Shown here: positions 1 through 64,000 of the stretch, one piece after another
Numbering within the stretch: position 1 is the first letter of the stretch
Layout of the letters: each line of letters opens with the position of its first letter
Origin: Pollutibacter soli
GTDB lineage: Bacteria > Bacteroidota > Bacteroidia > Chitinophagales > Chitinophagaceae
Direction: 5' to 3'
Assembly (NCBI GenBank): GCA_029269725.1
Contig: JARJHS010000006.1
Location: 248,001-312,000 of the forward strand
DNA: 64,000 nt
The notes under the pieces: model-generated
What the model was told of the DNA's origin: nothing
What the model saw: the letters and a program-made list of their open reading frames with translations, nothing else
The model's database searches: none
Program-made: the position numbers and the translations under genes

Positions 1-883
1 GGAGCGCTGCTGCGCCACTCACGATCTCCGAAAGCTCAGTAGTGATCGCTGCCTGGCGGGCGCGGTTATAGGAAATCTTCAGATTTTTCAGTAATTCGTT
101 AGCATTTTCCGATGCTTTATCCATCGCTGTCATTCGCGCACCGTGTTCTGATGCGTTACCGTCCAGCACTGCCTTAAACAACTGTGTATTAAGTATTTTC
201 GGCATGAGTTCGGCGATCAGGGTATCAATAGCCGGTTCGAATATAAAATCAGCTTTAATCGCCTTTTTACTTTCTATGGGTTTTGCCTTCGGAATCGGCA
301 GGAAACGCTCCACCTTGAACATCTGCGTAGCAGCATTCTTGAATTCGCTGTACACCAGCTCAACCACATCAAACTCACGATTTACAAAACCTTCTACCGC
401 AGCTTCCGCACATTCCTGGACATTGCTGAAACTCAGCTTTAAAAATGTATCGCGATAAGCGGTGCTTACCTTATAATTCCTTTTCTGAAAAAATTCACAT
501 CCTTTTTTACCGATTCCCCAGATGGTCACATTTCCCCTGCGGTGCTGTTCTGAGTATTTCTCCTCAATGGTAAGGCGTGCAAGTTTTTGAATATTAGCGT
601 TATATGCACCACAAAGGCCACGATCACTGGTAATTACAATGAGCAGGACTTTTTCCACCGGACGTTCGATCGCCAGCTTCATTCCGGTATCACCGCCTTC
701 CACATTGCTCACAATATTGCTCAGCATGTCCTGCAGCTTCATAGCATAAGGTCGCATCTGGATGATCGCGTCCTGTGCGCGCCTGAGTTTGGCAGCACTC
801 ACCATTTTCATCGCTTTGGTGATCTGTTGTGTAGACTGAACTGATTTTATCCTGTTGCGTACCTCTTTAAGCTGACCGGCCAT
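1..883 (-). CDS. atpG: ATP synthase F1 subunit gamma (3' end just outside window)
   Basis: Reverse-strand reading from ATG at 883 gives about 294 residues, starting MAGQLKEVRNRIKSVQST and reaching ELSEIVSGAAAL at the window edge. These are the N- and C-terminal helices typical of the gamma (central rotor shaft) subunit of F-type ATP synthase. Only the last residue or two and the stop should be missing. The protein links proton flow through Fo to catalysis in the alpha3beta3 head at the cytoplasmic face of the inner membrane. No atpA lies upstream: the next gene on that side is a barrel protein more than 370 bp away, and a TACCTTTG box sits at 929-936. The gene therefore seems to head its own transcript, which is unusual for atp operons. 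The family call is very secure. Confidence 0.96.
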   Translation of the reverse strand, partial: MAGQLKEVRNRIKSVQSTQQITKAMKMVSAAKLRRAQDAIIQMRPYAMKLQDMLSNIVSNVEGGDTGMKLAIERPVEKVLLIVITSDRGLCGAYNANIQKLARLTIEEKYSEQHRRGNVTIWGIGKKGCEFFQKRNYKVSTAYRDTFLKLSFSNVQECAEAAVEGFVNREFDVVELVYSEFKNAATQMFKVERFLPIPKAKPIESKKAIKADFIFEPAIDTLIAELMPKILNTQLFKAVLDGNASEHGARMTAMDKASENANELLKNLKISYNRARQAAITTELSEIVSGAAAL

Positions 884-1254
884 AGTATATGCTCAGAAAA
901 TATGGTGATTGGGATGATTTTGCGGGGGCAAAGGTAGGAAAAACAAGTAAGAAGTACGAGGTAAGAGGTAAGAAGTATCGACGAATTGTAAACATTTTAT
1001 AAGGTGAAATCTATCTTATTTCGGCTTATGATTTAGCTATTGCAAGTCCTAAAAGCTATTGATAACCAGTGTTAAAGTCCATTGCGTACTCAGGAATAAA
1101 GTTACTAATGATGATACTATTGCTCTCTCCAACACAATAGTAATAAAGCTTCCAATCAAAATATGGGCAGTAAAATGGTAAATTCCAAACTCTCGCTCAT
1201 CCATAGGTTTTTGCCTTTTACTTCTCACCACTTACTTCATACCTCTTACCTTTC
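884..1254. other. Intergenic stretch with an inverted pair of GGTAAGAGGTA-type repeats
   Basis: No convincing gene lies here. Two purine-rich segments, 945-979 on one strand and 1219-1256 on the other, share the core AGGTAAGAGGTA followed by GAAGTA and face each other across about 240 bp. The 60-codon reading frame between them (1049-1231, minus) resembles no family I know and probably arises by chance. The repeats may be an intergenic element spread around the genome. Confidence 0.4.
929..936 (-). promoter_or_regulatory. Bacteroidota -7 box upstream of atpG
   Basis: The minus strand reads TACCTTTG, an exact match to the Bacteroidota sigma-ABfr -7 consensus TAnnTTTG, 46 nt upstream of the atpG start. 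A clear -33 TTG element at the usual spacing was not seen, so the call rests on the -7 box and its position. Confidence 0.5.
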
Positions 1255-4116
1255 TTAGTCCCTCATCATCCTCATCCCTCCCGGTCCTCCCGGCCCAAAC
1301 TGTTGCTGATTCTGGTTCTGGCCTTTGAACCGGGTCAGACGGTAAGTGAAAGTCAGCATGAAATACCTGGTCAATCTGTTCGTTCGGGTATCGGTAATAT
1401 AGTTTCCACTAACCGTACGTGTGATTGACTGGTTTTGTTTGAGGATATCAAATCCTGAAACCCGGATAAATCCGTTCTTCTTTTTAAAGATGGTTTTTTC
1501 AAAAGATGCATTCAGTAAAGCGATGTTCTGATTAACTCCTGCGGCCAAACCATTATTGAGTACATACTCGAAATCATAACGGAAGATCCATCCGCCCTTG
1601 ATATCAATCCTGCTCGCAGAAGTGAAGGTCCAGGAACTGTAGTCAATATCCTGCTGACCATCGAGCGAGTACCTGGTGGAGTTCATAGCGTAACGCACCC
1701 CTGCATCCCATTCCAGCCAGTCTTTATGATTGAAAGTGAAATTAAATCCCTGTGAAAACACAAGATTATTACCAACATTTCTCGCGCTGTCAATCAGCGT
1801 AATATTATGGTTGAAATTAGCCATACCATTCAGAGAGAAAACATAAGTACGGTTTTTATAAGGTTTGCTGAAATTGTAAAAACCTGTTGCATTATAAAAA
1901 CCATTTACGTTTTCGGGTATGCTTAACTGTGCGCCCGAATTCCCGATCTGGATATTATTGTTTACAATTTTATTCTGCGTGAGCATGAAATTACTTCCTA
2001 CAAAAAACACCCTGCCGGAAATAAAATTGAAATTGTTGTACATCAGCGAGAAGTTGTGATTCTGCTCCGGCTTGAGGTTTGGATTACCCTGCGTCTGGTA
2101 CTGCGGATTTGATATGTCTCTCACTGGTTGTAACTGCTCAAAGCCTGGCTGACGTGCATTTCCGAAATAATTGAAGTTGAGATTCTTTGTCTTTGTAAAG
2201 TTGTATGCAAGTCTTGCCACAGGGAAAATATTGACTCTCTTTTGGGGTGTATAACCGCTGTCCTTGCTGATTGAATATCCCTGCAGATTCACCGGCTGAA
2301 ACATCACTCCCAAAGTGTAATTGTACTTCTTCTTCACAGTACGCATGTTGACCTGGTAACGCTGATTGATGAACACATTTTCATAGGCATTACTCAATGC
2401 AGGATTGTAATTCAATTCATCGTTGGGTTCGATATCATAGGTCTTTCGGTCATTTTTTGTGTATGATCTGTTGTAACTATAAATAAGGTCAATAAACCGA
2501 TCTTTTCTGATGGGCTCACTGTAATTCAATCTGAAACCATAATTCCGCGATTCATTATCCTGGAAAATGGCCTGACGGATCAGCAGATCTACCGGTTGAG
2601 GAAGATTATAATTATTAGTCAGATTGTATTTGTCACTTTCACTTTCATTCGAATTACCTCCCATATTCACATTGACGGAAAGATTGCGACCTCTTTTTCT
2701 GAACCGATGATTGTAAATAATATTTGCGTTGAGATTGGGCGTTTTACTGATTGTTGAATCCTTGTTGATCCCCTCTGTCGTAAGGGTCGTTTTGTCCATG
2801 TAATATTGAAAATCCGAGCGACTCTGATTGTTCGATTGCCCGTAGGAAAACGATGGGCTGATTTTGATATAATTGAATGAATCAATCTGGTATTCAAAAT
2901 TGATGAATGCCCTGTGGTTATTATTCTGATTGTAAAACCTGTTATTCTGATCGTTCACAAATGAATTCGTTTCATAAAAATTCTGCTGCGAAATATCACT
3001 AAGTCCATCTGTCATTCTGCGGGTGAAACTGTAACTGCCATAGAGACTGCCTTTATTTCCGGAAAAATCATTTCTGAAATTTGTACCGAGTGAATGTGTA
3101 GTGGAAATACCATCACCGCCACTTCCGGAAGAACCTGTACCACCACCAAAGCCGCGGTTACCACCTCCTATCATGGCCACCTGTTGTGTTTGTCCGGCGC
3201 CACTGTTTGCACCGGCCATTGAAACACCACCCATCGCGCGACCTGCTAGCTCCATTCCTCCACCGCCACTCCCCGTGTTGAAAGTGCTTCCGTTGATATT
3301 GTTGGAATTGCCGATAACAGACAGCTGCTTATTATTATCAAACAGGTTGATATTACCATTGGCCTGGTAACGATCATCTGTTCCATATCCCGCAGTCGCC
3401 CTGCCGAATATGCCTTTGTTCTTGTCTTTTTTTAACTGGAGATTGATCACTTTTTCCGGTTCGCCATCTTTGATCCCGGAAACTGCAGAGAGATCCCCAT
3501 AGTCATCTACTACCTGTACCTTGTCGATCAGGTCAGCAGGCAATTCTTTTGTTGCCGTTTTGGGATCGCCACCAAAAAAATCCTTTCCGTTTACTTTAAT
3601 CCGGGATACTTTTTTGCCCTGCGCTGTGATATCGCCATTTTTATCTACCTCAATACCAGGCATCTTTTTTAAGAGGTCTTCTACCATGGAATTGGGTTTT
3701 ACCCTGAACGAATCCGCTTTGTACTCAACGGTGTCTTCCCTTACCTGGATCGGTGGAGGCGCTATGATGACTTCCTGTAATGTTGTTACTGAATTGTTGA
3801 GCGTCAGGTCTTCCAGTTGAATGCGCTCGTCTGTAATCGGATAGTTGTACGTTTTCTGTTTTGGAAGAAAACCAATACTCGATATCCGGATAGTGAATTC
3901 TGTAGCAGATATTCCCTTGAAATTGTAATATCCGTTGTTGTTGGAGGTTGTTTTGAGTGTGTCCTTTACCTGTTTGCTGAACAACCAGATCGTTGCTCCG
4001 CCAACAGGATTCCGAACGCTGTCCATTACCCGACCACTCACCTGCCGGGTACTCTGTCCGACGGCAGAAACCTGAAACAAAACAATTCCCACGAAAGCAA
4101 TAAGCGATGATCTCAT
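1255..4116 (-). CDS. Outer-membrane beta-barrel protein, TonB-receptor-like
   Basis: A 953-residue exported protein. I start it at the ATG at 4116 because that gives a clean signal peptide (MRSSLIAFVGIVLFQVSAVG); the upstream in-frame codons look non-coding. Residues of about 20-110 form a carboxypeptidase-regulatory-like beta-sandwich (SGRVMDSVRNPVGGATIWL). A plug-like region follows (VEDLLKKMPGIEVDKNGDI, then GKDFFGGDPKTATKELPADLI), then a Gly-rich loop near residues 300-350 and a long barrel with alternating aromatic strands of the outer-membrane beta-barrel family 3 type. The C-terminus is unusual: a Gln/Gly/Pro/Met-rich tail ending RMMRD rather than a terminal aromatic strand. It has no SusD partner, so it is not a SusC. 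Such proteins are usually annotated as TonB-dependent receptors; the substrate is unknown. Confidence 0.85.
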   Translation of the reverse strand: MRSSLIAFVGIVLFQVSAVGQSTRQVSGRVMDSVRNPVGGATIWLFSKQVKDTLKTTSNNNGYYNFKGISATEFTIRISSIGFLPKQKTYNYPITDERIQLEDLTLNNSVTTLQEVIIAPPPIQVREDTVEYKADSFRVKPNSMVEDLLKKMPGIEVDKNGDITAQGKKVSRIKVNGKDFFGGDPKTATKELPADLIDKVQVVDDYGDLSAVSGIKDGEPEKVINLQLKKDKNKGIFGRATAGYGTDDRYQANGNINLFDNNKQLSVIGNSNNINGSTFNTGSGGGGMELAGRAMGGVSMAGANSGAGQTQQVAMIGGGNRGFGGGTGSSGSGGDGISTTHSLGTNFRNDFSGNKGSLYGSYSFTRRMTDGLSDISQQNFYETNSFVNDQNNRFYNQNNNHRAFINFEYQIDSFNYIKISPSFSYGQSNNQSRSDFQYYMDKTTLTTEGINKDSTISKTPNLNANIIYNHRFRKRGRNLSVNVNMGGNSNESESDKYNLTNNYNLPQPVDLLIRQAIFQDNESRNYGFRLNYSEPIRKDRFIDLIYSYNRSYTKNDRKTYDIEPNDELNYNPALSNAYENVFINQRYQVNMRTVKKKYNYTLGVMFQPVNLQGYSISKDSGYTPQKRVNIFPVARLAYNFTKTKNLNFNYFGNARQPGFEQLQPVRDISNPQYQTQGNPNLKPEQNHNFSLMYNNFNFISGRVFFVGSNFMLTQNKIVNNNIQIGNSGAQLSIPENVNGFYNATGFYNFSKPYKNRTYVFSLNGMANFNHNITLIDSARNVGNNLVFSQGFNFTFNHKDWLEWDAGVRYAMNSTRYSLDGQQDIDYSSWTFTSASRIDIKGGWIFRYDFEYVLNNGLAAGVNQNIALLNASFEKTIFKKKNGFIRVSGFDILKQNQSITRTVSGNYITDTRTNRLTRYFMLTFTYRLTRFKGQNQNQQQFGPGGPGGMRMMRD

Positions 4117-4158
4117 AATGAATTCTGGCTGGATTTGGGTTGAATCAGAATAAGATGC

Positions 4159-4166
4159 CAAAACTA
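4159..4166 (-). promoter_or_regulatory. -7 box upstream of the barrel-protein gene
   Basis: The minus strand reads TAGTTTTG, matching TAnnTTTG, 43 nt upstream of the chosen ATG at 4116. Its position supports that start over the longer reading frame. No clear -33 element was seen. Confidence 0.4.
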
Positions 4167-4262
4167 CCTCCTCCCTTTTGTCGCACACGCATTTTGTGAT
4201 GAAAGGATGAACATCTCATTTAAAACTGCTGAATGCCATTTCCTCCTGCCGTGTGCTTTTAG

Positions 4263-4270
4263 TACCTTTG
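4263..4270 (+). promoter_or_regulatory. -7 box upstream of secA
   Basis: TACCTTTG is an exact TAnnTTTG match in the divergent gap between the barrel-protein gene and secA, about 95 nt upstream of the secA start. It leaves a moderately long leader. The -33 element is not obvious. Confidence 0.5.
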
Positions 4271-4365
4271 TCCACCTGTCAATATGACCTGAGGTTTTTT
4301 TCTGCATTAAATTTGACAATTAAACCGTTCCTGCGTGACGCAGGAGCATGCAAAATATTCACGAT

Positions 4366-7300
4366 ATGTTGAAACTCTTTTCAAAACTTTTTGGCGGCAG
4401 CAAGTCGGAGAAGGATGTGTTGCGACTTCAGCCCCTGGTATCTACTATTAACCAACATTTTACTACATATCAGCAACTTAGTAACGATGCACTTCGCAAT
4501 AAAACAGTAGAGTTCCGCCAGCGAATCAAGGATCACCTCGTACCGGTGGAGCAGGAAATTGAGAGTCTCAATAAAACTGCCGCAGAACTCGATCCGGCTG
4601 ACATTGGGGGAAAAGACGATATCTACAAGAGAATTGACGAATTAAAGAAAAAGAAAAACCAGGAGATCGAAGTTGTCCTGGAATCTATCCTGCCGGAAGC
4701 ATTCGCTTTAGTAAAAGAAGCTTCTTCCCGTTTTAAAAACAATACCGAGCTGGTATCTACGGCAACTGAGCTTGACCGTGAGTTGAGTGTTAAGAAAGAT
4801 TATGTAACAATCAACGGAGATCAGTCTGTATTCAAAAACACCTGGCAGGCTGCAGGCAATACTGTTACCTGGAACATGGTTCACTATGATGTTCAGTTGA
4901 TGGGGGGTACGGTGCTGCACCAGGGTAAGATTGCGGAAATGTCAACAGGTGAGGGTAAAACCCTGGTCTCTACCTTACCCGCATACCTGAATGCATTGCC
5001 GGGAGAAGGTGTGCATATTGTAACTGTGAACGATTATCTCGCCCGTCGTGACAGTGAATGGAACGGCCCTTTGTTTGAATGGTTGGGACTTACTGTAGAC
5101 TGTATTGATAAACACGAACCACATAGCGGCAACCGTCGCAAGGCCTACCAGTGCGATATCACTTACGGAACAAATAACGAATTCGGTTTCGATTACCTGA
5201 GAGATAACATGGTTCACTCTCCGGATGAGATGGTGCAGCGCACACATTTTTTTGCCATGGTCGATGAGGTGGATAGTGTACTGATCGACGATGCTCGTAC
5301 GCCTCTTATTATTTCCGGCCCTGTTCCAAAAGGAGATGATCAGCAGTTTCATATCCTGAAACCACGTGTCCAGCAACTTTTGGAAGTGCAGCGGCAGGTG
5401 GTGAACAAATCATTGCTCGAAGCAAAAAAACTGATCAACGAAGGAAAAGATGATGCACAGGATGGTGGATTACATCTCGTACGTGCATTTCGTGGTTTGC
5501 CAAAGAATAATGCACTCATTAAATATCTTAGTGAGCCCGGAATCAGGGTGAAACTTCAGAAATCAGAAAACTATTATCTCGCAGACCAGCAGAAACATAT
5601 GCCAAAAGTTGATGAGGAATTGTATTTCCACATCGACGAAAAAAACAACCAGGTAGAACTTACTGAGAAAGGTTTGCACCAAATCACAAAGGGTGGTGAG
5701 GATCCTAACTTCTTTGTACTTCCTGATCTGAGTACGCAGCTTTCTGAAATTGAAAAAGAAGGACTGGAGGCTGAAGAGTTGCTCACCCGTAAAGAACAGT
5801 TGCTGAACGAATACTCGCAGAAAGCCGATCGCATTCATACTGTTCAGCAGTTGCTGAAAGCATACACTCTTTTTGATAAAGACATCGAGTATGTTGTACT
5901 TGATGGCCAGGTTAAAATTGTTGATGAGCAGACAGGCCGTATTCTTGACGGACGTCGATACAGTGATGGTCTGCACCAGGCGATTGAAGCAAAAGAAAAT
6001 GTAAAAATTGAAGCTGCAACACAAACATATGCGACAGTAACACTGCAGAACTATTTCCGCATGTACCACAAATTGGCTGGTATGACGGGTACGGCAGAAA
6101 CTGAGGCGGCCGAATTGTGGAACATTTATAAACTCGATGTGGTTTCCATACCAACAAACCTGCCGATGATCCGTAAGGATGAGGAGGATCTGGTATTCAA
6201 AACCAAACGTGAAAAATACGGAGCAGTAATAGATGAAATTGAAAAGCTCCGCAATGCTGGTCGTCCTGCACTGGTAGGTACAACTTCGGTGGAAGTGAGT
6301 GAGTTGCTGAGTCGTATGTTGAATCAGAAAAAAATTCCTCATAATGTACTCAATGCGAAACAGCACGCGCGTGAAGCACAGATCGTACAGGAAGCGGGTA
6401 TGGCCGGAAGTATTACTATCGCAACGAACATGGCGGGTCGTGGTACGGATATCAAACTTGGCCCTGGTGTAAAAGAAGCGGGTGGACTTGCGATCATTGG
6501 TACCGAGCGTCACGAAAGCCGTCGTGTTGACCGGCAGTTGCGTGGTCGTTCCGGTCGCCAGGGAGATCCGGGTAGTTCACAGTTTTATGTGTCACTGGAA
6601 GATGATCTGATGCGTATGTTTGGCAGCGAACGAATCGCTTCGCTGATGGACCGCATGGGCTATAAGGAAGGTGAAGTGATCCAGCATTCAATGATCACCA
6701 AGAGTATTGAAAGAGCGCAGAAGAAAGTAGAGGAAAATAACTTCGGCATACGTAAACGCCTGCTCGAATATGACGATGTAATGAACAAACAACGAAATGT
6801 TGTCTATACCAAAAGACAGCACGCGTTGTTTGGTGATCGCCTCGCGCTTGACCTTGACAATGCATTTTACTCTGTTGCAGAAAGCTTAATACAGGGCTTC
6901 AGGGGAATGAATGATTATGAAGGCTTCAGAATGGCAACGATTGTCAATTTCGGAATTGATACATCGATCAACCAGGATGAATTTGAAAAAGCACATGTGA
7001 AAGATATCGCTCCGAAACTCTACCATGAAGCGATTGCACATTATACCCGCAAAAAAGAAGAGCTGAAAAAGCAGGCGCTTCCGGTTTTCCAGAATATCCG
7101 TCAAACCCAGGGCACACATATTGAAAATGTGGTTGTTCCCTTTACCGATGGAAAAAAAGGAATTAATGTATTGTCGCATCTTGACAAAACAATCACTGGT
7201 GGTGGCGAAGAACTGGTGAATTCACTGGAGAAAACCATCACGCTCGCAATCATAGATGATGCATGGAAAGAGCACCTGAGAGGAATGGATGATCTAAAAC

Positions 7301-7698
7301 AGAGTGTGCAGACAGCTGTGTACGAACAGAAAGATCCGTTGGTGATTTATAAAACAACAGCGTTCGAATTGTTCTCAACAATGGATGGTGAAGTAAACAA
7401 GGATATCGTTTCCTTCCTTTGCCATGCCGGCTTACCTGCCGAGCAGCCCGGAAGAAACCAGATCAGGGAAGGTCGTGAGCAGCGTACCGACATGAGTAAG
7501 ATGCGTGTACGCAAAGACGAAATGGTGAGTGCCGGCGGTGGCGAACCTGAAATGATGGAAGGAGGACAGGAATACCATGATCCTTCAGTTCCTGTAAAAC
7601 AGGAACCGGTGAAAGTCGGACCTAAGGTTGGCCGTAATGATCCATGTCCCTGCGGAAGTGGGAAGAAGTTTAAGAATTGTCATGGGAAGGAAGCATAA
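4366..7698 (+). CDS. secA: Preprotein translocase ATPase SecA
   Basis: SecA is the motor ATPase that drives unfolded preproteins through SecYEG. About 1110 residues, the usual Bacteroidota length and longer than the roughly 900 of E. coli. Visible landmarks are the Walker A segment MSTGEGKT near residue 193, the DEAD-type Walker B DEVDSVLIDDART near residue 300, ATNMAGRGTDIKLG in the second helicase domain, the scaffold segment DDAWKEHLRGMDDLKQSV, and a C-terminal zinc tail CPCGSGKKFKNCHG (CxCx8CH) that contacts SecB or ribosomes. I start at MLKLFSKLFGG (4366), the form common in relatives; an ATG six codons upstream at 4348 is possible. It is transcribed alone and closed by a strong hairpin at 7802. 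Confidence 0.98.
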   Translation: MLKLFSKLFGGSKSEKDVLRLQPLVSTINQHFTTYQQLSNDALRNKTVEFRQRIKDHLVPVEQEIESLNKTAAELDPADIGGKDDIYKRIDELKKKKNQEIEVVLESILPEAFALVKEASSRFKNNTELVSTATELDRELSVKKDYVTINGDQSVFKNTWQAAGNTVTWNMVHYDVQLMGGTVLHQGKIAEMSTGEGKTLVSTLPAYLNALPGEGVHIVTVNDYLARRDSEWNGPLFEWLGLTVDCIDKHEPHSGNRRKAYQCDITYGTNNEFGFDYLRDNMVHSPDEMVQRTHFFAMVDEVDSVLIDDARTPLIISGPVPKGDDQQFHILKPRVQQLLEVQRQVVNKSLLEAKKLINEGKDDAQDGGLHLVRAFRGLPKNNALIKYLSEPGIRVKLQKSENYYLADQQKHMPKVDEELYFHIDEKNNQVELTEKGLHQITKGGEDPNFFVLPDLSTQLSEIEKEGLEAEELLTRKEQLLNEYSQKADRIHTVQQLLKAYTLFDKDIEYVVLDGQVKIVDEQTGRILDGRRYSDGLHQAIEAKENVKIEAATQTYATVTLQNYFRMYHKLAGMTGTAETEAAELWNIYKLDVVSIPTNLPMIRKDEEDLVFKTKREKYGAVIDEIEKLRNAGRPALVGTTSVEVSELLSRMLNQKKIPHNVLNAKQHAREAQIVQEAGMAGSITIATNMAGRGTDIKLGPGVKEAGGLAIIGTERHESRRVDRQLRGRSGRQGDPGSSQFYVSLEDDLMRMFGSERIASLMDRMGYKEGEVIQHSMITKSIERAQKKVEENNFGIRKRLLEYDDVMNKQRNVVYTKRQHALFGDRLALDLDNAFYSVAESLIQGFRGMNDYEGFRMATIVNFGIDTSINQDEFEKAHVKDIAPKLYHEAIAHYTRKKEELKKQALPVFQNIRQTQGTHIENVVVPFTDGKKGINVLSHLDKTITGGGEELVNSLEKTITLAIIDDAWKEHLRGMDDLKQSVQTAVYEQKDPLVIYKTTAFELFSTMDGEVNKDIVSFLCHAGLPAEQPGRNQIREGREQRTDMSKMRVRKDEMVSAGGGEPEMMEGGQEYHDPSVPVKQEPVKVGPKVGRNDPCPCGSGKKFKNCHGKEA

Positions 7699-8026
7699 GG
7701 CCGGATAAGTGAGCAGTGAGCCTGCCGGCAGGCAGGTAAGTGGGAACAGCCCGCGGTTCATTGCGATATGTTGTTACTTCGAACGATTTGAAACTAACGT
7801 GCGGGATGTAATTCAAAAAAAAATTACATCCCGTTCTTTTTGTTAAAAAAAACTGATCACCAGGATTCTGCATACCTGCAACTGATCTGATGACTTACAA
7901 GCAACAACCCATAACTCCTTTTACCTCCTCACTTTGCCATTTGCCTTATTCTCGCTGCATCTTATCTGCCGCCTGCTGCCTGTTTACTGCTGCCTAAAAA
8001 GGCATACCTTTTGCATACATTTTACC
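7699..8026. other. secA to SPOR-gene intergenic region
   Basis: Besides the secA terminator this gap holds a GC-rich self-complementary patch (CCTGCCGGCAGGCAGG near 7722-7737) next to GTAAGTGG, similar to short purine-rich repeats elsewhere in the window (945-979, 18600-18655). The reading frame that runs into the SPOR gene from 7934 looks non-coding. Confidence 0.35.
7802..7844 (+). terminator. Rho-independent terminator after secA
   Basis: A perfect 12-bp stem, CGGGATGTAATT against AATTACATCCCG, with an A-rich loop is followed by TTCTTTTTGTT. It lies about 100 bp after the secA stop. The lower part of the stem is GC-rich and the T tract is adequate. Confidence 0.8.
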
Positions 8027-8452
8027 ATGCGAAAACTTCTTCCTGCAATTTTCACCTTTGCCTTTATTTCCGGTTATAGTCAGACCAACGATGGTGTTGC
8101 AATCATTAAAGATCCGCGCCTGGATCTGTTAATAAAAAAACAAGTTGAACTTAACCGCCAGGTGTACCTGCAGAACAACCGTACCGGCGCAGGTTTTCGC
8201 GTATTGGTAGTTAATACAAATGATCGCGCAAAAGCTTTCGAAGTAAAATCAAAACTGATGTCGCGCTTTCCTGAACATAAAACCTACCTGATTTATCAAT
8301 CTCCCTATTTCAAAGTGCAGATTGGAAATTTCAGGGATCGCGAAGAAGCTTCTTCTCTCCGTCAGAAAATTCTTTCACTTTACCCTACCGGTGTAATTGT
8401 AGTCCCATCTACAGTCGAACTTAAACCAGACCTCGAAGACCTCGCGAATTAA
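8027..8452 (+). CDS. Exported SPOR-domain protein
   Basis: 141 residues from the ATG at 8027, which gives a proper signal peptide (MRKLLPAIFTFAFISGYSQ); the longer frame upstream adds an implausible Cys-rich leader. The mature protein has a short linker and then a SPOR domain at about residues 60-135 (GFRVLVVNTNDRAKAFEVKS, then YFKVQIGNFRDREEASSLRQ). SPOR domains bind denuded septal peptidoglycan, so a periplasmic role in cell-wall or division biology is inferred. It lies 25 bp upstream of the amidohydrolase gene and may be co-transcribed with it. Confidence 0.85.
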   Translation: MRKLLPAIFTFAFISGYSQTNDGVAIIKDPRLDLLIKKQVELNRQVYLQNNRTGAGFRVLVVNTNDRAKAFEVKSKLMSRFPEHKTYLIYQSPYFKVQIGNFRDREEASSLRQKILSLYPTGVIVVPSTVELKPDLEDLAN

Positions 8453-8477
8453 GGTCGTTGCGCAGTATCTTCGGTGG

Positions 8478-9659
8478 ATGTTAGCTGAAAAGATCAGGCA
8501 ACTAGCCAAAGAATTTGGACCTTCCTGTGTTGAGTACAGGCATCACCTGCACGCCTATCCGGAATTGAGTTACCAGGAGTTTGAAACATCTGCATTTATA
8601 AAGAAACAACTTACCTCCTGGGGAATTTCCTATACACCACTAGCTGAAACCGGGATCACGGCATTGATCGAAGGCAAGAATCCGGGTTCAAGAATTGTAG
8701 CGCTTCGCGCTGATATGGACGCATTACCCATCCAGGAGGAAAATGACGTTCCCTATAAATCAACAAAGCCAGGGGTAATGCATGCCTGCGGCCACGATGT
8801 ACATACCACTTGTCTGCTGGGCGCAGCGCGTGTATTGAAAACGCTGGAAAAAGAATGGGAAGGATCTGTGAAACTTATATTTCAGCCCGGCGAAGAAAGA
8901 AATCCCGGCGGCGCAAGTATCATGATCAAAGAAGGAGTGTTGGAGAATCCGACACCGCAAGCCATTTTTGGATTGCATGTTCATCCGACTATGGAAACCG
9001 GTAAAGTCAGTTTTCGTGCAGGAAAAGTTATGGCAAGTGCAGATGAAATTTATATAACGGTGAGGAGTAAGGGTGGTCATGCAGCAGCTCCTCATGTAAC
9101 GATCGATACTATACTCGTTGCATCACATATTGTTGTTGCATTGCAGCAGATTGTGAGTCGGAACAGCAATCCGTTCTCACCTTCAGTTTTATCCATTTGT
9201 TCCTTCCAGGGGGGAAATACCACCAACGTTATCCCTTCAGAAGTAAAGATGATGGGCACTTTCAGGGCGATGGATGAAGCCTGGCGTTTCAAGGCACATG
9301 AGCTCATACGCAGGATCGTGTACTCCACTGCAGAAGGTATGGGCGCTGAAGTAGACCTGCATATCGATATAGGCTACCCGAATGTTTACAACCATGAACA
9401 CCTGAATGAAGTGGCAGTTCATCTTGCGGAAAAATACATGGGTAAGGACGATGTTTTAGAAACAGAACTCCGCATGGGAGCTGAAGATTTCGGTTACTAT
9501 TCTCAAAAAATTCCCGGCTGTTTTTTCAGGCTAGGTACAGGAAATATATCAAAAGGAATTCAATCCGGCGTTCATACACCCACTTTCAATATTGATGAAA
9601 ACGCTATTCCTATTGGTGTTGGCATGATGGCCTGGCTCGGTGCAACGGCTAAAATATAA
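8478..9659 (+). CDS. M20 family metallo-amidohydrolase (N-acyl amino acid hydrolase type)
   Basis: 393 residues, the usual length for the M20D subfamily (hippurate hydrolase, IAA-amino-acid hydrolase, N-acetyldiaminopimelate deacetylase relatives). Metal ligands are visible in MHACGHDVHTT and in the acidic pair GEERNPGG, with a late ligand region GAEDFGYYSQKIPG. The middle part is the dimerisation lid domain (VRSKGGHAAAPH). These enzymes remove acyl groups from amino acids using two divalent metals and act in the cytoplasm; no signal peptide is seen. The exact substrate cannot be told from sequence. It shares a likely transcript with the SPOR gene and converges with the next gene across a palindrome at 9661. 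Confidence 0.9.
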   Translation: MLAEKIRQLAKEFGPSCVEYRHHLHAYPELSYQEFETSAFIKKQLTSWGISYTPLAETGITALIEGKNPGSRIVALRADMDALPIQEENDVPYKSTKPGVMHACGHDVHTTCLLGAARVLKTLEKEWEGSVKLIFQPGEERNPGGASIMIKEGVLENPTPQAIFGLHVHPTMETGKVSFRAGKVMASADEIYITVRSKGGHAAAPHVTIDTILVASHIVVALQQIVSRNSNPFSPSVLSICSFQGGNTTNVIPSEVKMMGTFRAMDEAWRFKAHELIRRIVYSTAEGMGAEVDLHIDIGYPNVYNHEHLNEVAVHLAEKYMGKDDVLETELRMGAEDFGYYSQKIPGCFFRLGTGNISKGIQSGVHTPTFNIDENAIPIGVGMMAWLGATAKI

Positions 9660-9660
9660 C

Positions 9661-9695
9661 GTTCTACGTTTAACGTTGAACGTTAAACGTAGAAC
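9661..9695. terminator. 35-bp palindrome between convergent genes
   Basis: GTTCTACGTTTAACGTT is followed after one central base by its exact complement, giving a 17-bp stem that starts right after the amidohydrolase stop codon. It can fold on either strand between two convergent genes, so it probably acts as a bidirectional terminator even though no long T tract follows. A related ACGTTTAACGTGTAACGTT stretch lies after the SusD gene near 39776. Confidence 0.55.
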
Positions 9696-9707
9696 GTAGA
9701 ACAGCAA

Positions 9708-10112
9708 CTAGTTATTTACCGCGAGAACTTCAATCAGTTCTTCTGTGTGATGTGCAACTTTAAGAGTTTTGCTGTCAATAAGCTTTTTGTCCTGCAGAAC
9801 TTCAAAATAAAATTTATCGCTTTCCACGATATCGAGTTTGAAGCGCTTTTTGTAGGAATTTCCTTTCGCCCATTCTCTAAAAACGATTGAACCGCCTTCA
9901 TCCCTCACCAATACCAGGAAGGGTGATGTTGATTTGTTGTTTACTGCTAAATCAAGCAATGCTGTTCCCTGTGATGTTTCCTTAACTGTCACTTCGGAAG
10001 CTATATTGCCGGAAGGAGTTACTGTTTGCTGAGCAGCTGCGCCAAGTGACAACACACCGGTTAATAATGCAGTTGCGATGAATGCCTTGAATGAATTGTT
10101 AGTCTTTTTCAT
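9708..10112 (-). CDS. Small exported protein of unknown function
   Basis: 134 residues with a signal peptide (KAFIATALLTGVLSLGAAAQ, cleavage after AAA or AQ). The mature part of about 105 residues looks all-beta, with alternating hydrophobic positions (TALLDLAVNNKSTSPFLVLV, KFYFEVLQDKKLIDSKTLKV) and no cysteines or catalytic-looking clusters. It could be a small periplasmic Ig-like domain. I do not recognise a named family. It stands alone, convergent with the amidohydrolase gene. Confidence 0.7.
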   Translation of the reverse strand: MKKTNNSFKAFIATALLTGVLSLGAAAQQTVTPSGNIASEVTVKETSQGTALLDLAVNNKSTSPFLVLVRDEGGSIVFREWAKGNSYKKRFKLDIVESDKFYFEVLQDKKLIDSKTLKVAHHTEELIEVLAVNN

Positions 10113-10754
10113 AACTGTAATTTTTTAAGTTTTTAATGCTCTTTCATACGGACTAAAAGCAATTTTTCAGTTATGCAAGTTCGTTAGGGGCAGAGGTGTC
10201 CTTACTGTGTACATTTGCATGCATCAGCAGAAAATTTCACTATCGTTGTCGCGGCAAAACAATCAGGGAGAAATGGCCATTCATTGGCAGGAGCAGGACG
10301 CTGGAACAGCTGTTGTTATTCAGACTTCGAATATCTGAAAGCAGGTAACCAAATATACAACTAAAACGATTAAGTACAAGGAAAATTGTGGGATTAACGA
10401 AAAGTTTAAATACGGACAATCGTGTGCGGGCAAGTGGCCACAGGAACTGCCAGCTGACAGTTTTCAGTTTGAACTGAGTCGATGCAGTGTTTTTGACAGA
10501 ATGGAAATTAATTGAACCTCATAGTTTTTGTGATTGCGAAATAATTCATTTATCAAACGAATTCCCCTTGAGAGAAAACTGCTTACATTATTTATATCAT
10601 ACATTCCAACGAATTCAATGAGTCTTGAGGATTTTTTTATACGAAGTCACTGCTATCACGGATCCTTGATTCTACTGACTGCTTACTGCCAGGTCTGCTG
10701 CCTGCCGTCTACTACTCCTTAGAACGGTTGTTCCTGTGAGCAATAAACTACTGC
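10113..10754. other. Long intergenic stretch, no confirmed gene
   Basis: About 640 bp between two minus-strand genes. It holds a TACATTTG box (10210-10217) and immediately after it a 39-codon plus-strand frame (10219-10338) with ordinary composition. A second frame at 10534-10722 is hydrophobic and Leu/Ser-rich and looks random. No RNA gene or repeat was recognised. Confidence 0.35.
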
Positions 10755-11189
10755 TCACTTCCGAACATAATCATATCTCGCGCCCCCATCGATTGCAAAA
10801 CAACCGGTCAACACCGCTAACTTATCTCCATCAATTTCAATCAGCATCGGTCGCAGATCTGATTCAGGATTAAATACGATCTTTTCGTCAAAGGTGCCCG
10901 GGTCGACCATCATACAAATAACGTCCTGCGCATTGGGTTCATGCACTATGTTATAGGTACCGGATTTTACAGGAGTTCCGTTTTCATATTTCTTAAATCG
11001 GGACCCATCAAATTCAAGTCTGTTCTCATTCCCGGCAGCATATGGCTGGGGAGGTAACATTGTTCCGCTCACTAGCCTCAATTCCCAGACACCTTTCAAC
11101 GATGCATCGGCTTTCTTCAAATTCCTTTTTTCCTTGCTGCATCCGGAAACGAGTGCTGTTAACAGAAAAGCACAGACAATTAATCTCAT
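10755..11189 (-). CDS. Small lipoprotein, lipocalin/META-like fold suspected
   Basis: 144 residues from the ATG at 11189, chosen because it gives a lipoprotein signal (MRLIVCAFLLTALVSGC, lipobox VSGC); the longer upstream frame is not protein-like. The mature part begins KEKRNLKKADASLKGVWELR and continues with FDGSRFKKYENGTPVKSGTYNI, the pattern of small lipocalin-like or META-like lipoproteins common in Bacteroidota, where a strand ending in W starts a beta barrel. Function unknown. It is divergently oriented to the malic enzyme gene. Confidence 0.75.
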   Translation of the reverse strand: MRLIVCAFLLTALVSGCSKEKRNLKKADASLKGVWELRLVSGTMLPPQPYAAGNENRLEFDGSRFKKYENGTPVKSGTYNIVHEPNAQDVICMMVDPGTFDEKIVFNPESDLRPMLIEIDGDKLAVLTGCFAIDGGARYDYVRK

Positions 11190-11445
11190 GATACTGATTT
11201 TCTTTTTTTTTACTCCATCCTGCTGACAGCAGCACTTCTGTTTCTGTTGCATTAACCAATCAATTGCATTTCTGCTGATATGAATACAATTTGCTGATCT
11301 GGTAACTATTATAGCAGAAAACAATTTGAAGACAATATAATTTTTGAACAATCTTACATTTGACGCTCACAGAACATCAGATCAGAAATGTGGCAGGGAA
11401 GAGGCCTTTTTTTTAAATTCTTATCTTGCCGCCTAATTCAACACT

Positions 11446-13785
11446 ATGCAGAAAGATTTGCGCAGAGAGCAGGCACTTGAGTACCATGCCAAAGGCCGCC
11501 CAGGAAAGATAGAAGTGATTCCTACAAAAGAAGCAAAAACGCAAAGGGATCTGTCCCTGGCATATTCGCCGGGCGTAGCAGAACCCTGTATGGAAATATT
11601 CCATAACCCCGAAACAGTTTATAAATACACTGCCAAGGGCAACCTTGTAGCTGTGATCAGTAATGGAACTGCCGTTCTGGGCCTTGGTGATATCGGACCT
11701 GAAGCAGGAAAACCCGTGATGGAGGGGAAAGGAGTATTATTCAAAATATTTGCCGATATCGATGTGTTCGACATTGAGATCAATGAAAAAGATCCCGACA
11801 AATTTGTTGAGATAGTAAAAGCGCTGGAGCCCACATTTGGTGGCGTGAACCTGGAAGATATCAAAGCGCCGGAATGCTTCCACATCGAACAGAGATTAAA
11901 GGCGGAAATGAATATTCCCGTGATGCACGATGATCAGCACGGTACTGCAATCATCAGTGCTGCAGCTTTGCTGAATGCACTGGAACTTCAAAAGAAAAAA
12001 ATCGGCGAAGTCACCATTCTTTGCAATGGCGCAGGAGCCGCAGCTATAGCCTGTATTGATCTCTATGTTGCTTTAGGTGCTGATCCCGGAAAAGTAAAAA
12101 TGTATGATTCTAAAGGATTGGTTCATGCAGGAAGGAACGATCTTGACGAAAGGAAATCAAAATACGCAGTGCCTGCCACTGAATTGAGTTTTGAAGATGC
12201 ATTTGTTGGTACCGATGTATTTATTGGTCTGAGCAAAGGCAATGTGGTGAGTGAAGAAATGGTGAAGAGCATGGCAAAAAGACCCATCGTCTTCGCGATG
12301 GCTAATCCGGATCCTGAAATTACCTGGGAGAAAGCAACGGGTTGCAGAAAGGATGTAATTATGGCAACCGGTCGATCAGATTATCCCAACCAGGTGAACA
12401 ATGTCCTCGGTTTCCCTTATATATTTCGGGGTGCTCTTGATGTAAGGGCAACAAGCATCAATGAGGCCATGAAACTTGCAGCGGTAAAAGCTCTTGCAAA
12501 AATGGCAAAAACTCCTGTTCCGGATATAGTGAATATGGCCTACAATGAAACCACCATCAGCTTCAGTGCAAACTATATTATTCCCAAGCCACTGGATCCG
12601 CGTTTGCTGGAAACAGTTTCACCGGCGGTGGCGAGAGCGGCTATGGAAAGTGGCGTTGCTCAGAAACCCATCACCGACTGGGAAGCTTATTCAATTTCAT
12701 TGAGTCAGAAACTGGGCCACGATAACCAGTTGATGAGGGCCATCGGATCTAAAGCAAGAAAAGATCCACGCCGGGTTGTTTTTGCTGATGCAGAAAATAT
12801 CAAGGTGCTCAAAGCTGCACAGCTGGCGTATGATGAAAATGTCGCTTATCCTATCCTGTTAGGTGACCCGAAAAAAATCCTGGACCTGGCGAAAGAAAGT
12901 AAGATCAATCTGGAAGGCATCACCATCATAGATCCGAAAAGCGACGAAATGGAAGAACGCCGAAATCTATATGGCGAGATTTATTATAAAAAACGCCAGC
13001 GTCGCGGCATAAACTATTATGAAGTATTTAAAAAGATGAAGGACCGCACCCACTTCGGATGTATGATGGTGGAAATGGGTGATGCAGATGCGATGATCTC
13101 AGGCTTAAGTCGTACTTATCCCGATACGATCAGGCCGGCGATTCAAATTATCGGTACCGAAAATGGTGTGAAAAAGATTGCGGGCATGTACATCATGATG
13201 ACCAAGCGCGGGCCACTATTCCTCGCGGATACAACAGTTAACTTCAATCCGACCGCAGCGGAAATCGCAGACATTACTGCACTTGTTGCCGAGGAAGTAC
13301 GTTCATTTGGTATCGTACCGAGGATTGCCATGCTCAGTTATTCCAATTTCGGCAGCAGTGATACGCCGGAAGCAAATATTATGCGTGATGCGCGTAAAGT
13401 TGTAAAAGACAGGTTTCCGAACCTTGTAGTGGATGGAGAGATACAGGCCATCATGGCATTCAATAAAGAGATCATCCGTGAAAATTATCCGTTCTCAGAA
13501 CTCGCTATGGAAGGTGATGTGAATACATTAATCTTCCCCAACCTGAGTGCGGGAAACATTGCATATAATCTGTTGCAGGAGGTCGGTGGTGCGGATTCGA
13601 TCGGTCCGATACTTTTAGGTCTGAAGAAACCGGTACATATACTTCAACTAGGCTCTTCCGTTAGAAGCATTTTTAACATGGTGCTGATTGCTGTGATTGA
13701 TGCCCAATCAAAAAATCCACGGGAGAAAGCGAAAGAACATAATATTCAACCAGCGCTGGAGCAGAGAGAAGCGAGCGCGAAATAG
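11446..13785 (+). CDS. maeB: NADP-dependent malic enzyme fused to a phosphotransacetylase-like domain
   Basis: 779 residues, matching the MaeB family. Residues of about 1-430 are the malic enzyme: [48 protein letters not shown] and a Rossmann stretch [15 protein letters not shown] for NADP. Residues of about 430-779 resemble phosphate acetyltransferase ([33 protein letters not shown]), a domain that in this family is regulatory rather than catalytic. The enzyme decarboxylates malate to pyruvate in the cytoplasm and yields NADPH. The start is the first ATG, just after a TATCTTGC stretch that could be a weak -7 box. Confidence 0.96.
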
Positions 13786-13818
13786 ATGAGGATATAGAAT
13801 ACAGAAACAGGAAAATAA

Positions 13819-14859
13819 TTGTCAGCTATAGAACATATTTCAAAGAAAAAACCGAGTTATCCTGTTGGTCGGGATTTCAAGGAATATCTTTCGCGATATG
13901 GACGCGAAACCGACTTGCCTGTAAGTTATCTGACCCTGAAACATTATTCGGGGTCAGTTCCGTTATATGATCTTAAAGGAAAGGACACGTTCTGGGAAAC
14001 TGTCTTCTACCACCCATCTGTAACCGCTGAAATCCACCAGGGATTAAAGAGAATATATTCTTTGCTGAAAGCGAGCGGACATTCAGAAGCAGAAGAACAT
14101 CTCCATATTGAACGGATCGATTATTGCGTTTTTGGCAATTCAAAGCCCTTCAGAATAAAAATTGTAAACAATTATAATGAGGTGCACGATTACTTCTATG
14201 TAAAAGTGCCCGACTCATCACGTATCTGGGGACTTGAGCTGGAGCATTTGCTTTCGCCTTACCGCATCAACTATATCGTCGACGATCAAACGCTGATCGA
14301 GGAACATATTTCCGGCATTCCCGGAGATGTGTTTGTGCTGCAATTCTTATCCCGCCCGGAATTCAACCATCGCAGGATTGCGAAAGAATTTGTGAAGTTC
14401 AATGAACGATGCTTTATGCGGTTACTGGGCGATATGCGCAGTTATAATTTTGTGTTTGATATCAGCCAGGATTTTGATGATATTCAGTTTCGCATACGCT
14501 GTATCGATTTTGATCAGCAGGCTTTCGAGGGGAGAAAGAATATCTACCTGCCACAGTTTTTCAAAGAGAACAAGGTTTTCGTGGATATGGTGCAGCAACA
14601 TCTTCATCCGGATGTGATCACGCAGTACAGGATGGAAGAAAGATCCCTTTTTGCGCGGAGGGTTCGTGCGGAGAAAGAACGCCTTGATGATCTGCATGAA
14701 GCCCTTGCCAATGATGTATTTTCGACACCGGAGAAAATAGCTGAACTGGCCCTCGAACTGAGCCGGTATCACAATAATCCGGATTTCATTACGTGCGCCA
14801 CCATGGCACAATTGTTACAGATGCATATGAATGAATACCTTGCAGCGGATCTTAAATAA
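13819..14859 (+). CDS. Conserved hypothetical protein, kinase-like fold suspected
   Basis: 346 residues from a TTG start at 13819; no in-frame ATG is available between the maeB stop 33 bp upstream and the conserved-looking N-terminus. Residues of about 215-250 read LLGDMRSYNFVFDI and then RIRCIDFDQQAFEG, resembling the catalytic and metal-binding loops of aminoglycoside-phosphotransferase or protein-kinase-like folds (D-x-N and IDFD). The C-terminal 70 residues are helical and charged. No signal peptide or membrane segment is present. It lies between maeB and the Mla-type transporter and may be co-transcribed with either. The kinase idea is an inference from two short motifs; a named family was not recognised. 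Confidence 0.7.
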   Translation: MSAIEHISKKKPSYPVGRDFKEYLSRYGRETDLPVSYLTLKHYSGSVPLYDLKGKDTFWETVFYHPSVTAEIHQGLKRIYSLLKASGHSEAEEHLHIERIDYCVFGNSKPFRIKIVNNYNEVHDYFYVKVPDSSRIWGLELEHLLSPYRINYIVDDQTLIEEHISGIPGDVFVLQFLSRPEFNHRRIAKEFVKFNERCFMRLLGDMRSYNFVFDISQDFDDIQFRIRCIDFDQQAFEGRKNIYLPQFFKENKVFVDMVQQHLHPDVITQYRMEERSLFARRVRAEKERLDDLHEALANDVFSTPEKIAELALELSRYHNNPDFITCATMAQLLQMHMNEYLAADLK

Positions 14860-14876
14860 CCCTGCTTTCTTTTACT

Positions 14877-14884
14877 TATTTTTG
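14877..14884 (+). promoter_or_regulatory. -7 box upstream of the MlaE-type permease gene
   Basis: TATTTTTG matches TAnnTTTG exactly and sits 16 nt before the ATG at 14901, in the 41-bp gap after the hypothetical kinase-like gene. It would give the transporter operon its own promoter with a very short leader. Confidence 0.4.
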
Positions 14885-14900
14885 TCCATAAACCATTTGC

Positions 14901-15638
14901 ATGACGTTTTTCAATCACCTGGGCAGGTTTATATTGATGATCAGAGGGATGTTCAGCCGCCCGGAGAATTTCAAGATGTACTGGAAGGAACTCATGCATC
15001 AATGCGCTGAGCTCGGAATCGGATCGATGGGAATTATTGCCATCATTTCAGTATTTATTGGTGCGGTATCAACGGTGCAGACGGCATACCAGTTGGTAAG
15101 TCCATTGATACCCAAATCAACCATTGCGCAGATCGTGCGCGATACCATCATCCTGGAATTCGCGCCTACGCTGAGTTGTATCGTACTGGCGGGTGTGGTT
15201 GGCAGTAAGATTGCCAGTGAGCTGGGGAATATGCGAGTGAGTGAACAGATCGATGCACTCGAAATCATGGGCATCAATACAAAAGCTTATCTCGTTGCTC
15301 CGAAAATCCTGGCCAGCCTGATCATGATTCCGTTGCTCGTTATTTTCGCGATGGTACTGGGTATCTGGGGTGGCCGTTTTGCAGGAAGCGCAGCAAATAT
15401 TCTTTCGGGTGCAACATTTGACCGCGGTCTGCTCTCCGGTTTCCTGGCATACAATGTATTTTTCGCTTTGATCAAGGCATATACTTTTGCTTTCATCATT
15501 TCCAGCGTACCTGCATATTATGGGTATAATGTGGAAGGAGGCGCACTGGAAATCGGTCGCGCGAGTACTTCGGCTGTGGTTACCAGTTGTATTATGATCC
15601 TGCTGGCGGACTATGTACTGGCTGCGATATTGCTTTAA
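14901..15638 (+). CDS. mlaE: MlaE-family lipid ABC transporter permease
   Basis: 245 residues with five to six hydrophobic segments and the MlaE family hallmarks: VFIGAVSTVQTAYQL, GVVGSKIASELGNMRVSEQI and DALEIMGINTKAYLVAPKIL. MlaE is the inner-membrane permease of MCE-type systems that move phospholipids between inner and outer membranes, keeping outer-membrane lipid asymmetry. The ATPase gene follows after 24 bp, confirming the pair. The MCE substrate-binding protein (MlaD type) is not adjacent, so it must be encoded elsewhere or the system uses a different partner. Symbol given by family; strict orthology to E. coli mlaE is not shown. Confidence 0.9.
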   Translation: MTFFNHLGRFILMIRGMFSRPENFKMYWKELMHQCAELGIGSMGIIAIISVFIGAVSTVQTAYQLVSPLIPKSTIAQIVRDTIILEFAPTLSCIVLAGVVGSKIASELGNMRVSEQIDALEIMGINTKAYLVAPKILASLIMIPLLVIFAMVLGIWGGRFAGSAANILSGATFDRGLLSGFLAYNVFFALIKAYTFAFIISSVPAYYGYNVEGGALEIGRASTSAVVTSCIMILLADYVLAAILL

Positions 15639-15662
15639 CTGATCTGAAAAGAATTTTAGCTG

Positions 15663-16481
15663 ATGATCGAACTGAAAAATCTGAAGAAAAGTTTTGGTGA
15701 AAACGTGGTGATCAACGACGTATCCGCAGTGATGGAAACGGGTAAATGCAATCTCATCATCGGTGCGAGTGGAAGCGGGAAGACGGTATTGATGAAATGT
15801 ATTGTTGGACTGTTTACGCCGGATAGCGGCGAGATCGTTTATGATGAACAGGAGTTCATCAGGATGACTACTGAAGAGAAAAAAGCGATGCGTCAGAAAA
15901 TCGGGATGCTGTTCCAGGGTTCAGCATTATTCGACAGTATGACGGTTGAACAGAATATTTTCTTCCCGTTGGATATGTTCACCAATTCCACAAGGGCTGA
16001 AAAACAGAAACGCGTAGACGAAGTACTCGATCGCGTCAAATTAAAAGACGCGCATAAAAAATTTCCTGCAGAGATCAGCGGGGGTATGAAAAAACGCGTG
16101 GGTATAGCGCGCGCCATCGTTCTCAATCCAAAATATTTGTTCTGCGACGAACCGAACTCCGGCCTTGATCCTCAAACATCATTAGTCATTGATAAGCTGA
16201 TCAAAGAAATTACCGAGGAATACAATATCACGACAGTAATTAATACCCATGACATGAACAGCGTGATGGAAATAGGTGATAAGATCATTTATATGTACAA
16301 GGGTGATAAGGAGTGGGAAGGAAGCAACAAGGAAATCATCTTCAGCAAAAATGAAAAACTCAACAGCTTCATTTTCGCATCAGAGTTTCTGCAGGATGCA
16401 AAAGACATGCGTATGCTGGAGATGAAAGGCAAGATCGACAATGATCGTGACATGGATGATCTGCTCAAAAACGGGCTATGA
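15663..16481 (+). CDS. mlaF: MlaF-type ABC transporter ATPase
   Basis: 272 residues. Walker A GASGSGKT, Q-loop region GMLFQGSALFDSMTV (the family-typical GSALFDS form), ABC signature ISGGMKKRVGIARAI and Walker B YLFCDEPNSGLDP are all present, followed by the switch histidine in INTHDMNSV. This is the cytoplasmic ATPase partner of the MlaE permease immediately upstream. The C-terminal 30 residues form a charged extension. Its stop overlaps the next start (ATGA at 16478-16481), so the DUF4198 gene is translationally coupled. Confidence 0.93.
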   Translation: MIELKNLKKSFGENVVINDVSAVMETGKCNLIIGASGSGKTVLMKCIVGLFTPDSGEIVYDEQEFIRMTTEEKKAMRQKIGMLFQGSALFDSMTVEQNIFFPLDMFTNSTRAEKQKRVDEVLDRVKLKDAHKKFPAEISGGMKKRVGIARAIVLNPKYLFCDEPNSGLDPQTSLVIDKLIKEITEEYNITTVINTHDMNSVMEIGDKIIYMYKGDKEWEGSNKEIIFSKNEKLNSFIFASEFLQDAKDMRMLEMKGKIDNDRDMDDLLKNGL

Positions 16482-17281
16482 AAAAAAAGATCACTGCCAT
16501 TTTTATAAGCCTCGGGCTTGTTCTTTGTCTTGCAGGGCATGAGTTCTGGATTCAGCCACAGCGATTTCATTTCAAGCGCGGACAACCCATTCGCATTCGT
16601 TTCCAGGTGGGTGAAAATTTTGAAGGCGAAAACTGGAGTGGCAATAAAGCATCGATGCGTGATATCCGTTTGCATTTCGCGGAATACACCGATGACATAA
16701 AAAATCTGCTAAGCGACAGCACAAACGGCGATTCACTTACTGTACAGTTTTTTGATGAAGGCACTGTACTCGCTTCCTGCCAGACTTCCAATAAATTCAT
16801 ACAACTGGAGCCTGAAAAATTCCTGGAGTATTTGAAAGAGGATGGACTCGAAGAAACCATCAAGCTTCGTGAAGAGTACAATGAAAAAGACAGTTCAGGT
16901 CGGGAGTTCTATCAGCGAAACATCAAATCGCTGATGCAGATTGGTTCAGTGATCGATTCCACATATAAGAAAACAACTGAGCTCCCTCTTGATATCATTC
17001 CACTCTCACATCCCTACCTGATAAAAAAGAAACAACATTTCCAGGCGAAAGTGTTGTTTGAAGGAGATCCTCTATCGAATCAGCTGATAAAGCTCTGGCA
17101 TCGTTCAAAAGGAAAAACCGAAATGCTTGATCTAAAGACCGATGAACAGGGAATCGTCGAAATGGAAATCAATCCATATGGCCAATGGATGCTGAGTACA
17201 GTCAAAATAGTCAGGCTACCTGATGATACCACCGCCAGCTGGCAGAGCTATTGGGGATCGTTTACCTGGGGCTACTATTGA
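16478..17281 (+). CDS. DUF4198 family exported protein
   Basis: 267 residues with a signal peptide (ITAIFISLGLVLCLAG) followed directly by HEFWIQPQRFHFKRGQPI, the conserved HEFW-xP start of the DUF4198 family. The second half contains a beta-sandwich repeat (GDPLSNQLIKLWHRSKGKTE, then DLKTDEQGIVEMEINPYGQW), as in carrier-like or nickel/cobalt-linked periplasmic proteins. The N-terminal His after cleavage could bind a metal; that is inference. It overlaps the ATPase gene by 4 bp, suggesting a periplasmic helper for the Mla-type transporter, though DUF4198 genes also occur in metal-uptake contexts. Confidence 0.85.
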   Translation: MKKKITAIFISLGLVLCLAGHEFWIQPQRFHFKRGQPIRIRFQVGENFEGENWSGNKASMRDIRLHFAEYTDDIKNLLSDSTNGDSLTVQFFDEGTVLASCQTSNKFIQLEPEKFLEYLKEDGLEETIKLREEYNEKDSSGREFYQRNIKSLMQIGSVIDSTYKKTTELPLDIIPLSHPYLIKKKQHFQAKVLFEGDPLSNQLIKLWHRSKGKTEMLDLKTDEQGIVEMEINPYGQWMLSTVKIVRLPDDTTASWQSYWGSFTWGYY

Positions 17282-17484
17282 AATCCACCCGAATAAAAAC
17301 AAGGACGGAGGCTGATCTTTTATTAGGCATTGTCGTAAACCTCAAGTTTAAAACAATTGCAAGCCGCATTTCTTGATTGTACTACTAAAAAATACAAGTT
17401 TATACCCCAAAAGCCTGGTACTATTAACTACACACTAAATCTCCTGCCTGTCTACTCCTTACTCCAAACTTCATTTCTTTGCCC

Positions 17485-17492
17485 TATTTTTG
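17485..17492 (+). promoter_or_regulatory. -7 box upstream of sucD
   Basis: TATTTTTG is an exact TAnnTTTG match 40 nt upstream of the sucD ATG. The region before it (17282-17480) contains no gene I can support. No -33 element at the expected spacing is evident. Confidence 0.5.
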
Positions 17493-17532
17493 CGGCACTT
17501 TCATTTTTTTTTAACCGAAAGCAGAATCCTCT

Positions 17533-18405
17533 ATGTCGGTACTAGTCAATAAAAACTCAAAAGTTATTGTTCAGGGATTTACAGGTACAGAAGGCACTTT
17601 TCATGCGACCCAGATGATTGAATACGGCACCCAGGTGGTGGGTGGCGTTACCCCCGGCAAAGGTGGTGGTACTCATCTGGAGAAACCGATTTTTAATACG
17701 GTGGCAGATGCTGTGAAGCAGACTGGTGCTGACGTTAGTATCATCTTTGTTCCACCGGCTTTTGCTGCTGACGCGATCATGGAAGCTGCAGAAGCGGGCA
17801 TCGGACTCGTGGTTTGTATCACAGAAGGTATTCCGGTGCAGGACATGGTGAAGGTGAAAAATTACCTGGCCTCAACGAAAACAAGGCTCATCGGACCTAA
17901 CTGTCCTGGTGTTATCACTGCCGACGAATGTAAAGTAGGTATCATGCCTGGTTTTATATTCAAAAAAGGCAATATCGGTATTGTTTCAAAATCAGGAACG
18001 CTGACATACGAAGCTGCTGACCAGATCGTAAAAGCAGGAATGGGTATTACGACCGCGATTGGAATCGGCGGCGATCCGATCATCGGAACACCCACCCGCG
18101 ACGCGGTTGAATTGCTGATGAACGATCCTGAAACAGAAGGTATCGTTATGATCGGTGAGATCGGTGGTGGTATGGAAGCCGAAGCTGCGCGCTGGATCAA
18201 GGCCAATAGTAAAAAACCCGTAGTTGGATTTATCGCTGGGCAGACTGCACCTCCCGGACGTCGTATGGGTCATGCCGGAGCAATCGTTGGCGGATCTGAT
18301 GATACAGCTGCTGCGAAAATGAAGATCATGCGCGAATGCGGAATCCATGTGGTGGACAGTCCTGCGGATATCGGAAAGAAGATGGCAGAAGCGATGAAGA
18401 AATAG
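17533..18405 (+). CDS. sucD: Succinate--CoA ligase (ADP-forming) subunit alpha
   Basis: 290 residues, full family length. The N-terminal CoA-binding Rossmann domain begins [20 protein letters not shown]; the phosphohistidine loop is [14 protein letters not shown] with the active His at about residue 247 (E. coli numbering 246). [20 protein letters not shown] is also diagnostic. The enzyme converts succinyl-CoA plus ADP and phosphate to succinate, CoA and ATP in the TCA cycle, as a complex with the beta subunit SucC. sucC is not adjacent, as is common in Bacteroidota. It is monocistronic, with two hairpins after the stop. Confidence 0.97.
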
Positions 18406-18408
18406 TCT

Positions 18409-18452
18409 GAATTTTCGTAGAGACGCAATGCATTGCGTCTCTACGAAAATTC
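18409..18452. repeat. 44-bp perfect palindrome of the TAG(A/G)GACGC family after sucD
   Basis: GAATTTTCGTAGAGACGCAA and its exact complement meet at a central ATGCAT. It starts 3 bp after the sucD stop. The core GTAGAGACGC/GCGTCTCTAC is a variant of the GTAGGGACGC palindromes clustered with transposase genes at 49-57 kb, so this is a dispersed family member used here as a likely transcription-stop hairpin. Confidence 0.8.
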
Positions 18453-18492
18453 AACTGCGACCAATTAATCAATAACTCAGATACAAAATTTC

Positions 18493-18519
18493 AAAGACGC
18501 ATTCATCGCGTCTTTTTTA
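18493..18519 (+). terminator. Rho-independent terminator downstream of sucD
   Basis: AAAGACGC and GCGTCTTT form a stem around the loop ATTCATC, followed by a T run and TATTTTA. It lies about 90 bp after the sucD stop, behind the palindrome at 18409. Confidence 0.7.
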
Positions 18520-18846
18520 TTTTATCAAACATGGAAAGCAAGCATCTGCTTCAAATTCAATTGTTAGTTAGTGCTTGCTGGTAAGGTGAGGGCATTCGGC
18601 GTTTTTCGCCTGCCTGCCCTGCCTACCGGACAGGCAGCCGGGAAAGGCAGGTTTTTCGTTCATCGTTGTTCGTTGAAAAGTGGTGATTTGCAGAAATGCA
18701 GAATAAAAAATCCGAAGTATAAATCTGATATGCAGGCCAACCGCATACAAGATTTTACAGGTTGACTTTTACATCCATGCGGACACTGATGTCAAATTTC
18801 TTTTCCATTCATATCCACCAGGATTTGCACGAAAAAACAGCAGAAC

Positions 18847-21501
18847 CTAGTTAGAATTCAGTGGGAGGACGATCACAAATTCAGCGCCCGCACCAGGATG
18901 ATTGTTGACTCTTATTTCTCCGCCATGGACTTTTACAATATCATACGCAAGACTTAAACCCAGGCCGGTCCCCTGCCCTGGCGGTTTGGTAGTAAAAAAA
19001 GGTTGAAATACTTTGTCCATTACTTTTTCCGGGATCCCATCACCGTTATCCCTAACCGAAATTTCCACATGTGAGTTGTATCTTATTGTGGTGACTACTA
19101 CTTTAGGCTCATAGCGCAATTCATTTCCCTGGCTTTTTTGATTAACCGCATAAAAAGCATTGTTCACAATATTGAGAATCGCGCGGGAAAGATCTTTCGG
19201 CGTAATATGCATCAAACCAATTGACGGGTCAAAATGCGTTTCAATCGCCGCATTAAAACTCTTGTCTCTTGCTTTTAACGCATGATAACAAAAAAAGAGA
19301 TTTTCATGTGTCAATGCATTGATATCGTATGCTTCCTTCTCTGATCCTCCGGTACGCGAATGTTCCAGCATGCCCTTCACAATTGCATCGGCCCTTCTAC
19401 CATGGAAGTTGATTTTTTCTTCATTCAGTATAAGATCGGCAGCTATTGCTTTTGCGTTATCCAAACTCCCCTTTTTTATTTCTTCTTCGAGTTCAGCAAG
19501 CATTTCCTTATTTACTTCAGAAAAATTATTCACGAAATTCAAAGGATTCTGAATTTCATGGGCAATACCTGCTGTCAGTTCTCCGAGCGAAGCCATCTTC
19601 TCAGCATGTACGAGTTGCTTTTGTGTAGCCCTCAATTCGAGCAATGCTTCTTCAGCCCTTTTTTTCTCAGCCTGCAATTTTACAAGGTCTTCCGCAGCCT
19701 GCACAGCATGCGCTTCAGCAAGTTTAAGATCACTGAACCGTGTATATGTGAGATTGAATACATAAGCAAAACGCTCCATCAATTGCAGAGTCGATGCAGG
19801 CTGCTCTTCCGGAGAAGCCATCCCGACAAATCCCTTCGAAAAATAAGCGATGTTTTGGAAACGTTTCCTATGTGCCTGGGCAAACCTGGACGGCACATGC
19901 AATTCATTCCCGAAATATCTGAAATATTTCTCAAGCTCTTCATCATTCATTTCAACGATCAACGACCTCAGCTCTTTCTTCCACCCCTCATACATTTTCC
20001 TGATGGTGTCATTGCGATCAGTTTTTCCGGCGAACTTCGAGGTTATATTGATTCCTTCATCATCAGTGAGCCAGAATTCAATCTCATTCTTTTCTTCATT
20101 GAAAACACAAATGTACAGGCGATTTGGACCGATATGTAAACTGTTCAACTGCCGGAAAAGCACACCTGCAGTTTCAGCAAGTTCGCCCGAATGCTGCATT
20201 GCTAATGTCCGGCTTCGTACGCGCTCCAGTGCAGTTTCAATCTGAGCTTCATATGCCTGTGTTTCTGCTTTCTGCAAATCCCGAAACCGGATATAGGCCT
20301 GTTCAAATACACGCGAAAATCGTTTCAGTACCTCCACCTGATCGCCTGCAACAAGTCGACCGGAATTTGTAGGAATCAGAATGCCGGTATTTTTTTCATA
20401 AGCAATTGACACCCCATATTCTTTACTCGAAAGAATATGCTTTTTCACATCCTCCGGAATAAGCCCCATTTCAGAATGAGTAAAGAGGTATTGCATGTAC
20501 TCGTTCTTTACTTCGAACGAATAGATTTTTGAGCTGAACCCGATTTCGTTTTCCCAGCCTTCGATCAGTTCTCTGCACATTTGGTGGTCAGAATAGGGAA
20601 TATGAAATCTGAATGGATAAATATGTTCCGGATCTGCAATCCACTGCTGATGTTCTTTTGATCCTTTTTCAAAAATCAATATACCAACGGCACCATCATC
20701 TACAGTGAATTTTAATTCCGTCAGCTTTTCAAAAACAATCGCCGCAACTTGTGGCAATTCATCGCTATGGTGCATAGCAAGAGAACGACTACGTACTTTC
20801 TCCAAAGCAGTTTCAATCATTGCTTCACGCGCCTGCCTCTCCAGTTGTTTGAAATCAAGAAACCTCCTGTAGGTCAGGTTGAATTCCTTTGTAAAGCGAA
20901 CAAGCATTTCCATTGAATCTTCTCCCAATGGCTCGACTGATCCGCTGGACAGACATCCGAAGTCACTGAATGATCCAAATAAATAAATCCGGTCAAATGA
21001 CATCATATTCCGCCTTACGATTTCAGGCAAGGATCGAAGTCCGGAGTACTCAAAAAGATACGCGTCCCAATCTTTTTTTGTTTCGCCTTCCAATAAGTAT
21101 GACCAGCGTTCCGTCTGCTTATCAAATGCATTCAGACAGGATAGGTAAGGTTCATGCTCGTGGTAATCAATAAACAGCCCCGATTGAAATGGAATATCTT
21201 CACCGGACGCCATCCACCAAAGAGAAGTCCTGGTGACAGGATCGATGGTAAAAATTATACAACGATCGAGTTGTGGATCAAGTTTTACAATCTCTTCATA
21301 CACTACATTGATAACGATATTTAATTCTGAAGAGTTATTCATCGCCATGGTCACTGCACGTACACGGGCCAGGCTTTTGGAAATTTCAAGCTCTCGATCT
21401 TTTTCTGCAAGAGCTAAAGACTGTTGTGAAATTTGTTCTTCTAATGCAGCAACACGGAATTGCCATTCCTTTTCATTCGAAAATACCTGTTGCTGATCCA
21501 T
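18847..21501 (-). CDS. Soluble multi-module sensor histidine kinase
   Basis: 884 residues with no signal peptide or membrane segment. After an N-terminal coiled coil come three related sensor-like modules. The second and third open with near-identical helices (ALEKVRSRSLAMHHSDEL and ALERVRSRTLAMQHSGEL, near residues 235 and 425); the first has the shorter ARVRAVTMAMNNSSEL. A coiled coil then leads to the dimerisation domain AHEIQNPLNFVNNFSEVNKE with phospho-acceptor His near residue 648, the N box LNIVNNAFYAV, and the ATP-binding boxes DNGDGIP (about 818) and GQGTGLGLSLAYDIVKVHGG (about 842). The phosphate-transfer His and ATP residues are intact, so it should be active. No response regulator is next to it. 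The repeated modules have GAF-like secondary structure and may sense soluble signals. Confidence 0.9.
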   Translation of the reverse strand: MDQQQVFSNEKEWQFRVAALEEQISQQSLALAEKDRELEISKSLARVRAVTMAMNNSSELNIVINVVYEEIVKLDPQLDRCIIFTIDPVTRTSLWWMASGEDIPFQSGLFIDYHEHEPYLSCLNAFDKQTERWSYLLEGETKKDWDAYLFEYSGLRSLPEIVRRNMMSFDRIYLFGSFSDFGCLSSGSVEPLGEDSMEMLVRFTKEFNLTYRRFLDFKQLERQAREAMIETALEKVRSRSLAMHHSDELPQVAAIVFEKLTELKFTVDDGAVGILIFEKGSKEHQQWIADPEHIYPFRFHIPYSDHQMCRELIEGWENEIGFSSKIYSFEVKNEYMQYLFTHSEMGLIPEDVKKHILSSKEYGVSIAYEKNTGILIPTNSGRLVAGDQVEVLKRFSRVFEQAYIRFRDLQKAETQAYEAQIETALERVRSRTLAMQHSGELAETAGVLFRQLNSLHIGPNRLYICVFNEEKNEIEFWLTDDEGINITSKFAGKTDRNDTIRKMYEGWKKELRSLIVEMNDEELEKYFRYFGNELHVPSRFAQAHRKRFQNIAYFSKGFVGMASPEEQPASTLQLMERFAYVFNLTYTRFSDLKLAEAHAVQAAEDLVKLQAEKKRAEEALLELRATQKQLVHAEKMASLGELTAGIAHEIQNPLNFVNNFSEVNKEMLAELEEEIKKGSLDNAKAIAADLILNEEKINFHGRRADAIVKGMLEHSRTGGSEKEAYDINALTHENLFFCYHALKARDKSFNAAIETHFDPSIGLMHITPKDLSRAILNIVNNAFYAVNQKSQGNELRYEPKVVVTTIRYNSHVEISVRDNGDGIPEKVMDKVFQPFFTTKPPGQGTGLGLSLAYDIVKVHGGEIRVNNHPGAGAEFVIVLPLNSN

Positions 21502-21635
21502 GTTCTAAAAATGGAGGTGTTGGTAGTATAACTAATATACTTAAAAATCTCCAACTATTGAATGTCTTCATTCCCAGGATTGATAAGATTAATGACCGCT
21601 TCAGCGATTAACATATAGTCATTAGTGAAGGCATT

Positions 21636-22076
21636 TCACTTAAATCTTTGCCAGTTATTGTTAGCTCTTACAATATTTGAATCCATCGCTTTTTTCCAAT
21701 GCTCTTTTACCTGGATATTGTAATTGAGATATAATTTGTTGTTTACGATCGAAAACGTGTTGACCTGCGTCGGAGCCTTATGACCTTCGCCATCCGACAT
21801 TCCAAAGGCGCAATAACCTCCGAACTGTGGCGCATACTTTAATGGAGAAACTGAAAAAGAGTCAAGATTATCTTTTGAAGAAAAGTACCATTCCGCTCCG
21901 TTCCATTCATACTTAAATTCCGGCTTCCCTTTCACTGGCTTTGAAACAACAAAAAAAGCAACTGCATCGTATCCGTCAATTGCTCCATTTTTTGTTGAGA
22001 AAATTGATGAGGACTGTGCATCAGCACCACTGAAGTTTGCAAAGAAAATGACCAATAGAAAAATGGAGGATTTCAT
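21636..22076 (-). CDS. Exported YHS-domain protein (copy 1)
   Basis: 146 residues with a signal peptide (MKSSIFLLVIFFANFSGADA). The mature protein carries the YHS-like pattern GAIDGYDAVAFFVVSKPVKG, then WYFSSKDNLDSFSVSPLKYA and PQFGGYCAFGMSDGEGHKAP. YHS domains of this sort are small periplasmic domains with a conserved Tyr/Cys core, often linked with metals or redox proteins. It is a diverged paralogue of the YHS protein at 23572-24036 and flanks the same sigma-factor operon. It starts about 185 bp after the anti-sigma gene, beyond a perfect palindrome, so it may be a separate transcript. Molecular role not established. Confidence 0.85.
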   Translation of the reverse strand: MKSSIFLLVIFFANFSGADAQSSSIFSTKNGAIDGYDAVAFFVVSKPVKGKPEFKYEWNGAEWYFSSKDNLDSFSVSPLKYAPQFGGYCAFGMSDGEGHKAPTQVNTFSIVNNKLYLNYNIQVKEHWKKAMDSNIVRANNNWQRFK

Positions 22077-22258
22077 CTTATTATATTTACAGATGAGTAC
22101 GTAACTTCTTATTAATCCTTACAACCAATAACAAATTTTTTCAACTGCAGAAAGATTAACACCATCGAAAAATCACGCAGTAAGACAGAAAAAAACCTCT
22201 TGAAAAAAGATTTTTCCCTTGTTTATTTGGAAAATGCTTTTGAATTTCGTGAAACCTC

Positions 22259-22294
22259 CCAGGTATCCGATACTTGCAAGTATCGGATACCTGG
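22259..22294. repeat. 36-bp palindrome, CCAGGTATCCGATACTTG family, copy 1
   Basis: CCAGGTATCCGATACTTG is followed by its exact complement, an 18-bp uninterrupted stem. The identical 36 bp recur at 51118-51153. About 50 bp of AT-rich flank on one side (22205-22258, including TTTTTCCCTTGTTT) also align with the inverted flank of the second copy, so the repeated unit is longer than the palindrome. Here it lies 15 bp past the anti-sigma stop and could end that transcript. Confidence 0.8.
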
Positions 22295-22309
22295 CGAAAA
22301 ACAGAAAAA

Positions 22310-22555
22310 TCAGCGATCCATCAATTTCCGCAAACTCTCTTTCAACCTTGTTTTTGTTTCGTCGGGCAAATTATACTCAACTTTATCGCCCTTCATCTTC
22401 GAAGAAAAAAAACTGGTCTGGCGTTCAAAAGACCGGCAGAAACTGCACACGCTCAGATGCCATGCAAGTCCGATGGCTTCACTGGAAGTAAGTTTGCCCT
22501 CTTCTTTTTTTGAAATCAGAAATGTCGCTTTTTTGCAACTTTTCATGTTGATCAT
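22310..22555 (-). CDS. Small zinc-binding anti-sigma factor-like protein
   Basis: 81 residues, soluble, with the pattern HLSVCSFC (Hx3Cx2C) at about residues 33-40, the core of zinc-binding anti-sigma (ZAS) domains. An earlier Cys at residue 7 may supply another ligand. There is no membrane segment, so it resembles soluble cytoplasmic ZAS factors that release their sigma on oxidation. The start codon overlaps the stop of the ECF sigma gene (ATGA at 22552-22555), the coupling expected of a sigma/anti-sigma pair. The function is inferred from the motif and the partner gene. Confidence 0.8.
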   Translation of the reverse strand: MINMKSCKKATFLISKKEEGKLTSSEAIGLAWHLSVCSFCRSFERQTSFFSSKMKGDKVEYNLPDETKTRLKESLRKLMDR

Positions 22556-23148
22556 TTTAGGTGAAGCCAGTTTTTTTCAAGACATACACGTAGATGCAAC
22601 TTTGCCCGGTGAATTAAAACCCAGTAATTTGACTGCGTGATTTTAAGTGCCTCACAAATTTGTTCAGCGTCCAGATCATCGAGGTATTTCAATGAAAAAA
22701 CCTGTTGCTGTATGAGTTTAAGTTTGGCAGTACATCGTGCAAGTACTTCATAAAATTCACGGTCTTCGCCGGGATGTTCCATTACTGCACCCCATTCTTT
22801 CGGCGCAGCCTCCTCCGTCCAGTGGCCCGTATGATCGAAATAAATATCTTCTTCCCCCTTCGATTCACTGTTTATGTCTCTGTTCCTGCTTCTGTCTCTG
22901 TAGTAGTCAATAATTTTATTTTTACAGATGGCAAATAACCAGTTTTTTTCAGAAGCCTCACCATTGTATCCTTCCCTGCCTTTCCATGCACTAAAAAATG
23001 TCGATTGGACAATATCCTCAGCATGTTGTTCATCTGCCACTCGCGCAAAGGTATAACCGAATAACTGAGATGCGTAATTCTCCACCCATCGATCCGGTTG
23101 AAGCCTGATAGCTGTCGGTTCTTCTTTCTTTATAGAAATATTTTTCAT
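22552..23148 (-). CDS. ECF-type RNA polymerase sigma-70 factor
   Basis: 198 residues with sigma region 2 (YASQLFGYTFARVADEQHAE, then DIVQSTFFSAWKGREGYNG and NWLFAICKNKIIDYYRDRSR) and region 4 (AKLKLIQQQVFSLKYLDDLD, AEQICEALKITQSNYWVLIH). The region 2.4/linker carries a longer acidic insertion (about residues 95-125) than most ECF factors. It is followed by an overlapping anti-sigma gene and preceded by a DoxX-like gene 6 bp away, so it is inside an operon that it probably regulates itself. The target promoter was not identified. Confidence 0.92.
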   Translation of the reverse strand: MKNISIKKEEPTAIRLQPDRWVENYASQLFGYTFARVADEQHAEDIVQSTFFSAWKGREGYNGEASEKNWLFAICKNKIIDYYRDRSRNRDINSESKGEEDIYFDHTGHWTEEAAPKEWGAVMEHPGEDREFYEVLARCTAKLKLIQQQVFSLKYLDDLDAEQICEALKITQSNYWVLIHRAKLHLRVCLEKNWLHLK

Positions 23149-23154
23149 TTCAAC

Positions 23155-23556
23155 TTACAATACCAGTCTGCGTTTCTGAAGCATTTGCATCAATTGAAAA
23201 CGTTCTGTCCACACGATAAAAATTGAGGCAAACAACACCAGCAAAGCATAAATAAAAAGCTGTCCGCCATCGTTCATCACTTCAATACCCAAAATGAACA
23301 AATGCATAGCTATTGCACCAAGCATCAAGCCAATCGCAATAACGGCTCCATATACCGATGCGCGCGGTATCAACAACAATATTCCCGCAATCAACTCCAT
23401 TACTCCAACACCAATTCGTCCCCAGGGTTCCATATGTACTTTAGTAAAAATATACACAGACTCTTCCGCTCCTGAAAATTTGAAGAAAAGTGTCTGTAAT
23501 AAAATCAATGCCGCGATAATCCGGCAGATCCACAGAATAGCCTGTTTTGCTTTCAT
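23155..23556 (-). CDS. DoxX-like membrane protein
   Basis: 133 residues with four hydrophobic segments and the DoxX-like start (WICRIIAALILLQTLFFKFS), followed by GRIGVGVMELIAGILLLIPR and GAVIAIGLMLGAIAMHLFIL. DoxX-family proteins are four-helix inner-membrane proteins linked to quinone or thiol redox chemistry in several bacteria. It sits between the second YHS protein and the ECF sigma gene with gaps of 15 and 6 bp, so it is a member of the putative stress operon. Confidence 0.85.
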   Translation of the reverse strand: MKAKQAILWICRIIAALILLQTLFFKFSGAEESVYIFTKVHMEPWGRIGVGVMELIAGILLLIPRASVYGAVIAIGLMLGAIAMHLFILGIEVMNDGGQLFIYALLVLFASIFIVWTERFQLMQMLQKRRLVL

Positions 23557-23571
23557 GACACCTGTTGATTT

Positions 23572-24036
23572 TTAATGTTGAGGATATAATTTTAACCAGT
23601 TCATATCTGCTTTTTTCATCAGTGCAGATTCATCTTTATTCCAGCTTTTCAGCGTATTGTTGAAAAACCTGTTGTAAAAAAGATAGAGTTTTCCGTTTAC
23701 AATCTTGAACGTTTCCGGGTCCACTTCTACTTTTTCACCGCTGGCGCCCATGGCGTATGCGCACCAACCGCCGTACTGCGGCTCGTACCGGGAGGGATTT
23801 GTGAGAAACGTATTTTTGTTTGATAGCGATTCGAACTGGTAAGTAATACCGTTATCAACGGCAGTGATGGAAGACTGGCCTTTAATTGCTTTGTTCTTCA
23901 GAAAATAACTAACGGGGTCATAACCTTCGAGAGCAAGCTGTTTGCCGGAAAGATTATAAGCCTGGTCTGCCTTGGGTTGTGTAAACCCGGAGCTGAAAAT
24001 GATTGTAGAAAATAAGAAGAAGAATAGCTTCCGCAT
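23572..24036 (-). CDS. Exported YHS-domain protein (copy 2)
   Basis: 154 residues, signal peptide (MRKLFFFLFSTIIFSSGFTQ), then a YHS-like domain: LALEGYDPVSYFLKNKAIKG, YQFESLSNKNTFLTNPSRYE, PQYGGWCAYAMGASGEKVEV and KIVNGKLYLFYNRFFNNTLK. It aligns along its whole length with the YHS protein at 21636-22076 at moderate identity, so the two are paralogues on either side of the sigma/anti-sigma pair. Periplasmic location is inferred from the signal peptide. Its molecular role is unknown; operon context suggests redox or metal stress. Confidence 0.87.
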   Translation of the reverse strand: MRKLFFFLFSTIIFSSGFTQPKADQAYNLSGKQLALEGYDPVSYFLKNKAIKGQSSITAVDNGITYQFESLSNKNTFLTNPSRYEPQYGGWCAYAMGASGEKVEVDPETFKIVNGKLYLFYNRFFNNTLKSWNKDESALMKKADMNWLKLYPQH

Positions 24037-24148
24037 GATCCTGTTTTTTTGTGGATACGGAAGAAATTGACAATCCTTACAAACGCTGGAAAATTTTTTC
24101 AGCCTGGCCGTCCAGTGGATACTGTATCAAGGAAATCGCTCCGAACAT

Positions 24149-24574
24149 TTACACTCCCGCCGGCTTTTGACCAGGCCGGTAGTCAAACTCATACTTAAAT
24201 AATGGTCTTATCGTCATCCACGCAATTACCGGGAAGAATATCATTGGTACGGCAAGACCTGGAAATAATTCGGGAAACTGTACATCAAGGGGAAGTGAAA
24301 TGGAAATAGGAATAGCAACACATGCGAACGAGCCCATCGAAAAAATAAAATTGAATATGACCTCTCCTTTCGTTTTTAACCAACTCGTAAGCGCATAAAA
24401 AATAAAGCAGGCAGCGATGCATGCAGCAACAGACAATCCGATAATGCTAACAGTGTTCAACACTTTGGAATAATCAACTGCTGTAGCGAAGAAATAAATC
24501 CTGTTATATATAATGCCAGCTACAGCAGCCAATACTCCGGCCGTAAGGCCATGTATGAAAATCTTTTTAAACAT
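24149..24574 (-). CDS. Small four-helix membrane protein
   Basis: 141 residues with four clear membrane segments (HGLTAGVLAAVAGIIYNRIY, VSIIGLSVAACIAACFIFYA, FNFIFSMGSFACVAIPISIS, FPGLAVPMIFFPVIAWMTIR). It resembles small uncharacterised Bacteroidota membrane proteins found beside YceI and DoxX genes; no enzymatic motif is visible. It starts 3 bp after the YceI stop and is separated from the next gene by about 110 bp. Probably part of the same stress operon. Confidence 0.75.
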   Translation of the reverse strand: MFKKIFIHGLTAGVLAAVAGIIYNRIYFFATAVDYSKVLNTVSIIGLSVAACIAACFIFYALTSWLKTKGEVIFNFIFSMGSFACVAIPISISLPLDVQFPELFPGLAVPMIFFPVIAWMTIRPLFKYEFDYRPGQKPAGV

Positions 24575-24577
24575 TCA

Positions 24578-25114
24578 CTATTGAGTAACGGGTACTGAAA
24601 TAGAAACTTTGAATTTAGCAGCGCCATGATCTGGTTCTGCAACGTTTACATTGTAATCGAGACGATTGATTTCAAATGTTCCTGCAAATACATTGTTTTC
24701 AAATGTGAAAGGAATAGAAACATCTTTTGTAACACCGTGCATCGTCAGTTTACCATTAGCTATATAACCAGCATCACCTTTTGTAATTGAAGTAGAAACA
24801 AAACTGATCGTCGGATATTGAGCAGCGTCAAACCACATCGGGCTTTTCGCATGCGTATTCTTCATACCATTTCCTGTATTGATGGTCGCCACTTCGATCG
24901 AAGCGTTTAAACTGGATGCAGCAAGATTTGCAGGATCGAAACTGATCTTGCCGGTCAGACCTTTGAATTCACCAGAGGGATCTTTTTTGGGATGATCACC
25001 TTCGAATTTTACAGAATAGCCATCTGCGATTTTGTAGTCGATCGCTTTGAATGCAGTAAATGCTGAAAAGGTCAGCAACAATGCAGCCGCTAAAGGATAG
25101 AAAAATTTTTTCAT
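24578..25114 (-). CDS. YceI-like periplasmic lipid-binding protein
   Basis: 178 residues with a signal peptide (FYPLAAALLLTFSAFTAFKA) and the YceI-like lipocalin pattern: YSVKFEGDHPKKDPSGEFKG, GKISFDPANLAASSLNASIE, MWFDAAQYPTISFVSTSITK, GKLTMHGVTKDVSIPFTFEN and LDYNV. YceI proteins form a long beta-barrel that holds a polyisoprenoid such as a quinone-like lipid. As the first gene of the minus-strand cluster running to the ECF sigma and anti-sigma genes, it is probably a main target of that sigma factor. The functional link is inferred from order and orientation. Confidence 0.93.
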   Translation of the reverse strand: MKKFFYPLAAALLLTFSAFTAFKAIDYKIADGYSVKFEGDHPKKDPSGEFKGLTGKISFDPANLAASSLNASIEVATINTGNGMKNTHAKSPMWFDAAQYPTISFVSTSITKGDAGYIANGKLTMHGVTKDVSIPFTFENNVFAGTFEINRLDYNVNVAEPDHGAAKFKVSISVPVTQ

Positions 25115-25412
25115 GGTAATAGTTGTTTGTATTCAGGAAATTAAAAATAGATTAAAACCATGATCAAAGAAAAATATTGAGGTGTGCGTCGTAAATGTTG
25201 CGACGAAACGGGTTAAGGGCCTGTGGGCAGTAGGCAGAAGGCAGTGGCTTATTGGGCGGAAGAATTTCTCCCTTAAATGCAAGGTGATTTTATAAATTCT
25301 TTAACAAATTGGATATTCCCTGGGTTGTGTTTCCAGCTTTAATACAGGTTGTTTGTCCAGGCACGCAATACATGGCGTCATCAAGAATATCGTTTACGCA
25401 GTGTTTCAATCC
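25115..25412. other. Intergenic stretch upstream of the YceI operon
   Basis: No gene seen. It contains a G-rich patch with short near-repeats (GGGCAGTAGGCAGAAGGCAGTGG near 25215-25237), similar in style to other intergenic patches here, and should hold the YceI-operon promoter on its left side, although no TAnnTTTG box was found; a promoter read by the ECF factor itself would explain that. Confidence 0.3.
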
Positions 25413-27209
25413 TCATTCGATAAAATACTCCCTCTCTATCTTTTTCATATGACCTTCTTTATAATAATCTTTCAACCATATATCTGATTTTTTCAACATC
25501 AACGGATCACTGTTCGTAGCATTAACCATCGAAGCGCGGAAATGAAAATGATCAACCAGCCGGATCGCTTCGATTGCAAATGCAGTTGCGATATCGGTAT
25601 CGTTTATTTCAAGCAGGTTGTCGTTATTTTGTTGTTCACCGAGTAAAGCAAGATTGGAGGAACCGCAATAGACTTTTGCTTTTGCACTTTTGAAATCGAT
25701 GATCACAAATTTGTGATGAATTTTATGCTTTAAACCGATACTCAATTCTTTATTGAATGGTTTTGGAAGATTTCTTTGCAGCTTCTGAGTTGAAACCATC
25801 TTTCCTCTTTTTGAATCTGGTTTGAAAACCACAACGCCATCATATTTATCAGTAACACCATAACTGAATATAGCATCATTCTTATGCATTTCTCTTAATG
25901 TCGGGATCACCGGTCCGCTGATATCTGAATCCATAGCCATCACAGCAAATAAAATGGAGTCTTTCGCATTCAACAGCGCATCATTCAGATCATTCATAAC
26001 TGTGTTTGCATCGGTTTCCGTGTGCGGTGCGAAACTAATTTTCATTGCCGGCAAACCAGCTTCCCTAAAATTGAATTGCTTTTTGAATTCCTGGTTCTTT
26101 TTCAGTTCTGTAATTTCCGGAACAGGTGTTTTTGAAAAATGGTCAAAGCTCAGATCAAAAACTTTCTGATACAGATCCGCAACTTTTTTGTTTTCGATGA
26201 CGATTACATGATTCGCATTGATGTACAACCCGTTCACGGCAAGATTTGTTGACCCTGTCACCACCTTAAAAGGTTTCTTACTTTTCTTCAGTATAAAAGT
26301 TTTCTGATGTGCCTGTCGTCCGAATTTGCAACGAATTAGTGTAGCGGCTCCTGTCCTCACCGATTCAAATTCCTGCTCAAATAAATCCTCCATGCTATCT
26401 TCATCTGCAGTTGATTTATGTCCGGAAGAATTGTCCAGAATAATCCTGATGCGTCCTTTTTTCGCCAGTGTCAGAAAGCGATTGCAGATCTGCGGCTCAT
26501 CCAGATCATAAGCAAATACATCAACTGTAATTTTATTATTATCGATCACTTCATCCAGTACTTCAAGCAACCTGTCTTTTGCCTGCCATCCCATCCATTC
26601 GTACTGAGCTTTGTAAGTAAATGGTTTTCCTCCCACCACCGGAAGATCATCAGGATATACCCCGCTTTTCTCATTGACATCAAAAAGCAATTCACGATCC
26701 TTTGGTTCAATTTCAGAATCATTGCCAAATCTCCGGGCATATGCCTGTGAAATCATGAAGCCGCGTGTAAAACCCAGTGCGAATTTTCCCTTTTTAAATG
26801 GCTGCACCTGGATGGAAATGATAACAGACAAATCAACATCGGGTGCAAGCAATGCGTCATTCTTCCAATATCTTGGAGTGATTGTATATGTATACTCACC
26901 CATTTCTTCTTTACCGTCGAAAGAAGAACCAGGAACATGGAGCCAACGGAATTTTTGTATGGGTGCTTTGTCTGTCGGTGTACTTGCTTCTTCTCTGTCT
27001 TCAAGATCTGAATCAGTGGTTAATTTCTTATCAAACGACAATCTGTTCAGCAGAAAAAACTTCCTGCCGGAAGGCGTCTCTACCCTGATAGTAAATCCCA
27101 CGCAGTCCGTTGTTTTTGCTTTCTGAAGATCAAAACAAAGCATTGTCATTGCATCACCGGAATATGCTTTCACTGTAAGACCGCCTTTGGATTTTGTTTT
27201 TGAAGCCAT
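25413..27209 (-). CDS. Phospholipase D-like (HKD) protein with one degenerate motif
   Basis: 598 residues from the ATG at 27209 (MASKTKSKGG). The first 200 residues have no recognised domain. Two PLD-type halves follow. The second HKD motif is complete: HHKFVIID then GSSN, with His near residue 498. The first has HQK near residue 301 and GSTN downstream, but the usual Asp is replaced (HQKTFILK), so that half-site is incomplete. PLD enzymes use two HKD motifs to cleave phosphodiesters in lipids or DNA. No signal peptide is seen, so it is likely cytoplasmic. Neighbours give no clear clue; a role in lipid cleavage, DNA cleavage or defence all remain possible. Confidence 0.85.
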   Translation of the reverse strand: MASKTKSKGGLTVKAYSGDAMTMLCFDLQKAKTTDCVGFTIRVETPSGRKFFLLNRLSFDKKLTTDSDLEDREEASTPTDKAPIQKFRWLHVPGSSFDGKEEMGEYTYTITPRYWKNDALLAPDVDLSVIISIQVQPFKKGKFALGFTRGFMISQAYARRFGNDSEIEPKDRELLFDVNEKSGVYPDDLPVVGGKPFTYKAQYEWMGWQAKDRLLEVLDEVIDNNKITVDVFAYDLDEPQICNRFLTLAKKGRIRIILDNSSGHKSTADEDSMEDLFEQEFESVRTGAATLIRCKFGRQAHQKTFILKKSKKPFKVVTGSTNLAVNGLYINANHVIVIENKKVADLYQKVFDLSFDHFSKTPVPEITELKKNQEFKKQFNFREAGLPAMKISFAPHTETDANTVMNDLNDALLNAKDSILFAVMAMDSDISGPVIPTLREMHKNDAIFSYGVTDKYDGVVVFKPDSKRGKMVSTQKLQRNLPKPFNKELSIGLKHKIHHKFVIIDFKSAKAKVYCGSSNLALLGEQQNNDNLLEINDTDIATAFAIEAIRLVDHFHFRASMVNATNSDPLMLKKSDIWLKDYYKEGHMKKIEREYFIE

Positions 27210-27444
27210 GGTTTGAAGTTTGACAGTGCACAAACAGGCCGGCGTAACGAAGCTTTTACAGAGTGGGATATAAAGGTTGAAATGCAGTTCAAAAGTATCA
27301 ACCGTTTTTTCACCTGACTGAATTAAATTTCAGTTTAACAAGGCGAAACAATCACTGAGTTCAAATCTCAGTTAAAAATTTTATAGATTCAGGAAAGGTA
27401 CATTGACAAAAAGGACTTCTTTTTTGATTATGAGTTGCGGTTTA

Positions 27445-28383
27445 TTACCTGGCCACTTTCATCGTTTGTGACTTTTCTTCGGTTATTACCGGAGGAGCGT
27501 CTTGTCCGATCCATTGGGACAAATATTCTGGTTTATACGCCAGCTTCCAGCGCCGGTGACTCCAAAGCCAGTTCTCAGGATGACTTCTGATATTCTGTTC
27601 CAGGAGTTCAGCATATCTTCTCGTAAGTTCTCCTTCTTTCAGCTGGGTGGGTTCTTCAGAGATAACAGAAAGTTCTGCGTGATAATATCCTCGGCGCTTT
27701 TTATAAACAGATGCATAAACAACGGGCAAATTATTGTTGCGCGCTCCTTTTTCGGGACCTGGTACAAATGCGGTTGGTTGATTCAGAAAGTTCAGCCAAT
27801 AAGCATTGGCCGGGTTGGCAGGACTTTGATCTGCAACGAGACCCAGGAGGTATTGAACATTATTGTATTGCACGATAGATGATTTCATATCAGTACCGCG
27901 AATAAACTTGCTTCCGAACCTGGTTCTTATTTTAAGCATAAGTCTTTCAAATGATTTACTGCTTAACGGACTGTATACCACCAGCACCTGGTAACCCGTA
28001 TTCATCTGAAGAACATGTTGCCCCCATTCCCAATTGAATGTATGGCCAAGATGTACCTGGCAATTTCTACCGGACTCATGCAGGCTTTTTAAGATATCCC
28101 AATTGGCTGTAACTCTTTTCTGCAGGAAATTACGTGAAGCAGTAATCAATTTGAAAGTCTCCACAAAGGAGTCAATCATGTTGTGATAGAATTGCTTTTC
28201 GATGCGGTGAAGTTCCGTTTCAGATTTGTCAGGAAATGCTCGGCGAAGATTTTGCATCACAACCTTTCTTCTGTAACCAATCGCATGGTATACGATCAGG
28301 AACATCAGGTCAGCAAAAAAGTACAGCACACGCATGGGAAGAAGCGAGACCAGGAAAAAAAGAGAATAAAGGATATAGTACAT
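27445..28383 (-). CDS. Lipid A biosynthesis-type lauroyl/myristoyl acyltransferase
   Basis: 312 residues with an N-terminal hydrophobic anchor (MYYILYSLFFLVSLLPMRVL) and the LpxL/HtrB family pattern. The catalytic HX4E motif is HTFNWE, in QVHLGHTFNWEWGQHVL, with downstream GLVADQSPAN and FVPGPEKGARNNNLPVVYAS. These inner-membrane enzymes add secondary acyl chains to lipid A or related lipids (also ornithine or flexirubin-type lipids in Bacteroidota). It is a single gene and the exact acceptor is unknown. The C-terminal tail SQTMKVAR follows the family core. Confidence 0.9.
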   Translation of the reverse strand: MYYILYSLFFLVSLLPMRVLYFFADLMFLIVYHAIGYRRKVVMQNLRRAFPDKSETELHRIEKQFYHNMIDSFVETFKLITASRNFLQKRVTANWDILKSLHESGRNCQVHLGHTFNWEWGQHVLQMNTGYQVLVVYSPLSSKSFERLMLKIRTRFGSKFIRGTDMKSSIVQYNNVQYLLGLVADQSPANPANAYWLNFLNQPTAFVPGPEKGARNNNLPVVYASVYKKRRGYYHAELSVISEEPTQLKEGELTRRYAELLEQNIRSHPENWLWSHRRWKLAYKPEYLSQWIGQDAPPVITEEKSQTMKVAR

Positions 28384-28826
28384 AATCGGGCTTAAGCAAG
28401 AGTTGACGATGGTTTCCCAAGGATATAATTCCGGAAGGTACTATCTGAACGGATAGCAGCTATAAAAAGTTGACAACCTGGGAGGTTTTAGACCTCCCAG
28501 GTTTATAAAACCTGCCAGGTTTAAAAGACCTTCAAGGTCTAAGACCTGCCAGGTATTACTTCTGAGGTCTTAGAGTTATCATATGTATTGTTTTAAAGAT
28601 GAAGGGAGTACAAGAAACCTTCTGCCTTTTTTAGGTATCTGCATTTGAGAAAGCCTGAAACTGAGGTTGAATTATTTTGAGGGACATTCATTTTGTTAAA
28701 ATGCCAACCTAGGAGGTCTAAGACCTCCCAGGTTTATAAAACCTGCCGGGCCTAAAGACCTTCAAGGTCTTAAACCTGCCAGGTTTTTATTCGAAATCTT
28801 AGAACCCGGTGAGGTTCGTGGCTACG
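28384..28826. repeat. Two copies of the AACCTGGGAGGT multi-hairpin repeat
   Basis: Two blocks, 28475-28570 and 28706-28804, each hold back-to-back inverted repeats of the forms AACCTGGGAGGT/ACCTCCCAGGTT, AAACCTGCCAGGTTT and ACCTTCAAGGTCT. They are about 75% alike and separated by about 135 bp without other features. The second block ends 22 bp before the stop of the FG-GAP gene and may stop its transcript. The same family recurs at 32364, 41567, 42490 and 42692. Confidence 0.8.
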
Positions 28827-31800
28827 TTAATTCTTCCGAAAAACCCGAAGCATTCCCCGGTTTTCCGAGCCTACCAGCATATAAGAGTTGCCAGACCCTT
28901 TCAATTTCACAAGAGCCTTCCCATTTCCGGGAATATAAAAGCCAGATTCTGAAATCAACATCGCCCTGAATCCACCTTTACCATTGCCCTTTAAAATCAG
29001 CCCGTTGAATGCATCATATCGTCCATTGGTTACTTCGTTTCCGAAATCATTTCCGTTCAATGCGATATCTATACGTCCGTCGCCATCAAAATCATCGGCG
29101 ACCATTCCGAAAACCGGTGAAAACTGTGCCTGCTGCGGAAGCGGAGTTATTTCAAATCTGCCATCGCCCTTGTTCAATAGCAGGCAGGAAGCAAAATTTG
29201 TCATCGTAATTTTCAACGCATCAGCCAATTTCTCTTTACCGAAAATGGTATTGATATCAGCATTTCCAAATTCCTTGTATGTAAGAATTTTCTTTTTCAA
29301 GCCGGGAAGTTGTGAAACAATATCGTCGCGATTAAATGCAGGGAATTCCCTCTTTACTCCATCTTTATCTTTCAGAAAAACCGTGACTATCGATTCAGTG
29401 TCTCCATTGCCATCAAAATCCTTTGCATAAATACTAACCGGCGCACGATAGAATGAATTCAATCCCAGGTTTCCGGCAACATAATCCATCAATCCGTCGC
29501 CATTAAAATCACCTGCAACGATACTGTTCCAGGCACCGATCGAGGATTCAACTCCAGATAGCTTTGGATTGTTGGTAAAATTCCCACCTGAATTTTTCAG
29601 AAAAGTGACTGGCATTCCTTCTCCAACAATTACAAGATCGACAACTTTATCATTATTAAAATCTGTCCAGATTGCATCGCAAACCATACCGATACTTTTC
29701 AATACCGGCGCAATCTCATCAGTGACATTAGTAAATTTTATGTTTCCTTTTTCAGAATCATTCCGATAAATAAAAGAGCTCACCGGATAAGGATATTTGC
29801 CAGGCAAACATCTGCCACCAAGGAACAAATCGAGATCACCGTCATTGTCGTAATCGGCTGCTCTTACACAACTTTTACTTGTGTAGTTCTGAGGAAATGC
29901 ATTGCTGGTATCAAAAACAAAAGTGCCATTGCCATCATTGATAAAAAACTGATCCTGGTAGTTTTTCGTATTTGCAGGATACTCGTTGCTTCCACTTGCA
30001 CAATACAGATCGGGATCGCCATCATTGTCTGCATCAAAAAAAAGAACGCCTGTGTTTTCCGGACGTCTTGCATCTTTCCCCACCCATGCAGGTAATTCTT
30101 TCTGAATAAATTTTCCATCTGATTTTTGAAGAAAAAATTTACCTGCATAATCGCCCGAACCTCCAACATAGAAATCTTCCAATCCATCACCATCAATATC
30201 TGCCACAGCCAGCTGCGGCCCATATTCTGATAGTTTGTGAGGAATGAGTTTTTCTTTATCGAAATCGATATAATCTCTTTCCTGGTGACGAAAATGTAAA
30301 TCCGATGCTGCTGCGTAATCTTCAAAAAGCGGCGGCTTTGTGTTTGTATGGTTCCATGTATGAACCCGATCCGCATTTTTAATATCGGCAATGATCCTCT
30401 GATTTGTACTGACGTTCTTCATTACCTGCTTCTGATCGCCGGGCCAGATGATGACGAGAGAATCCACTTTTACATTTTGACCAAGCCCAAAAAAAGCCTT
30501 TGGATCAGCAGAAGATAAGTAGCCCCGAACCGGTGAATTTTCATATACCTGTTGCTGGCCACCATTATAATAAATTGAAGCGATCGCCCCGATTCCGTTT
30601 CTATTTGCAGCATCGCCTTTAAACTGTACAAACAAAAAATTTGAACCTGCTGTATCTTCTCCATTTCTCGTTGTGTTTTTATAAAGTAAAACTTCGTCGT
30701 TGATATTATTAACTACATAATCAAGATCACCATCATTATCCAGGTCAACAGCGGCTGCACCGTTTGAAAATATCGATTCATTCATTCCCCAGTTAACGGT
30801 CGTATTTTCAAACTGCAGATCGCCTTTGTTATGAAAAACATAGTTTGGAATTTTGATCTGCGGTATTTCACTGATGATATCCTGTTTAGCAATATATCTT
30901 TCACTTTTATATCTGAATGAAGCGAAATCATGATCAGTGACATCTTTCGGATAACCATTCGTGATAAAAATATCTCGGTAACCATCATTGTCACCGTCGA
31001 CCATTAGAACACTCCAACTCCAGTCTGTTTCCGCAGTACCAGTATAAAATGAAATATCGCCGAACACCGGATGTGTAACGCTGTCATTTATTTTCGCCGG
31101 ACCCATGTTCAGCTGAAATGTATTGCGCACATACTGCAACATCAGGTCTTCATAAATTTGTTTTTGATAGATATAGTAATTGCTACCGTTCAGATTTTTC
31201 TTCTTCCTAAAATTATCTTCCGGATTCATATCAACAGAAAAAATATCTGCAAGACCATCATTATTGATATCTGCGATATCATTACCCATCGCATTTTGCG
31301 AAGTATGTTTCAGATAACTTTTTATTTCGTTTGTAAATCCTCCTTTTTTATTGTTGATGTACAACAGATCACTGCCGAAAAAATCATTCGCGACATAAAT
31401 ATCTTTCCAGCCATCAAGATTAATATCAGCAACTGAAAGACCTAATCCAAATCCTGCATGAATAATTCCTGCTTCTTTGGAAACATCGGTAAATACAGGA
31501 TGACCCAGGGATTCATTCGGATCATTGCGGAACAGTTTATCAATATCCGAAAGATCAGGATCGATCTTATTTCCACTAAAATCAACCGCCGCCCGTCTTG
31601 CAAGTTTGGTTGTCATAAGATACATATCAAGATCACCATCATTATCATAATCAAAAAATGATGCCTGTACACTCCAGCTGGTATCTGCAAGTCCGTACTC
31701 TTCAGCCATTTCTTTAAACACCGGAATTTTGTTTTCATTCAATCCCTGGTTGATATACAAGAGGTTTTTTCTTTCGTTGGGATTTTTTTTGATGGTGGTA

Positions 31801-32231
31801 CTTACATAGATATCCAGCCAGCCATCATTATTGATATCAACTACCGATGCACCATTGGCCCAGCGACCTTCACCAGTTGTTTTAGAAATATCTGTAACAT
31901 CATCAAACCGGAACTTGTCTTTATTGAGATACAGTTTGTTGGGAACCATACTTGCTGTAAAATAGAGATCCGGCAAAGAGTCATTATTAAAATCCCCTAC
32001 TGCTACACCTCCGCCGTTGTACAGAAATTCGAGATCCAATGGATTAATCGAATCGTTTTCTATGACTGTATTCTGGAAAGTCAGACCGGAATGACTGGAA
32101 GCAATCCTGGTAAATCGTTTCAGATCCGTTTTACAATTGGCAAAGCTTAAGCTCAATAGTACCAAAAATGTAAGTTGCACCCTTGCAGATCCAAAATGTT
32201 TAGGTGATAATCTTAATATTCTTTTTCGCAT
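28827..32231 (-). CDS. FG-GAP/VCBS repeat lipoprotein with ASPIC/UnbV domain
   Basis: 1134 residues with a lipoprotein signal (TFLVLLSLSFANC). The mature protein carries many calcium-binding FG-GAP/VCBS-like blades, each with a D-x-[DN]-x-[DN]-G-x-x-D-[IL]-[YF] core (DINNDGWLDIYV, DYDNDGDLDMYL, DLDNDGDLDYVV, DFDGDGRIDIAL). In the middle, around residues 530-610, an ASPIC/UnbV-type segment is visible (YENSPVRGYLSSADPKAFFG then VDSLVIIWP), followed by another set of blades. The fold should be one or two beta-propellers on the cell surface. Proteins of this design accompany SusC/SusD loci in Bacteroidota. It faces away from the sigma/FecR/SusCD cluster. Confidence 0.9.
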   Translation of the reverse strand: MRKRILRLSPKHFGSARVQLTFLVLLSLSFANCKTDLKRFTRIASSHSGLTFQNTVIENDSINPLDLEFLYNGGGVAVGDFNNDSLPDLYFTASMVPNKLYLNKDKFRFDDVTDISKTTGEGRWANGASVVDINNDGWLDIYVSTTIKKNPNERKNLLYINQGLNENKIPVFKEMAEEYGLADTSWSVQASFFDYDNDGDLDMYLMTTKLARRAAVDFSGNKIDPDLSDIDKLFRNDPNESLGHPVFTDVSKEAGIIHAGFGLGLSVADINLDGWKDIYVANDFFGSDLLYINNKKGGFTNEIKSYLKHTSQNAMGNDIADINNDGLADIFSVDMNPEDNFRKKKNLNGSNYYIYQKQIYEDLMLQYVRNTFQLNMGPAKINDSVTHPVFGDISFYTGTAETDWSWSVLMVDGDNDGYRDIFITNGYPKDVTDHDFASFRYKSERYIAKQDIISEIPQIKIPNYVFHNKGDLQFENTTVNWGMNESIFSNGAAAVDLDNDGDLDYVVNNINDEVLLYKNTTRNGEDTAGSNFLFVQFKGDAANRNGIGAIASIYYNGGQQQVYENSPVRGYLSSADPKAFFGLGQNVKVDSLVIIWPGDQKQVMKNVSTNQRIIADIKNADRVHTWNHTNTKPPLFEDYAAASDLHFRHQERDYIDFDKEKLIPHKLSEYGPQLAVADIDGDGLEDFYVGGSGDYAGKFFLQKSDGKFIQKELPAWVGKDARRPENTGVLFFDADNDGDPDLYCASGSNEYPANTKNYQDQFFINDGNGTFVFDTSNAFPQNYTSKSCVRAADYDNDGDLDLFLGGRCLPGKYPYPVSSFIYRNDSEKGNIKFTNVTDEIAPVLKSIGMVCDAIWTDFNNDKVVDLVIVGEGMPVTFLKNSGGNFTNNPKLSGVESSIGAWNSIVAGDFNGDGLMDYVAGNLGLNSFYRAPVSIYAKDFDGNGDTESIVTVFLKDKDGVKREFPAFNRDDIVSQLPGLKKKILTYKEFGNADINTIFGKEKLADALKITMTNFASCLLLNKGDGRFEITPLPQQAQFSPVFGMVADDFDGDGRIDIALNGNDFGNEVTNGRYDAFNGLILKGNGKGGFRAMLISESGFYIPGNGKALVKLKGSGNSYMLVGSENRGMLRVFRKN

Positions 32232-32363
32232 CCTAATAATATAAGCGGAATGGGGTTTTAGTACCGGCGGAACAATTCAACTAACTTATGGAATTTGGCT
32301 GAAACAGAAATTCCGGGATATGTGCGCGGCATAAACATGACAGGTTGTAGTACGATTACTACA

Positions 32364-32445
32364 AACACCTGCCAGGTTTAAAAGACCTGGCAGGTCTTAA
32401 AAACCTGCGAGGTCTTAAGACCTGCCAGGTTTTACTTCGAGGTCG
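32364..32445. repeat. AACCTGCCAGGT multi-hairpin repeat, third block
   Basis: Inverted units CACCTGCCAGGTTT, AGACCTGGCAGGTCTT, AACCTGCGAGGTCTT and AGACCTGCCAGGTTTT lie side by side in the divergent gap between the FG-GAP gene and the ECF sigma gene. It is the same family as at 28475. Here it lies upstream of both genes, so it is not acting only as a terminator. Confidence 0.75.
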
Positions 32446-32612
32446 GCTGGCAAAAGGTTTGCTGCAACATCCCTGTGAATACAGTGGTCTTTTTATTGAG
32501 GCAGATGCAGCAGGACAGCAGAATTTTGGAAAATAGATACTTTAACCCATAATCTTCGGTGAAAACACATTCTTAACCTGTGCATTTCACTGAACTGCGA
32601 AGCTTAACCGTT

Positions 32613-33206
32613 ATGCCGATTGCTGGATATGAAGAAAGCAAAGTCCTTTTACAAAGGATTGCTGAGGGCGACCGTGTTGCCTTCACAACCTTTTACACTT
32701 CCCATCTCAATAAGCTTTACCGTTATATTTTTTTATTCACAAAATCGAAAGAAGACACAGAAGAAATTCTGCAGGACATATTTATCAAGATCTGGGAGAA
32801 CCGGGAAAAACTAAGAGAAATCGATTTAGCATCAAGCTATCTCACACAAATCGCCAAAAATAAAATCATCGACAAAGTCCGGAGCATGCAGACCCGGCAT
32901 CGTGTTTTGTCGGAAATCCGTCGGTCAAGAGAAAGCTTCGCAAATACAACCGGCGATGACTGTGTTTATCGTGAATACTACCTTGTTGTACAGCAAGCCA
33001 TCGATAAACTTCCACCTAAGAGAAAATTGATCTTCAGACTCAATACTGAAAATGGATTGTCCCAGGATGAAATTGCAAATCAACTGAAAATCTCGCGTTC
33101 GGTAGTTCAAAAGCAATTGTACAGCGCTTCCCATTTCGTACGAAAATATCTTTTCGAGCATGGCGAAATTTCCATGTCGGTCATTTTCGCGTTGACTTTT
33201 CTTTAA
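32613..33206 (+). CDS. ECF sigma-70 factor of the polysaccharide-use locus
   Basis: 197 residues from the ATG at 32613; a GTG 33 bp upstream is possible but adds an unremarkable leader. Region 2 is seen in FTTFYTSHLNKLYRYIFLFT and EEILQDIFIKIWENREKL, region 4 in QQAIDKLPPKRKLIFRLNTE and LSQDEIANQLKISRSVVQKQ. This is the Bacteroidota family of ECF factors paired with FecR anti-sigma proteins. The FecR gene follows after 78 bp and SusC/SusD after that, so substrate-bound SusC should signal through FecR to release this factor and induce the cluster. Confidence 0.93.
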   Translation: MPIAGYEESKVLLQRIAEGDRVAFTTFYTSHLNKLYRYIFLFTKSKEDTEEILQDIFIKIWENREKLREIDLASSYLTQIAKNKIIDKVRSMQTRHRVLSEIRRSRESFANTTGDDCVYREYYLVVQQAIDKLPPKRKLIFRLNTENGLSQDEIANQLKISRSVVQKQLYSASHFVRKYLFEHGEISMSVIFALTFL

Positions 33207-33284
33207 TTCTGCCGCCAAAAAAAAAATTTTAAACCAAGGGGTGAAATCGGACGGCTCAATCGTCATCAGTTGTAAGACGATTGT

Positions 33285-34490
33285 ATGACCCCTTACGAGA
33301 TTTCTGATTTTCTGGAAAAATATGCTGCAGGGATGCACAGCCCTGCTGAACATCAGGAATTCATCAACTGGTTGAAGACAGCATCGGCAGATGAGGTTAA
33401 ATTTTATGCGGAGGAATATGAGGCGATCATTCTTTCAAAAAATATTACACCCGAAGAAGTAGATGCAAGCGTCGTAATGCAAATAGAACGCGCTTTGGAT
33501 CAGTTTGAACTTGCGCAAACCGAATCGACCAGGCAAAACCAGTTGAGGTTAATTATCTGGCGAAAAGTTTATCGGAGTGCCGCTGCGATTATCCTTCTTG
33601 TTGCTTCAGGATATTTTTTATACACCATTTTTTCTGAAAAGAACGGCGAAAAAGATAAACCAGCTGTTTCAAAATCATTGGCAGCAGAAATTTTACCCGG
33701 AGGCAATAAAGCTACGCTGACACTTGGCAATGGCGCAACCATCTCACTTGATGACGCGAAAAACGGCGCTGTGGCACAGCAGGGAAATGTGCAGGTGTAT
33801 AAAACTGCCGGCGGCGAACTGGTGTACAAATCATCCGGAGAAATTGCAGACGTTACTCAATACAACACACTATCGACACCCAGGGGTGGGCAATATAAAC
33901 TGACACTTCCTGACGGTAGCCAGGTATGGTTGAATTCATCTTCTTCCATCAGGTACCCGACTGTCTTTACTGATGAAGAAAGGCATGTGAATATAACTGG
34001 TGAAGCCTACTTCGAAATTGCGCATGATCCATTAAAACCATTCATCGTCCAGGTAAATGACTTGAATATAAAAGTTCTTGGTACGCATTTTAACGTCAAT
34101 GCATACACTGATGAAAGCTCGGTCAACACTACGCTTTTGCAGGGCAGTGTACAGCTTTCAAATGGTAATCACAGCCAAGTATTAAAACCCGGACAACAGG
34201 CTCAGGCCGCTGGCCCTGAGGATTTCAAACTGGTGGATGATGTTGACGTGGATGAAGTCGTCGCGTGGAAAAATGGCTTCTTCTCTTTTAACAAAGCCGA
34301 TCTGCAAACGGTGATGCGCCAGATCGAAAGATGGTATGATGTGAGCATCGAGTACGAAGGGAAAATCCCGAAGAGAGAATTTGTCGGAAAGATCAGCCGC
34401 AACAGCAATGTAAAAGAGGTATTAAAAATTTTACAGGAGTCAAAAGTGCATTTCAGAGTTGAAGGAAGGAAAATTATAGTAACACCATAA
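33285..34490 (+). CDS. FecR-family anti-sigma factor
   Basis: 401 residues: cytoplasmic anti-sigma region (1-90), one membrane segment near residues 95-112 (AAAIILLVASGYFLYTIF), then the periplasmic FecR domain (TPRGGQYKLTLPDGSQVWLN, HVNITGEAYFEIAHDPLKPF, VLGTHFNVNAYTDESSVNTT) and a C-terminal STN-like DUF4974 domain (FFSFNKADLQTVMRQIERWY, then EFVGKISRNSNVKEVLKILQ). It should hold the upstream ECF factor at the membrane and receive a signal from the N-terminal domain of the SusC-type receptor encoded next. All expected parts are present. Confidence 0.94.
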   Translation: MTPYEISDFLEKYAAGMHSPAEHQEFINWLKTASADEVKFYAEEYEAIILSKNITPEEVDASVVMQIERALDQFELAQTESTRQNQLRLIIWRKVYRSAAAIILLVASGYFLYTIFSEKNGEKDKPAVSKSLAAEILPGGNKATLTLGNGATISLDDAKNGAVAQQGNVQVYKTAGGELVYKSSGEIADVTQYNTLSTPRGGQYKLTLPDGSQVWLNSSSSIRYPTVFTDEERHVNITGEAYFEIAHDPLKPFIVQVNDLNIKVLGTHFNVNAYTDESSVNTTLLQGSVQLSNGNHSQVLKPGQQAQAAGPEDFKLVDDVDVDEVVAWKNGFFSFNKADLQTVMRQIERWYDVSIEYEGKIPKREFVGKISRNSNVKEVLKILQESKVHFRVEGRKIIVTP

Positions 34491-34519
34491 AAATTTCGTT
34501 CGGGCAGGCTTAAAAAAAA

Positions 34520-34543
34520 CCAGAAGTGGTGCAACACTTCTGG
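34520..34543 (+). terminator. Hairpin between fecR-type and susC-type genes
   Basis: CCAGAAGTG and CACTTCTGG form a perfect 9-bp stem with a 6-nt loop, 29 bp after the FecR stop and 68 bp before the SusC start. The tail AATATGTTTT is only a weak T tract, so partial termination separating regulator from receptor expression is more likely than a full stop. Confidence 0.55.
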
Positions 34544-34611
34544 AATATGTTTTAGGTCCACGCTTATTATACCTGGAAGGTTTTTTATCGTTAACCAAAA
34601 CAATCAAATTT

Positions 34612-37600
34612 ATGCATTTTGAGGCATTTTGTAATGCGGTTTTTACTCAAGAACCAATTACTGAAATACGCCCTGCCTTCTCCTGGAAAAGGATAGACAG
34701 GCAAACATTGCGTGTCATGAAAATTATGATCGTTCTGATGTTCTTCGGCTTCATGCATGTAAGTGCTGAAGGATTCTCGCAAATTTCCATTTCAGAAAAA
34801 AACGCCCCGTTAAACAGGGTATTTAAGGCTATTGAGAAACAGTCTGAATACGTTTTTTTCTATGACAACAAATGGCTGCAACAGGCGAAGACTGTAAGCA
34901 TCAAACTAAAGAATGCTTCCGTTGCCGAAGTGCTCGACGCCTGCTTCAGGGAACAACCGTTGACTTACAGCATTATCGGTATGACGATCGTCGTAAAACC
35001 GAAAGAAGAGCTGGCCGTTACCGCGACTCCTTTAGCAGAACGGGAAGTACAAACAGCTCCCGTGAGCGGAACGGTGACCGATGAATCGGGGAAACCACTT
35101 GCAGGGGCAACAGTCCGCGCGAAAGGTAATACGAACATTGTAACGACAACTTCAGAAAGTGGAAATTTCACGCTGGATGTACCGGAGACCGTTACAGCGC
35201 TCATCATTTCCTATGTCGGTTATGAAGACATAGAAGTGAAGGTTGCAGGATCCGCGCCGCTACGGGTAAACATGCATCTGAAAGACTCCAAAGTGGACGA
35301 AGTGGTAGTGGTGGGTTATGGTACACGCCGGAAAAAAGATGTGACCGGTGCCATCAGCACTGTTGGAGCAAAAGATATTGAGAAAAGCACAGCCATGACC
35401 CCGGAAATGGCATTGCAGGGAAGAGCTGCCGGTGTATTTATCGAAAGCGGCGGAGGCGCACCAGGTGCAAGGCCGGTTGTGCGTATCCGTGGTGTAAATA
35501 CTTTCGGTTTCAGCGAACCGCTCTATGTAATTGATGGGGTGCCCATTTTTGAAGGTGGAGCAGGAGTTACTTCCGGCGCAGTCGGAGATATTCGTTCCCC
35601 GCTGAATATTTTCTCTATGATTAATCCTGCGGATATCGAATCCATCAGTGTGCTGAAAGATGCGTCTGCTGCCGCAATTTATGGGGTTCGTGCATCCAAT
35701 GGTGTGATCCTCATCACTACGAAAAAAGGAAGATCAGGTCGTGCAAAAATTGAATTGAATGCGCTGTATGGCGTGCAGGATATTCCGAAAAAAATATCAA
35801 CACTGAACACTCAGCAGTACTTCTCATTACTTGAAGAAGCTTATGCTGCCAATCCGGATGCAAATACCACATTCGCACAGAAGTTCGGCCCGCTTTACGA
35901 TAAAACAAATCCTTCTTATGTTGGCAATGGACCAACCTATAACTGGGATAAAGAATTGCGTAACAAGAATGCATCAATACAGGACTATAACGCAAAAGTT
36001 TCCGGCGGTGGTGAAAACACAACTTACTTTTTCTCTGCCGGGTATAACAAAACAGAAAGTCCGTTGAAGGCAAACTACATGGAGCGCTACTCTTTTGCCT
36101 CCAATGTTGATGCAAACATCACAAAGTTTCTTTCTGCAGGTATGAATATCCGTTTGGTTCAGCAGAATGCATTGGACAATACACAGGCAGATCTCAATAC
36201 GATGATGGCCACGATTCCATTTCAGCCATTTTATGATCCGAATGATGTAACAGGATATGCTCCTGCCGCCGCAGGTTCATTTATTCCTAACCCCGATTAT
36301 GACCCTACCAAACTGGATCCGGGCGCGCCTTACCTTTTTGCACCAGGCGATCCCCGATTGCTATGGGGAACACAGACAAGATTTAATGTTTTTGGTTTCC
36401 AGAAATTGATGACGAACAATTATAATCTCACCAATCTGTTGGGAAATATCTATGTGCAGGTGGAACCCATTACCGGTTTAAAAATCAAAGCATCCGTCGG
36501 TGGCCAGAAGTACAATAACCTCAGGAAAAGCTGGAATGATTTTGATTCCTGGAGATTTTCACAGACCCCAGGCAATCCTTATGCAGGTACTGACGGTAAT
36601 GCCAAAGGAAGATATGGCGAACGTGAGGGAAAAACTTCCAACATTAACAAGGAGCTAACGGTCAACTACAATCGAACATTTCATGATGATCACAGCATCG
36701 ATGTAATCCTCAGTGCTTCTGATCAGTTTTCAAAATGGAGTGCCACGGATCTGAGCGGAAATGTTAACTATACCGATCCGCAATATCGCCAGATTACTAA
36801 CCAGCCTCCATATACACAAGGATTTCAGAATATCATCCAGGAAGATGCTTTGATTGGCTATCTCGGTAGGATCAGTTATAAGTACCGTGATAAATATTAT
36901 TTAGATGCCACAGTACGCAGGGATGGCTCTTCGAGACTAGCACCGGGAAATAAATGGGAAACATTTCCATCCTTTGCAGCTGCATGGCGTATCAGTGAAG
37001 AAGACTTTTTTCCAAAAACAAGTTTTATCAATGATTTGAAAATCCGCGGTGGATGGGGACGGCTTGGCAATTATCAATCAGCAAGCCCATACCAGTTTTT
37101 ATCAAACGTTGGTCTAACTCCTGATTATCCATTTGGCTCTGGCAATGGAAATCCTTTTGGTAATCAGAACCAGGGAGCGAGGTTACCGAATTTTGCAAAT
37201 ACAACTCTCACCTGGGAAAAAGTACAGACAACCAGTATCGGATTCGACGCGATACTTTTCAACAGGGCAATCACTTTAACTGCGGAGTACTACAGCAAAA
37301 AAACGTATGATATCATTCAATCTGTTGCGCTTCCGCCAAACACGGGTATTGAATTATCTGCTGATCTCAACGTGGCGAGTGTAAGTAATAAGGGTATTGA
37401 ACTGGTAGTCGGGTATAATACACACTTCGGCCAGGTGAATTTCAATGTAACAGGTAATCTTACAACAGTAAAAAATCGCGTCGAGAAACTGAATGAAGGA
37501 ACACCGATCGGTGGTGAATTCGGAAGGATTGAAGAAGGTTATTCCATGTTCTATCTGTGGGGATACAAAACCGGAGGAATATTTCAGTCGCAGGCAGAAA

Positions 37601-38247
37601 TTGATGCGTGGAAAGCGGCACATCCAAAAGGCGATGGAAATATTGGCGGCTACCAGTACCAGTTAGGTGATCTTTATTTCCAGGATGTATATGGCAATCC
37701 TGCACCGGGATCAAAAGACCGGTATAGTCTGGCACCTGATAGTTTGATCAATTCAAATGACAGAACATATCTCGGCAAAACAATTCCCGGCTACTATTAT
37801 GGATTGAATATCGGAGCTGACTGGAAAGGTTTTGACCTGAGTATTTTCTTCCAGGGTGTAGGCGATGTGCAGAAATACAATTTTGAAAGATCCGGGCTCG
37901 AAGCCATGAGCAGCGCTGCCAATCAGTGGGCGACTGTTCTAGGAAGATGGACTCCAACCAACCCCTCCAACGAAATGCCGCGTGCTATTTACGGTGATCC
38001 CGCGCAGTTCAACCGCACTTCATCACGCTATGTAGAACAGGCCGGTTACCTGAGATTGAAAAATGTGCAGATTGGATATCGTGTTCCACAGGACGTATTA
38101 ACAAGGATGAGATTTGCGAGCAACCTGAGAATCTATCTGAGTGGTGTAAATCTTTTCACTATTACAAAATACACCGGCCTCGATCCTGAAGTCAGCGGAA
38201 TACCTCCTACAAGACAATTGCTCGTTGGTATAACGCTTGGTCTCTAA
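34612..38247 (+). CDS. SusC/RagA-type TonB-linked outer-membrane receptor with STN domain
   Basis: 1211 residues. The long N-terminus before the hydrophobic signal (VMKIMIVLMFFGFMHVSAEG) is usual for this family, so I keep the first ATG. Next come a signalling STN domain (about 50-125), a carboxypeptidase-like beta-sandwich (VSGTVTDESGKPLAGATVRA), the SusC box VDEVVVVGYGTRRKKDVTGA, the plug with PLYVIDGVPI and SVLKDASAAAIYGVRASNGV, and the C-terminal beta barrel ending in QLLVGITLGL. It imports oligosaccharides across the outer membrane with TonB energy and SusD as lid. The STN domain fits signalling to the FecR protein upstream. Confidence 0.97.
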   Translation: MHFEAFCNAVFTQEPITEIRPAFSWKRIDRQTLRVMKIMIVLMFFGFMHVSAEGFSQISISEKNAPLNRVFKAIEKQSEYVFFYDNKWLQQAKTVSIKLKNASVAEVLDACFREQPLTYSIIGMTIVVKPKEELAVTATPLAEREVQTAPVSGTVTDESGKPLAGATVRAKGNTNIVTTTSESGNFTLDVPETVTALIISYVGYEDIEVKVAGSAPLRVNMHLKDSKVDEVVVVGYGTRRKKDVTGAISTVGAKDIEKSTAMTPEMALQGRAAGVFIESGGGAPGARPVVRIRGVNTFGFSEPLYVIDGVPIFEGGAGVTSGAVGDIRSPLNIFSMINPADIESISVLKDASAAAIYGVRASNGVILITTKKGRSGRAKIELNALYGVQDIPKKISTLNTQQYFSLLEEAYAANPDANTTFAQKFGPLYDKTNPSYVGNGPTYNWDKELRNKNASIQDYNAKVSGGGENTTYFFSAGYNKTESPLKANYMERYSFASNVDANITKFLSAGMNIRLVQQNALDNTQADLNTMMATIPFQPFYDPNDVTGYAPAAAGSFIPNPDYDPTKLDPGAPYLFAPGDPRLLWGTQTRFNVFGFQKLMTNNYNLTNLLGNIYVQVEPITGLKIKASVGGQKYNNLRKSWNDFDSWRFSQTPGNPYAGTDGNAKGRYGEREGKTSNINKELTVNYNRTFHDDHSIDVILSASDQFSKWSATDLSGNVNYTDPQYRQITNQPPYTQGFQNIIQEDALIGYLGRISYKYRDKYYLDATVRRDGSSRLAPGNKWETFPSFAAAWRISEEDFFPKTSFINDLKIRGGWGRLGNYQSASPYQFLSNVGLTPDYPFGSGNGNPFGNQNQGARLPNFANTTLTWEKVQTTSIGFDAILFNRAITLTAEYYSKKTYDIIQSVALPPNTGIELSADLNVASVSNKGIELVVGYNTHFGQVNFNVTGNLTTVKNRVEKLNEGTPIGGEFGRIEEGYSMFYLWGYKTGGIFQSQAEIDAWKAAHPKGDGNIGGYQYQLGDLYFQDVYGNPAPGSKDRYSLAPDSLINSNDRTYLGKTIPGYYYGLNIGADWKGFDLSIFFQGVGDVQKYNFERSGLEAMSSAANQWATVLGRWTPTNPSNEMPRAIYGDPAQFNRTSSRYVEQAGYLRLKNVQIGYRVPQDVLTRMRFASNLRIYLSGVNLFTITKYTGLDPEVSGIPPTRQLLVGITLGL

Positions 38248-38275
38248 TTACGAAAATCAATTCAATATAATTTGT

Positions 38276-39769
38276 ATGAAGCTTCTTAATTTAAAAATGT
38301 CCTGTGTTTCTGTAGTGGTGGCGTTGATGCTATCGCTGAGCTGCAACCCGGATAAACTTGATTTGCTTCCGCACGGTCCGACAGAAGCCAATTTCTTCGC
38401 TCAGGAATCTGATTTTTCAAAAGCAGTTTATGGCATATATTCCAAACTGAGTGATTTTTACTGGTACAATGCTGGTAGTTCTTTGGTACCGATGTGGTTT
38501 CTCGAAGGAGATGACATCACAACTAATGCGTCCTCAGAGCCATTTGAGGTTTTCGGTCCGATACAACCGAGCAATGGCAGTGTCAGTTATATGTACCAGA
38601 ATTTATACGTGCAGATCGCGCGTGCGAATGTGGTTCTTGAGAAAATAGCTGAGGTAAAAGATGGAATTTATACAACACCGAATCTGAAAAGTTATCATAA
38701 AGGTGAAGCGTTGTTTCTCCGCGGGCTTGCCTACTACCATCTCTGGAATTATTATGGCACAGCACCGCTCAGGAATGAACGCGTAACGTCTGCCGATCAA
38801 TTTACTCCTTCCCCGACGTCAGGTACCGAGTTACTGGACCAGGCAATTGCCGATTTTAAAGAAGCGGCGACGCTTCTTCCGCAGGCATGGGGTGATGCAG
38901 ATCGCGGAAGAGCAACAGCAAATTCTGCGAATGGAATGGTGGGGAAATCACTTGTGTTCAGGGCATCGGCAACAAAAACAACGGCTGATTATACGGAAGC
39001 ACTTGCTGCGTTTGCCAAACTCAGCGGCCTTACATTAGTTCCTGTTTTCGAAGACAATTTTGCTTTCGATACAGAAAATAATGCTGAATCACTCTTTGAA
39101 TTCCAGGCGTCTCAGCCATTCGCTTTTGATAATGTATGGTTGTCAAATGATTTTGACAATGCGATTGGATCTATGTCGATTTTCTGGGGATACTACAATA
39201 ACAACTACGCGTTGTTCGGACAGTCGCGCTGGTTTGCAACTCCGAAACTGGTAAGTGCATTCGATGCCGGCGATCCAAGAATTCCTGTTACCCTGGCTAC
39301 TGCAGATCGTACGATCAACAAATATGTGGTAAGGGATAAGTATACGCAATCTGGTGTAGCAAGCGCGAATAATCCGAGACTACTTCGTTATGCTGATGTG
39401 TTATTGCTGAAGGCTGAAGCAATTTTGCAATCAGGAGGATCAACTTCAGAGGCTATTGGATTGATCAACCAGGTAAGAGCAAGAGCCCGTGCGGGTGGCG
39501 CTGTTCCTTCAGATTTCAGTACATCAGAATCCGATAAAGCTAAAATCATGCAATGGATCATGGATGAAAGATTCAGGGAATTAGCGGGTGAGGGTCAGCG
39601 TTGGTTTGACTTAAGAAGATGGCATCTGCAGGGAATCATTACACTCAATAATGCTTTCTTCAATTCTAATGTGCCGATGGCTTTTGATGCCAGTAAACAT
39701 TTGCTGATGCCAATACCCAATTCCGAATTAGACGTAAATCCAAATATGCGACAGAACGCAGGTTATTAA
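38276..39769 (+). CDS. SusD/RagB-family glycan-binding lipoprotein
   Basis: 497 residues from the ATG at 38276, which gives a lipoprotein signal (VSVVVALMLSLSCN); the upstream in-frame ATG lies inside the end of susC and gives a poorer leader. Typical features are LDLLPHGPTEANFFAQESDF, the TPR-like helices with KGEALFLRGLAYYHLWNYYG, and the C-terminal signature IMDERFRELAGEGQRWFDLR followed by PNSELDVNPNMRQNAGY. It is the surface lid that captures glycan for the SusC partner. The start lies 28 bp after the susC stop. Confidence 0.95.
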   Translation: MKLLNLKMSCVSVVVALMLSLSCNPDKLDLLPHGPTEANFFAQESDFSKAVYGIYSKLSDFYWYNAGSSLVPMWFLEGDDITTNASSEPFEVFGPIQPSNGSVSYMYQNLYVQIARANVVLEKIAEVKDGIYTTPNLKSYHKGEALFLRGLAYYHLWNYYGTAPLRNERVTSADQFTPSPTSGTELLDQAIADFKEAATLLPQAWGDADRGRATANSANGMVGKSLVFRASATKTTADYTEALAAFAKLSGLTLVPVFEDNFAFDTENNAESLFEFQASQPFAFDNVWLSNDFDNAIGSMSIFWGYYNNNYALFGQSRWFATPKLVSAFDAGDPRIPVTLATADRTINKYVVRDKYTQSGVASANNPRLLRYADVLLLKAEAILQSGGSTSEAIGLINQVRARARAGGAVPSDFSTSESDKAKIMQWIMDERFRELAGEGQRWFDLRRWHLQGIITLNNAFFNSNVPMAFDASKHLLMPIPNSELDVNPNMRQNAGY

Positions 39770-39838
39770 GGTTGCACGTTTAACGTGTAACGTTTTATCG
39801 TCGAACGTTTTCATACCAGTTAGAGTTCGGTTAAGATC

Positions 39839-39865
39839 AAAGACCTCCTTCGGGGGTCTTTTTTA
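39839..39865 (+). terminator. Terminator hairpin after the susD-type gene
   Basis: AAAGACCTCC, loop TTC, GGGGGTCTTT followed by TTTA form a short GC-rich stem with a T tract. It lies between the SusD and GH30 genes (14 bp before the GH30 start), so the glycosidase may be expressed through read-through or its own promoter. Confidence 0.7.
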
Positions 39866-39879
39866 AATCATCAAATGAT

Positions 39880-41565
39880 ATGATTGAAAATATAAAATAT
39901 GATGTAATGATATGCTGCCTTCTCATCATGTTGGTTTCCTGCAATAAATCATCCGCTGAAAACAAAACCAATACGAAACCACAGGTAAGCCTGACCGCAG
40001 AAATGACAAGCGCTTCACCGGTAACTTACCGGTTCACGGCAACGGCCAGCGACGCAGATAGTGATCCGCTGGAGTACAATTGGAATTTCGGCGAAGGCAC
40101 GACGAAAAAAGGTGGGCCCGATGAAACATTCAGTTATCCGTTGGCGGACATATATCAGGTGAAATTATCCGTTAGTGACAAAGTTAACAGTCCTGTTGAA
40201 GTCAGTGTACAGGTAAATACAAGGGCCGTAGAAATCTCCATTGATAAGAATACAAAGTACCAGACCATGGATGGTTTTGGTGGTTTTGGAGCAAAAGATG
40301 TGTATTGGAGCAGTGGTCCGTTTACGAGTGCGGCATTTGTAAACGATCTGATCAATGATCTTGGTCTGACGATTCTGAGAGATGATATTCCTACCAATTT
40401 TGAGATCGTTAATGACAATGATGATCCCAATGTAACTGATCTTACGAAATACAATATCAACGCTTCGAGTCCGGGCAATGATGGAAAACTAGCTGATCAT
40501 CTTCAGTATTTAAAAGATATGCAAGCGGCAGGTTTGAATAAGATGGTTGCTTCCGTGTGGAGCGGACCGGCCTGGATGAAAACGAACGGAAAGATTAATA
40601 ACGGTACAACGCAGAATTCGGCACCGAACTATAATCCAAGTCCGACCGCCGCTGACAATCAACTGCGGGTAGATATGTATGAAGAATTTGCAGAGATGTG
40701 TGTTGCTTATATCCGAATCATCAAACAGGAAACGGGCATTGATGTATATGCACTGAGTATTCAGAATGAACCTCGCTTCTCGCAATACTATGCCTCTACT
40801 GTCTACAATGGAAATGCACTGCGTGATTTGTTGAAAGTGGTAGGAAGAAGATTTAAAAAAGAAAACATCAGCACAAAACTATTCCTCCCTGAAGACATTG
40901 GTTATCTCGATGGAGTGTCTGGAATGATACAACCGACATTGAATGATGATGAAGCGAGAGGATATGCAGATATCATTGCAGTACATGGTTATGAGCTCGA
41001 TGGATACACCGCCAACAGTCCTGAAGCACAAACCTGGCAAACTATGTACAGCTGGGGCGCGAAATATGGGAAGCCCTTGTGGATGACTGAAACTTCCGGA
41101 TACAAAAACGACTGGAGTGGTGCGATGGCACTCGCAAAGGCCATGTACACCGCGATCAAGTTCGGCAATAGTTCTGCGTGGTTGTATTGGTCCTTGAGTA
41201 CATCGAAACTGGATGAATATTGTTTGATGAGCAGCGCTGGTGAAAAAAGCAAAAGATATTTTGTATCGAAGAATTTCTACAAATATGTTCGTCCGGGTGC
41301 GGTTCGGATAAAAGCTGATATTTCCGAAACGGAAAAACTTTACACACTTGCTTTTACCGATCCTTCAGATCAATCGACTACGATCGTTTTGATAAATGAT
41401 ACGGAGGCAAGTAAGGCAGTGCAATTATCCGGTGCCGGTTTACCCGCGTCCTTAAAAAAAATTACCAGTTCAGCAACGGATAATTGTAAGGAAGATGATG
41501 ATATAGAATCAGGAAAAGCATTTGTGGTGAAGGCGAATAGTGTGGTGACGTTGAAAGGGAAATGA
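39880..41565 (+). CDS. GH30-family glycoside hydrolase lipoprotein with PKD-like domain
   Basis: 561 residues with a short lipoprotein signal (MICCLLIMLVSCNK). Residues of about 30-115 form a PKD-like beta-sandwich (ATASDADSDPLEYNWNFGEG). The catalytic barrel opens with KYQTMDGFGGFGAKDVYWSS. The acid/base Glu is in YALSIQNEP (about residue 297) and the nucleophile Glu in LWMTETSG (about 404), the clan GH-A spacing seen in GH30. A C-terminal beta domain ends the protein. Family members cleave xylan, beta-1,6-glucan and related beta-glycans; the short SIQNEP context does not decide which. It is the only enzyme of this SusC/SusD locus within view and probably acts at the cell surface. Confidence 0.88.
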   Translation: MIENIKYDVMICCLLIMLVSCNKSSAENKTNTKPQVSLTAEMTSASPVTYRFTATASDADSDPLEYNWNFGEGTTKKGGPDETFSYPLADIYQVKLSVSDKVNSPVEVSVQVNTRAVEISIDKNTKYQTMDGFGGFGAKDVYWSSGPFTSAAFVNDLINDLGLTILRDDIPTNFEIVNDNDDPNVTDLTKYNINASSPGNDGKLADHLQYLKDMQAAGLNKMVASVWSGPAWMKTNGKINNGTTQNSAPNYNPSPTAADNQLRVDMYEEFAEMCVAYIRIIKQETGIDVYALSIQNEPRFSQYYASTVYNGNALRDLLKVVGRRFKKENISTKLFLPEDIGYLDGVSGMIQPTLNDDEARGYADIIAVHGYELDGYTANSPEAQTWQTMYSWGAKYGKPLWMTETSGYKNDWSGAMALAKAMYTAIKFGNSSAWLYWSLSTSKLDEYCLMSSAGEKSKRYFVSKNFYKYVRPGAVRIKADISETEKLYTLAFTDPSDQSTTIVLINDTEASKAVQLSGAGLPASLKKITSSATDNCKEDDDIESGKAFVVKANSVVTLKGK

Positions 41566-41566
41566 C

Positions 41567-41930
41567 AACCTGGGAGGTCTTAGACCTCCCAGGTTTATAA
41601 ACCTCCCAGGTTTATAAAACCTGCCAGGTTTAAAAAACCTTCTAGGTCTTAAACCTCGAAGGTTTTAAATCGAGGTCTTTTACCCCAACCTGGGAGGTCT
41701 TAGACCTCCTAGGTTTATAAAACCTGCCAGGTTTAAAAAACCTTCTAGGTCTTAAACCTCGAAGGTTTTACTTTCGAGGTCTTATGCCCCAACCTGGGAG
41801 GTCTTAAACCTCCTAGGTTTATAAAACCTGCCAGGTTTAAAAAACCTTCTAGGTCTTAAACCTCGAAGGTTTTACTTTCGAGGTCTTATGCTCCAACCAA
41901 GTAGGTCGAAGACCTCCTAAAAACTCACCA
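41567..41930. repeat. Tandem array of the AACCTGGGAGGT multi-hairpin repeat
   Basis: Units begin with AACC at 41567, 41687, 41791 and 41895. The second and third are exactly 104 bp each and nearly identical; the first is 120 bp because of an extra ACCTCCCAGGTTTATAA segment; the last is a decayed 36-bp stub. Each full unit contains four to five inverted half-sites: AACCTGGGAGGT/ACCTCC(C/T)AGGTT, AAACCTGCCAGGTTT, AACCTTCTAGGTCTT and AACCTCGAAGGTTTT. It starts 1 bp after the GH30 stop codon and ends just before the next gene. Confidence 0.9.
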
Positions 41931-41942
41931 AATTTTTCTGAC

Positions 41943-42377
41943 ATGAAAAATCTGCTAATAACACTTGTAATTTTATCACCTTTAATGTTAAAATCTCAGC
42001 CTAAAAAAATGATCACAGAATCATTTCTTCAGTCCTTTGCTGATGCCTTCAATGCGCATGACTCAAAGGCAATCATGGCGCACATGACTGAAGATTGTAT
42101 TTTCCAGGCTTCAGCCGGCCCCGATACCGACGGTGAAAAATTCTCCGGCCAATATGCAGTAAAGATGGCATTTGAAAAAGTGTTTGAAACTTTCAAAGAT
42201 GCGCGCTGGAATAACCCGCAACATTTTATTGCTGGTGACCGGGGATTTTCTGAATGGACTTTCACCGGAACCCGGGCGGACGGTGTCAAAGTGGAAGTCA
42301 CCGGCTGTGACCTGTTTACTTTCCGTGATGGGAAAATTGCTATAAAAAATTCGTACCGGAAAAGTCGCACGAATTAG
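41943..42377 (+). CDS. SnoaL/NTF2-like small protein
   Basis: 144 residues. A hydrophobic N-terminus (MKNLLITLVILSPLMLKSQP) looks like a signal peptide. The rest is an NTF2-like cone fold: FLQSFADAFNAHDSKAIMAH, MTEDCIFQASAGPDTDGEKF, then SEWTFTGTRADGVKVEVTGC and DLFTFRDGKIAIKNSYRK. Such domains bind small hydrophobic ligands or act as isomerases or hydrolases; no specific reaction can be read here. It lies downstream of the hairpin array and is flanked on its other side by further repeat blocks. Confidence 0.82.
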   Translation: MKNLLITLVILSPLMLKSQPKKMITESFLQSFADAFNAHDSKAIMAHMTEDCIFQASAGPDTDGEKFSGQYAVKMAFEKVFETFKDARWNNPQHFIAGDRGFSEWTFTGTRADGVKVEVTGCDLFTFRDGKIAIKNSYRKSRTN

Positions 42378-42489
42378 GGTTGCCGCTTGATTTTCCCGGA
42401 AATAATTTAGAAAACGATTGCAGGATTATTTGGGATTATCAGGCTGAAAAGTGCTTGGGTGTCTTTTCATAGAATGAGTTGCGACCTAA

Positions 42490-42570
42490 CACCTTGCAGG
42501 TTTTAGACCTGGTAGGTATTTCAAACCTGGAAGGTTTTTAAACCTGAGAGGTCTTAAACCTCCCAGGTTG
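42490..42570. repeat. Multi-hairpin repeat, fifth block
   Basis: Units ACCTTGCAGGTTT, AGACCTGGTAGGT, AAACCTGGAAGGTTT and AACCTGAGAGGTCTTAAACC with ACCTCCCAGGTT. Same family as at 28475 and 41567. It is in the gap between the NTF2-like gene and the RND pump gene. Confidence 0.75.
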
Positions 42571-42691
42571 GGGGTGGAAATTGCGGGGGAGTATACAAAT
42601 ATTTAAGGTTCGCATAAAATGAAAGAATACTTACCGATAACCGCTGAACCAAGGCTGATTTCTACCAATTTTGATACAACCTTGCTACCTG

Positions 42692-42756
42692 AAACCTCGC
42701 AGGTCTGAGACCTGCGAGGTCTTTAAACCTGGCAGGTCTTAGACCTCCCAGGTTGT
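42692..42756. repeat. Multi-hairpin repeat, sixth block, abutting the RND pump stop
   Basis: AAACCTCGCAGGTCT/AGACCTGCGAGGTCTTT and AAACCTGGCAGGTCTTAGAC with ACCTCCCAGGTT run right up to the pump gene's stop codon. In this position the hairpins would form at the end of the efflux operon transcript and could end it. Confidence 0.75.
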
Positions 42757-45700
42757 CATGCAGCCGCAATCTTCGGAGGCATCAGTTTATAAATCACCGG
42801 CGTAACTACCCTCGACAATAATGTCGAACTAATCAGTCCGCCGATCATCACTATCGCCAATGGTGACACCAACGGATTACTTGATAATGCGATTGGCATC
42901 AACCCGCCGATAGCGGTAAATGTCGTCAGGATAATCGGCAGGAACCTAGCTTCGCCAGCTTTCTCAATAGCTTCGATTAACCCCATACCCTCCGCCCGCA
43001 ACTGATTCGTGAAATCCACCAGCAATATCGTATTCTTAACTTCAATTCCCGCAAGAGCTACGATACCGATGGTCGCTACAAACGACATCGAATTTCCTGT
43101 GACCAGTAAAGCCAGCACCGCACCCACAATGCCCAAAGGAATAACCGACAAAACGATCAATGTGCTTTTAAAAGTTTTGAATTGAAGTACCAATACCGCG
43201 ATAAACAGGAATGCAGTCATCATCACAATACTTCCGAAACCAGCGAAGGACTGATTCCGGCCTTCCAGCTCACCACCCATTTCATAATTATACCCTGCAG
43301 GTAAATTCATCTTATCCATCTTTTCAATCACCGCGTTGTTTATTTTATCGTTCAGATAGCCTTTACGAACAAACGAAGTGACAGATACCGTTCTGACCTT
43401 GTTAAAATGATTAATGCTGAGCGGCGAAGTTTCCAAACGCATTTCTGCCAACTGTGCAAGCGGAACAGCCTTACCCTGGTTGCTGTTCACAAAAAGGTTA
43501 TTGAATATTTCCAGGCCCGGATAAGAAGCGCCGGGAGTAGTAAGCATAATCGTATAGTCGTCACCGTCAGCATCCGGATTCGTGAAAGTGCCTATGGGCA
43601 TACCAGCCACCGCCATGCGAACAGCTCTTCCGATATTTATTGTAGGAACACCCAGCGATTGTGCTTTTTCTTTATTGATATTAACCCGGATATCTGATTT
43701 CAGATTTTTCACAGGATTGTTTACATACAGAGTTCCGTCAGTCGATTTCAGCAATTGTTCCACCCTTGATGCAATATTCCGCAGACTGTCGAGGTTATCA
43801 CCCATGATACGAACTTCCACAGGAGAAATCATGGGTTGTCCCTGCTCAAAATTCCGCACTTCCACTTTTGCGCCGGGATAAGGCGTCCATTTCTGACGCA
43901 GCATTTCGATCACTTCCAGTTTGCGTTTCGGATTGGTTTCAGGTTTGAGCTGAACAAAAATCTGCGCAAAATCTGAACGTTCGTTCTGTTGATTCACATT
44001 GTAATAAATGCGTGGATTTCCCTTTCCGGTATTGGATGCATAGTACTGAACTTCGGGCACCTGCTTCAGATCGCATTCAATCTGTCGGGTGATGGTATCA
44101 CTATAATAAATATTGGATTGCAAAGGAGTTGAAATATCAATCAAAAACTGTGGCTTTTCCGAAGATGGAAAAAGACTGAAGCCAATGACTGGTATGAGTT
44201 GCAGAGAAGCGATAAAAATCACTCCAGCAACAATCACTGTCACTACCGGATAATGCAACGCTTTATCGAGCAACTTCGAATAACTTCCATGAATTATTTT
44301 CTGCAAACCGCGAAGAAAGATATTTCCCTCTGCATTCGCATGCGGCTTCAATATTATACTTGAAAGAAAAGGCACCACAGTCAATGCTACTATCATCGAT
44401 GCAAAAACGGTCGACATAACGGCAACGGGCAGGCTACGAATAAAATCACCTGATGATTCCGGCAGGAATGCTATCGGCAGGAATGCAATAATCAACGTGG
44501 CAGTACAACCCAATACGGCTTTTCCGATCTGGTTGGTCGCTTTTAAAGTAGCTTCCATCCGGGAATGACCCTCGCGCATCCAACGCTCGATATTTTCCAC
44601 TACCACAATGCTATCATCCACCAGCAAACCGAGTGCTACCACAAATCCAACGATGCTCAACTGGTTCAAACTATATCCGAAGAGATTGACCAACATCACA
44701 CCGATCGCCAATGACAGCGGTATGGAGATCATAACCACAATGGAAGCGCGCGTACCCAGCGGCAGTAAGGTCAGCATCACGAGTGCGATCGCAATAAGGA
44801 AATCTTTCCCCAGCCCGGACAACCGCCGATTCACATTATCCGCCTGATCAAAATTCAAAACGAGATCAATATTCGAAGGCAGTGTTTTTTTGAATTTTTG
44901 AATTTCAGGAAGGTATTGTTTCTGAATATTGGAAATGTTCTCACCGTTTTTCATGGCTGCGATCACAAATATGGTGCGATGTCCATTCAATCGTGTGATA
45001 TGTTTCTCCTGGGTAAAATCGAAATATACATTGGCGACATCTTTCAGGAAAACATTTTTACCTTCCGCGCTGTACACAATGGTATTCCTGATTTCATCGA
45101 TATTCTGATAATTGCCATTGGTTTTTACATTGAAGGATTTATTTCCTTCACTGATATTTCCTCCGGGGATATTTGCGATCTCACTTTGTAATGCACCGGC
45201 GATAACACTCACGGGCAAACGTAAATTCGCAGCTTTATCGGGCTGAAGATCAACCCGGATGATTTGCTCCGGCAATCCCTGGATCTCCACGTTCTTAAGA
45301 GCCGGTACTTTCTCCAGCACATCCTGCAAATCCTCTGCAGCTTTTTTCATTTTATCCCGGGATGCATTTTCTGACACCAACGAAATCTGCAGAATATTTA
45401 CATTCGAGGGGTCAATTTTCTGTACTTCGATGCTATGAATGTCCTGCGGCAACTGAGGACGAAGAGCGTTGGTTTCTCTCACGAGTTCCTGGTATTTATC
45501 GTCCACATCGCTGTCGTATTTATATTCCACCAGTAACACTGCGAGACCATCATGCACATTGGTTTTGATCCGCTTGATATTATCGAGTCCATAAAATTTT
45601 TGCTCCAGCGGTTTCACCACCAGCTCTTCCATATCTTTCGGACTGGTACCAGGATATACAACCACTACGGGAAATCCGGGAGACTCCAGCGCCGGGTCCT

Positions 45701-45806
45701 CTGAACGCGGCATATTGAGAATAGTGGAAACACCCAGGGCTATGACCATCAAAACCATGATGAGCGTGAACTGGTAATTTTTGATGGCGTATTCGGAGAT
45801 TTTCAT
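42756..45806 (-). CDS. RND-type efflux pump permease
   Basis: 1016 residues. The first membrane helix is YQFTLIMVLMVIALGVSTIL; the proton-relay motif GLLVDDSIVVVENIERWMRE lies in the fourth helix with the Asp pair; a second six-helix bundle begins near residue 840 (GSIVMMTAFLFIAVLVLQFK, then GIVALAGIEVKNTILLVDFT). It is the inner-membrane trimeric proton antiporter of the AcrB/MdtB superfamily and pairs with the adaptor and TolC proteins encoded just upstream in the same operon. Substrate not predictable; the TetR control suggests a small-molecule or drug-type ligand. Confidence 0.96.
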   Translation of the reverse strand: MKISEYAIKNYQFTLIMVLMVIALGVSTILNMPRSEDPALESPGFPVVVVYPGTSPKDMEELVVKPLEQKFYGLDNIKRIKTNVHDGLAVLLVEYKYDSDVDDKYQELVRETNALRPQLPQDIHSIEVQKIDPSNVNILQISLVSENASRDKMKKAAEDLQDVLEKVPALKNVEIQGLPEQIIRVDLQPDKAANLRLPVSVIAGALQSEIANIPGGNISEGNKSFNVKTNGNYQNIDEIRNTIVYSAEGKNVFLKDVANVYFDFTQEKHITRLNGHRTIFVIAAMKNGENISNIQKQYLPEIQKFKKTLPSNIDLVLNFDQADNVNRRLSGLGKDFLIAIALVMLTLLPLGTRASIVVMISIPLSLAIGVMLVNLFGYSLNQLSIVGFVVALGLLVDDSIVVVENIERWMREGHSRMEATLKATNQIGKAVLGCTATLIIAFLPIAFLPESSGDFIRSLPVAVMSTVFASMIVALTVVPFLSSIILKPHANAEGNIFLRGLQKIIHGSYSKLLDKALHYPVVTVIVAGVIFIASLQLIPVIGFSLFPSSEKPQFLIDISTPLQSNIYYSDTITRQIECDLKQVPEVQYYASNTGKGNPRIYYNVNQQNERSDFAQIFVQLKPETNPKRKLEVIEMLRQKWTPYPGAKVEVRNFEQGQPMISPVEVRIMGDNLDSLRNIASRVEQLLKSTDGTLYVNNPVKNLKSDIRVNINKEKAQSLGVPTINIGRAVRMAVAGMPIGTFTNPDADGDDYTIMLTTPGASYPGLEIFNNLFVNSNQGKAVPLAQLAEMRLETSPLSINHFNKVRTVSVTSFVRKGYLNDKINNAVIEKMDKMNLPAGYNYEMGGELEGRNQSFAGFGSIVMMTAFLFIAVLVLQFKTFKSTLIVLSVIPLGIVGAVLALLVTGNSMSFVATIGIVALAGIEVKNTILLVDFTNQLRAEGMGLIEAIEKAGEARFLPIILTTFTAIGGLMPIALSSNPLVSPLAIVMIGGLISSTLLSRVVTPVIYKLMPPKIAAA

Positions 45807-45872
45807 TTCAATAAATTTGAATGCGTTTGAAAAGCAGAAGAGAAAATTTGTTTCAATAGGAACAACAGATCA

Positions 45873-46913
45873 TCAGCGATTGGCAATCCTGATCTGTGAA
45901 CCTTCATTCAGGTAAGCACTACCGGAAACGATCACTGCTTTCACATTTTCAAGACCGCTGTTGATGGTGACATAATCTTTCTCAATTGATCCGATACCTA
46001 CTTTCACTTTCTGCACGGTTTTGTTATCGTTGGTAGCGAATACAAATCCGCTGTCAGAGCTGCCATCGAGCAATGCATCATAAGGAATGCTCCATGCGAG
46101 CGTCTTTTGCGCAGGTCTGATCACTGCTTTTCCAAACAATCCTGAAGCGATGCCTGATTTTGGAGATTCTGATAATTTAATCTGAATATTGAATGTGCCG
46201 CTCACCGGATCGATCCCCTCTGATTTTTTCCAGATAGTACCTTTGATAGAAGTTCCGGGCAATGCGTCGGTAGTGATTACAGCCGCATCACCAGGTTTCA
46301 GTGCGGCCCATTGGCGATCACTCACTCCTGTTTTTAGTATCCATCCTTTTTCAGCCGCGCCATTGGTCTGTAATACCGGCGTGCCAGCAGCAGCATACTG
46401 TCCTTCGTTCAGAAATTTTCGTAACACAAATCCGTTACGTACAGCCCTGATCTCTGCATACTGCTGATTGAATCCCGCAGAAGTATATTGCTGACGTGCG
46501 AGGTCCATTGCAGTTTTTGCATTCTGCATTTGCTCCAGCGTCGCCACGCTATCACGGTAAAGGTTACCCGCACGTTCATAATCGCGTTTGGCCTTCTGGT
46601 AAGCAAGGTTCGCCTGTTCAGCTAACGCATTCAGTTCGGTAAGATTGAGTGTGGCGAGTAATTGTCCCTTGCGGATTGCATCGCCTTCCTGTACAAATAC
46701 CCGGCTGATGATCCCACCGCTTTTGAAGGAAAGATTGGATTCTTCATCCGTAGTGAACTGACCGGAGGTATTGATCTCCTGGAACACGGTATCCTGTTGC
46801 AGGGAAATGGTAGTGACCGGGATCAGATCTTCATTAATGGTTTCAAACTCGGCTTTGGTTTTACAGCCGATGATGAAAAGACTGTACATGATGATAGCAG
46901 TTAAATAGCGCAT
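45873..46913 (-). CDS. RND efflux periplasmic adaptor lipoprotein
   Basis: 346 residues with a lipoprotein signal (TAIIMYSLFIIGCK). It shows the membrane-fusion pattern: a half-lipoyl motif SGGIISRVFVQEGDAIRKGQ, a helical hairpin (LAEQANLAYQKAKRDYERAG), the second half-lipoyl AVRNGFVLRKFLNEGQYAAA, and the beta-barrel/membrane-proximal domains. It bridges the pump and the outer-membrane channel. The gene lies 6 bp after tolC and 66 bp before the pump gene, all on one strand. Confidence 0.94.
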   Translation of the reverse strand: MRYLTAIIMYSLFIIGCKTKAEFETINEDLIPVTTISLQQDTVFQEINTSGQFTTDEESNLSFKSGGIISRVFVQEGDAIRKGQLLATLNLTELNALAEQANLAYQKAKRDYERAGNLYRDSVATLEQMQNAKTAMDLARQQYTSAGFNQQYAEIRAVRNGFVLRKFLNEGQYAAAGTPVLQTNGAAEKGWILKTGVSDRQWAALKPGDAAVITTDALPGTSIKGTIWKKSEGIDPVSGTFNIQIKLSESPKSGIASGLFGKAVIRPAQKTLAWSIPYDALLDGSSDSGFVFATNDNKTVQKVKVGIGSIEKDYVTINSGLENVKAVIVSGSAYLNEGSQIRIANR

Positions 46914-46919
46914 AAGACT

Positions 46920-48302
46920 TTATTTAGTAGCGGTTAAATTATAGGTGGCGGCTTCGCGTTCCAGAATGGCGGCAGATGATAGCAATCTGTTTCGGTTGAT
47001 CGTGACTGCGAGTTTCGCGCGGATCAGCTGACTACGTGCATCAACGGTTTCGATATAGGTATTCACGCCTTCCCTGTAGCCACGTTCGATCAGTCGCTGA
47101 TAGGTTTCTGCCGCCTCGAGTTGTTTTTCTGATGAATGAAATGTGTGCCAGGCAGATTTGAGATTATTTCTGGCAGTAGACACATTCAGGTCAAACTGCT
47201 GTGAAGTCTGCTCGAGGTTGAGCTCCGCGTTTTTCACATCAAGAGATGATTGCCTGATCTTATTACGGTTACGGTTACCTGCAAATATGGGGACGTCCAT
47301 CTGCAGGCCGAGCATGTAATAACGCGATTGCGAATTGAATTTCCAGTTCTGTGACTGCGAACCGAGATCAACAAATCCGTTTAGTTTGGGATAGTACACC
47401 GCTTTGTTCATCTGCAAAACGGTTTCATTGACTGTCACTACCTGCTTCAGCGCTTTCAGTTCTTCACGACCTGCGCTTTTTTCTTCAGAGGTCAGCAGTC
47501 CTGCAATGCCCGCTACATCGTTTTCTACGTTATACCCGGTGTCGACAAAACTGTCCTGCGGTTTATTCAGCAACAGGTTGAACCAGCTTTTTGCATTAAA
47601 AGCCATCTGCTCTGCATTGGTGATCTGCGATTTCATCTGTTCCACTTCGCCTTCTGCGCGGATCACATAGGCATGCAAACCTTTTCCGTTGGCGAGTAAT
47701 TTTTCATTCACACGTTTTCCTTCTTCCGCCAGTTCCAGTGATGCTTTGTAAATGTCGATGGCGTGCAGCGCGGCGAGATAATTGAAATAGGCTGTCTTGA
47801 TATTTTTCACCAGCTCGCGTTTATAGATATCGATTTCATAGGCACTGATGATCACCTGCTGCTCTGTGATTTTTTTATTGTATGATATATCGGCATTGAA
47901 GATGGGTACCGTGGTGCGGATTTTCGCATCATAAAAATTTGCTGGAAGGAAGTTGATGCTTTCATTTTTCAGCTGAGGAAATTTGTTGGATTGTGTCAGC
48001 TCATTAAGCGTGTTATATACACCGTTCAGCATATCACCGATAGGCAGCTGAATGTCGCGCCCACCATCGGCGGTTTGATAACCTGCCTGGAAAGCAACTG
48101 TAGGATAGTAAAATCCTTTCGCTATCTGTAATGCATAACCGGCTTTTTCCAGCGAAATGTTCTTTTGTCGCAACACAATATTCCGGCTGAAGGCAGTATC
48201 GATATACTGATCAAGCACACTGGTTTGGGCTGTTGCTCCAATACCCAGGAAAATGAGGAGAATCCAACTGCATTTTTGGGCGATTATTAATATTGTTCTC
48301 AT
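46920..48302 (-). CDS. TolC-family outer-membrane efflux protein
   Basis: 460 residues from the ATG at 48302 with a signal peptide (CSWILLIFLGIGATAQ). It shows two structural repeats of long coiled helices with strands (VLDQYIDTAFSRNIVLRQKN, SLEKAGYALQIAKGFYYPTV; later SSLDVKNAELNLEQTSQQFD, YRQLIERGYREGVNTYIETV-like end), the TolC channel design. The start codon is 2 bp downstream of a TTAACAGTGTTAA palindrome, so the TetR protein encoded upstream can block it directly. The longer in-frame start upstream would run through that operator and is unlikely. Confidence 0.94.
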   Translation of the reverse strand: MRTILIIAQKCSWILLIFLGIGATAQTSVLDQYIDTAFSRNIVLRQKNISLEKAGYALQIAKGFYYPTVAFQAGYQTADGGRDIQLPIGDMLNGVYNTLNELTQSNKFPQLKNESINFLPANFYDAKIRTTVPIFNADISYNKKITEQQVIISAYEIDIYKRELVKNIKTAYFNYLAALHAIDIYKASLELAEEGKRVNEKLLANGKGLHAYVIRAEGEVEQMKSQITNAEQMAFNAKSWFNLLLNKPQDSFVDTGYNVENDVAGIAGLLTSEEKSAGREELKALKQVVTVNETVLQMNKAVYYPKLNGFVDLGSQSQNWKFNSQSRYYMLGLQMDVPIFAGNRNRNKIRQSSLDVKNAELNLEQTSQQFDLNVSTARNNLKSAWHTFHSSEKQLEAAETYQRLIERGYREGVNTYIETVDARSQLIRAKLAVTINRNRLLSSAAILEREAATYNLTATK

Positions 48303-48304
48303 TA

Positions 48305-48317
48305 TTAACAGTGTTAA
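48305..48317. promoter_or_regulatory. Likely TetR operator in front of the tolC gene
   Basis: TTAACAGTGTTAA is a perfect 6-bp inverted repeat around one base, 3 bp upstream of the tolC ATG. The same 13 bp (on the opposite strand) occur upstream of the tetR gene at 48992. Two exact copies at the two places where a local TetR should bind are strong circumstantial evidence for an operator. Confidence 0.7.
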
Positions 48318-48336
48318 GTTTTGATGCAAAAAAATT

Positions 48337-48972
48337 TTACAGCCTTTCCAGCATTTTTATATAGATAGAAAATGTGTGTTGCAAAACATCAGGTACATCA
48401 GTCAGGATTTGTTTATGACTGACTACCATATCCATCCGACCGTCGAGCTTGAGGGTACACAGGCCATGCATGGTGCTCCAAACAAGTAGCGACAAAGTTT
48501 CGGGATCATAGGCTTTAAAATAACCCTCTTCCTGGCAGCTTTTAATTGTTTCCACGAGAGCAAAAAACGCTGTGGCGCCTTCGGTCCATTCCTCTTCCTG
48601 CGGGCCTTCGCAGATGTGCTGGATCGGGTCTTTCATTACAAACATAATGTCGTAATAATCACGGTTTTCGAGAGCAAACTGGATATAGATCCTGCCCATG
48701 GCTTTCAGTCGTTCAAAGGGCGAGTCGATATTGGCCAGTAACCGGAACCGGTCAGACAGGATCTTAAACCCTTCCTCATGCAGGGCATGGGCGATCTCCT
48801 GCTTGTCTTTGTAGTACAGGTAAATCGTGGTCGGGCTGAACTCAATCTCCGCCGCAATTTTCCGGATAGAAGTGGCCTGGTAACCATCTTCCTGGAATAA
48901 TTTTTTGGCCGCATCGAGGATGCTCTGCTTCAGATCTTCCTTGTGTTTTATTTTCCGTTCCTTGATACCCAT
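48337..48972 (-). CDS. TetR/AcrR-family transcriptional repressor
   Basis: 211 residues. The N-terminal helix-turn-helix is typical: ILDAAKKLFQEDGYQATSIR, KIAAEIEFSPTTIYLYYKDK. The C-terminal ligand domain (about 60-211) has a TetR_C-like helical pattern (FALENRDYYDIMFVMKDPIQ, LSLLVWSTMHGLCTLKLDGR). It is the first gene of the minus-strand operon tetR-tolC-adaptor-pump and is flanked by matching palindromes at 48305 and 48992, so it should repress both itself and the efflux genes until its ligand, probably a pump substrate, binds. Confidence 0.94.
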   Translation of the reverse strand: MGIKERKIKHKEDLKQSILDAAKKLFQEDGYQATSIRKIAAEIEFSPTTIYLYYKDKQEIAHALHEEGFKILSDRFRLLANIDSPFERLKAMGRIYIQFALENRDYYDIMFVMKDPIQHICEGPQEEEWTEGATAFFALVETIKSCQEEGYFKAYDPETLSLLVWSTMHGLCTLKLDGRMDMVVSHKQILTDVPDVLQHTFSIYIKMLERL

Positions 48973-48991
48973 GATCAGGACACAAAATAAC

Positions 48992-49004
48992 TTAACACTG
49001 TTAA
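48992..49004. promoter_or_regulatory. Likely TetR operator in front of tetR
   Basis: TTAACACTGTTAA, the exact reverse complement of the copy at 48305-48317, lies 19 bp upstream of the tetR start codon at 48972, a place where bound protein would overlap the promoter or the transcription start. Confidence 0.7.
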
Positions 49005-49033
49005 TATTTCAAAATTTATTTTTTGTGGCTGTT

Positions 49034-49095
49034 TTAATCGTAGGGACGCGATCGTTTTTATCATACGGGCGCGATTCATTGGGTCCCTATGATAA
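49034..49095. repeat. GTAGGGACGCGAT repeat, imperfect copy
   Basis: A left half-site TTAATCGTAGGGACGCGATC and a right half-site TGGGTCCCTATGATAA flank a degenerate middle (CATACGGGCGCGATTC). It is a worn copy of the palindrome found intact at 49853, 53342 and 57146, here 80 bp upstream of a decayed transposase of the associated family. Confidence 0.7.
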
Positions 49096-49173
49096 ACCGG
49101 AAAAATTACCAATTCTGCTGTTGAAATACCATGGCCGGGAAATTCCATTATTTCAATTTGTCTGAAAAATTGA

Positions 49174-49722
49174 ATGTCTGAAAAATTCAAAAACAGTTTC
49201 CGTAATGAATCCGTCCGTATACCTGATTGGAATTATGATGACGGTTTATATTTTGTCACCATAAATACAAAAGACCGGTTGCCTTATTTTGGTTAGGTCA
49301 CCGATGGTGAAGTACTACTATCTGAAATCGGGAAGATTGTCGAATTGGAATGGTTGAAAACTCCATCCATCAGACCAGATATGAATATAGTTCTGGATGA
49401 ATTTGTGGTGATGCCCGATCATTTTCATGGGATTATCGGGTTTAATAATTTCAATCGTTGTTTCAATCCTATGGATGTGATGCGTATTGATCGTAGGGAC
49501 GCCATGCATGGCGTCCCTACGATCAATACAAACAAATACGGTCCGCAGTCCAAAAACCTCGCACCTATCATCCGCGGATTTAAATCATCGGTTACCACAG
49601 CTGCTCGTAAACTGGGGTTACCTTTTGACTGGCAAACAAGATTTCATGAACATGCTATTCGTGACGAAATGGAATTAAAACGAATCGTGCAGTAGATAAG
49701 GGATAATCCGGCGAATGTCTAA
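49174..49722 (+). pseudogene. RAYT (REP-associated tyrosine transposase), decayed copy 1
   Basis: It matches the intact transposase at 56469-57041 almost residue for residue but carries two nonsense changes. Codon 41 is TAG where the intact gene has AAG (49294-49296). The codon for the predicted catalytic tyrosine is also TAG (49693-49695; the intact gene has TAT). The HUH motif MPDHFHGIIGF remains. The gene contains a 46-bp GTAGGGACGC palindrome (49484-49529) in frame, as in the intact copy but with one 24-bp unit fewer. The last 9 codons after the stop are still recognisable (IRDNPANV). Both stops make activity very unlikely. Confidence 0.88.
49484..49529. repeat. 46-bp palindrome inside RAYT pseudogene 1
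   Basis: GTATTGATCGTAGGGACGCC followed by ATG and the exact complement. It sits between the HUH motif and the conserved GFKSSVTTAARK region and is read as RRDAMHGVPTIN in the transposase frame. The core is a GCCATGCATGGC variant of the family. Confidence 0.9.
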
Positions 49723-49834
49723 TTAACATCTTTTTGATAACAATTTATCGCAGGAGCGTTCCTGAAAAATGATCAGGAACAGATCGTTTAAATGAAAAGG
49801 ATAGCGGTTTAAATTTTGAAATTGTGATGGTTTC

Positions 49835-49906
49835 CATCGTAGGGACGCGATCGTTTTAATCGTAGGGACGCGATGCATCACGTCCCTACGATTAAAACTA
49901 AAATGA
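49835..49906. repeat. GTAGGGACGCGATG repeat: half-site plus 46-bp palindrome
   Basis: A half-site (CATCGTAGGGACGCGATCG, 49835-49853) precedes a palindrome at 49853-49898 that opens GTTTTAATCGTAGGGACGCG and closes with its complement, with one mismatch. The direct half-site plus inverted pair layout is repeated at 57110-57195. It lies between RAYT pseudogene 1 and dinD. Confidence 0.85.
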
Positions 49907-49937
49907 AAACGTTCCGGGTGTATCCAGTTTTAAAACC

Positions 49938-50770
49938 TTATTTCTTCTTCTTTCCCTTAATCAATTTCTTCTCATCGCTTTCCAGCTTTCTCTGAAGCTT
50001 TTTTACATCTTCAGCCGTGGGAAGATTTTCGGGTACAATGCCCCGTTGGGTAAGCATATCACGAACAGCCTGGTTATTATCGATATGCTCTTCCTCGATT
50101 TTAATTTGTCCTGTCAGGTCCTTAGTCTGCACATTCAGGCCGGTCATTTCAGCTGCAAGGTCTTTCGCTTTGATGCTGATCGTCGGTAGAAAATCAGCTA
50201 CCGGTCTGTTTTCAGGTATGCCCATTTTCTTCTTCAGTACGTGTGTACTTAATCTAAATAGTGCCTGATCGCCCTTACTCCTGATCACCGCGAATCCCTG
50301 GCTGTCAACACCTCTTTCATATAGTATTCCGGATAACTGTTTTTCCGTCTGGCTCAACTTTTCTCTTGCTTTTATGCGCTCGTACTCCAGCAATCTTTGT
50401 TCTACTAATTGTGCACGGCGGGTTTGTACAGCAAAATAATTTTGAGCGAATGCGATCTCCTCTTTCGGCTATCCCCATTCTGCGCAATAAGATAGCAAGC
50501 ATAACGCGTGAGTAGAATATCTACTATTTCCTTCCCGGCTCCCCTTGGCATCGCGATCGTTTTCCTGATGTCAGGAAAATGATCGGTAATTTCTTCGCCG
50601 GCGTTTTTGCAGGCATCTTTCGCCTTTTGAATGACTTTCTCAAAATTCTCCCATTTGCTGTAGCCGAGTAAATGCTGCAATTCACGTGCGCTCCAGCATT
50701 CCACACCCTCTACCTCTGTGGCGGCTGATTCAAATTGTTCAAATAGTTTTTTTATTTCCTCAGATTTCAT
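49938..50770 (-). pseudogene. dinD: DNA damage-inducible protein D-like gene, frameshifted
   Basis: The N-terminal part (ATG at 50770) reads ECWSARELQHLLGYSKWENF, EKVIQKAKDACKNAGEEITD and TRYACYLIAQNGDSRK, which matches DinD (compare LSRYACYLIAQNAD in E. coli). A one-base loss in the T run at 50462-50466 shifts the frame. Adding one base restores EEIAFAQNYFAVQTRRAQLV and joins the rest (LLEYERIKAREKLSQTEKQL ... LKKKMGIPENRPVADFLPTI), ending at 49938. The combined length, about 277 residues, matches the 274 of E. coli DinD. The protein is SOS-induced in E. coli and can inhibit RecA activity. The break could be a true mutation or a sequencing error in a homopolymer. Confidence 0.85.
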
Positions 50771-51506
50771 TTTTAATTGTGTTACCACCTCCAAGTTTAG
50801 TGATAATATTATCGCGGAATTATCAAAAACGGTTAGAATTCATCACATCCTATATCTGCAAGTTTCGGATAAATACAGCTTTCGGCAATATCGAAACAAT
50901 TAAAGAATAAAGCGAGAGAAAAAATCTTTCATTGCTTAGCAAATTCTACTTAAATCCGGGGCTTTTCCAATTTCGAATATTTGGAAAATCCTTGCAAGAC
51001 TTTTAAAACAGTCACAAGCACATATGGGGGTGGTGGGCTTTTACAAGCCTAATGCCAACGAAGTATTCGTATGCTAGTAAATGCAGGCAGCTTAAAATTC
51101 TTTTGAAAATTTTTCCGCCAGGTATCCGATACTTGCAAGTATCGGATACCTGGCAGCTTTCAGCAATTTCGAAAGCCTTTTTGAAAAAAACAAGGGAAAA
51201 AAACGGTTTTAAAACAGAATATACTATCGGACCACGGGGATTTTCTCTTGTTTTTTCAGCCGCGGCAGGTCTTGTACCAATAAAGCTGAGAAACTTACCT
51301 TACATCCTGCCTGCAGCCTCAAATACTCTTTTTATTTTGAGCATTCTTATGATCCATCTTCGGCTCAAATTGATTTTCAATGGAGGGAGGCTATCCCAAC
51401 CGCTCATGCAAATCCAGCAATCTGATGCTATTTCAACAAGGTTATTAAAAGAACTAATTTACAAACTCAACACTTTTATGATTTTTCAATTGATGATTCA
51501 AACAGC
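50771..51506. other. Non-coding stretch with two copies of the TATCCGATACTTGC palindrome
   Basis: A worn copy lies around 50839-50935 (CTATATCTGCAAGTTTCGGA with the following CAGCTTTCGGCAATATCGAA) and an intact one at 51117-51154. The reading frame across 51052-51510 translates straight through the palindrome and shows no family features, so I do not call it a gene. Promoter elements for the following lipoprotein gene were not clear. Confidence 0.5.
51117..51154. repeat. 38-bp palindrome, CCAGGTATCCGATACTTG family, copy 2
   Basis: GCCAGGTATCCGATACTTG and its exact complement, identical over 36 bp to the copy at 22259. The flank CAGCTTTCAGCAATTTCGAA on the right side aligns, inverted, with the left flank of the first copy and, in direct orientation, with the worn copy at 50839-50935. 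Confidence 0.85.
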
Positions 51507-52823
51507 ATGAAGAAATACTCCTTCTTTTGTTCTCCTCTTATTTTGATCACAGCATATTTTCTCGCGGGATGCAATTCAAACGGGCTTACTTCGAATGATC
51601 AGCCAACACCTCGTTTTGTATTGAAGAATATCGACACAGTACTCTTCAATTCCTTTGTTGATTGCAATATGGCTGAAGCATGGATTGCAGATACTTTCCG
51701 GATATTTCCCGGCAAATATGGTGAGGATACCGTGTGGGGTGAAGCACGCGAACTTCTTTTTGCAGATGGTCGCAATGCGCCGGAAGCTTTTGCATCCAAT
51801 GCTGCCGCTTTTAAACGTCCGCAGTTACCTGTTGTTGCACCCATAAGTGAGACCGGTTTTCATGGTGCGATGTGGTTCGAAACAGTTTATCAGAGTGATA
51901 AGGACACCAGCGGAAAAACGTTGTATGCAGTTTACCATAATGAAAATTATCCGCAGAATTTACCATACGATAAATTGACCGGGCAGGGCTACATCAATTA
52001 CCGCTGGCCGCAGGGATTGCAGGGCCCTTCATCGCCTGCAGCGGTCTGCAGAATAGGAATTGTAAAATCCACTGACGGCGGTTACTCGTGGGTGAATAAA
52101 GGGTTATTTCTGGAGGATCTTCAGGAGCGCATGATCTTGAAACCATTCAATACGTCCAATACTTTTGCGGGTGGTGTAGGCGATCCCTCTGCAGTTCGAT
52201 CCGGTGATTATCTGTACTTATTTTTTGGTGAATACAGCTTTCCCCTGCCGTTCGATTCTTCAACATACGATCCGAAAACAGAATCCGGCGGGCAGTGCAT
52301 AAGTGTTGCACGGATCAGCCTGATCGATCTCGATGACCCGCAGGGGAAGGCTAAACGATGGGACGGTAAAGGTTTCAACGCTGCATGGAACGCGGCAGGA
52401 AAACCAGTTGCATCGCTTCAGATTCCTGTGGATAGTGGCGGAGGTCCTGCATCATCTCCTACAGGCGGTTTTTACTGGGGTCCTTCCGTTAGCTGGAACA
52501 ATTACCTGGAATGCTGGGTGATGATGATGGTAAAAGTGACAGGCCTCAGCTGGGCAGGTAGCAGCATATACATTTCGTTTAATAAAAACAAAGATCTGGG
52601 TGCCGGCAACAATGCGCAGCAATGGTCTGCGCCAAAACTCATCATGGACCGGCCCGGATATTTTCTCTGGTATCCTTCACTTCAGCCAATGGACAGTGAA
52701 GAGGATATCCGTAACCGTTATACCTGTATGAATCTCGGTAAGCGTGCGCAGTTGTTTGTAAAATTCATTCGGCCGGAAAGAAGCGTGTACGCTTCGGCAC
52801 ATATCATCGAGTTTGAGAAATGA
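51507..52823 (+). CDS. Lipoprotein with beta-propeller-like hydrolase fold (unknown substrate)
   Basis: 438 residues with a lipoprotein signal (CSPLILITAYFLAGCN). Several segments look like blades of a five-bladed propeller such as in GH43-like or DUF4185-like proteins: FHGAMWFETVYQSDKDTSGK, CRIGIVKSTDGGYSWVNKGL, VGDPSAVRSGDYLYLFFGEY, FYWGPSVSWNNYLECWVMMM and GYFLWYPSLQPMDSEEDIRN. STDGGYSW is an Asp-box-like turn as in sialidases. No definite catalytic residues can be named. It stands between decayed mobile elements, with a single-gene transcript. Possible roles are a surface glycosidase or glycan-binding protein. Confidence 0.75.
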   Translation: MKKYSFFCSPLILITAYFLAGCNSNGLTSNDQPTPRFVLKNIDTVLFNSFVDCNMAEAWIADTFRIFPGKYGEDTVWGEARELLFADGRNAPEAFASNAAAFKRPQLPVVAPISETGFHGAMWFETVYQSDKDTSGKTLYAVYHNENYPQNLPYDKLTGQGYINYRWPQGLQGPSSPAAVCRIGIVKSTDGGYSWVNKGLFLEDLQERMILKPFNTSNTFAGGVGDPSAVRSGDYLYLFFGEYSFPLPFDSSTYDPKTESGGQCISVARISLIDLDDPQGKAKRWDGKGFNAAWNAAGKPVASLQIPVDSGGGPASSPTGGFYWGPSVSWNNYLECWVMMMVKVTGLSWAGSSIYISFNKNKDLGAGNNAQQWSAPKLIMDRPGYFLWYPSLQPMDSEEDIRNRYTCMNLGKRAQLFVKFIRPERSVYASAHIIEFEK

Positions 52824-52891
52824 AGAGAAGATCTGAACTGACAGGACTGCGCACCTAAGACCTAACAGGTCTGGAAAGTTTATTGAGTAAG

Positions 52892-53280
52892 TTGGTAAGA
52901 TGAAAGACTTGTTGAATTGGAATGGCTCAAAACACTATCCATCCGACGAGCACTGCATTTCATCCTGGATGCATTTAGGATGATGCCTGATCATTTCCAT
53001 CGATTTTGGATTTAAATTTTTCAATCGCAGGGACGCGATGCATCGCGTCCCTGCGATTGAAACAGCCACGACAATAACGCATTCAAAAAACAAATTTGGT
53101 TCTCAATCCTCAAATCCTGCTTCAATAATCCGGGGATTTAAATCATCTGTTACTACTGCTGCCCGAAAAATAGGTTTACGATTTGAAAGGCAACCAAGAC
53201 TTCATGAATATGCTATTCGTGACGAAATGGAATCGAAACGTATCACGCAGTTTATAAGTGATAATCCGGCAAATACCTGA
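52892..53280 (+). pseudogene. RAYT transposase, decayed copy 2
   Basis: It starts within the gene at RLVELEWLKT (about codon 56 of the intact copy), keeps MMPDHFH, then has an in-frame TAA and length changes before a GCAGGGACGCGATG palindrome. After it the C-terminal part is readable: IIRGFKSSVTTAARKIGLRF, then LHEYAIRDEMESKRITQFIS. The position of the predicted catalytic Tyr is TTT (Phe) at 53251-53253. The N-terminal third is missing. It is older than copy 1, judging by divergence. Confidence 0.82.
53019..53062. repeat. 44-bp palindrome inside RAYT pseudogene 2
   Basis: TTTCAATCGCAGGGACGCGA, centre TGCA, exact complement. The core has GCAGGGACGC and GCGTCCCTGC, a compensated base-pair change relative to GTAGGGACGC, so the hairpin is conserved although the sequence changed. 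Confidence 0.88.
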
Positions 53281-53341
53281 TGATGTAATTTTTTGAAGTG
53301 CCAATTACACACACCTGCTGCCAAATATTCGTAAAGGGCCC

Positions 53342-53387
53342 GTTTTAATCGTAGGGATGCGATGCATCACGTCCCTACGATTAAAAC
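53342..53387. repeat. 46-bp GTAGGGA palindrome downstream of RAYT pseudogene 2
   Basis: GTTTTAATCGTAGGGATGCG, centre ATGCAT, then CACGTCCCTACGATTAAAAC. It has two mismatched pairs and is nearly the same as the copy at 49853-49898, which has the same position relative to its transposase and dinD. Confidence 0.88.
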
Positions 53388-53395
53388 ATCTGCCC

Positions 53396-53466
53396 GGATA
53401 GTTTGTATGGCAAAATAATTTTGAGCGAATTCAATCTCCTCTCTGCGACTGTCCTATTCTGCGCAA
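53396..53466 (-). pseudogene. dinD remnant
   Basis: About 70 bp align with the middle of dinD (50424-50492), including GCAAAATAATTTTGAGCGAA and ATTCTGCGCA, in the same orientation and in the same place after a transposase and palindrome. The rest of the gene is missing. Several differences across the 70 bp point to an old event. Confidence 0.7.
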
Positions 53467-53652
53467 AACTGTTTGCATGAAATCTGGTTGTATATCCTCA
53501 GCGATCCGAAAGCTGCACAAAACCTTGTTAGTTTTATACCTACAGACATATCATCTAAAACAGGTAGCCAGCCGCATTACAAGACGGGACGCATTGCATC
53601 TTTGCATTTTAGATCGCTTGACTTTTACTTCAAACCTTTTACCTCTCACCTG

Positions 53653-56226
53653 TTATTTTAATATTATCGTCACTTCCGCCATGCCACTCTTTGGCCCAGC
53701 ACTGCTATGTCCCGGCCGTGGCCCATTCGCCGAGCCCCAGGAATAGGTCACAAACCACTTGCCGTCCACCCATCCATCTGCTGCATAAGCCGCCGGCGCA
53801 TAACCCGGATTTTTATCAGCATACCAGCTCACCGTACTTGGCGCACCAATGGTGACTGAACTAATATTATAAAACCTGAGTGTATACATTTTAGCTTCCG
53901 GATCCCTGGGCACAAATACTCCATTGCCCTTCCAGCATTTATAAGACGTATACGTTGACGCTGGCGTGGAAGTATCACCATGAACAAAACTGAATGGTAT
54001 ATGCAGGATTTTTTTCTTATCGTCGTTGTTGATCTTCACTTCTCCAAATACTTCATCATAAAACACATACTCTGTTTCAATTTTTAATTTCGAATAAATC
54101 TTTGCAGAAATTTTTTCAACAGCTTCTTTTGTATCGTCGTCCTGGCACTCATAACTGATGGAATTGGTATTGTACTGCGTGATCGTCGTCATATTGTCTA
54201 CGCCCGGACCCAGCAGCTTGCCGTATTTACCGGCAGTACTCCATACAATTTTCCAGTCGACATCCGGATCCGCACCAATCTCATTTTTCTTGTCGACCTT
54301 ATTCAGTTTCATCATCACTTCATTCCAGCTGCCAGCGTATTTTTTTCCACTCAGCGTCACACCTTTCGGATTCATTTCGAATTTGTTCTTCTTCACATTG
54401 ACTATCGCTGTATCGCGGCCAATGACGGTGCTGCCGAATTTGACAGTGACATAGATATAGTCAATGTTATCGCCATCTTTCAATTGTGATGCCGTCGCCA
54501 GGCTTTGATAAGAAACGATATTATCCGATGTATTGAACGACACCTGGTTCACATGTCCTTTGGTATCTGAGATCTTCCCGTATTTGCCGCTCGTTTTCCA
54601 TTCGTAAAACGCGTGCGTATCGCCACCACTCTCCACGAAGTTTTTGATCTCGCAGGTAATCTTCTGCTCCATCAACGGAACCAGTGTGGAACTATCCGGC
54701 AACAGGGTCACTTTAGGTCCGCGTGCACGAACGGTCCATTCTTCGAGTTGTGATGACTTGGCGATATGGAATCCCATACGTGCGAGGTCAGTGGCGAATA
54801 GTCCGAGATCAATTACTTTCAGGATTTTTGTTTTTCGTTCCGCATCTTTGAACACATCAGCTCCCGATGGGATATAATATTTCTGCTGCGCGAGCATTTC
54901 AAGTACGCCTGCTGTTAGTTTCACCATATCTTCAAACAAAGCAGCATTGAGTTCCAGGTACAATGCTTCGATGAACTTCTGAGTCGCGCCTTTGTAATTT
55001 CCTTTTCGCATTTCTTCATATACCGGTGGCATCAGTTTAATTGCGGAACCGGTTTTCTCAATGAAAGTTTCCAAAGGACCGGTTACATGCCGCGAGCCAT
55101 CGATCAGCGCCAGATCATCCTTGTTGCCTACTACTTCCATCATCACCGGAAGTAAAAAATCAAGTGCGAGAGTTTCAATTTCCAGTTGTGTCAGCTTTTC
55201 AATCTCCTGGCTGCTGATTGTTTTATTAGTGCCCGGAAATCCCGGACCTACGATACGTAATTTATACTCCCCTTCTTTTTCATCATCAGCCATCGGAATA
55301 TCGAATGGTCCTGATTTCATCGCGAAAAATTCCTGCACTTTATCCGGACCTTCGATCCATGCGCCGAGCACGCCGGCGACGGAAGTAAATCCACCGGACG
55401 GATCTACAGAAGTTTCTGTTTGAGTACGCGTGGTAGATTCAATTGTTTCGGTGGTCATGTTGCCATTGTCAAAAGTCGTTTTCACTTTATACAAAAAAGC
55501 CCATGCGCGACGGCGGTAGATGTTTTCCATCTGCAGTTTGCCGAGCTCCAGACTTGAAATGCGCAGACCGCTTTTTTCGGTGTTCGCCAAAACTTCTACG
55601 TCCGGGATTTTTTTGACTGTCATAGGTGCTACGGCTGGCGTTGTTGGTGTATTGATTTTTCGTCCGCCCGAAATGTTTTTCAGTGCCTGCCGCAGCGGCT
55701 CTTTGAAGCTGCCTTTGTCCAGTACCAGCGGATCAGCTTTAAACAGGTCGTCGAATGCTTTGTACCAGTCGCTGCTGCCTTTCACCTGGTCGATGCCTTT
55801 TAGAAATTCCGCTGTCATCGCATACTGTTCCATCAGTGTCGCATAGCCGAAATACAGCAGCACTTTTGCTGTAGATTTTGTATTGATCTCTGACGAACTA
55901 TCCGTGATGAAACCTGCGAGTAATGGCCGGTCCTGCTGATCGAAAACCCATGCGATGCTGGGATAACCGCTGTTGTAGGCGGTTTTCGCTGTCCCGGCCA
56001 CGGAGACTTTTCCGTTCTGCGAAAGTGAATGCACCTCGAGGGTAGCGAGGTCGATCTTAGCATTTGCAGGCAGTTGAATCTGAACTGATTTGGTGGGATA
56101 GTTGACAGTTGCTGTATCGTCGGGTGGTGACGGTGGAACCGGATCGGGATCGATATTATTCTTTTGGCATGCGAAAATGACGAAGCTGAAAATCAGTGCA
56201 AAAGGGCTCCACCGAAGAAGTTTCAT
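53653..56226 (-). CDS. Large lipoprotein of unknown function with Ig-like repeats
   Basis: 857 residues. A lipoprotein signal (SPFALIFSFVIFACQ) is followed by a Pro/Asp linker. Residues of about 30-130 resemble a carboxypeptidase-regulatory or Ig-like domain; 130-480 are mainly helical (DLALIDGSRHVTGPLETFIE, LYLELNAALFEDMVKLTAGV). The last third contains at least two related domains with the signature WKTSGKYGKISD and WSTAGKYGKLLGPG, spaced about 120 residues, and a C-terminal beta domain with YTLRFYNISSVTIGAPSTVS. No enzyme motif is seen. It is a single gene among decayed transposase copies. I do not recognise the family. Confidence 0.75.
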   Translation of the reverse strand: MKLLRWSPFALIFSFVIFACQKNNIDPDPVPPSPPDDTATVNYPTKSVQIQLPANAKIDLATLEVHSLSQNGKVSVAGTAKTAYNSGYPSIAWVFDQQDRPLLAGFITDSSSEINTKSTAKVLLYFGYATLMEQYAMTAEFLKGIDQVKGSSDWYKAFDDLFKADPLVLDKGSFKEPLRQALKNISGGRKINTPTTPAVAPMTVKKIPDVEVLANTEKSGLRISSLELGKLQMENIYRRRAWAFLYKVKTTFDNGNMTTETIESTTRTQTETSVDPSGGFTSVAGVLGAWIEGPDKVQEFFAMKSGPFDIPMADDEKEGEYKLRIVGPGFPGTNKTISSQEIEKLTQLEIETLALDFLLPVMMEVVGNKDDLALIDGSRHVTGPLETFIEKTGSAIKLMPPVYEEMRKGNYKGATQKFIEALYLELNAALFEDMVKLTAGVLEMLAQQKYYIPSGADVFKDAERKTKILKVIDLGLFATDLARMGFHIAKSSQLEEWTVRARGPKVTLLPDSSTLVPLMEQKITCEIKNFVESGGDTHAFYEWKTSGKYGKISDTKGHVNQVSFNTSDNIVSYQSLATASQLKDGDNIDYIYVTVKFGSTVIGRDTAIVNVKKNKFEMNPKGVTLSGKKYAGSWNEVMMKLNKVDKKNEIGADPDVDWKIVWSTAGKYGKLLGPGVDNMTTITQYNTNSISYECQDDDTKEAVEKISAKIYSKLKIETEYVFYDEVFGEVKINNDDKKKILHIPFSFVHGDTSTPASTYTSYKCWKGNGVFVPRDPEAKMYTLRFYNISSVTIGAPSTVSWYADKNPGYAPAAYAADGWVDGKWFVTYSWGSANGPRPGHSSAGPKSGMAEVTIILK

Positions 56227-56468
56227 AAACAGGGCATTTAGGGGTACATCGGAATTGAGATCGCGATGTCATCAGCAAGCGGGAGATTTTTTTGGGGATG
56301 TTGGGGCAGCGACAAAATACATTAGGATTTTGGTTGATGCAAGAGTGTCTGATAGAAATGTGATCTGTTACGTGTCTCCACGATTATCGGCAGGGAATAA
56401 TCACAAATTTTGCCGTCAATGCATCATGGCCGTTTTTTCAAATTGAATCAATTTGCCTGAAAAATTCA
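56227..56468. other. Divergent gap between the large lipoprotein and the intact RAYT
   Basis: No gene seen. The last 25 bp before the RAYT start (CAATTTGCCTGAAAAATTCA) match the upstream of RAYT pseudogene 1 (CAATTTGTCTGAAAAATTGA), so the duplicated unit begins at least this far upstream. The doubled CTGAAAAATT motif around the start is shared too. Confidence 0.45.
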
Positions 56469-57041
56469 ATGTCTGAAAAATTCAAAAACAGGTTCCGTAA
56501 TGAATCTGCCCGTATGCCCAATTGGAATTATAATGATGGTTTATATTTTGTCACCATAAATACAAAAGACCGGCTGCCTTATTTTGGTAAGGTCACCGAT
56601 GGTGAAGTACTACTATCTGAAATCGGGAAGATTGTCGAATTGGAATGGTTGAAAACGCCGTCCATCAGACCAGATATGAATATAGTTCTGGATGAATTTG
56701 TGGTGATGCCCGATCATTTTCATGGGATTATCGGGTTTAATAATTTCAATCGTTGTTTCAACCATAGGGACGCGATGCGTATCCATCGTAGGGACGCGAT
56801 GTGTATTGATCGTAGGGACGCCATGCATGGCGTCCCTACGATCAATACAAACAAATTCGGTCCGCAGTCTAAAAACCTCGCATCTATCATCCGCGGATTT
56901 AAATCGTCTGTTACCACAGCAGCACGTAAACTGGGAATACCTTTTAACTGGCAACCTCGATTTCACGAACATGCAATTCGTAATGAAATGGAATTGAAAC
57001 GAATTGCGCAGTATATCAGGGATAATCCGGCGAATGGTTGA
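56469..57041 (+). CDS. REP-associated tyrosine transposase (RAYT), intact copy
   Basis: 190 residues. YNDGLYFVTINTKDRLPYFG is the family N-terminus, MPDHFHGIIGF the HUH motif (His 83 and 85), and IAQYIRDNPANG carries the predicted nucleophile Tyr 182. RAYTs are single-copy relatives of IS200/IS605 TnpA that process palindromic REP sequences. A run RDAMRIHRRDAMCIDRRDAM (residues of about 99-118) is encoded by two 24-bp half-site units and a palindrome of the GTAGGGACGC family, inserted in frame between the HUH motif and GFKSSVTTAARK. Because relatives accept variable-length loops here, the enzyme may still be active. Two decayed copies lie at 49174 and 52892. Confidence 0.92.
   Translation: MSEKFKNRFRNESARMPNWNYNDGLYFVTINTKDRLPYFGKVTDGEVLLSEIGKIVELEWLKTPSIRPDMNIVLDEFVVMPDHFHGIIGFNNFNRCFNHRDAMRIHRRDAMCIDRRDAMHGVPTINTNKFGPQSKNLASIIRGFKSSVTTAARKLGIPFNWQPRFHEHAIRNEMELKRIAQYIRDNPANG
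56761..56849. repeat. In-frame repeat insert in RAYT: two half-sites and a 48-bp palindrome
   Basis: Half-sites CATAGGGACGCGATG (56763) and CATCGTAGGGACGCGATG (56784) precede a perfect palindrome at 56802-56849 opening TGTATTGATCGTAGGGACGC. All three are on the same strand with 21-24 bp spacing, so they add 7 or 8 codons each and do not shift the frame. Pseudogene 1 has one unit fewer. Confidence 0.9.
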
Positions 57042-57107
57042 TTATTATCTCTTCATCGGTTTGGTTGCAGGAAAAGGATGTTGCAATTGCCTACACGTCG
57101 CCAATTT

Positions 57108-57195
57108 ATTCGTAGGGATTCAACCGTTTTTATCGTAGGGATCAACCGTTTTAATCGTAGGGACGCGATGCATCGCGTCCCTACGATCAAAACGG
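57108..57195. repeat. GTAGGGA repeat: two half-sites plus 50-bp palindrome downstream of RAYT
   Basis: TTCGTAGGGATTCAACCG and TATCGTAGGGATCAACCG are followed by a palindrome at 57146-57195 opening CCGTTTTAATCGTAGGGACG and closing with its complement (one mismatch). It lies about 70-150 bp after the RAYT stop, the same arrangement as for the other two copies. Confidence 0.88.
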
Positions 57196-57418
57196 TGCGG
57201 CCTTTTGAAACCCTTTGCAGATCTTTTCGATTGATTCAATTTCCGCCCGGACTTTATTGATTGTCGCCAAAATGATTTTCGAAAAATAAAAACTCATAAA
57301 CCTTTCAGATCCAACGGGTCTGATTTTCCGCCGATAATGAAAGCAAAAAACCGCTTGCGACTAACCAGAAACTGTATTAACTTATAGTATGCCCCGCACT
57401 AGACCAATTCGTTTGAAA
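57196..57418. other. Gap upstream of the T9SS-sorted protein gene
   Basis: No whole gene. On the minus strand about 30 codons at 57197-57295 read KVRAEIESIEKICKGFQKAA, which looks like a coding fragment, perhaps a worn gene piece as in the other two transposase loci. The short GCCAAAATGATTTTCGAA stretch weakly resembles the dinD segment GCAAAATAATTTTGAGCG, but this is not certain. Confidence 0.3.
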
Positions 57419-58657
57419 ATGAAAGAACTCAGATACCTGTTTTTGATCATCCTCAGTTTCAGTTCCATATTTTCTGCAACCGCCCAGGCAGACAGGTTCG
57501 CTTATGCAGTTACTGATTCAAAGCAGGATGGTATGAATTGGATTGTACTGAGAAAAATAAATATCCGAACCGGAGAATTCAGCCAGGTTCTTTTAGACGG
57601 TATCAAAAAGGACATGACTTTGTACGATGCTGAAAACAAGCAGAGGAAAATAATGGAGATCCGGGATACCAACCAGATGTACCAGCCGCAGCTGGCATTT
57701 GCTTCAGGTGTGGCGGCGCTTGCGTACGACAGAAAAAACAATCGCGTTTTTTACATTCCGCAATACGTTGATCAGCTCCGTTATATTGACCTCAGTTCCA
57801 TGAAAGTGTATTGTGTTCATGGCAAAGGTTTTTATGCAGCAGCCGGATCAAAAATGGAACCCATGAGTACTTTGCCCAGGCTCGTGATTGCTGGAGATGG
57901 ATATGGATACAGCATTTCAAATGATGGTAATCACCTGTTCAGATTTTCTACTGATGGTACACCGAAAGTAGAAGACCTGGGTTCATTAATCGACGCTAAA
58001 GGAAATAATGAAAACACGATTCACAATGCCTGTGGTACAGGTGGTGGTGATATGATTGCTGATGATGACGGTAACCTATACCTGATTACAGCGCAGAACC
58101 AGGTGTACAAAACAAAAATCTCCACCCTGGAGACCAGCTACCTCGGAAAAATTTCCGGTCTGCCGGAAAAGTTTAATACCAATGGTGCTGCAGTAGATGA
58201 TGAAGGAAGAATCCTTGTCAGCAGTTCTACCTACAATGATGCCTGGTTTAAAATTGATCCGTCAGAATGGAAAGCATATGAATTCAAACCGAAGACGGGC
58301 CTGTACAGAAGTTCTGACCTGGCGAACAGCAATTTATTGGTAACATCGAGAACAGCAAAGAATAACCCCTTTTTCGCAGGCAATAACGGATTTATAAAAT
58401 TATATCCCAACCCTGCTGAGAAAAACGTATTCATGGTTCGACTCACCAATATCGAGCCGGGTGATTATTCTTTAAAAATGACAGACATTTCAGGCCGCAC
58501 TATCCTGGAGAAAAAAATCGCTGTGAAAACGACTACACATACTGAAACAGTATTTTTTCCTCCCAAAACTTCAGTAGGTCTTTACCTCGTAAGAATCGGC
58601 AACAGAAAAAACAGCCAGGTGTTTAGTGAGAAGGTAATGTTGAATAGGGTTGAATAG
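57419..58657 (+). CDS. T9SS-sorted secreted protein (beta-propeller-like)
   Basis: 412 residues from the ATG at 57419, giving a signal peptide (YLFLIILSFSSIFSATAQA). Residues of about 25-325 have propeller-like repeats (VAALAYDRKNNRVFYIPQYV, YGYSISNDGNHLFRFSTDGT, MIADDDGNLYLITAQNQVYK, GAAVDDEGRILVSSSTYNDA). The last 80 residues are a type A T9SS sorting domain: IKLYPNPAEKNVFMVRL, YSLKMTDISGRTILEKKI, VGLYLVRIGN. It should be exported through the type IX system and cleaved at the outer membrane. The cargo function is unknown. Confidence 0.88.
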   Translation: MKELRYLFLIILSFSSIFSATAQADRFAYAVTDSKQDGMNWIVLRKINIRTGEFSQVLLDGIKKDMTLYDAENKQRKIMEIRDTNQMYQPQLAFASGVAALAYDRKNNRVFYIPQYVDQLRYIDLSSMKVYCVHGKGFYAAAGSKMEPMSTLPRLVIAGDGYGYSISNDGNHLFRFSTDGTPKVEDLGSLIDAKGNNENTIHNACGTGGGDMIADDDGNLYLITAQNQVYKTKISTLETSYLGKISGLPEKFNTNGAAVDDEGRILVSSSTYNDAWFKIDPSEWKAYEFKPKTGLYRSSDLANSNLLVTSRTAKNNPFFAGNNGFIKLYPNPAEKNVFMVRLTNIEPGDYSLKMTDISGRTILEKKIAVKTTTHTETVFFPPKTSVGLYLVRIGNRKNSQVFSEKVMLNRVE

Positions 58658-58849
58658 CAAGAACAGAAGAGAAGGAGAAAGTGAGTATGGTTAAAGAAGG
58701 ACTAGAGACGGCTGTTTATAACCAGCAAGAGCAATGTTTTAAAACCCTATTGGGATGCAAGTATTTCCTCTGTGAAATGTTGAGCAATCAGAACTTATTG
58801 CAAACTTTTCAAGTCTGAGGTAGTTTTGCAGACATAATGCCTGCCAACA

Positions 58850-59167
58850 TAAAAACGTCAAGGTGGGAAAGGCCAGCGCTCTTTTTTCCTCATGAGCAGA
58901 TGCTGCTGATAGGTTTAATCACAGCTTTGAGGACCTTGTTATCCATCGCAAGTTCCGCATACACCTGCTTCAGTTTTGCAATTCTCCTCTTCAAGACACT
59001 TTAGTTAGTTTAAATCCTAGCTTCCCTTACTACTATACTTCTTATGCCAGTTGTAAAAAGTTTACTTGTTTATCCCAAGCTCGCGACAAATCTGCAGCAC
59101 TTTTGCCCGCTTCGTATTCCCTTATTGCATTGATAATCTGAGTCTCGCAAAATCTTGATTTCTTCAT
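58850..59167 (-). pseudogene. IS3-family transposase OrfA remnant
   Basis: The minus strand from ATG at 59167 reads MKKSRFCETQIINAIREYEA, then AADLCRELGINK, stop, TFYNWHKKYSSKGS, stop, LKCLEEEN; after a frame change it continues RIAKLKQVYAELAMDNKVLK. This is the helix-turn-helix protein of IS3-type elements (usually about 90 residues) with stops and a frameshift. OrfB is absent. A TGTCCTATTTTTAGCGG stretch near 59205 may be the old terminal repeat. The remnant lies directly upstream of the potassium-channel operon, marking a past insertion at the boundary. Confidence 0.85.
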
Positions 59168-59500
59168 ATTTGACAGTTTAATTTAGAAAAGTTTAGTTTA
59201 AAAACTGTCCTATTTTTAGCGGAGGCTACATATTAAGTTGCGAGTAAAAACTCCGAAAAAAACTAGTTCATTTTATTTGTAGGAATCTAGGTAGATGAAC
59301 GCAATTTAGCCTAATTACTAACGTTTAAAATCTTTAAATGCAGATGGATAACGTACTAGATTGAAAATTAATCTTTTACCCAATAATTTCGTGGACTCTA
59401 ATTAAATTTATATTGAAAGGAGATTGAATAAATCGAGCTTTTTTTAAGGTTTTTTCTCGAGAACTAATCTAGTAAACTATTAAAATTATTAGCCTCTCCC
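59168..59500. other. AT-rich leader of the channel/TerB/ATPase operon
   Basis: About 330 bp, more AT-rich than the window's core genes, with no gene and no TAnnTTTG box found. A possible stem, TCGAGC with T/A runs and CTCGAGAA, lies at about 59432-59463. The promoter of the operon should be here. Confidence 0.3.
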
Positions 59501-60169
59501 ATGGATCAAACAAAGACGGAAAAGCTTACGTTCTTGAATCTGATTATAATAATTCTGTCGATATATGTTCTTGTTGCTCTTATGCTCGACACATTTATTA
59601 AATTACCTTCAGAAGTTTCCCGTATCCTTTATATCACTGACAACCTAATTTGTTTTGTTTTTCTATTTGATTTCGCAGTACGCTTTCGAAAGGCACAAAA
59701 CAAGCTGGCTTTTTTAAAATGGGGATGGATAGACCTTGTCTCTAGTATTCCTTCATTTGATTTTATGAGAGTTGGCCGGGCATTAAGGCTGATTCGGCTG
59801 ATTCGAATTTTGAGAGCTTTTCGGTCAACTAAACATCTTGTACAATATATTTTCAGACAAAAGTCCCGTGGAGCACTGACAGCCGCAATAACAATTGCAA
59901 TACTGATGGTAATCTTTTCATCAATAGCGATCTTGCAAGTGGAAGTTGACCCATCAAGCAATATTAAAACTGCGGAAGATGCACTGTGGTGGTCATATAC
60001 TACAATAACAACTGTGGGTTATGGCGATAAATTTCCAGTTACTACAGAAGGCAGATTAATTGCAGTGGCACTGATGACAGTAGGGGTTGGCCTTTTCGGG
60101 ACATTCACAGCTTTTTTGGCCTCCTGGTTTATTGGAGAAAATAAAACTGAAGTTGCAAATGAAAAGTAA
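59501..60169 (+). CDS. Voltage-gated-type potassium channel
   Basis: 222 residues with six membrane segments. S4 is Arg-rich (RVGRALRLIRLIRILRAFRS, about residues 88-107), as in voltage sensors, and the pore loop holds the K+ filter TVGYGD at residues 171-176 after WWSYTTITT. The final helix is followed by a short cytoplasmic tail (NKTEVANEK). It lacks a RCK/TrkA domain. The last 11 bp overlap the start of the next gene, so channel and SH3/TerB protein are coupled. Alone it would be an ordinary ion channel; in this operon it may be an effector or sensor. Confidence 0.92.
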   Translation: MDQTKTEKLTFLNLIIIILSIYVLVALMLDTFIKLPSEVSRILYITDNLICFVFLFDFAVRFRKAQNKLAFLKWGWIDLVSSIPSFDFMRVGRALRLIRLIRILRAFRSTKHLVQYIFRQKSRGALTAAITIAILMVIFSSIAILQVEVDPSSNIKTAEDALWWSYTTITTVGYGDKFPVTTEGRLIAVALMTVGVGLFGTFTAFLASWFIGENKTEVANEK

Positions 60170-62684
60170 AGCCAAAATCTTGTTTACGATTATAGTGTTA
60201 ATTCTCAGTTTTGTTGGCAAGGCACAGACAAACTACAAAGTCAATACGGATGCAAAACTCCGATCAGGCCCAGGTGCCAAATATCGTACAATCATAATCA
60301 TCAAAAATGGAGAAAATGTGCGGCATGTTGAGCAAACGAATTCAAACTGGATTAAAATTGACTATAACGGAAAAATTGGTTTTATCTCAAGCAAGCTTAT
60401 TTCAACTTTGCCAGACACAGTTTCTCTGGCTCCAAATCCTATTCCTCAAACTACATCAAAAACTAAAGAGGATCGAACGCCTTATTATATTTTAATTGTA
60501 ATTGTGGTGGTCCTTATAATATTAAGTTTGTTGAAAAAAAAAGAGCCTGCACAAGGTTCAGTTTTGAAAATCACTGCTGAGCGCAACAATAATTCTCAAT
60601 CAGAAAAAATTGAATTATTGGTAGACAAAGTCAAAAAAAATTCGAAAACAGGAGTTCAAATAAACATTGAGACTCCTTTAAAAACAAATGTTCGTGATCT
60701 TGACAAAACTGAAAACAGAAACAGCATTTTCAGAAAGTTACAACCTGGTAAAGTTCCTGAAGATATAAATACGTTAAATGCAGCGGGAACTGGAACAAAT
60801 CAACATGGAATAGATGAAGCCCTCAACGAGACAACACCTGACTATTCCAAAACGGGAGATGATAAAAACGATACTATTAAAAACATTGAAGATGAAACCA
60901 TAATTGATGTCTCAGATCAAAACTATAATCTTTCGGTATTCGATAGAGAAGCACCAGGTAATGTTAATGTGCCTCATTGGAATCATCAATACGTCTATTC
61001 AGCAAGCGAGATTAGCAACGCCACGGAAGAACAGAAACAGTTTTATAACTATTTTAAACAGCAATTCCTTAAGGGCAATTATCTTGATCTGCATGGGAAT
61101 ACCAATTATTGCTTTATTCTTTTATTTGACATGATTGATGCTTTTAAGCAACATAAAAGTCTGGCTCTTATTGAAAACCAAATAGCTGAAATCGGCCAAC
61201 ACTATCCTGTGACAAGCCGGTATGGAATTTCTGCCCTGCTAGATAAATTGGAAGCAGTTGGAGATCATTATTCTCTACAACGATTACGCTCAAGACACAA
61301 CCTTTCAATTCAAAGTTTACAACAAACGCCCAGTCCAAATTATAGCTTTGATCCAGATTGTTTGCGTCTTGGTGCCAAGTTTCAATCGAGTCTTTCATTA
61401 ACGGCAAATGAAGTTGAGATTTTAAATTCATTCTGGAGTCCTACTAATAACTTTTTTTCAATTGATCACTGTGGAAACACCGTAGTGAAACTGTTTGTCG
61501 CAGTCATAAGACTTCTGGATGAAAAGTTGAAAAAGGCACAAAGCAGTCTACAAACTGAAATAACAACAGTGGTTGACATTGCATTAAGGAAGCATTTTCA
61601 TTATAATCCAAATAGCTATAACTACACGAGCAGCATTAACTATGTTAAGGCTGAAATCTATTCAAACGCCCTTAAGCTTTGTGAAAATGTTGTCCGGGAA
61701 CGATATGGCCATAAACGAAAACTGAATACAGATACCTTTATAACAACTCCTGAAGCCAAGGAGGAACTTGATTCTCGGGTCTTTCAGAAAGTAAATACTG
61801 CATTGATTGAACTAATTGAAACTATTGAGGAACCAGACGAAGTAACAGAATTAGAGCTGAACGCTCAAAACACTGGAAGGTGGAAACCTAAGTTTGAAGA
61901 ATTATGTGAAAAATTTAGTGGGAAGTCAAAAGAATTTACGGCCTTGGTTTTATCACTTGGCAGTCAGAACAGTCGGAATCCAGCCATTGAAAATCTGTTT
62001 TTTGAAGCTTCGAAGTTTCTTGCCAAAATTGATAAAGAAAGTTCTTTGCTAATGTTCATTCACTATATCCATCATGATCTGAACTCCTCGAATTTTGACA
62101 ACAGGAAACTTACAAAAACAGTCCAAAAAAGTCTTTTTTCCAACAATGAACAGCTCCGCAGTTTTGAAAAATTGCTGTCTGATCTAATTAATGACAGGAA
62201 TCTCCAGGCTGCGCTCGAAGCTGTACCGACTATTTATGAGAATAAGAGGAAAAAAATTCAGCTAAATTCTGAGCATATTAGGGAAGTGCGGGAATTGCAT
62301 TCAGATACTGTTGAACTTTTAAATGAGTATTTGAAAGATGAGTACGAAGATGAAAGCACGACTATCAAAACCGAGCAAATAAGCAACAACGAAATTAAGA
62401 TCGACATTTTACCGAAAAACGCAACAGCTCATTCTTCCGTATTTTTAGCTGATCTTAGGTTTTCCGAAGTGCAAATTGAACTTTTGTTGATATTTTCAAA
62501 AAACAATTTTTCAATTTTTCAATCAGATGTCGAAGCATTTGCAAAATCCAAGTCAGTGTTCAAAAATCACCTAATTGAGGGCATTAACGAAATTTGTTAT
62601 GAATGTCTGGATGATATATTAATCGAAGAAGTAGAAGAGTCAGTTTCAATTAATCCTGAATATTATAAAAGACTTCTAAAATAA
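60159..62684 (+). CDS. Membrane protein with SH3 domain and TerB-N/TerB-C-like regions
   Basis: 841 residues from the ATG at 60159. A signal-like segment (KILFTIIVLILSFVGKAQ) is followed by a bacterial SH3 domain at about 25-80 (AKLRSGPGAKYRTIIIIKNG, NWIKIDYNGKIGFISSKLI), a linker and one membrane helix at about 109-125 (YILIVIVVVLIILSLLKKK). By charge, SH3 is outside and the rest cytoplasmic. After a low-complexity linker, FYNYFKQQFLKGNYLDLHGN, then FILLFDMIDAF and HYPVTSRYG resemble TerB-N; the end (SEVQIELLLIFSKNNFSIFQ, then INEICYECLDDILIEEVEES) resembles TerB-C. These domains occur together in tellurite-type stress and predicted DNA-processing systems, usually with an ATPase and helicase. 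Coupled to both neighbours. Confidence 0.82.
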   Translation: MKSKAKILFTIIVLILSFVGKAQTNYKVNTDAKLRSGPGAKYRTIIIIKNGENVRHVEQTNSNWIKIDYNGKIGFISSKLISTLPDTVSLAPNPIPQTTSKTKEDRTPYYILIVIVVVLIILSLLKKKEPAQGSVLKITAERNNNSQSEKIELLVDKVKKNSKTGVQINIETPLKTNVRDLDKTENRNSIFRKLQPGKVPEDINTLNAAGTGTNQHGIDEALNETTPDYSKTGDDKNDTIKNIEDETIIDVSDQNYNLSVFDREAPGNVNVPHWNHQYVYSASEISNATEEQKQFYNYFKQQFLKGNYLDLHGNTNYCFILLFDMIDAFKQHKSLALIENQIAEIGQHYPVTSRYGISALLDKLEAVGDHYSLQRLRSRHNLSIQSLQQTPSPNYSFDPDCLRLGAKFQSSLSLTANEVEILNSFWSPTNNFFSIDHCGNTVVKLFVAVIRLLDEKLKKAQSSLQTEITTVVDIALRKHFHYNPNSYNYTSSINYVKAEIYSNALKLCENVVRERYGHKRKLNTDTFITTPEAKEELDSRVFQKVNTALIELIETIEEPDEVTELELNAQNTGRWKPKFEELCEKFSGKSKEFTALVLSLGSQNSRNPAIENLFFEASKFLAKIDKESSLLMFIHYIHHDLNSSNFDNRKLTKTVQKSLFSNNEQLRSFEKLLSDLINDRNLQAALEAVPTIYENKRKKIQLNSEHIREVRELHSDTVELLNEYLKDEYEDESTTIKTEQISNNEIKIDILPKNATAHSSVFLADLRFSEVQIELLLIFSKNNFSIFQSDVEAFAKSKSVFKNHLIEGINEICYECLDDILIEEVEESVSINPEYYKRLLK

Positions 62685-63997
62685 TGATAGACAATATTAA
62701 ACCTAAAGAAGCAACATCAATAATTAACTCTCTGGTCGGAGGAGTTGTGCCTAAAATTGGGGTCCAGCATATTACCGTGGGTAGATCAGAGGAGATTGAA
62801 GCTTTCGTGAAGGCCTTGGACGATGTAAAGAATGGGCATAGTATGGTTAAATTCTGGATAGGTGATTTTGGGTTTGGAAAATCATTTATGCTTCATTTGT
62901 TAAATACAGTTGCATTAAAGCAGAAGTTTGTTGTAGCGAATGCAGATTTCACTCCGGACAACAGGTTGTATTCAAACGATGGAAGGGCTGTTTTGCTCTA
63001 TTCGGCAATAGTTGATAATATTTCGATACAAACAAAGCCAGAAGGAGGCGCCTTACCGACCTTATTAGAAAAATGGATTGAACAGGTAATAACTAAAACG
63101 GCCGCTGAAAATCAAATTACGATTACGGAAATCAGGAATGAGAAGTATTTAAACCTGATCCAGTCCGAACTCATGAAAACCATAAACGAATTAACGGATG
63201 TTGGAGGTTTTGACTTTGGATTGGTATTAGTTAGATACTATGAAGGGTTTATAACTGACAATGCGGATTTATGTCGTAATGCATTAAAATGGTTGAAAGG
63301 CGAGTATAGAACTAAAACTGAAGCTAAGCAAGATTTGGGGGTAAGAGAAATAATCAATGATTTGAATTATTATGACATGCTTAAAAACTTCTGCAAGTTG
63401 TTTGTTAGTTTAGGCTACAGCGGATTTCTGATTAACCTGGATGAGGCAATTAATTTGTATAAAATTTCGACATCAGTAATGAGAGAAAAGAATTATGAAA
63501 AGATTCTCTCTATATATAACGACTGTTTCCAGGGAAAGATTACCCATCTAATGATCAATTTCGCTGGTACAAAGGAATTTCTTGAAAATGAACGTAGGGG
63601 ACTTTTTAGCTATAACGCATTAAAAACAAGACTCGAGTCAAATAAGTTTGAAACATCAGAAATTCGTGACTTTGCACAGCCAGTGATTCGACTAATGCCA
63701 CTTGACCATAATGAAATATTTGTACTTCTTAATAAGTTAAAAGCAATATTTGATTTCAATTATAAAACGAAAATCGATGTTTCGGACGAGGATATCCATC
63801 AATTCATGGAAGAAATCTTTAATAAACCTGGTGCAGCCGAATTTTTGACACCCAGAGAGGTAATCAGAGATTTCCTTAATATCCTGAATATTCTGCGTCA
63901 GAATCCCGATGTGGATAAGCGCAAGCTTTTTGGTGATCTTGAAATCTCTGATGAAAGACCGAAGGAAGGAAAACTGGATGAAATCGAAGAGATATAA
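62684..63997 (+). CDS. BrxD/DUF2791-like P-loop ATPase
   Basis: 437 residues, starting at ATG overlapping the previous stop (TAATG). HITVGRSEEIEAFVKALDDV is the family's GR-E segment, GDFGFGKS (about 60-67) Walker A, GFLINLDEAINLY (about 247-259) Walker B with Asp-Glu, and HLMINFAGTKEF and YNALKTRLESNKFE likely sensor regions. LTPREVIRDFLNILNILRQN closes the ATPase fold. The length and pattern match the BREX-linked BrxD/DUF2791 P-loop family. In such loci a helicase usually follows. Its stop overlaps an ATG at 63997, so the operon goes on beyond the window. Cytoplasmic. Confidence 0.87.
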   Translation: MIDNIKPKEATSIINSLVGGVVPKIGVQHITVGRSEEIEAFVKALDDVKNGHSMVKFWIGDFGFGKSFMLHLLNTVALKQKFVVANADFTPDNRLYSNDGRAVLLYSAIVDNISIQTKPEGGALPTLLEKWIEQVITKTAAENQITITEIRNEKYLNLIQSELMKTINELTDVGGFDFGLVLVRYYEGFITDNADLCRNALKWLKGEYRTKTEAKQDLGVREIINDLNYYDMLKNFCKLFVSLGYSGFLINLDEAINLYKISTSVMREKNYEKILSIYNDCFQGKITHLMINFAGTKEFLENERRGLFSYNALKTRLESNKFETSEIRDFAQPVIRLMPLDHNEIFVLLNKLKAIFDFNYKTKIDVSDEDIHQFMEEIFNKPGAAEFLTPREVIRDFLNILNILRQNPDVDKRKLFGDLEISDERPKEGKLDEIEEI

Positions 63998-64000
63998 TGG
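63997..64000 (+). CDS. Start codon of the next gene in the operon (rest outside the window)
   Basis: The ATPase gene ends TAATGG, so an ATG begins on the last base of the stop codon, exactly as at the previous junction (62684). Only the start codon and one base are visible. By family context the gene could encode a helicase; that is inference only. Confidence 0.5.

Follow-up and report, generated by a model that had tools for sequence, protein, structure and literature searches.

We found a predicted K+ channel gene overlapping the start of a Shango anti-phage locus at the right-hand end of the window (the whole 64,000-nucleotide stretch of Pollutibacter soli DNA that was analyzed). Judged by PADLOC, which names SngA, SngB, and SngC, the locus is a Shango system with these three genes in order, and together with the channel gene they look like a cassette that travels as one unit. 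The membrane segment that SngA so often carries may be the most general new point. The main features are as follows.

58893-59182, - strand: degraded, OrfA-like remnant of an IS3-type transposase, to the left of the cassette (stop-to-stop reading by eye)
59501-60169, + strand: K+ channel gene, gene 1 of the cassette, 222 aa, voltage-gated-like (Pfam, PDB match, homologue in genome G400)
59768-59824, + strand: Arg-rich S4 voltage-sensor-like segment of the channel (translation inspected by eye)
60011-60028, + strand: TVGYGD K+ selectivity filter of the channel (sequence; aligns to the KcsA-type filter)
60159-62684, + strand: sngA, 841 aa (PADLOC SngA, Pfam SH3_3 and TerB_C, AlphaFold2 model)
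60252-60404, + strand: SH3_3 domain, SngA residues 32-82, extracytoplasmic by prediction
60477-60533, + strand: SngA transmembrane (TM) helix, residues 107-125, with lysines next to it (hydropathy; AlphaFold2 helix 107-124)
62217-62675, + strand: TerB_C domain, SngA residues 687-839 (Pfam, about 4.2e-21 to 4.5e-21)
62684-63997, + strand: sngB, 437 aa, BrxC/BrxD-like P-loop ATPase (PADLOC SngB, Pfam BrxC_BrxD)
62861-62884, + strand: Walker A motif GDFGFGKS, SngB residues 60-67 (sequence)
63997-64000, + strand: start of sngC, which encodes a 710-aa helicase and ends outside the window, at what would be position 66129 (L001:7997-10129)

The four consecutive starts with overlaps of 11, 1, and 1 bp described in the initial annotation were confirmed, all on the + strand: the sngA ATG at 60159 gives the 11-bp overlap with the channel gene, base 62684 is common to the SngA stop and the SngB start, and base 63997 to the SngB stop and the SngC start. 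SngB and SngC matched the PADLOC models almost end to end, and SngA did so from model position 95 on (SngA: 2.3e-36, positions 95-524 of 528; SngB: 1e-164 vs. 9e-44 for BrxD; SngC: 3.2e-213). The P-loop ATPase recognized earlier from GDFGFGKS and LDEA, both present in SngB, was borne out by a Pfam match to BrxC_BrxD (1.3e-143), and the helicase expected to be linked to the locus appeared when the contig was extended rightward past the window and annotated: SngC, which matches Pfam DEAD and Helicase_C, follows SngB. A membrane protein joined to a putatively DNA-acting ATPase was thus a fair description. However, the statement that no described system has this exact combination did not hold, as a TerB protein, an ATPase, and a DEAD/DEAH helicase together are Shango (PMC10250203). 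According to the available portion of that paper (Johnson et al.), a three-gene operon of a TerB-like protein, an ATPase, and a DEAD/DEAH helicase protects Pseudomonas aeruginosa, and the discovery of Shango in E. coli is cited; the system has been described for E. coli and for strain PA14 of P. aeruginosa. According to excerpts of other sources, SngC groups with BrxHI, DruE, and DpdJ in a helicase phylogeny, in what may be a clade of its own (PMC12278908), and a 2026 review files Shango under 'Unknown' mechanism, next to systems some of which have been explained since (PMC12926258); the portions of the literature available to us gave no mechanism for Shango.

BREX was considered for the same genes, since SngB is a relative of BrxD and SngC of BrxHI. 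SngB nevertheless scored far better as SngB than as BrxD, and SngC scored best as SngC, with BrxH second. In addition, BREX components were absent from the matches listed for nine other downstream genes (~12 kb) and from the Pfam matches of the three upstream genes. With SngB and SngC scoring best as Shango and no BREX core genes among the matches listed nearby, membership in BREX was rejected.

The present Shango sits in a defense island. Downstream of sngC lie a MazG-like gene, an SLFN-type helicase, CBASS genes (SMODS cyclase, HORMA, TRIP13, and SAVED-peptidase), and a pair of HTH and M78 metallopeptidase genes, the latter matching CapP (9.2e-38). We take the CBASS to be 'type III', judging from HORMA and TRIP13. 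Together with the PADLOC assignments, the CBASS genes support the earlier reading of the region as a phage-defense module, and this copy of Shango would presumably be active against phage. The transposase remnant on the left, seen in translations of the gap at 58657-59501, is presumably of the IS3 family.

The product of gene 1 is counted as a voltage-gated-like K+ channel because of its Pfam matches (Ion_trans, 1.4e-22; Ion_trans_2, 6.5e-16), its K+ filter, and its S4 arginines; conduction and gating are predicted. Inspection of the translation and the Ion_trans match agreed with the channel with TVGYGD and an Arg-rich S4 proposed initially. The nearest solved chains in a search of the PDB were those of KcsA (2.4e-20), and we take the remaining entries in that match list to be KvAP.

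Pfam, hydropathy, and the AlphaFold2 model divide SngA into a signal-like helix, an SH3b domain (SH3_3, 7.9e-9), a TM helix, a disordered linker, and a helical TerB-type core. The SH3b domain is similar to those found in endolysins, LytB, and NlpC-type enzymes and perhaps binds peptidoglycan, and the predicted topology would place it in the periplasm and the core in the cytoplasm. The initial annotation had put SH3 outside and TerB-N/TerB-C-like regions inside; SH3_3 and TerB_C were recovered by Pfam, whereas TerB_N was not. This lack is not special to the window, as Pfam with a cut-off of E 0.001 found TerB_N in none of the 55 SngAs that make up alignment A1 (54 of the 80 loci described below and the window), nor did Pfam find a TerB domain in the window SngA or these 55. 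By contrast, four plasmid SngAs (without that of Hymenobacter) had TerB_N in all four cases and TerB above the cut-off in three. Since A1 aligned with these four TerB_N-bearing sequences in hhalign (probability 89.6, E 1.9e-6, 501 columns), a diverged TerB_N in SngA is possible. A fold search with the SngA core gave no match above the noise range.

We then compared SngA N-termini across 81 rows (80 loci plus the window), which comprised 35 without a TM segment, 31 with one TM, 8 with SH3 plus TM, 5 with two TMs, and 2 unclassified; an N-terminal membrane segment was therefore called in 44 of the 79 classified rows, window included. These calls come from a hydropathy threshold of 1.7 (1.6 for the plasmid SngAs) rather than a trained predictor, with borderline anchors, such as that of L025, scored 'cyt'. 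Pfam detected TerB_C in all 55 SngAs of A1, SH3_3 in 8, and TM2 in 2. Among hand-picked plasmid SngAs of two other phyla, 3 of 4 had a TM start (Pseudoalteromonas, Sulfitobacter, and Cetobacterium), and none was called in the plasmid SngAs of Moraxella or Hymenobacter. In further loci, the gene preceding sngB had an early TM in 15 of 17 cases (20 minus the repeats L193 and L196 and minus L195, in which no SngA was called); this gene was taken as SngA by its position rather than by profile, and some of the starts may be too early. Membrane anchoring of SngA thus looks widespread in these sequences; the portions of the Shango literature available to us made no mention of it.

Another companion was a BRCT-family protein of ~300 aa, encoded directly upstream of sngA in 21 of the 80 loci, with Pfam BRCT confirmed in the three members tested. 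A similarity search with this family matched 25 of the 80 loci, the four others being L059, L101/L102 (downstream), and L047; the last was exonuclease-like by eye and probably shares only the common BRCT part. Shango appears to combine an invariant ATPase-helicase core with parts for anchoring or sensing that vary.

The channel does not belong to Shango in general. Scanning genome contigs for SngB relatives gave 152, and among the best 80 of these 152 the channel was upstream of sngA in none of the 77 assessable loci, those that show DNA ahead of an intact sngA. Three loci were left out of this count, namely L059 and L099, whose SngA is cut by a contig end, and L024, which has a contig break at the junction and was handled apart; L053 and L091 were counted despite short upstream DNA (351 and 757 nt before sngA). 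Neither a similarity search nor the filter motif revealed a channel in 20 further, mostly more distant, Shango loci (0/20), including two repeats (L193 and L196, equal to L046 and L079). Because of these absences, Shango in general does not need the channel. Across 395 sampled genomes of the phylum, SngB was present in 20 (E 1e-80) and a channel relative in 16 (E 1e-25), and both occurred together only in the window's own genome. As about 0.8 shared genomes were expected, co-occurrence does not exceed chance.

Conversely, one other genome among 41 of the genus, G400, encodes a channel 86% identical to that of the window, along with the nearest SngA (63%) and the nearest SngB (89%). We took G400 and the genome of locus L024 (a MAG, Chitinophagales bacterium bin_80) as one assembly because their contig numbers and coordinates are identical. 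In G400, the contig with the channel breaks off 9 nt past an ATG that is placed like the window's sngA start and overlaps the channel, and the contig with Shango picks up near SngA residue 19. These two ends lie on either side of one channel/sngA junction, with roughly 45-50 nt missing between them. From these two contig ends, left unjoined, we infer that channel and sngABC are linked in the second species. The assembly is fragmented (87% complete, 810 contigs) and has 4% contamination, and therefore misbinning is possible.

Homology between G400 and the window was confined to 59517-60152, 60222-60419, and 60978-66114, that is, to the inside of the four genes, and no flank homology was found in 6.4 kb upstream or 1.3 kb downstream; within the 6.4-kb upstream flank, a single stretch of 172 bp matched a different contig of the window's genome. 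Rough NG86 estimates, which are near saturation, gave dS values of 1.32, 1.27, 1.47, and 1.19 and dN/dS values of 0.061, 0.193, 0.038, and 0.109 for channel, SngA, SngB, and SngC, respectively. The channel is therefore under purifying selection and appears to be kept functional. With recA as a single-gene yardstick of vertical descent, dS was 2.73, which, together with the lower GC content of the cassette (36.4% vs. 42.4% for the window), points to transfer. In the SngB tree, the window and L024 were sisters (SH-aLRT 99). The four genes are co-inherited in two species, with the linkage in the second read from the contig ends, and this recurrence makes the unit more than chance. Because the dS values are even (1.2-1.5), the channel dN/dS is 0.06, and the compared flanks are unrelated, the channel and sngABC look like a travelling four-gene cassette, probably mobile, whose members move together. 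The absence of the channel from nearly all relatives of the locus counts, in breadth, against the four-part system suggested initially; but purifying selection has preserved the channel in a second species, where the flanking DNA is unrelated, and a lineage-restricted four-gene channel-Shango variant looks real.

As for function, we tentatively favor, at somewhat below an even chance, a Shango variant that is tethered to the membrane and acts at phage entry, the channel being a module specific to this lineage. Both the SngA tether and the channel coupling are proposed by analogy with Zorya and Kiwa/SNIPE. SngA would sit in the inner membrane, with its SH3b in the periplasm, perhaps bound to peptidoglycan, followed by a single TM helix, a cytoplasmic linker that is long and flexible, and the helical TerB-type core; this core would hold the SngB ATPase and the SngC helicase at the membrane, beneath the wall, such that DNA entering through an envelope lesion would be met by them at the entry point. 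The K+ channel would be the membrane partner, with its voltage sensor or K+ flux helping to switch SngA on, and the trigger would be envelope disturbance during phage entry. In other words, the channel may contact SngA and serve as a sensor with it, voltage or K+ may be the trigger, and DNA may be the target. A broader version, in which Shango generally docks at the membrane and is here coupled to a voltage-gated K+ channel, with a shift in potential or K+ on phage DNA entry directly triggering the DNA-acting ATPase-helicase as an electrically gated immunity, seems rather unlikely.

Alternatively, the channel may be the effector: Shango activation would open it, K+ would be lost, the potential would change, and the cell would stop or die before phage release, as in abortive infection. 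Membrane-permeabilizing effectors occur in other defense systems, and a strongly constrained channel with an intact K+ filter as the first gene of a tightly coupled defense operon would suit such a role, but a K+-selective channel tends to hold the potential near K+ equilibrium rather than collapse it. Moreover, core Shango comes with an ATPase and a helicase of its own, and the three-gene system already protects (PMC10250203). The Zorya work, in the portion available, saw no depolarization, which cautions against assuming an ion-flux effector (PMC11890865), and we regard the effector role as possible but doubtful.

The locus may instead be an ordinary three-gene Shango with a hitch-hiking channel, captured beside sngA in one lineage and sharing the transcript only. 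Lineage restriction (0/77 and 0/20), the lack of genome-level co-occurrence with SngB, and the 22 of 22 fetched channel-relative loci without adjoining SngA or SngB, most with neighbors that are ordinary by eye, would all follow from such a capture; however, the 11-bp overlap, with a start arrangement shared by two species at a dS of about 1.3, and a channel dN/dS of 0.06 between unrelated flanks make it unlikely. Very unlikely is a protective housekeeping role, in which the channel re-polarizes the membrane after phage injection or Shango action and the host survives: a Kv-type channel opened by depolarization drives the potential back toward K+ equilibrium, and the S4 Arg pattern is present, but other Shango lineages manage without the channel.

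Returning to the membrane-tethered variant, the locus shares with described Shango the three PADLOC models in order, overlapping genes, TerB_C, a BrxC/D-like ATPase, a DEAD helicase, and a defense-island setting. This set is already known; what is unusual here is the upstream overlapping K+ channel and a SngA with a signal-like helix, SH3b, and TM (SH3_3 in 8 of 55 SngAs). As far as the available parts of the sources go, a membrane sensor with a DNA-directed effector is the working plan of Zorya, Kiwa, and SNIPE (PMC11890865, PMC12904381). Zorya would work similarly through an ion-conducting membrane protein, a peptidoglycan-binding periplasmic domain, and DNA-acting cytoplasmic effectors (PMC11890865, PMC12904381), but in the present locus a K+ channel takes the place of the MotAB-type motor, SH3b that of the Pal-like domain of ZorB, and SngB/SngC that of the Zorya effectors; the Zorya models (ZorA/ZorB) gave no PADLOC match with E up to 1 for the channel, SngA, or SngB. 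Kiwa (the membrane sensor KwaA with the DNA binder KwaB) and SNIPE resemble it in membrane-localized sensing and DNA-directed action at the entry site, whereas their proteins are others and an ATPase/helicase pair is not in their description in the available text (PMC12904381). The frequent membrane start of SngA, its varied N-termini, and optional companions (K+ channel; BRCT-family protein) lead to the hypothesis that Shango works at the membrane, at the site of DNA entry, and the channel variant would offer an electrical handle on whether it does.

Finally, the 22 fetched loci of channel relatives exclude G1123, with three stops in the match, and include L145, in which the gene call had no channel ORF. 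A DEAD-box helicase near the channel of L170 matched SngC, which we took as a general helicase match. At L140, L165, and L151, a co-directional neighbor of the channel carries an HSDR_N-type domain by Pfam. Type I restriction subunits carry such a domain N-terminally, and the link of channel relatives to these genes is no more than a lead.

Among the best 80 of 152 SngB-relative (Shango) loci, 21, most of them from Flavobacterium and Chryseobacterium, encode a protein of about 300 aa immediately 5' of sngA. Pfam matched BRCT in the three members checked, listed below by locus; this companion is possibly an optional fourth Shango gene.
L030:7146-8048, BRCT protein upstream of sngA
L055:7108-7998, BRCT protein upstream of sngA
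L093:6678-7592, BRCT protein upstream of sngA

Pfam matched TM2 in 2 of the 55 SngAs scanned, and at the Hymenobacter sp. UV11 locus (L089:7147-10007) two successive ORFs 5' of sngB each matched the SngA core, which may reflect a duplication or a split gene.
L045:4956-8051, SngA (1031 aa), Pfam TM2 domain at the N-terminal start
L039:7914-10004, SngA, start resembling that of L045 by eye

Relatives of the window's K+ channel adjoined co-directional genes with an HSDR_N domain (Pfam) in 3 of the 22 channel loci fetched; such pairs could possibly form a two-gene unit of channel and nuclease-like protein.
L140:1224-2670, channel relative and HSDR_N gene
L165:6173-7608, channel relative and HSDR_N gene
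L151:7820-9546, channel relative and HSDR_N gene

Downstream of Shango, on the contig extended to the right (L001), lie CBASS genes, presumably of type III.
L001:12642-16877 (window-frame equivalent 68642-72877), minus strand, SMODS cyclase, HORMA, TRIP13 and SAVED-peptidase effector
L001:17514-18452, strand opposite to the CBASS genes, HTH and M78 pair matching the CapH/CapP models

Immediately left of the cassette is a degraded remnant that we take to be an IS3-like transposase; frames ahead of the cassette in the second species (G400, locus L122) are likewise transposase-like. By eye, a short RDAM-type repeat accompanies the Y1_Tnp-like gene.
Window 58893-59182, degraded transposase remnant
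Window 56469-57041, gene for a Y1_Tnp-like protein (weakly matched by Pfam, under cut-off, E 0.0084)
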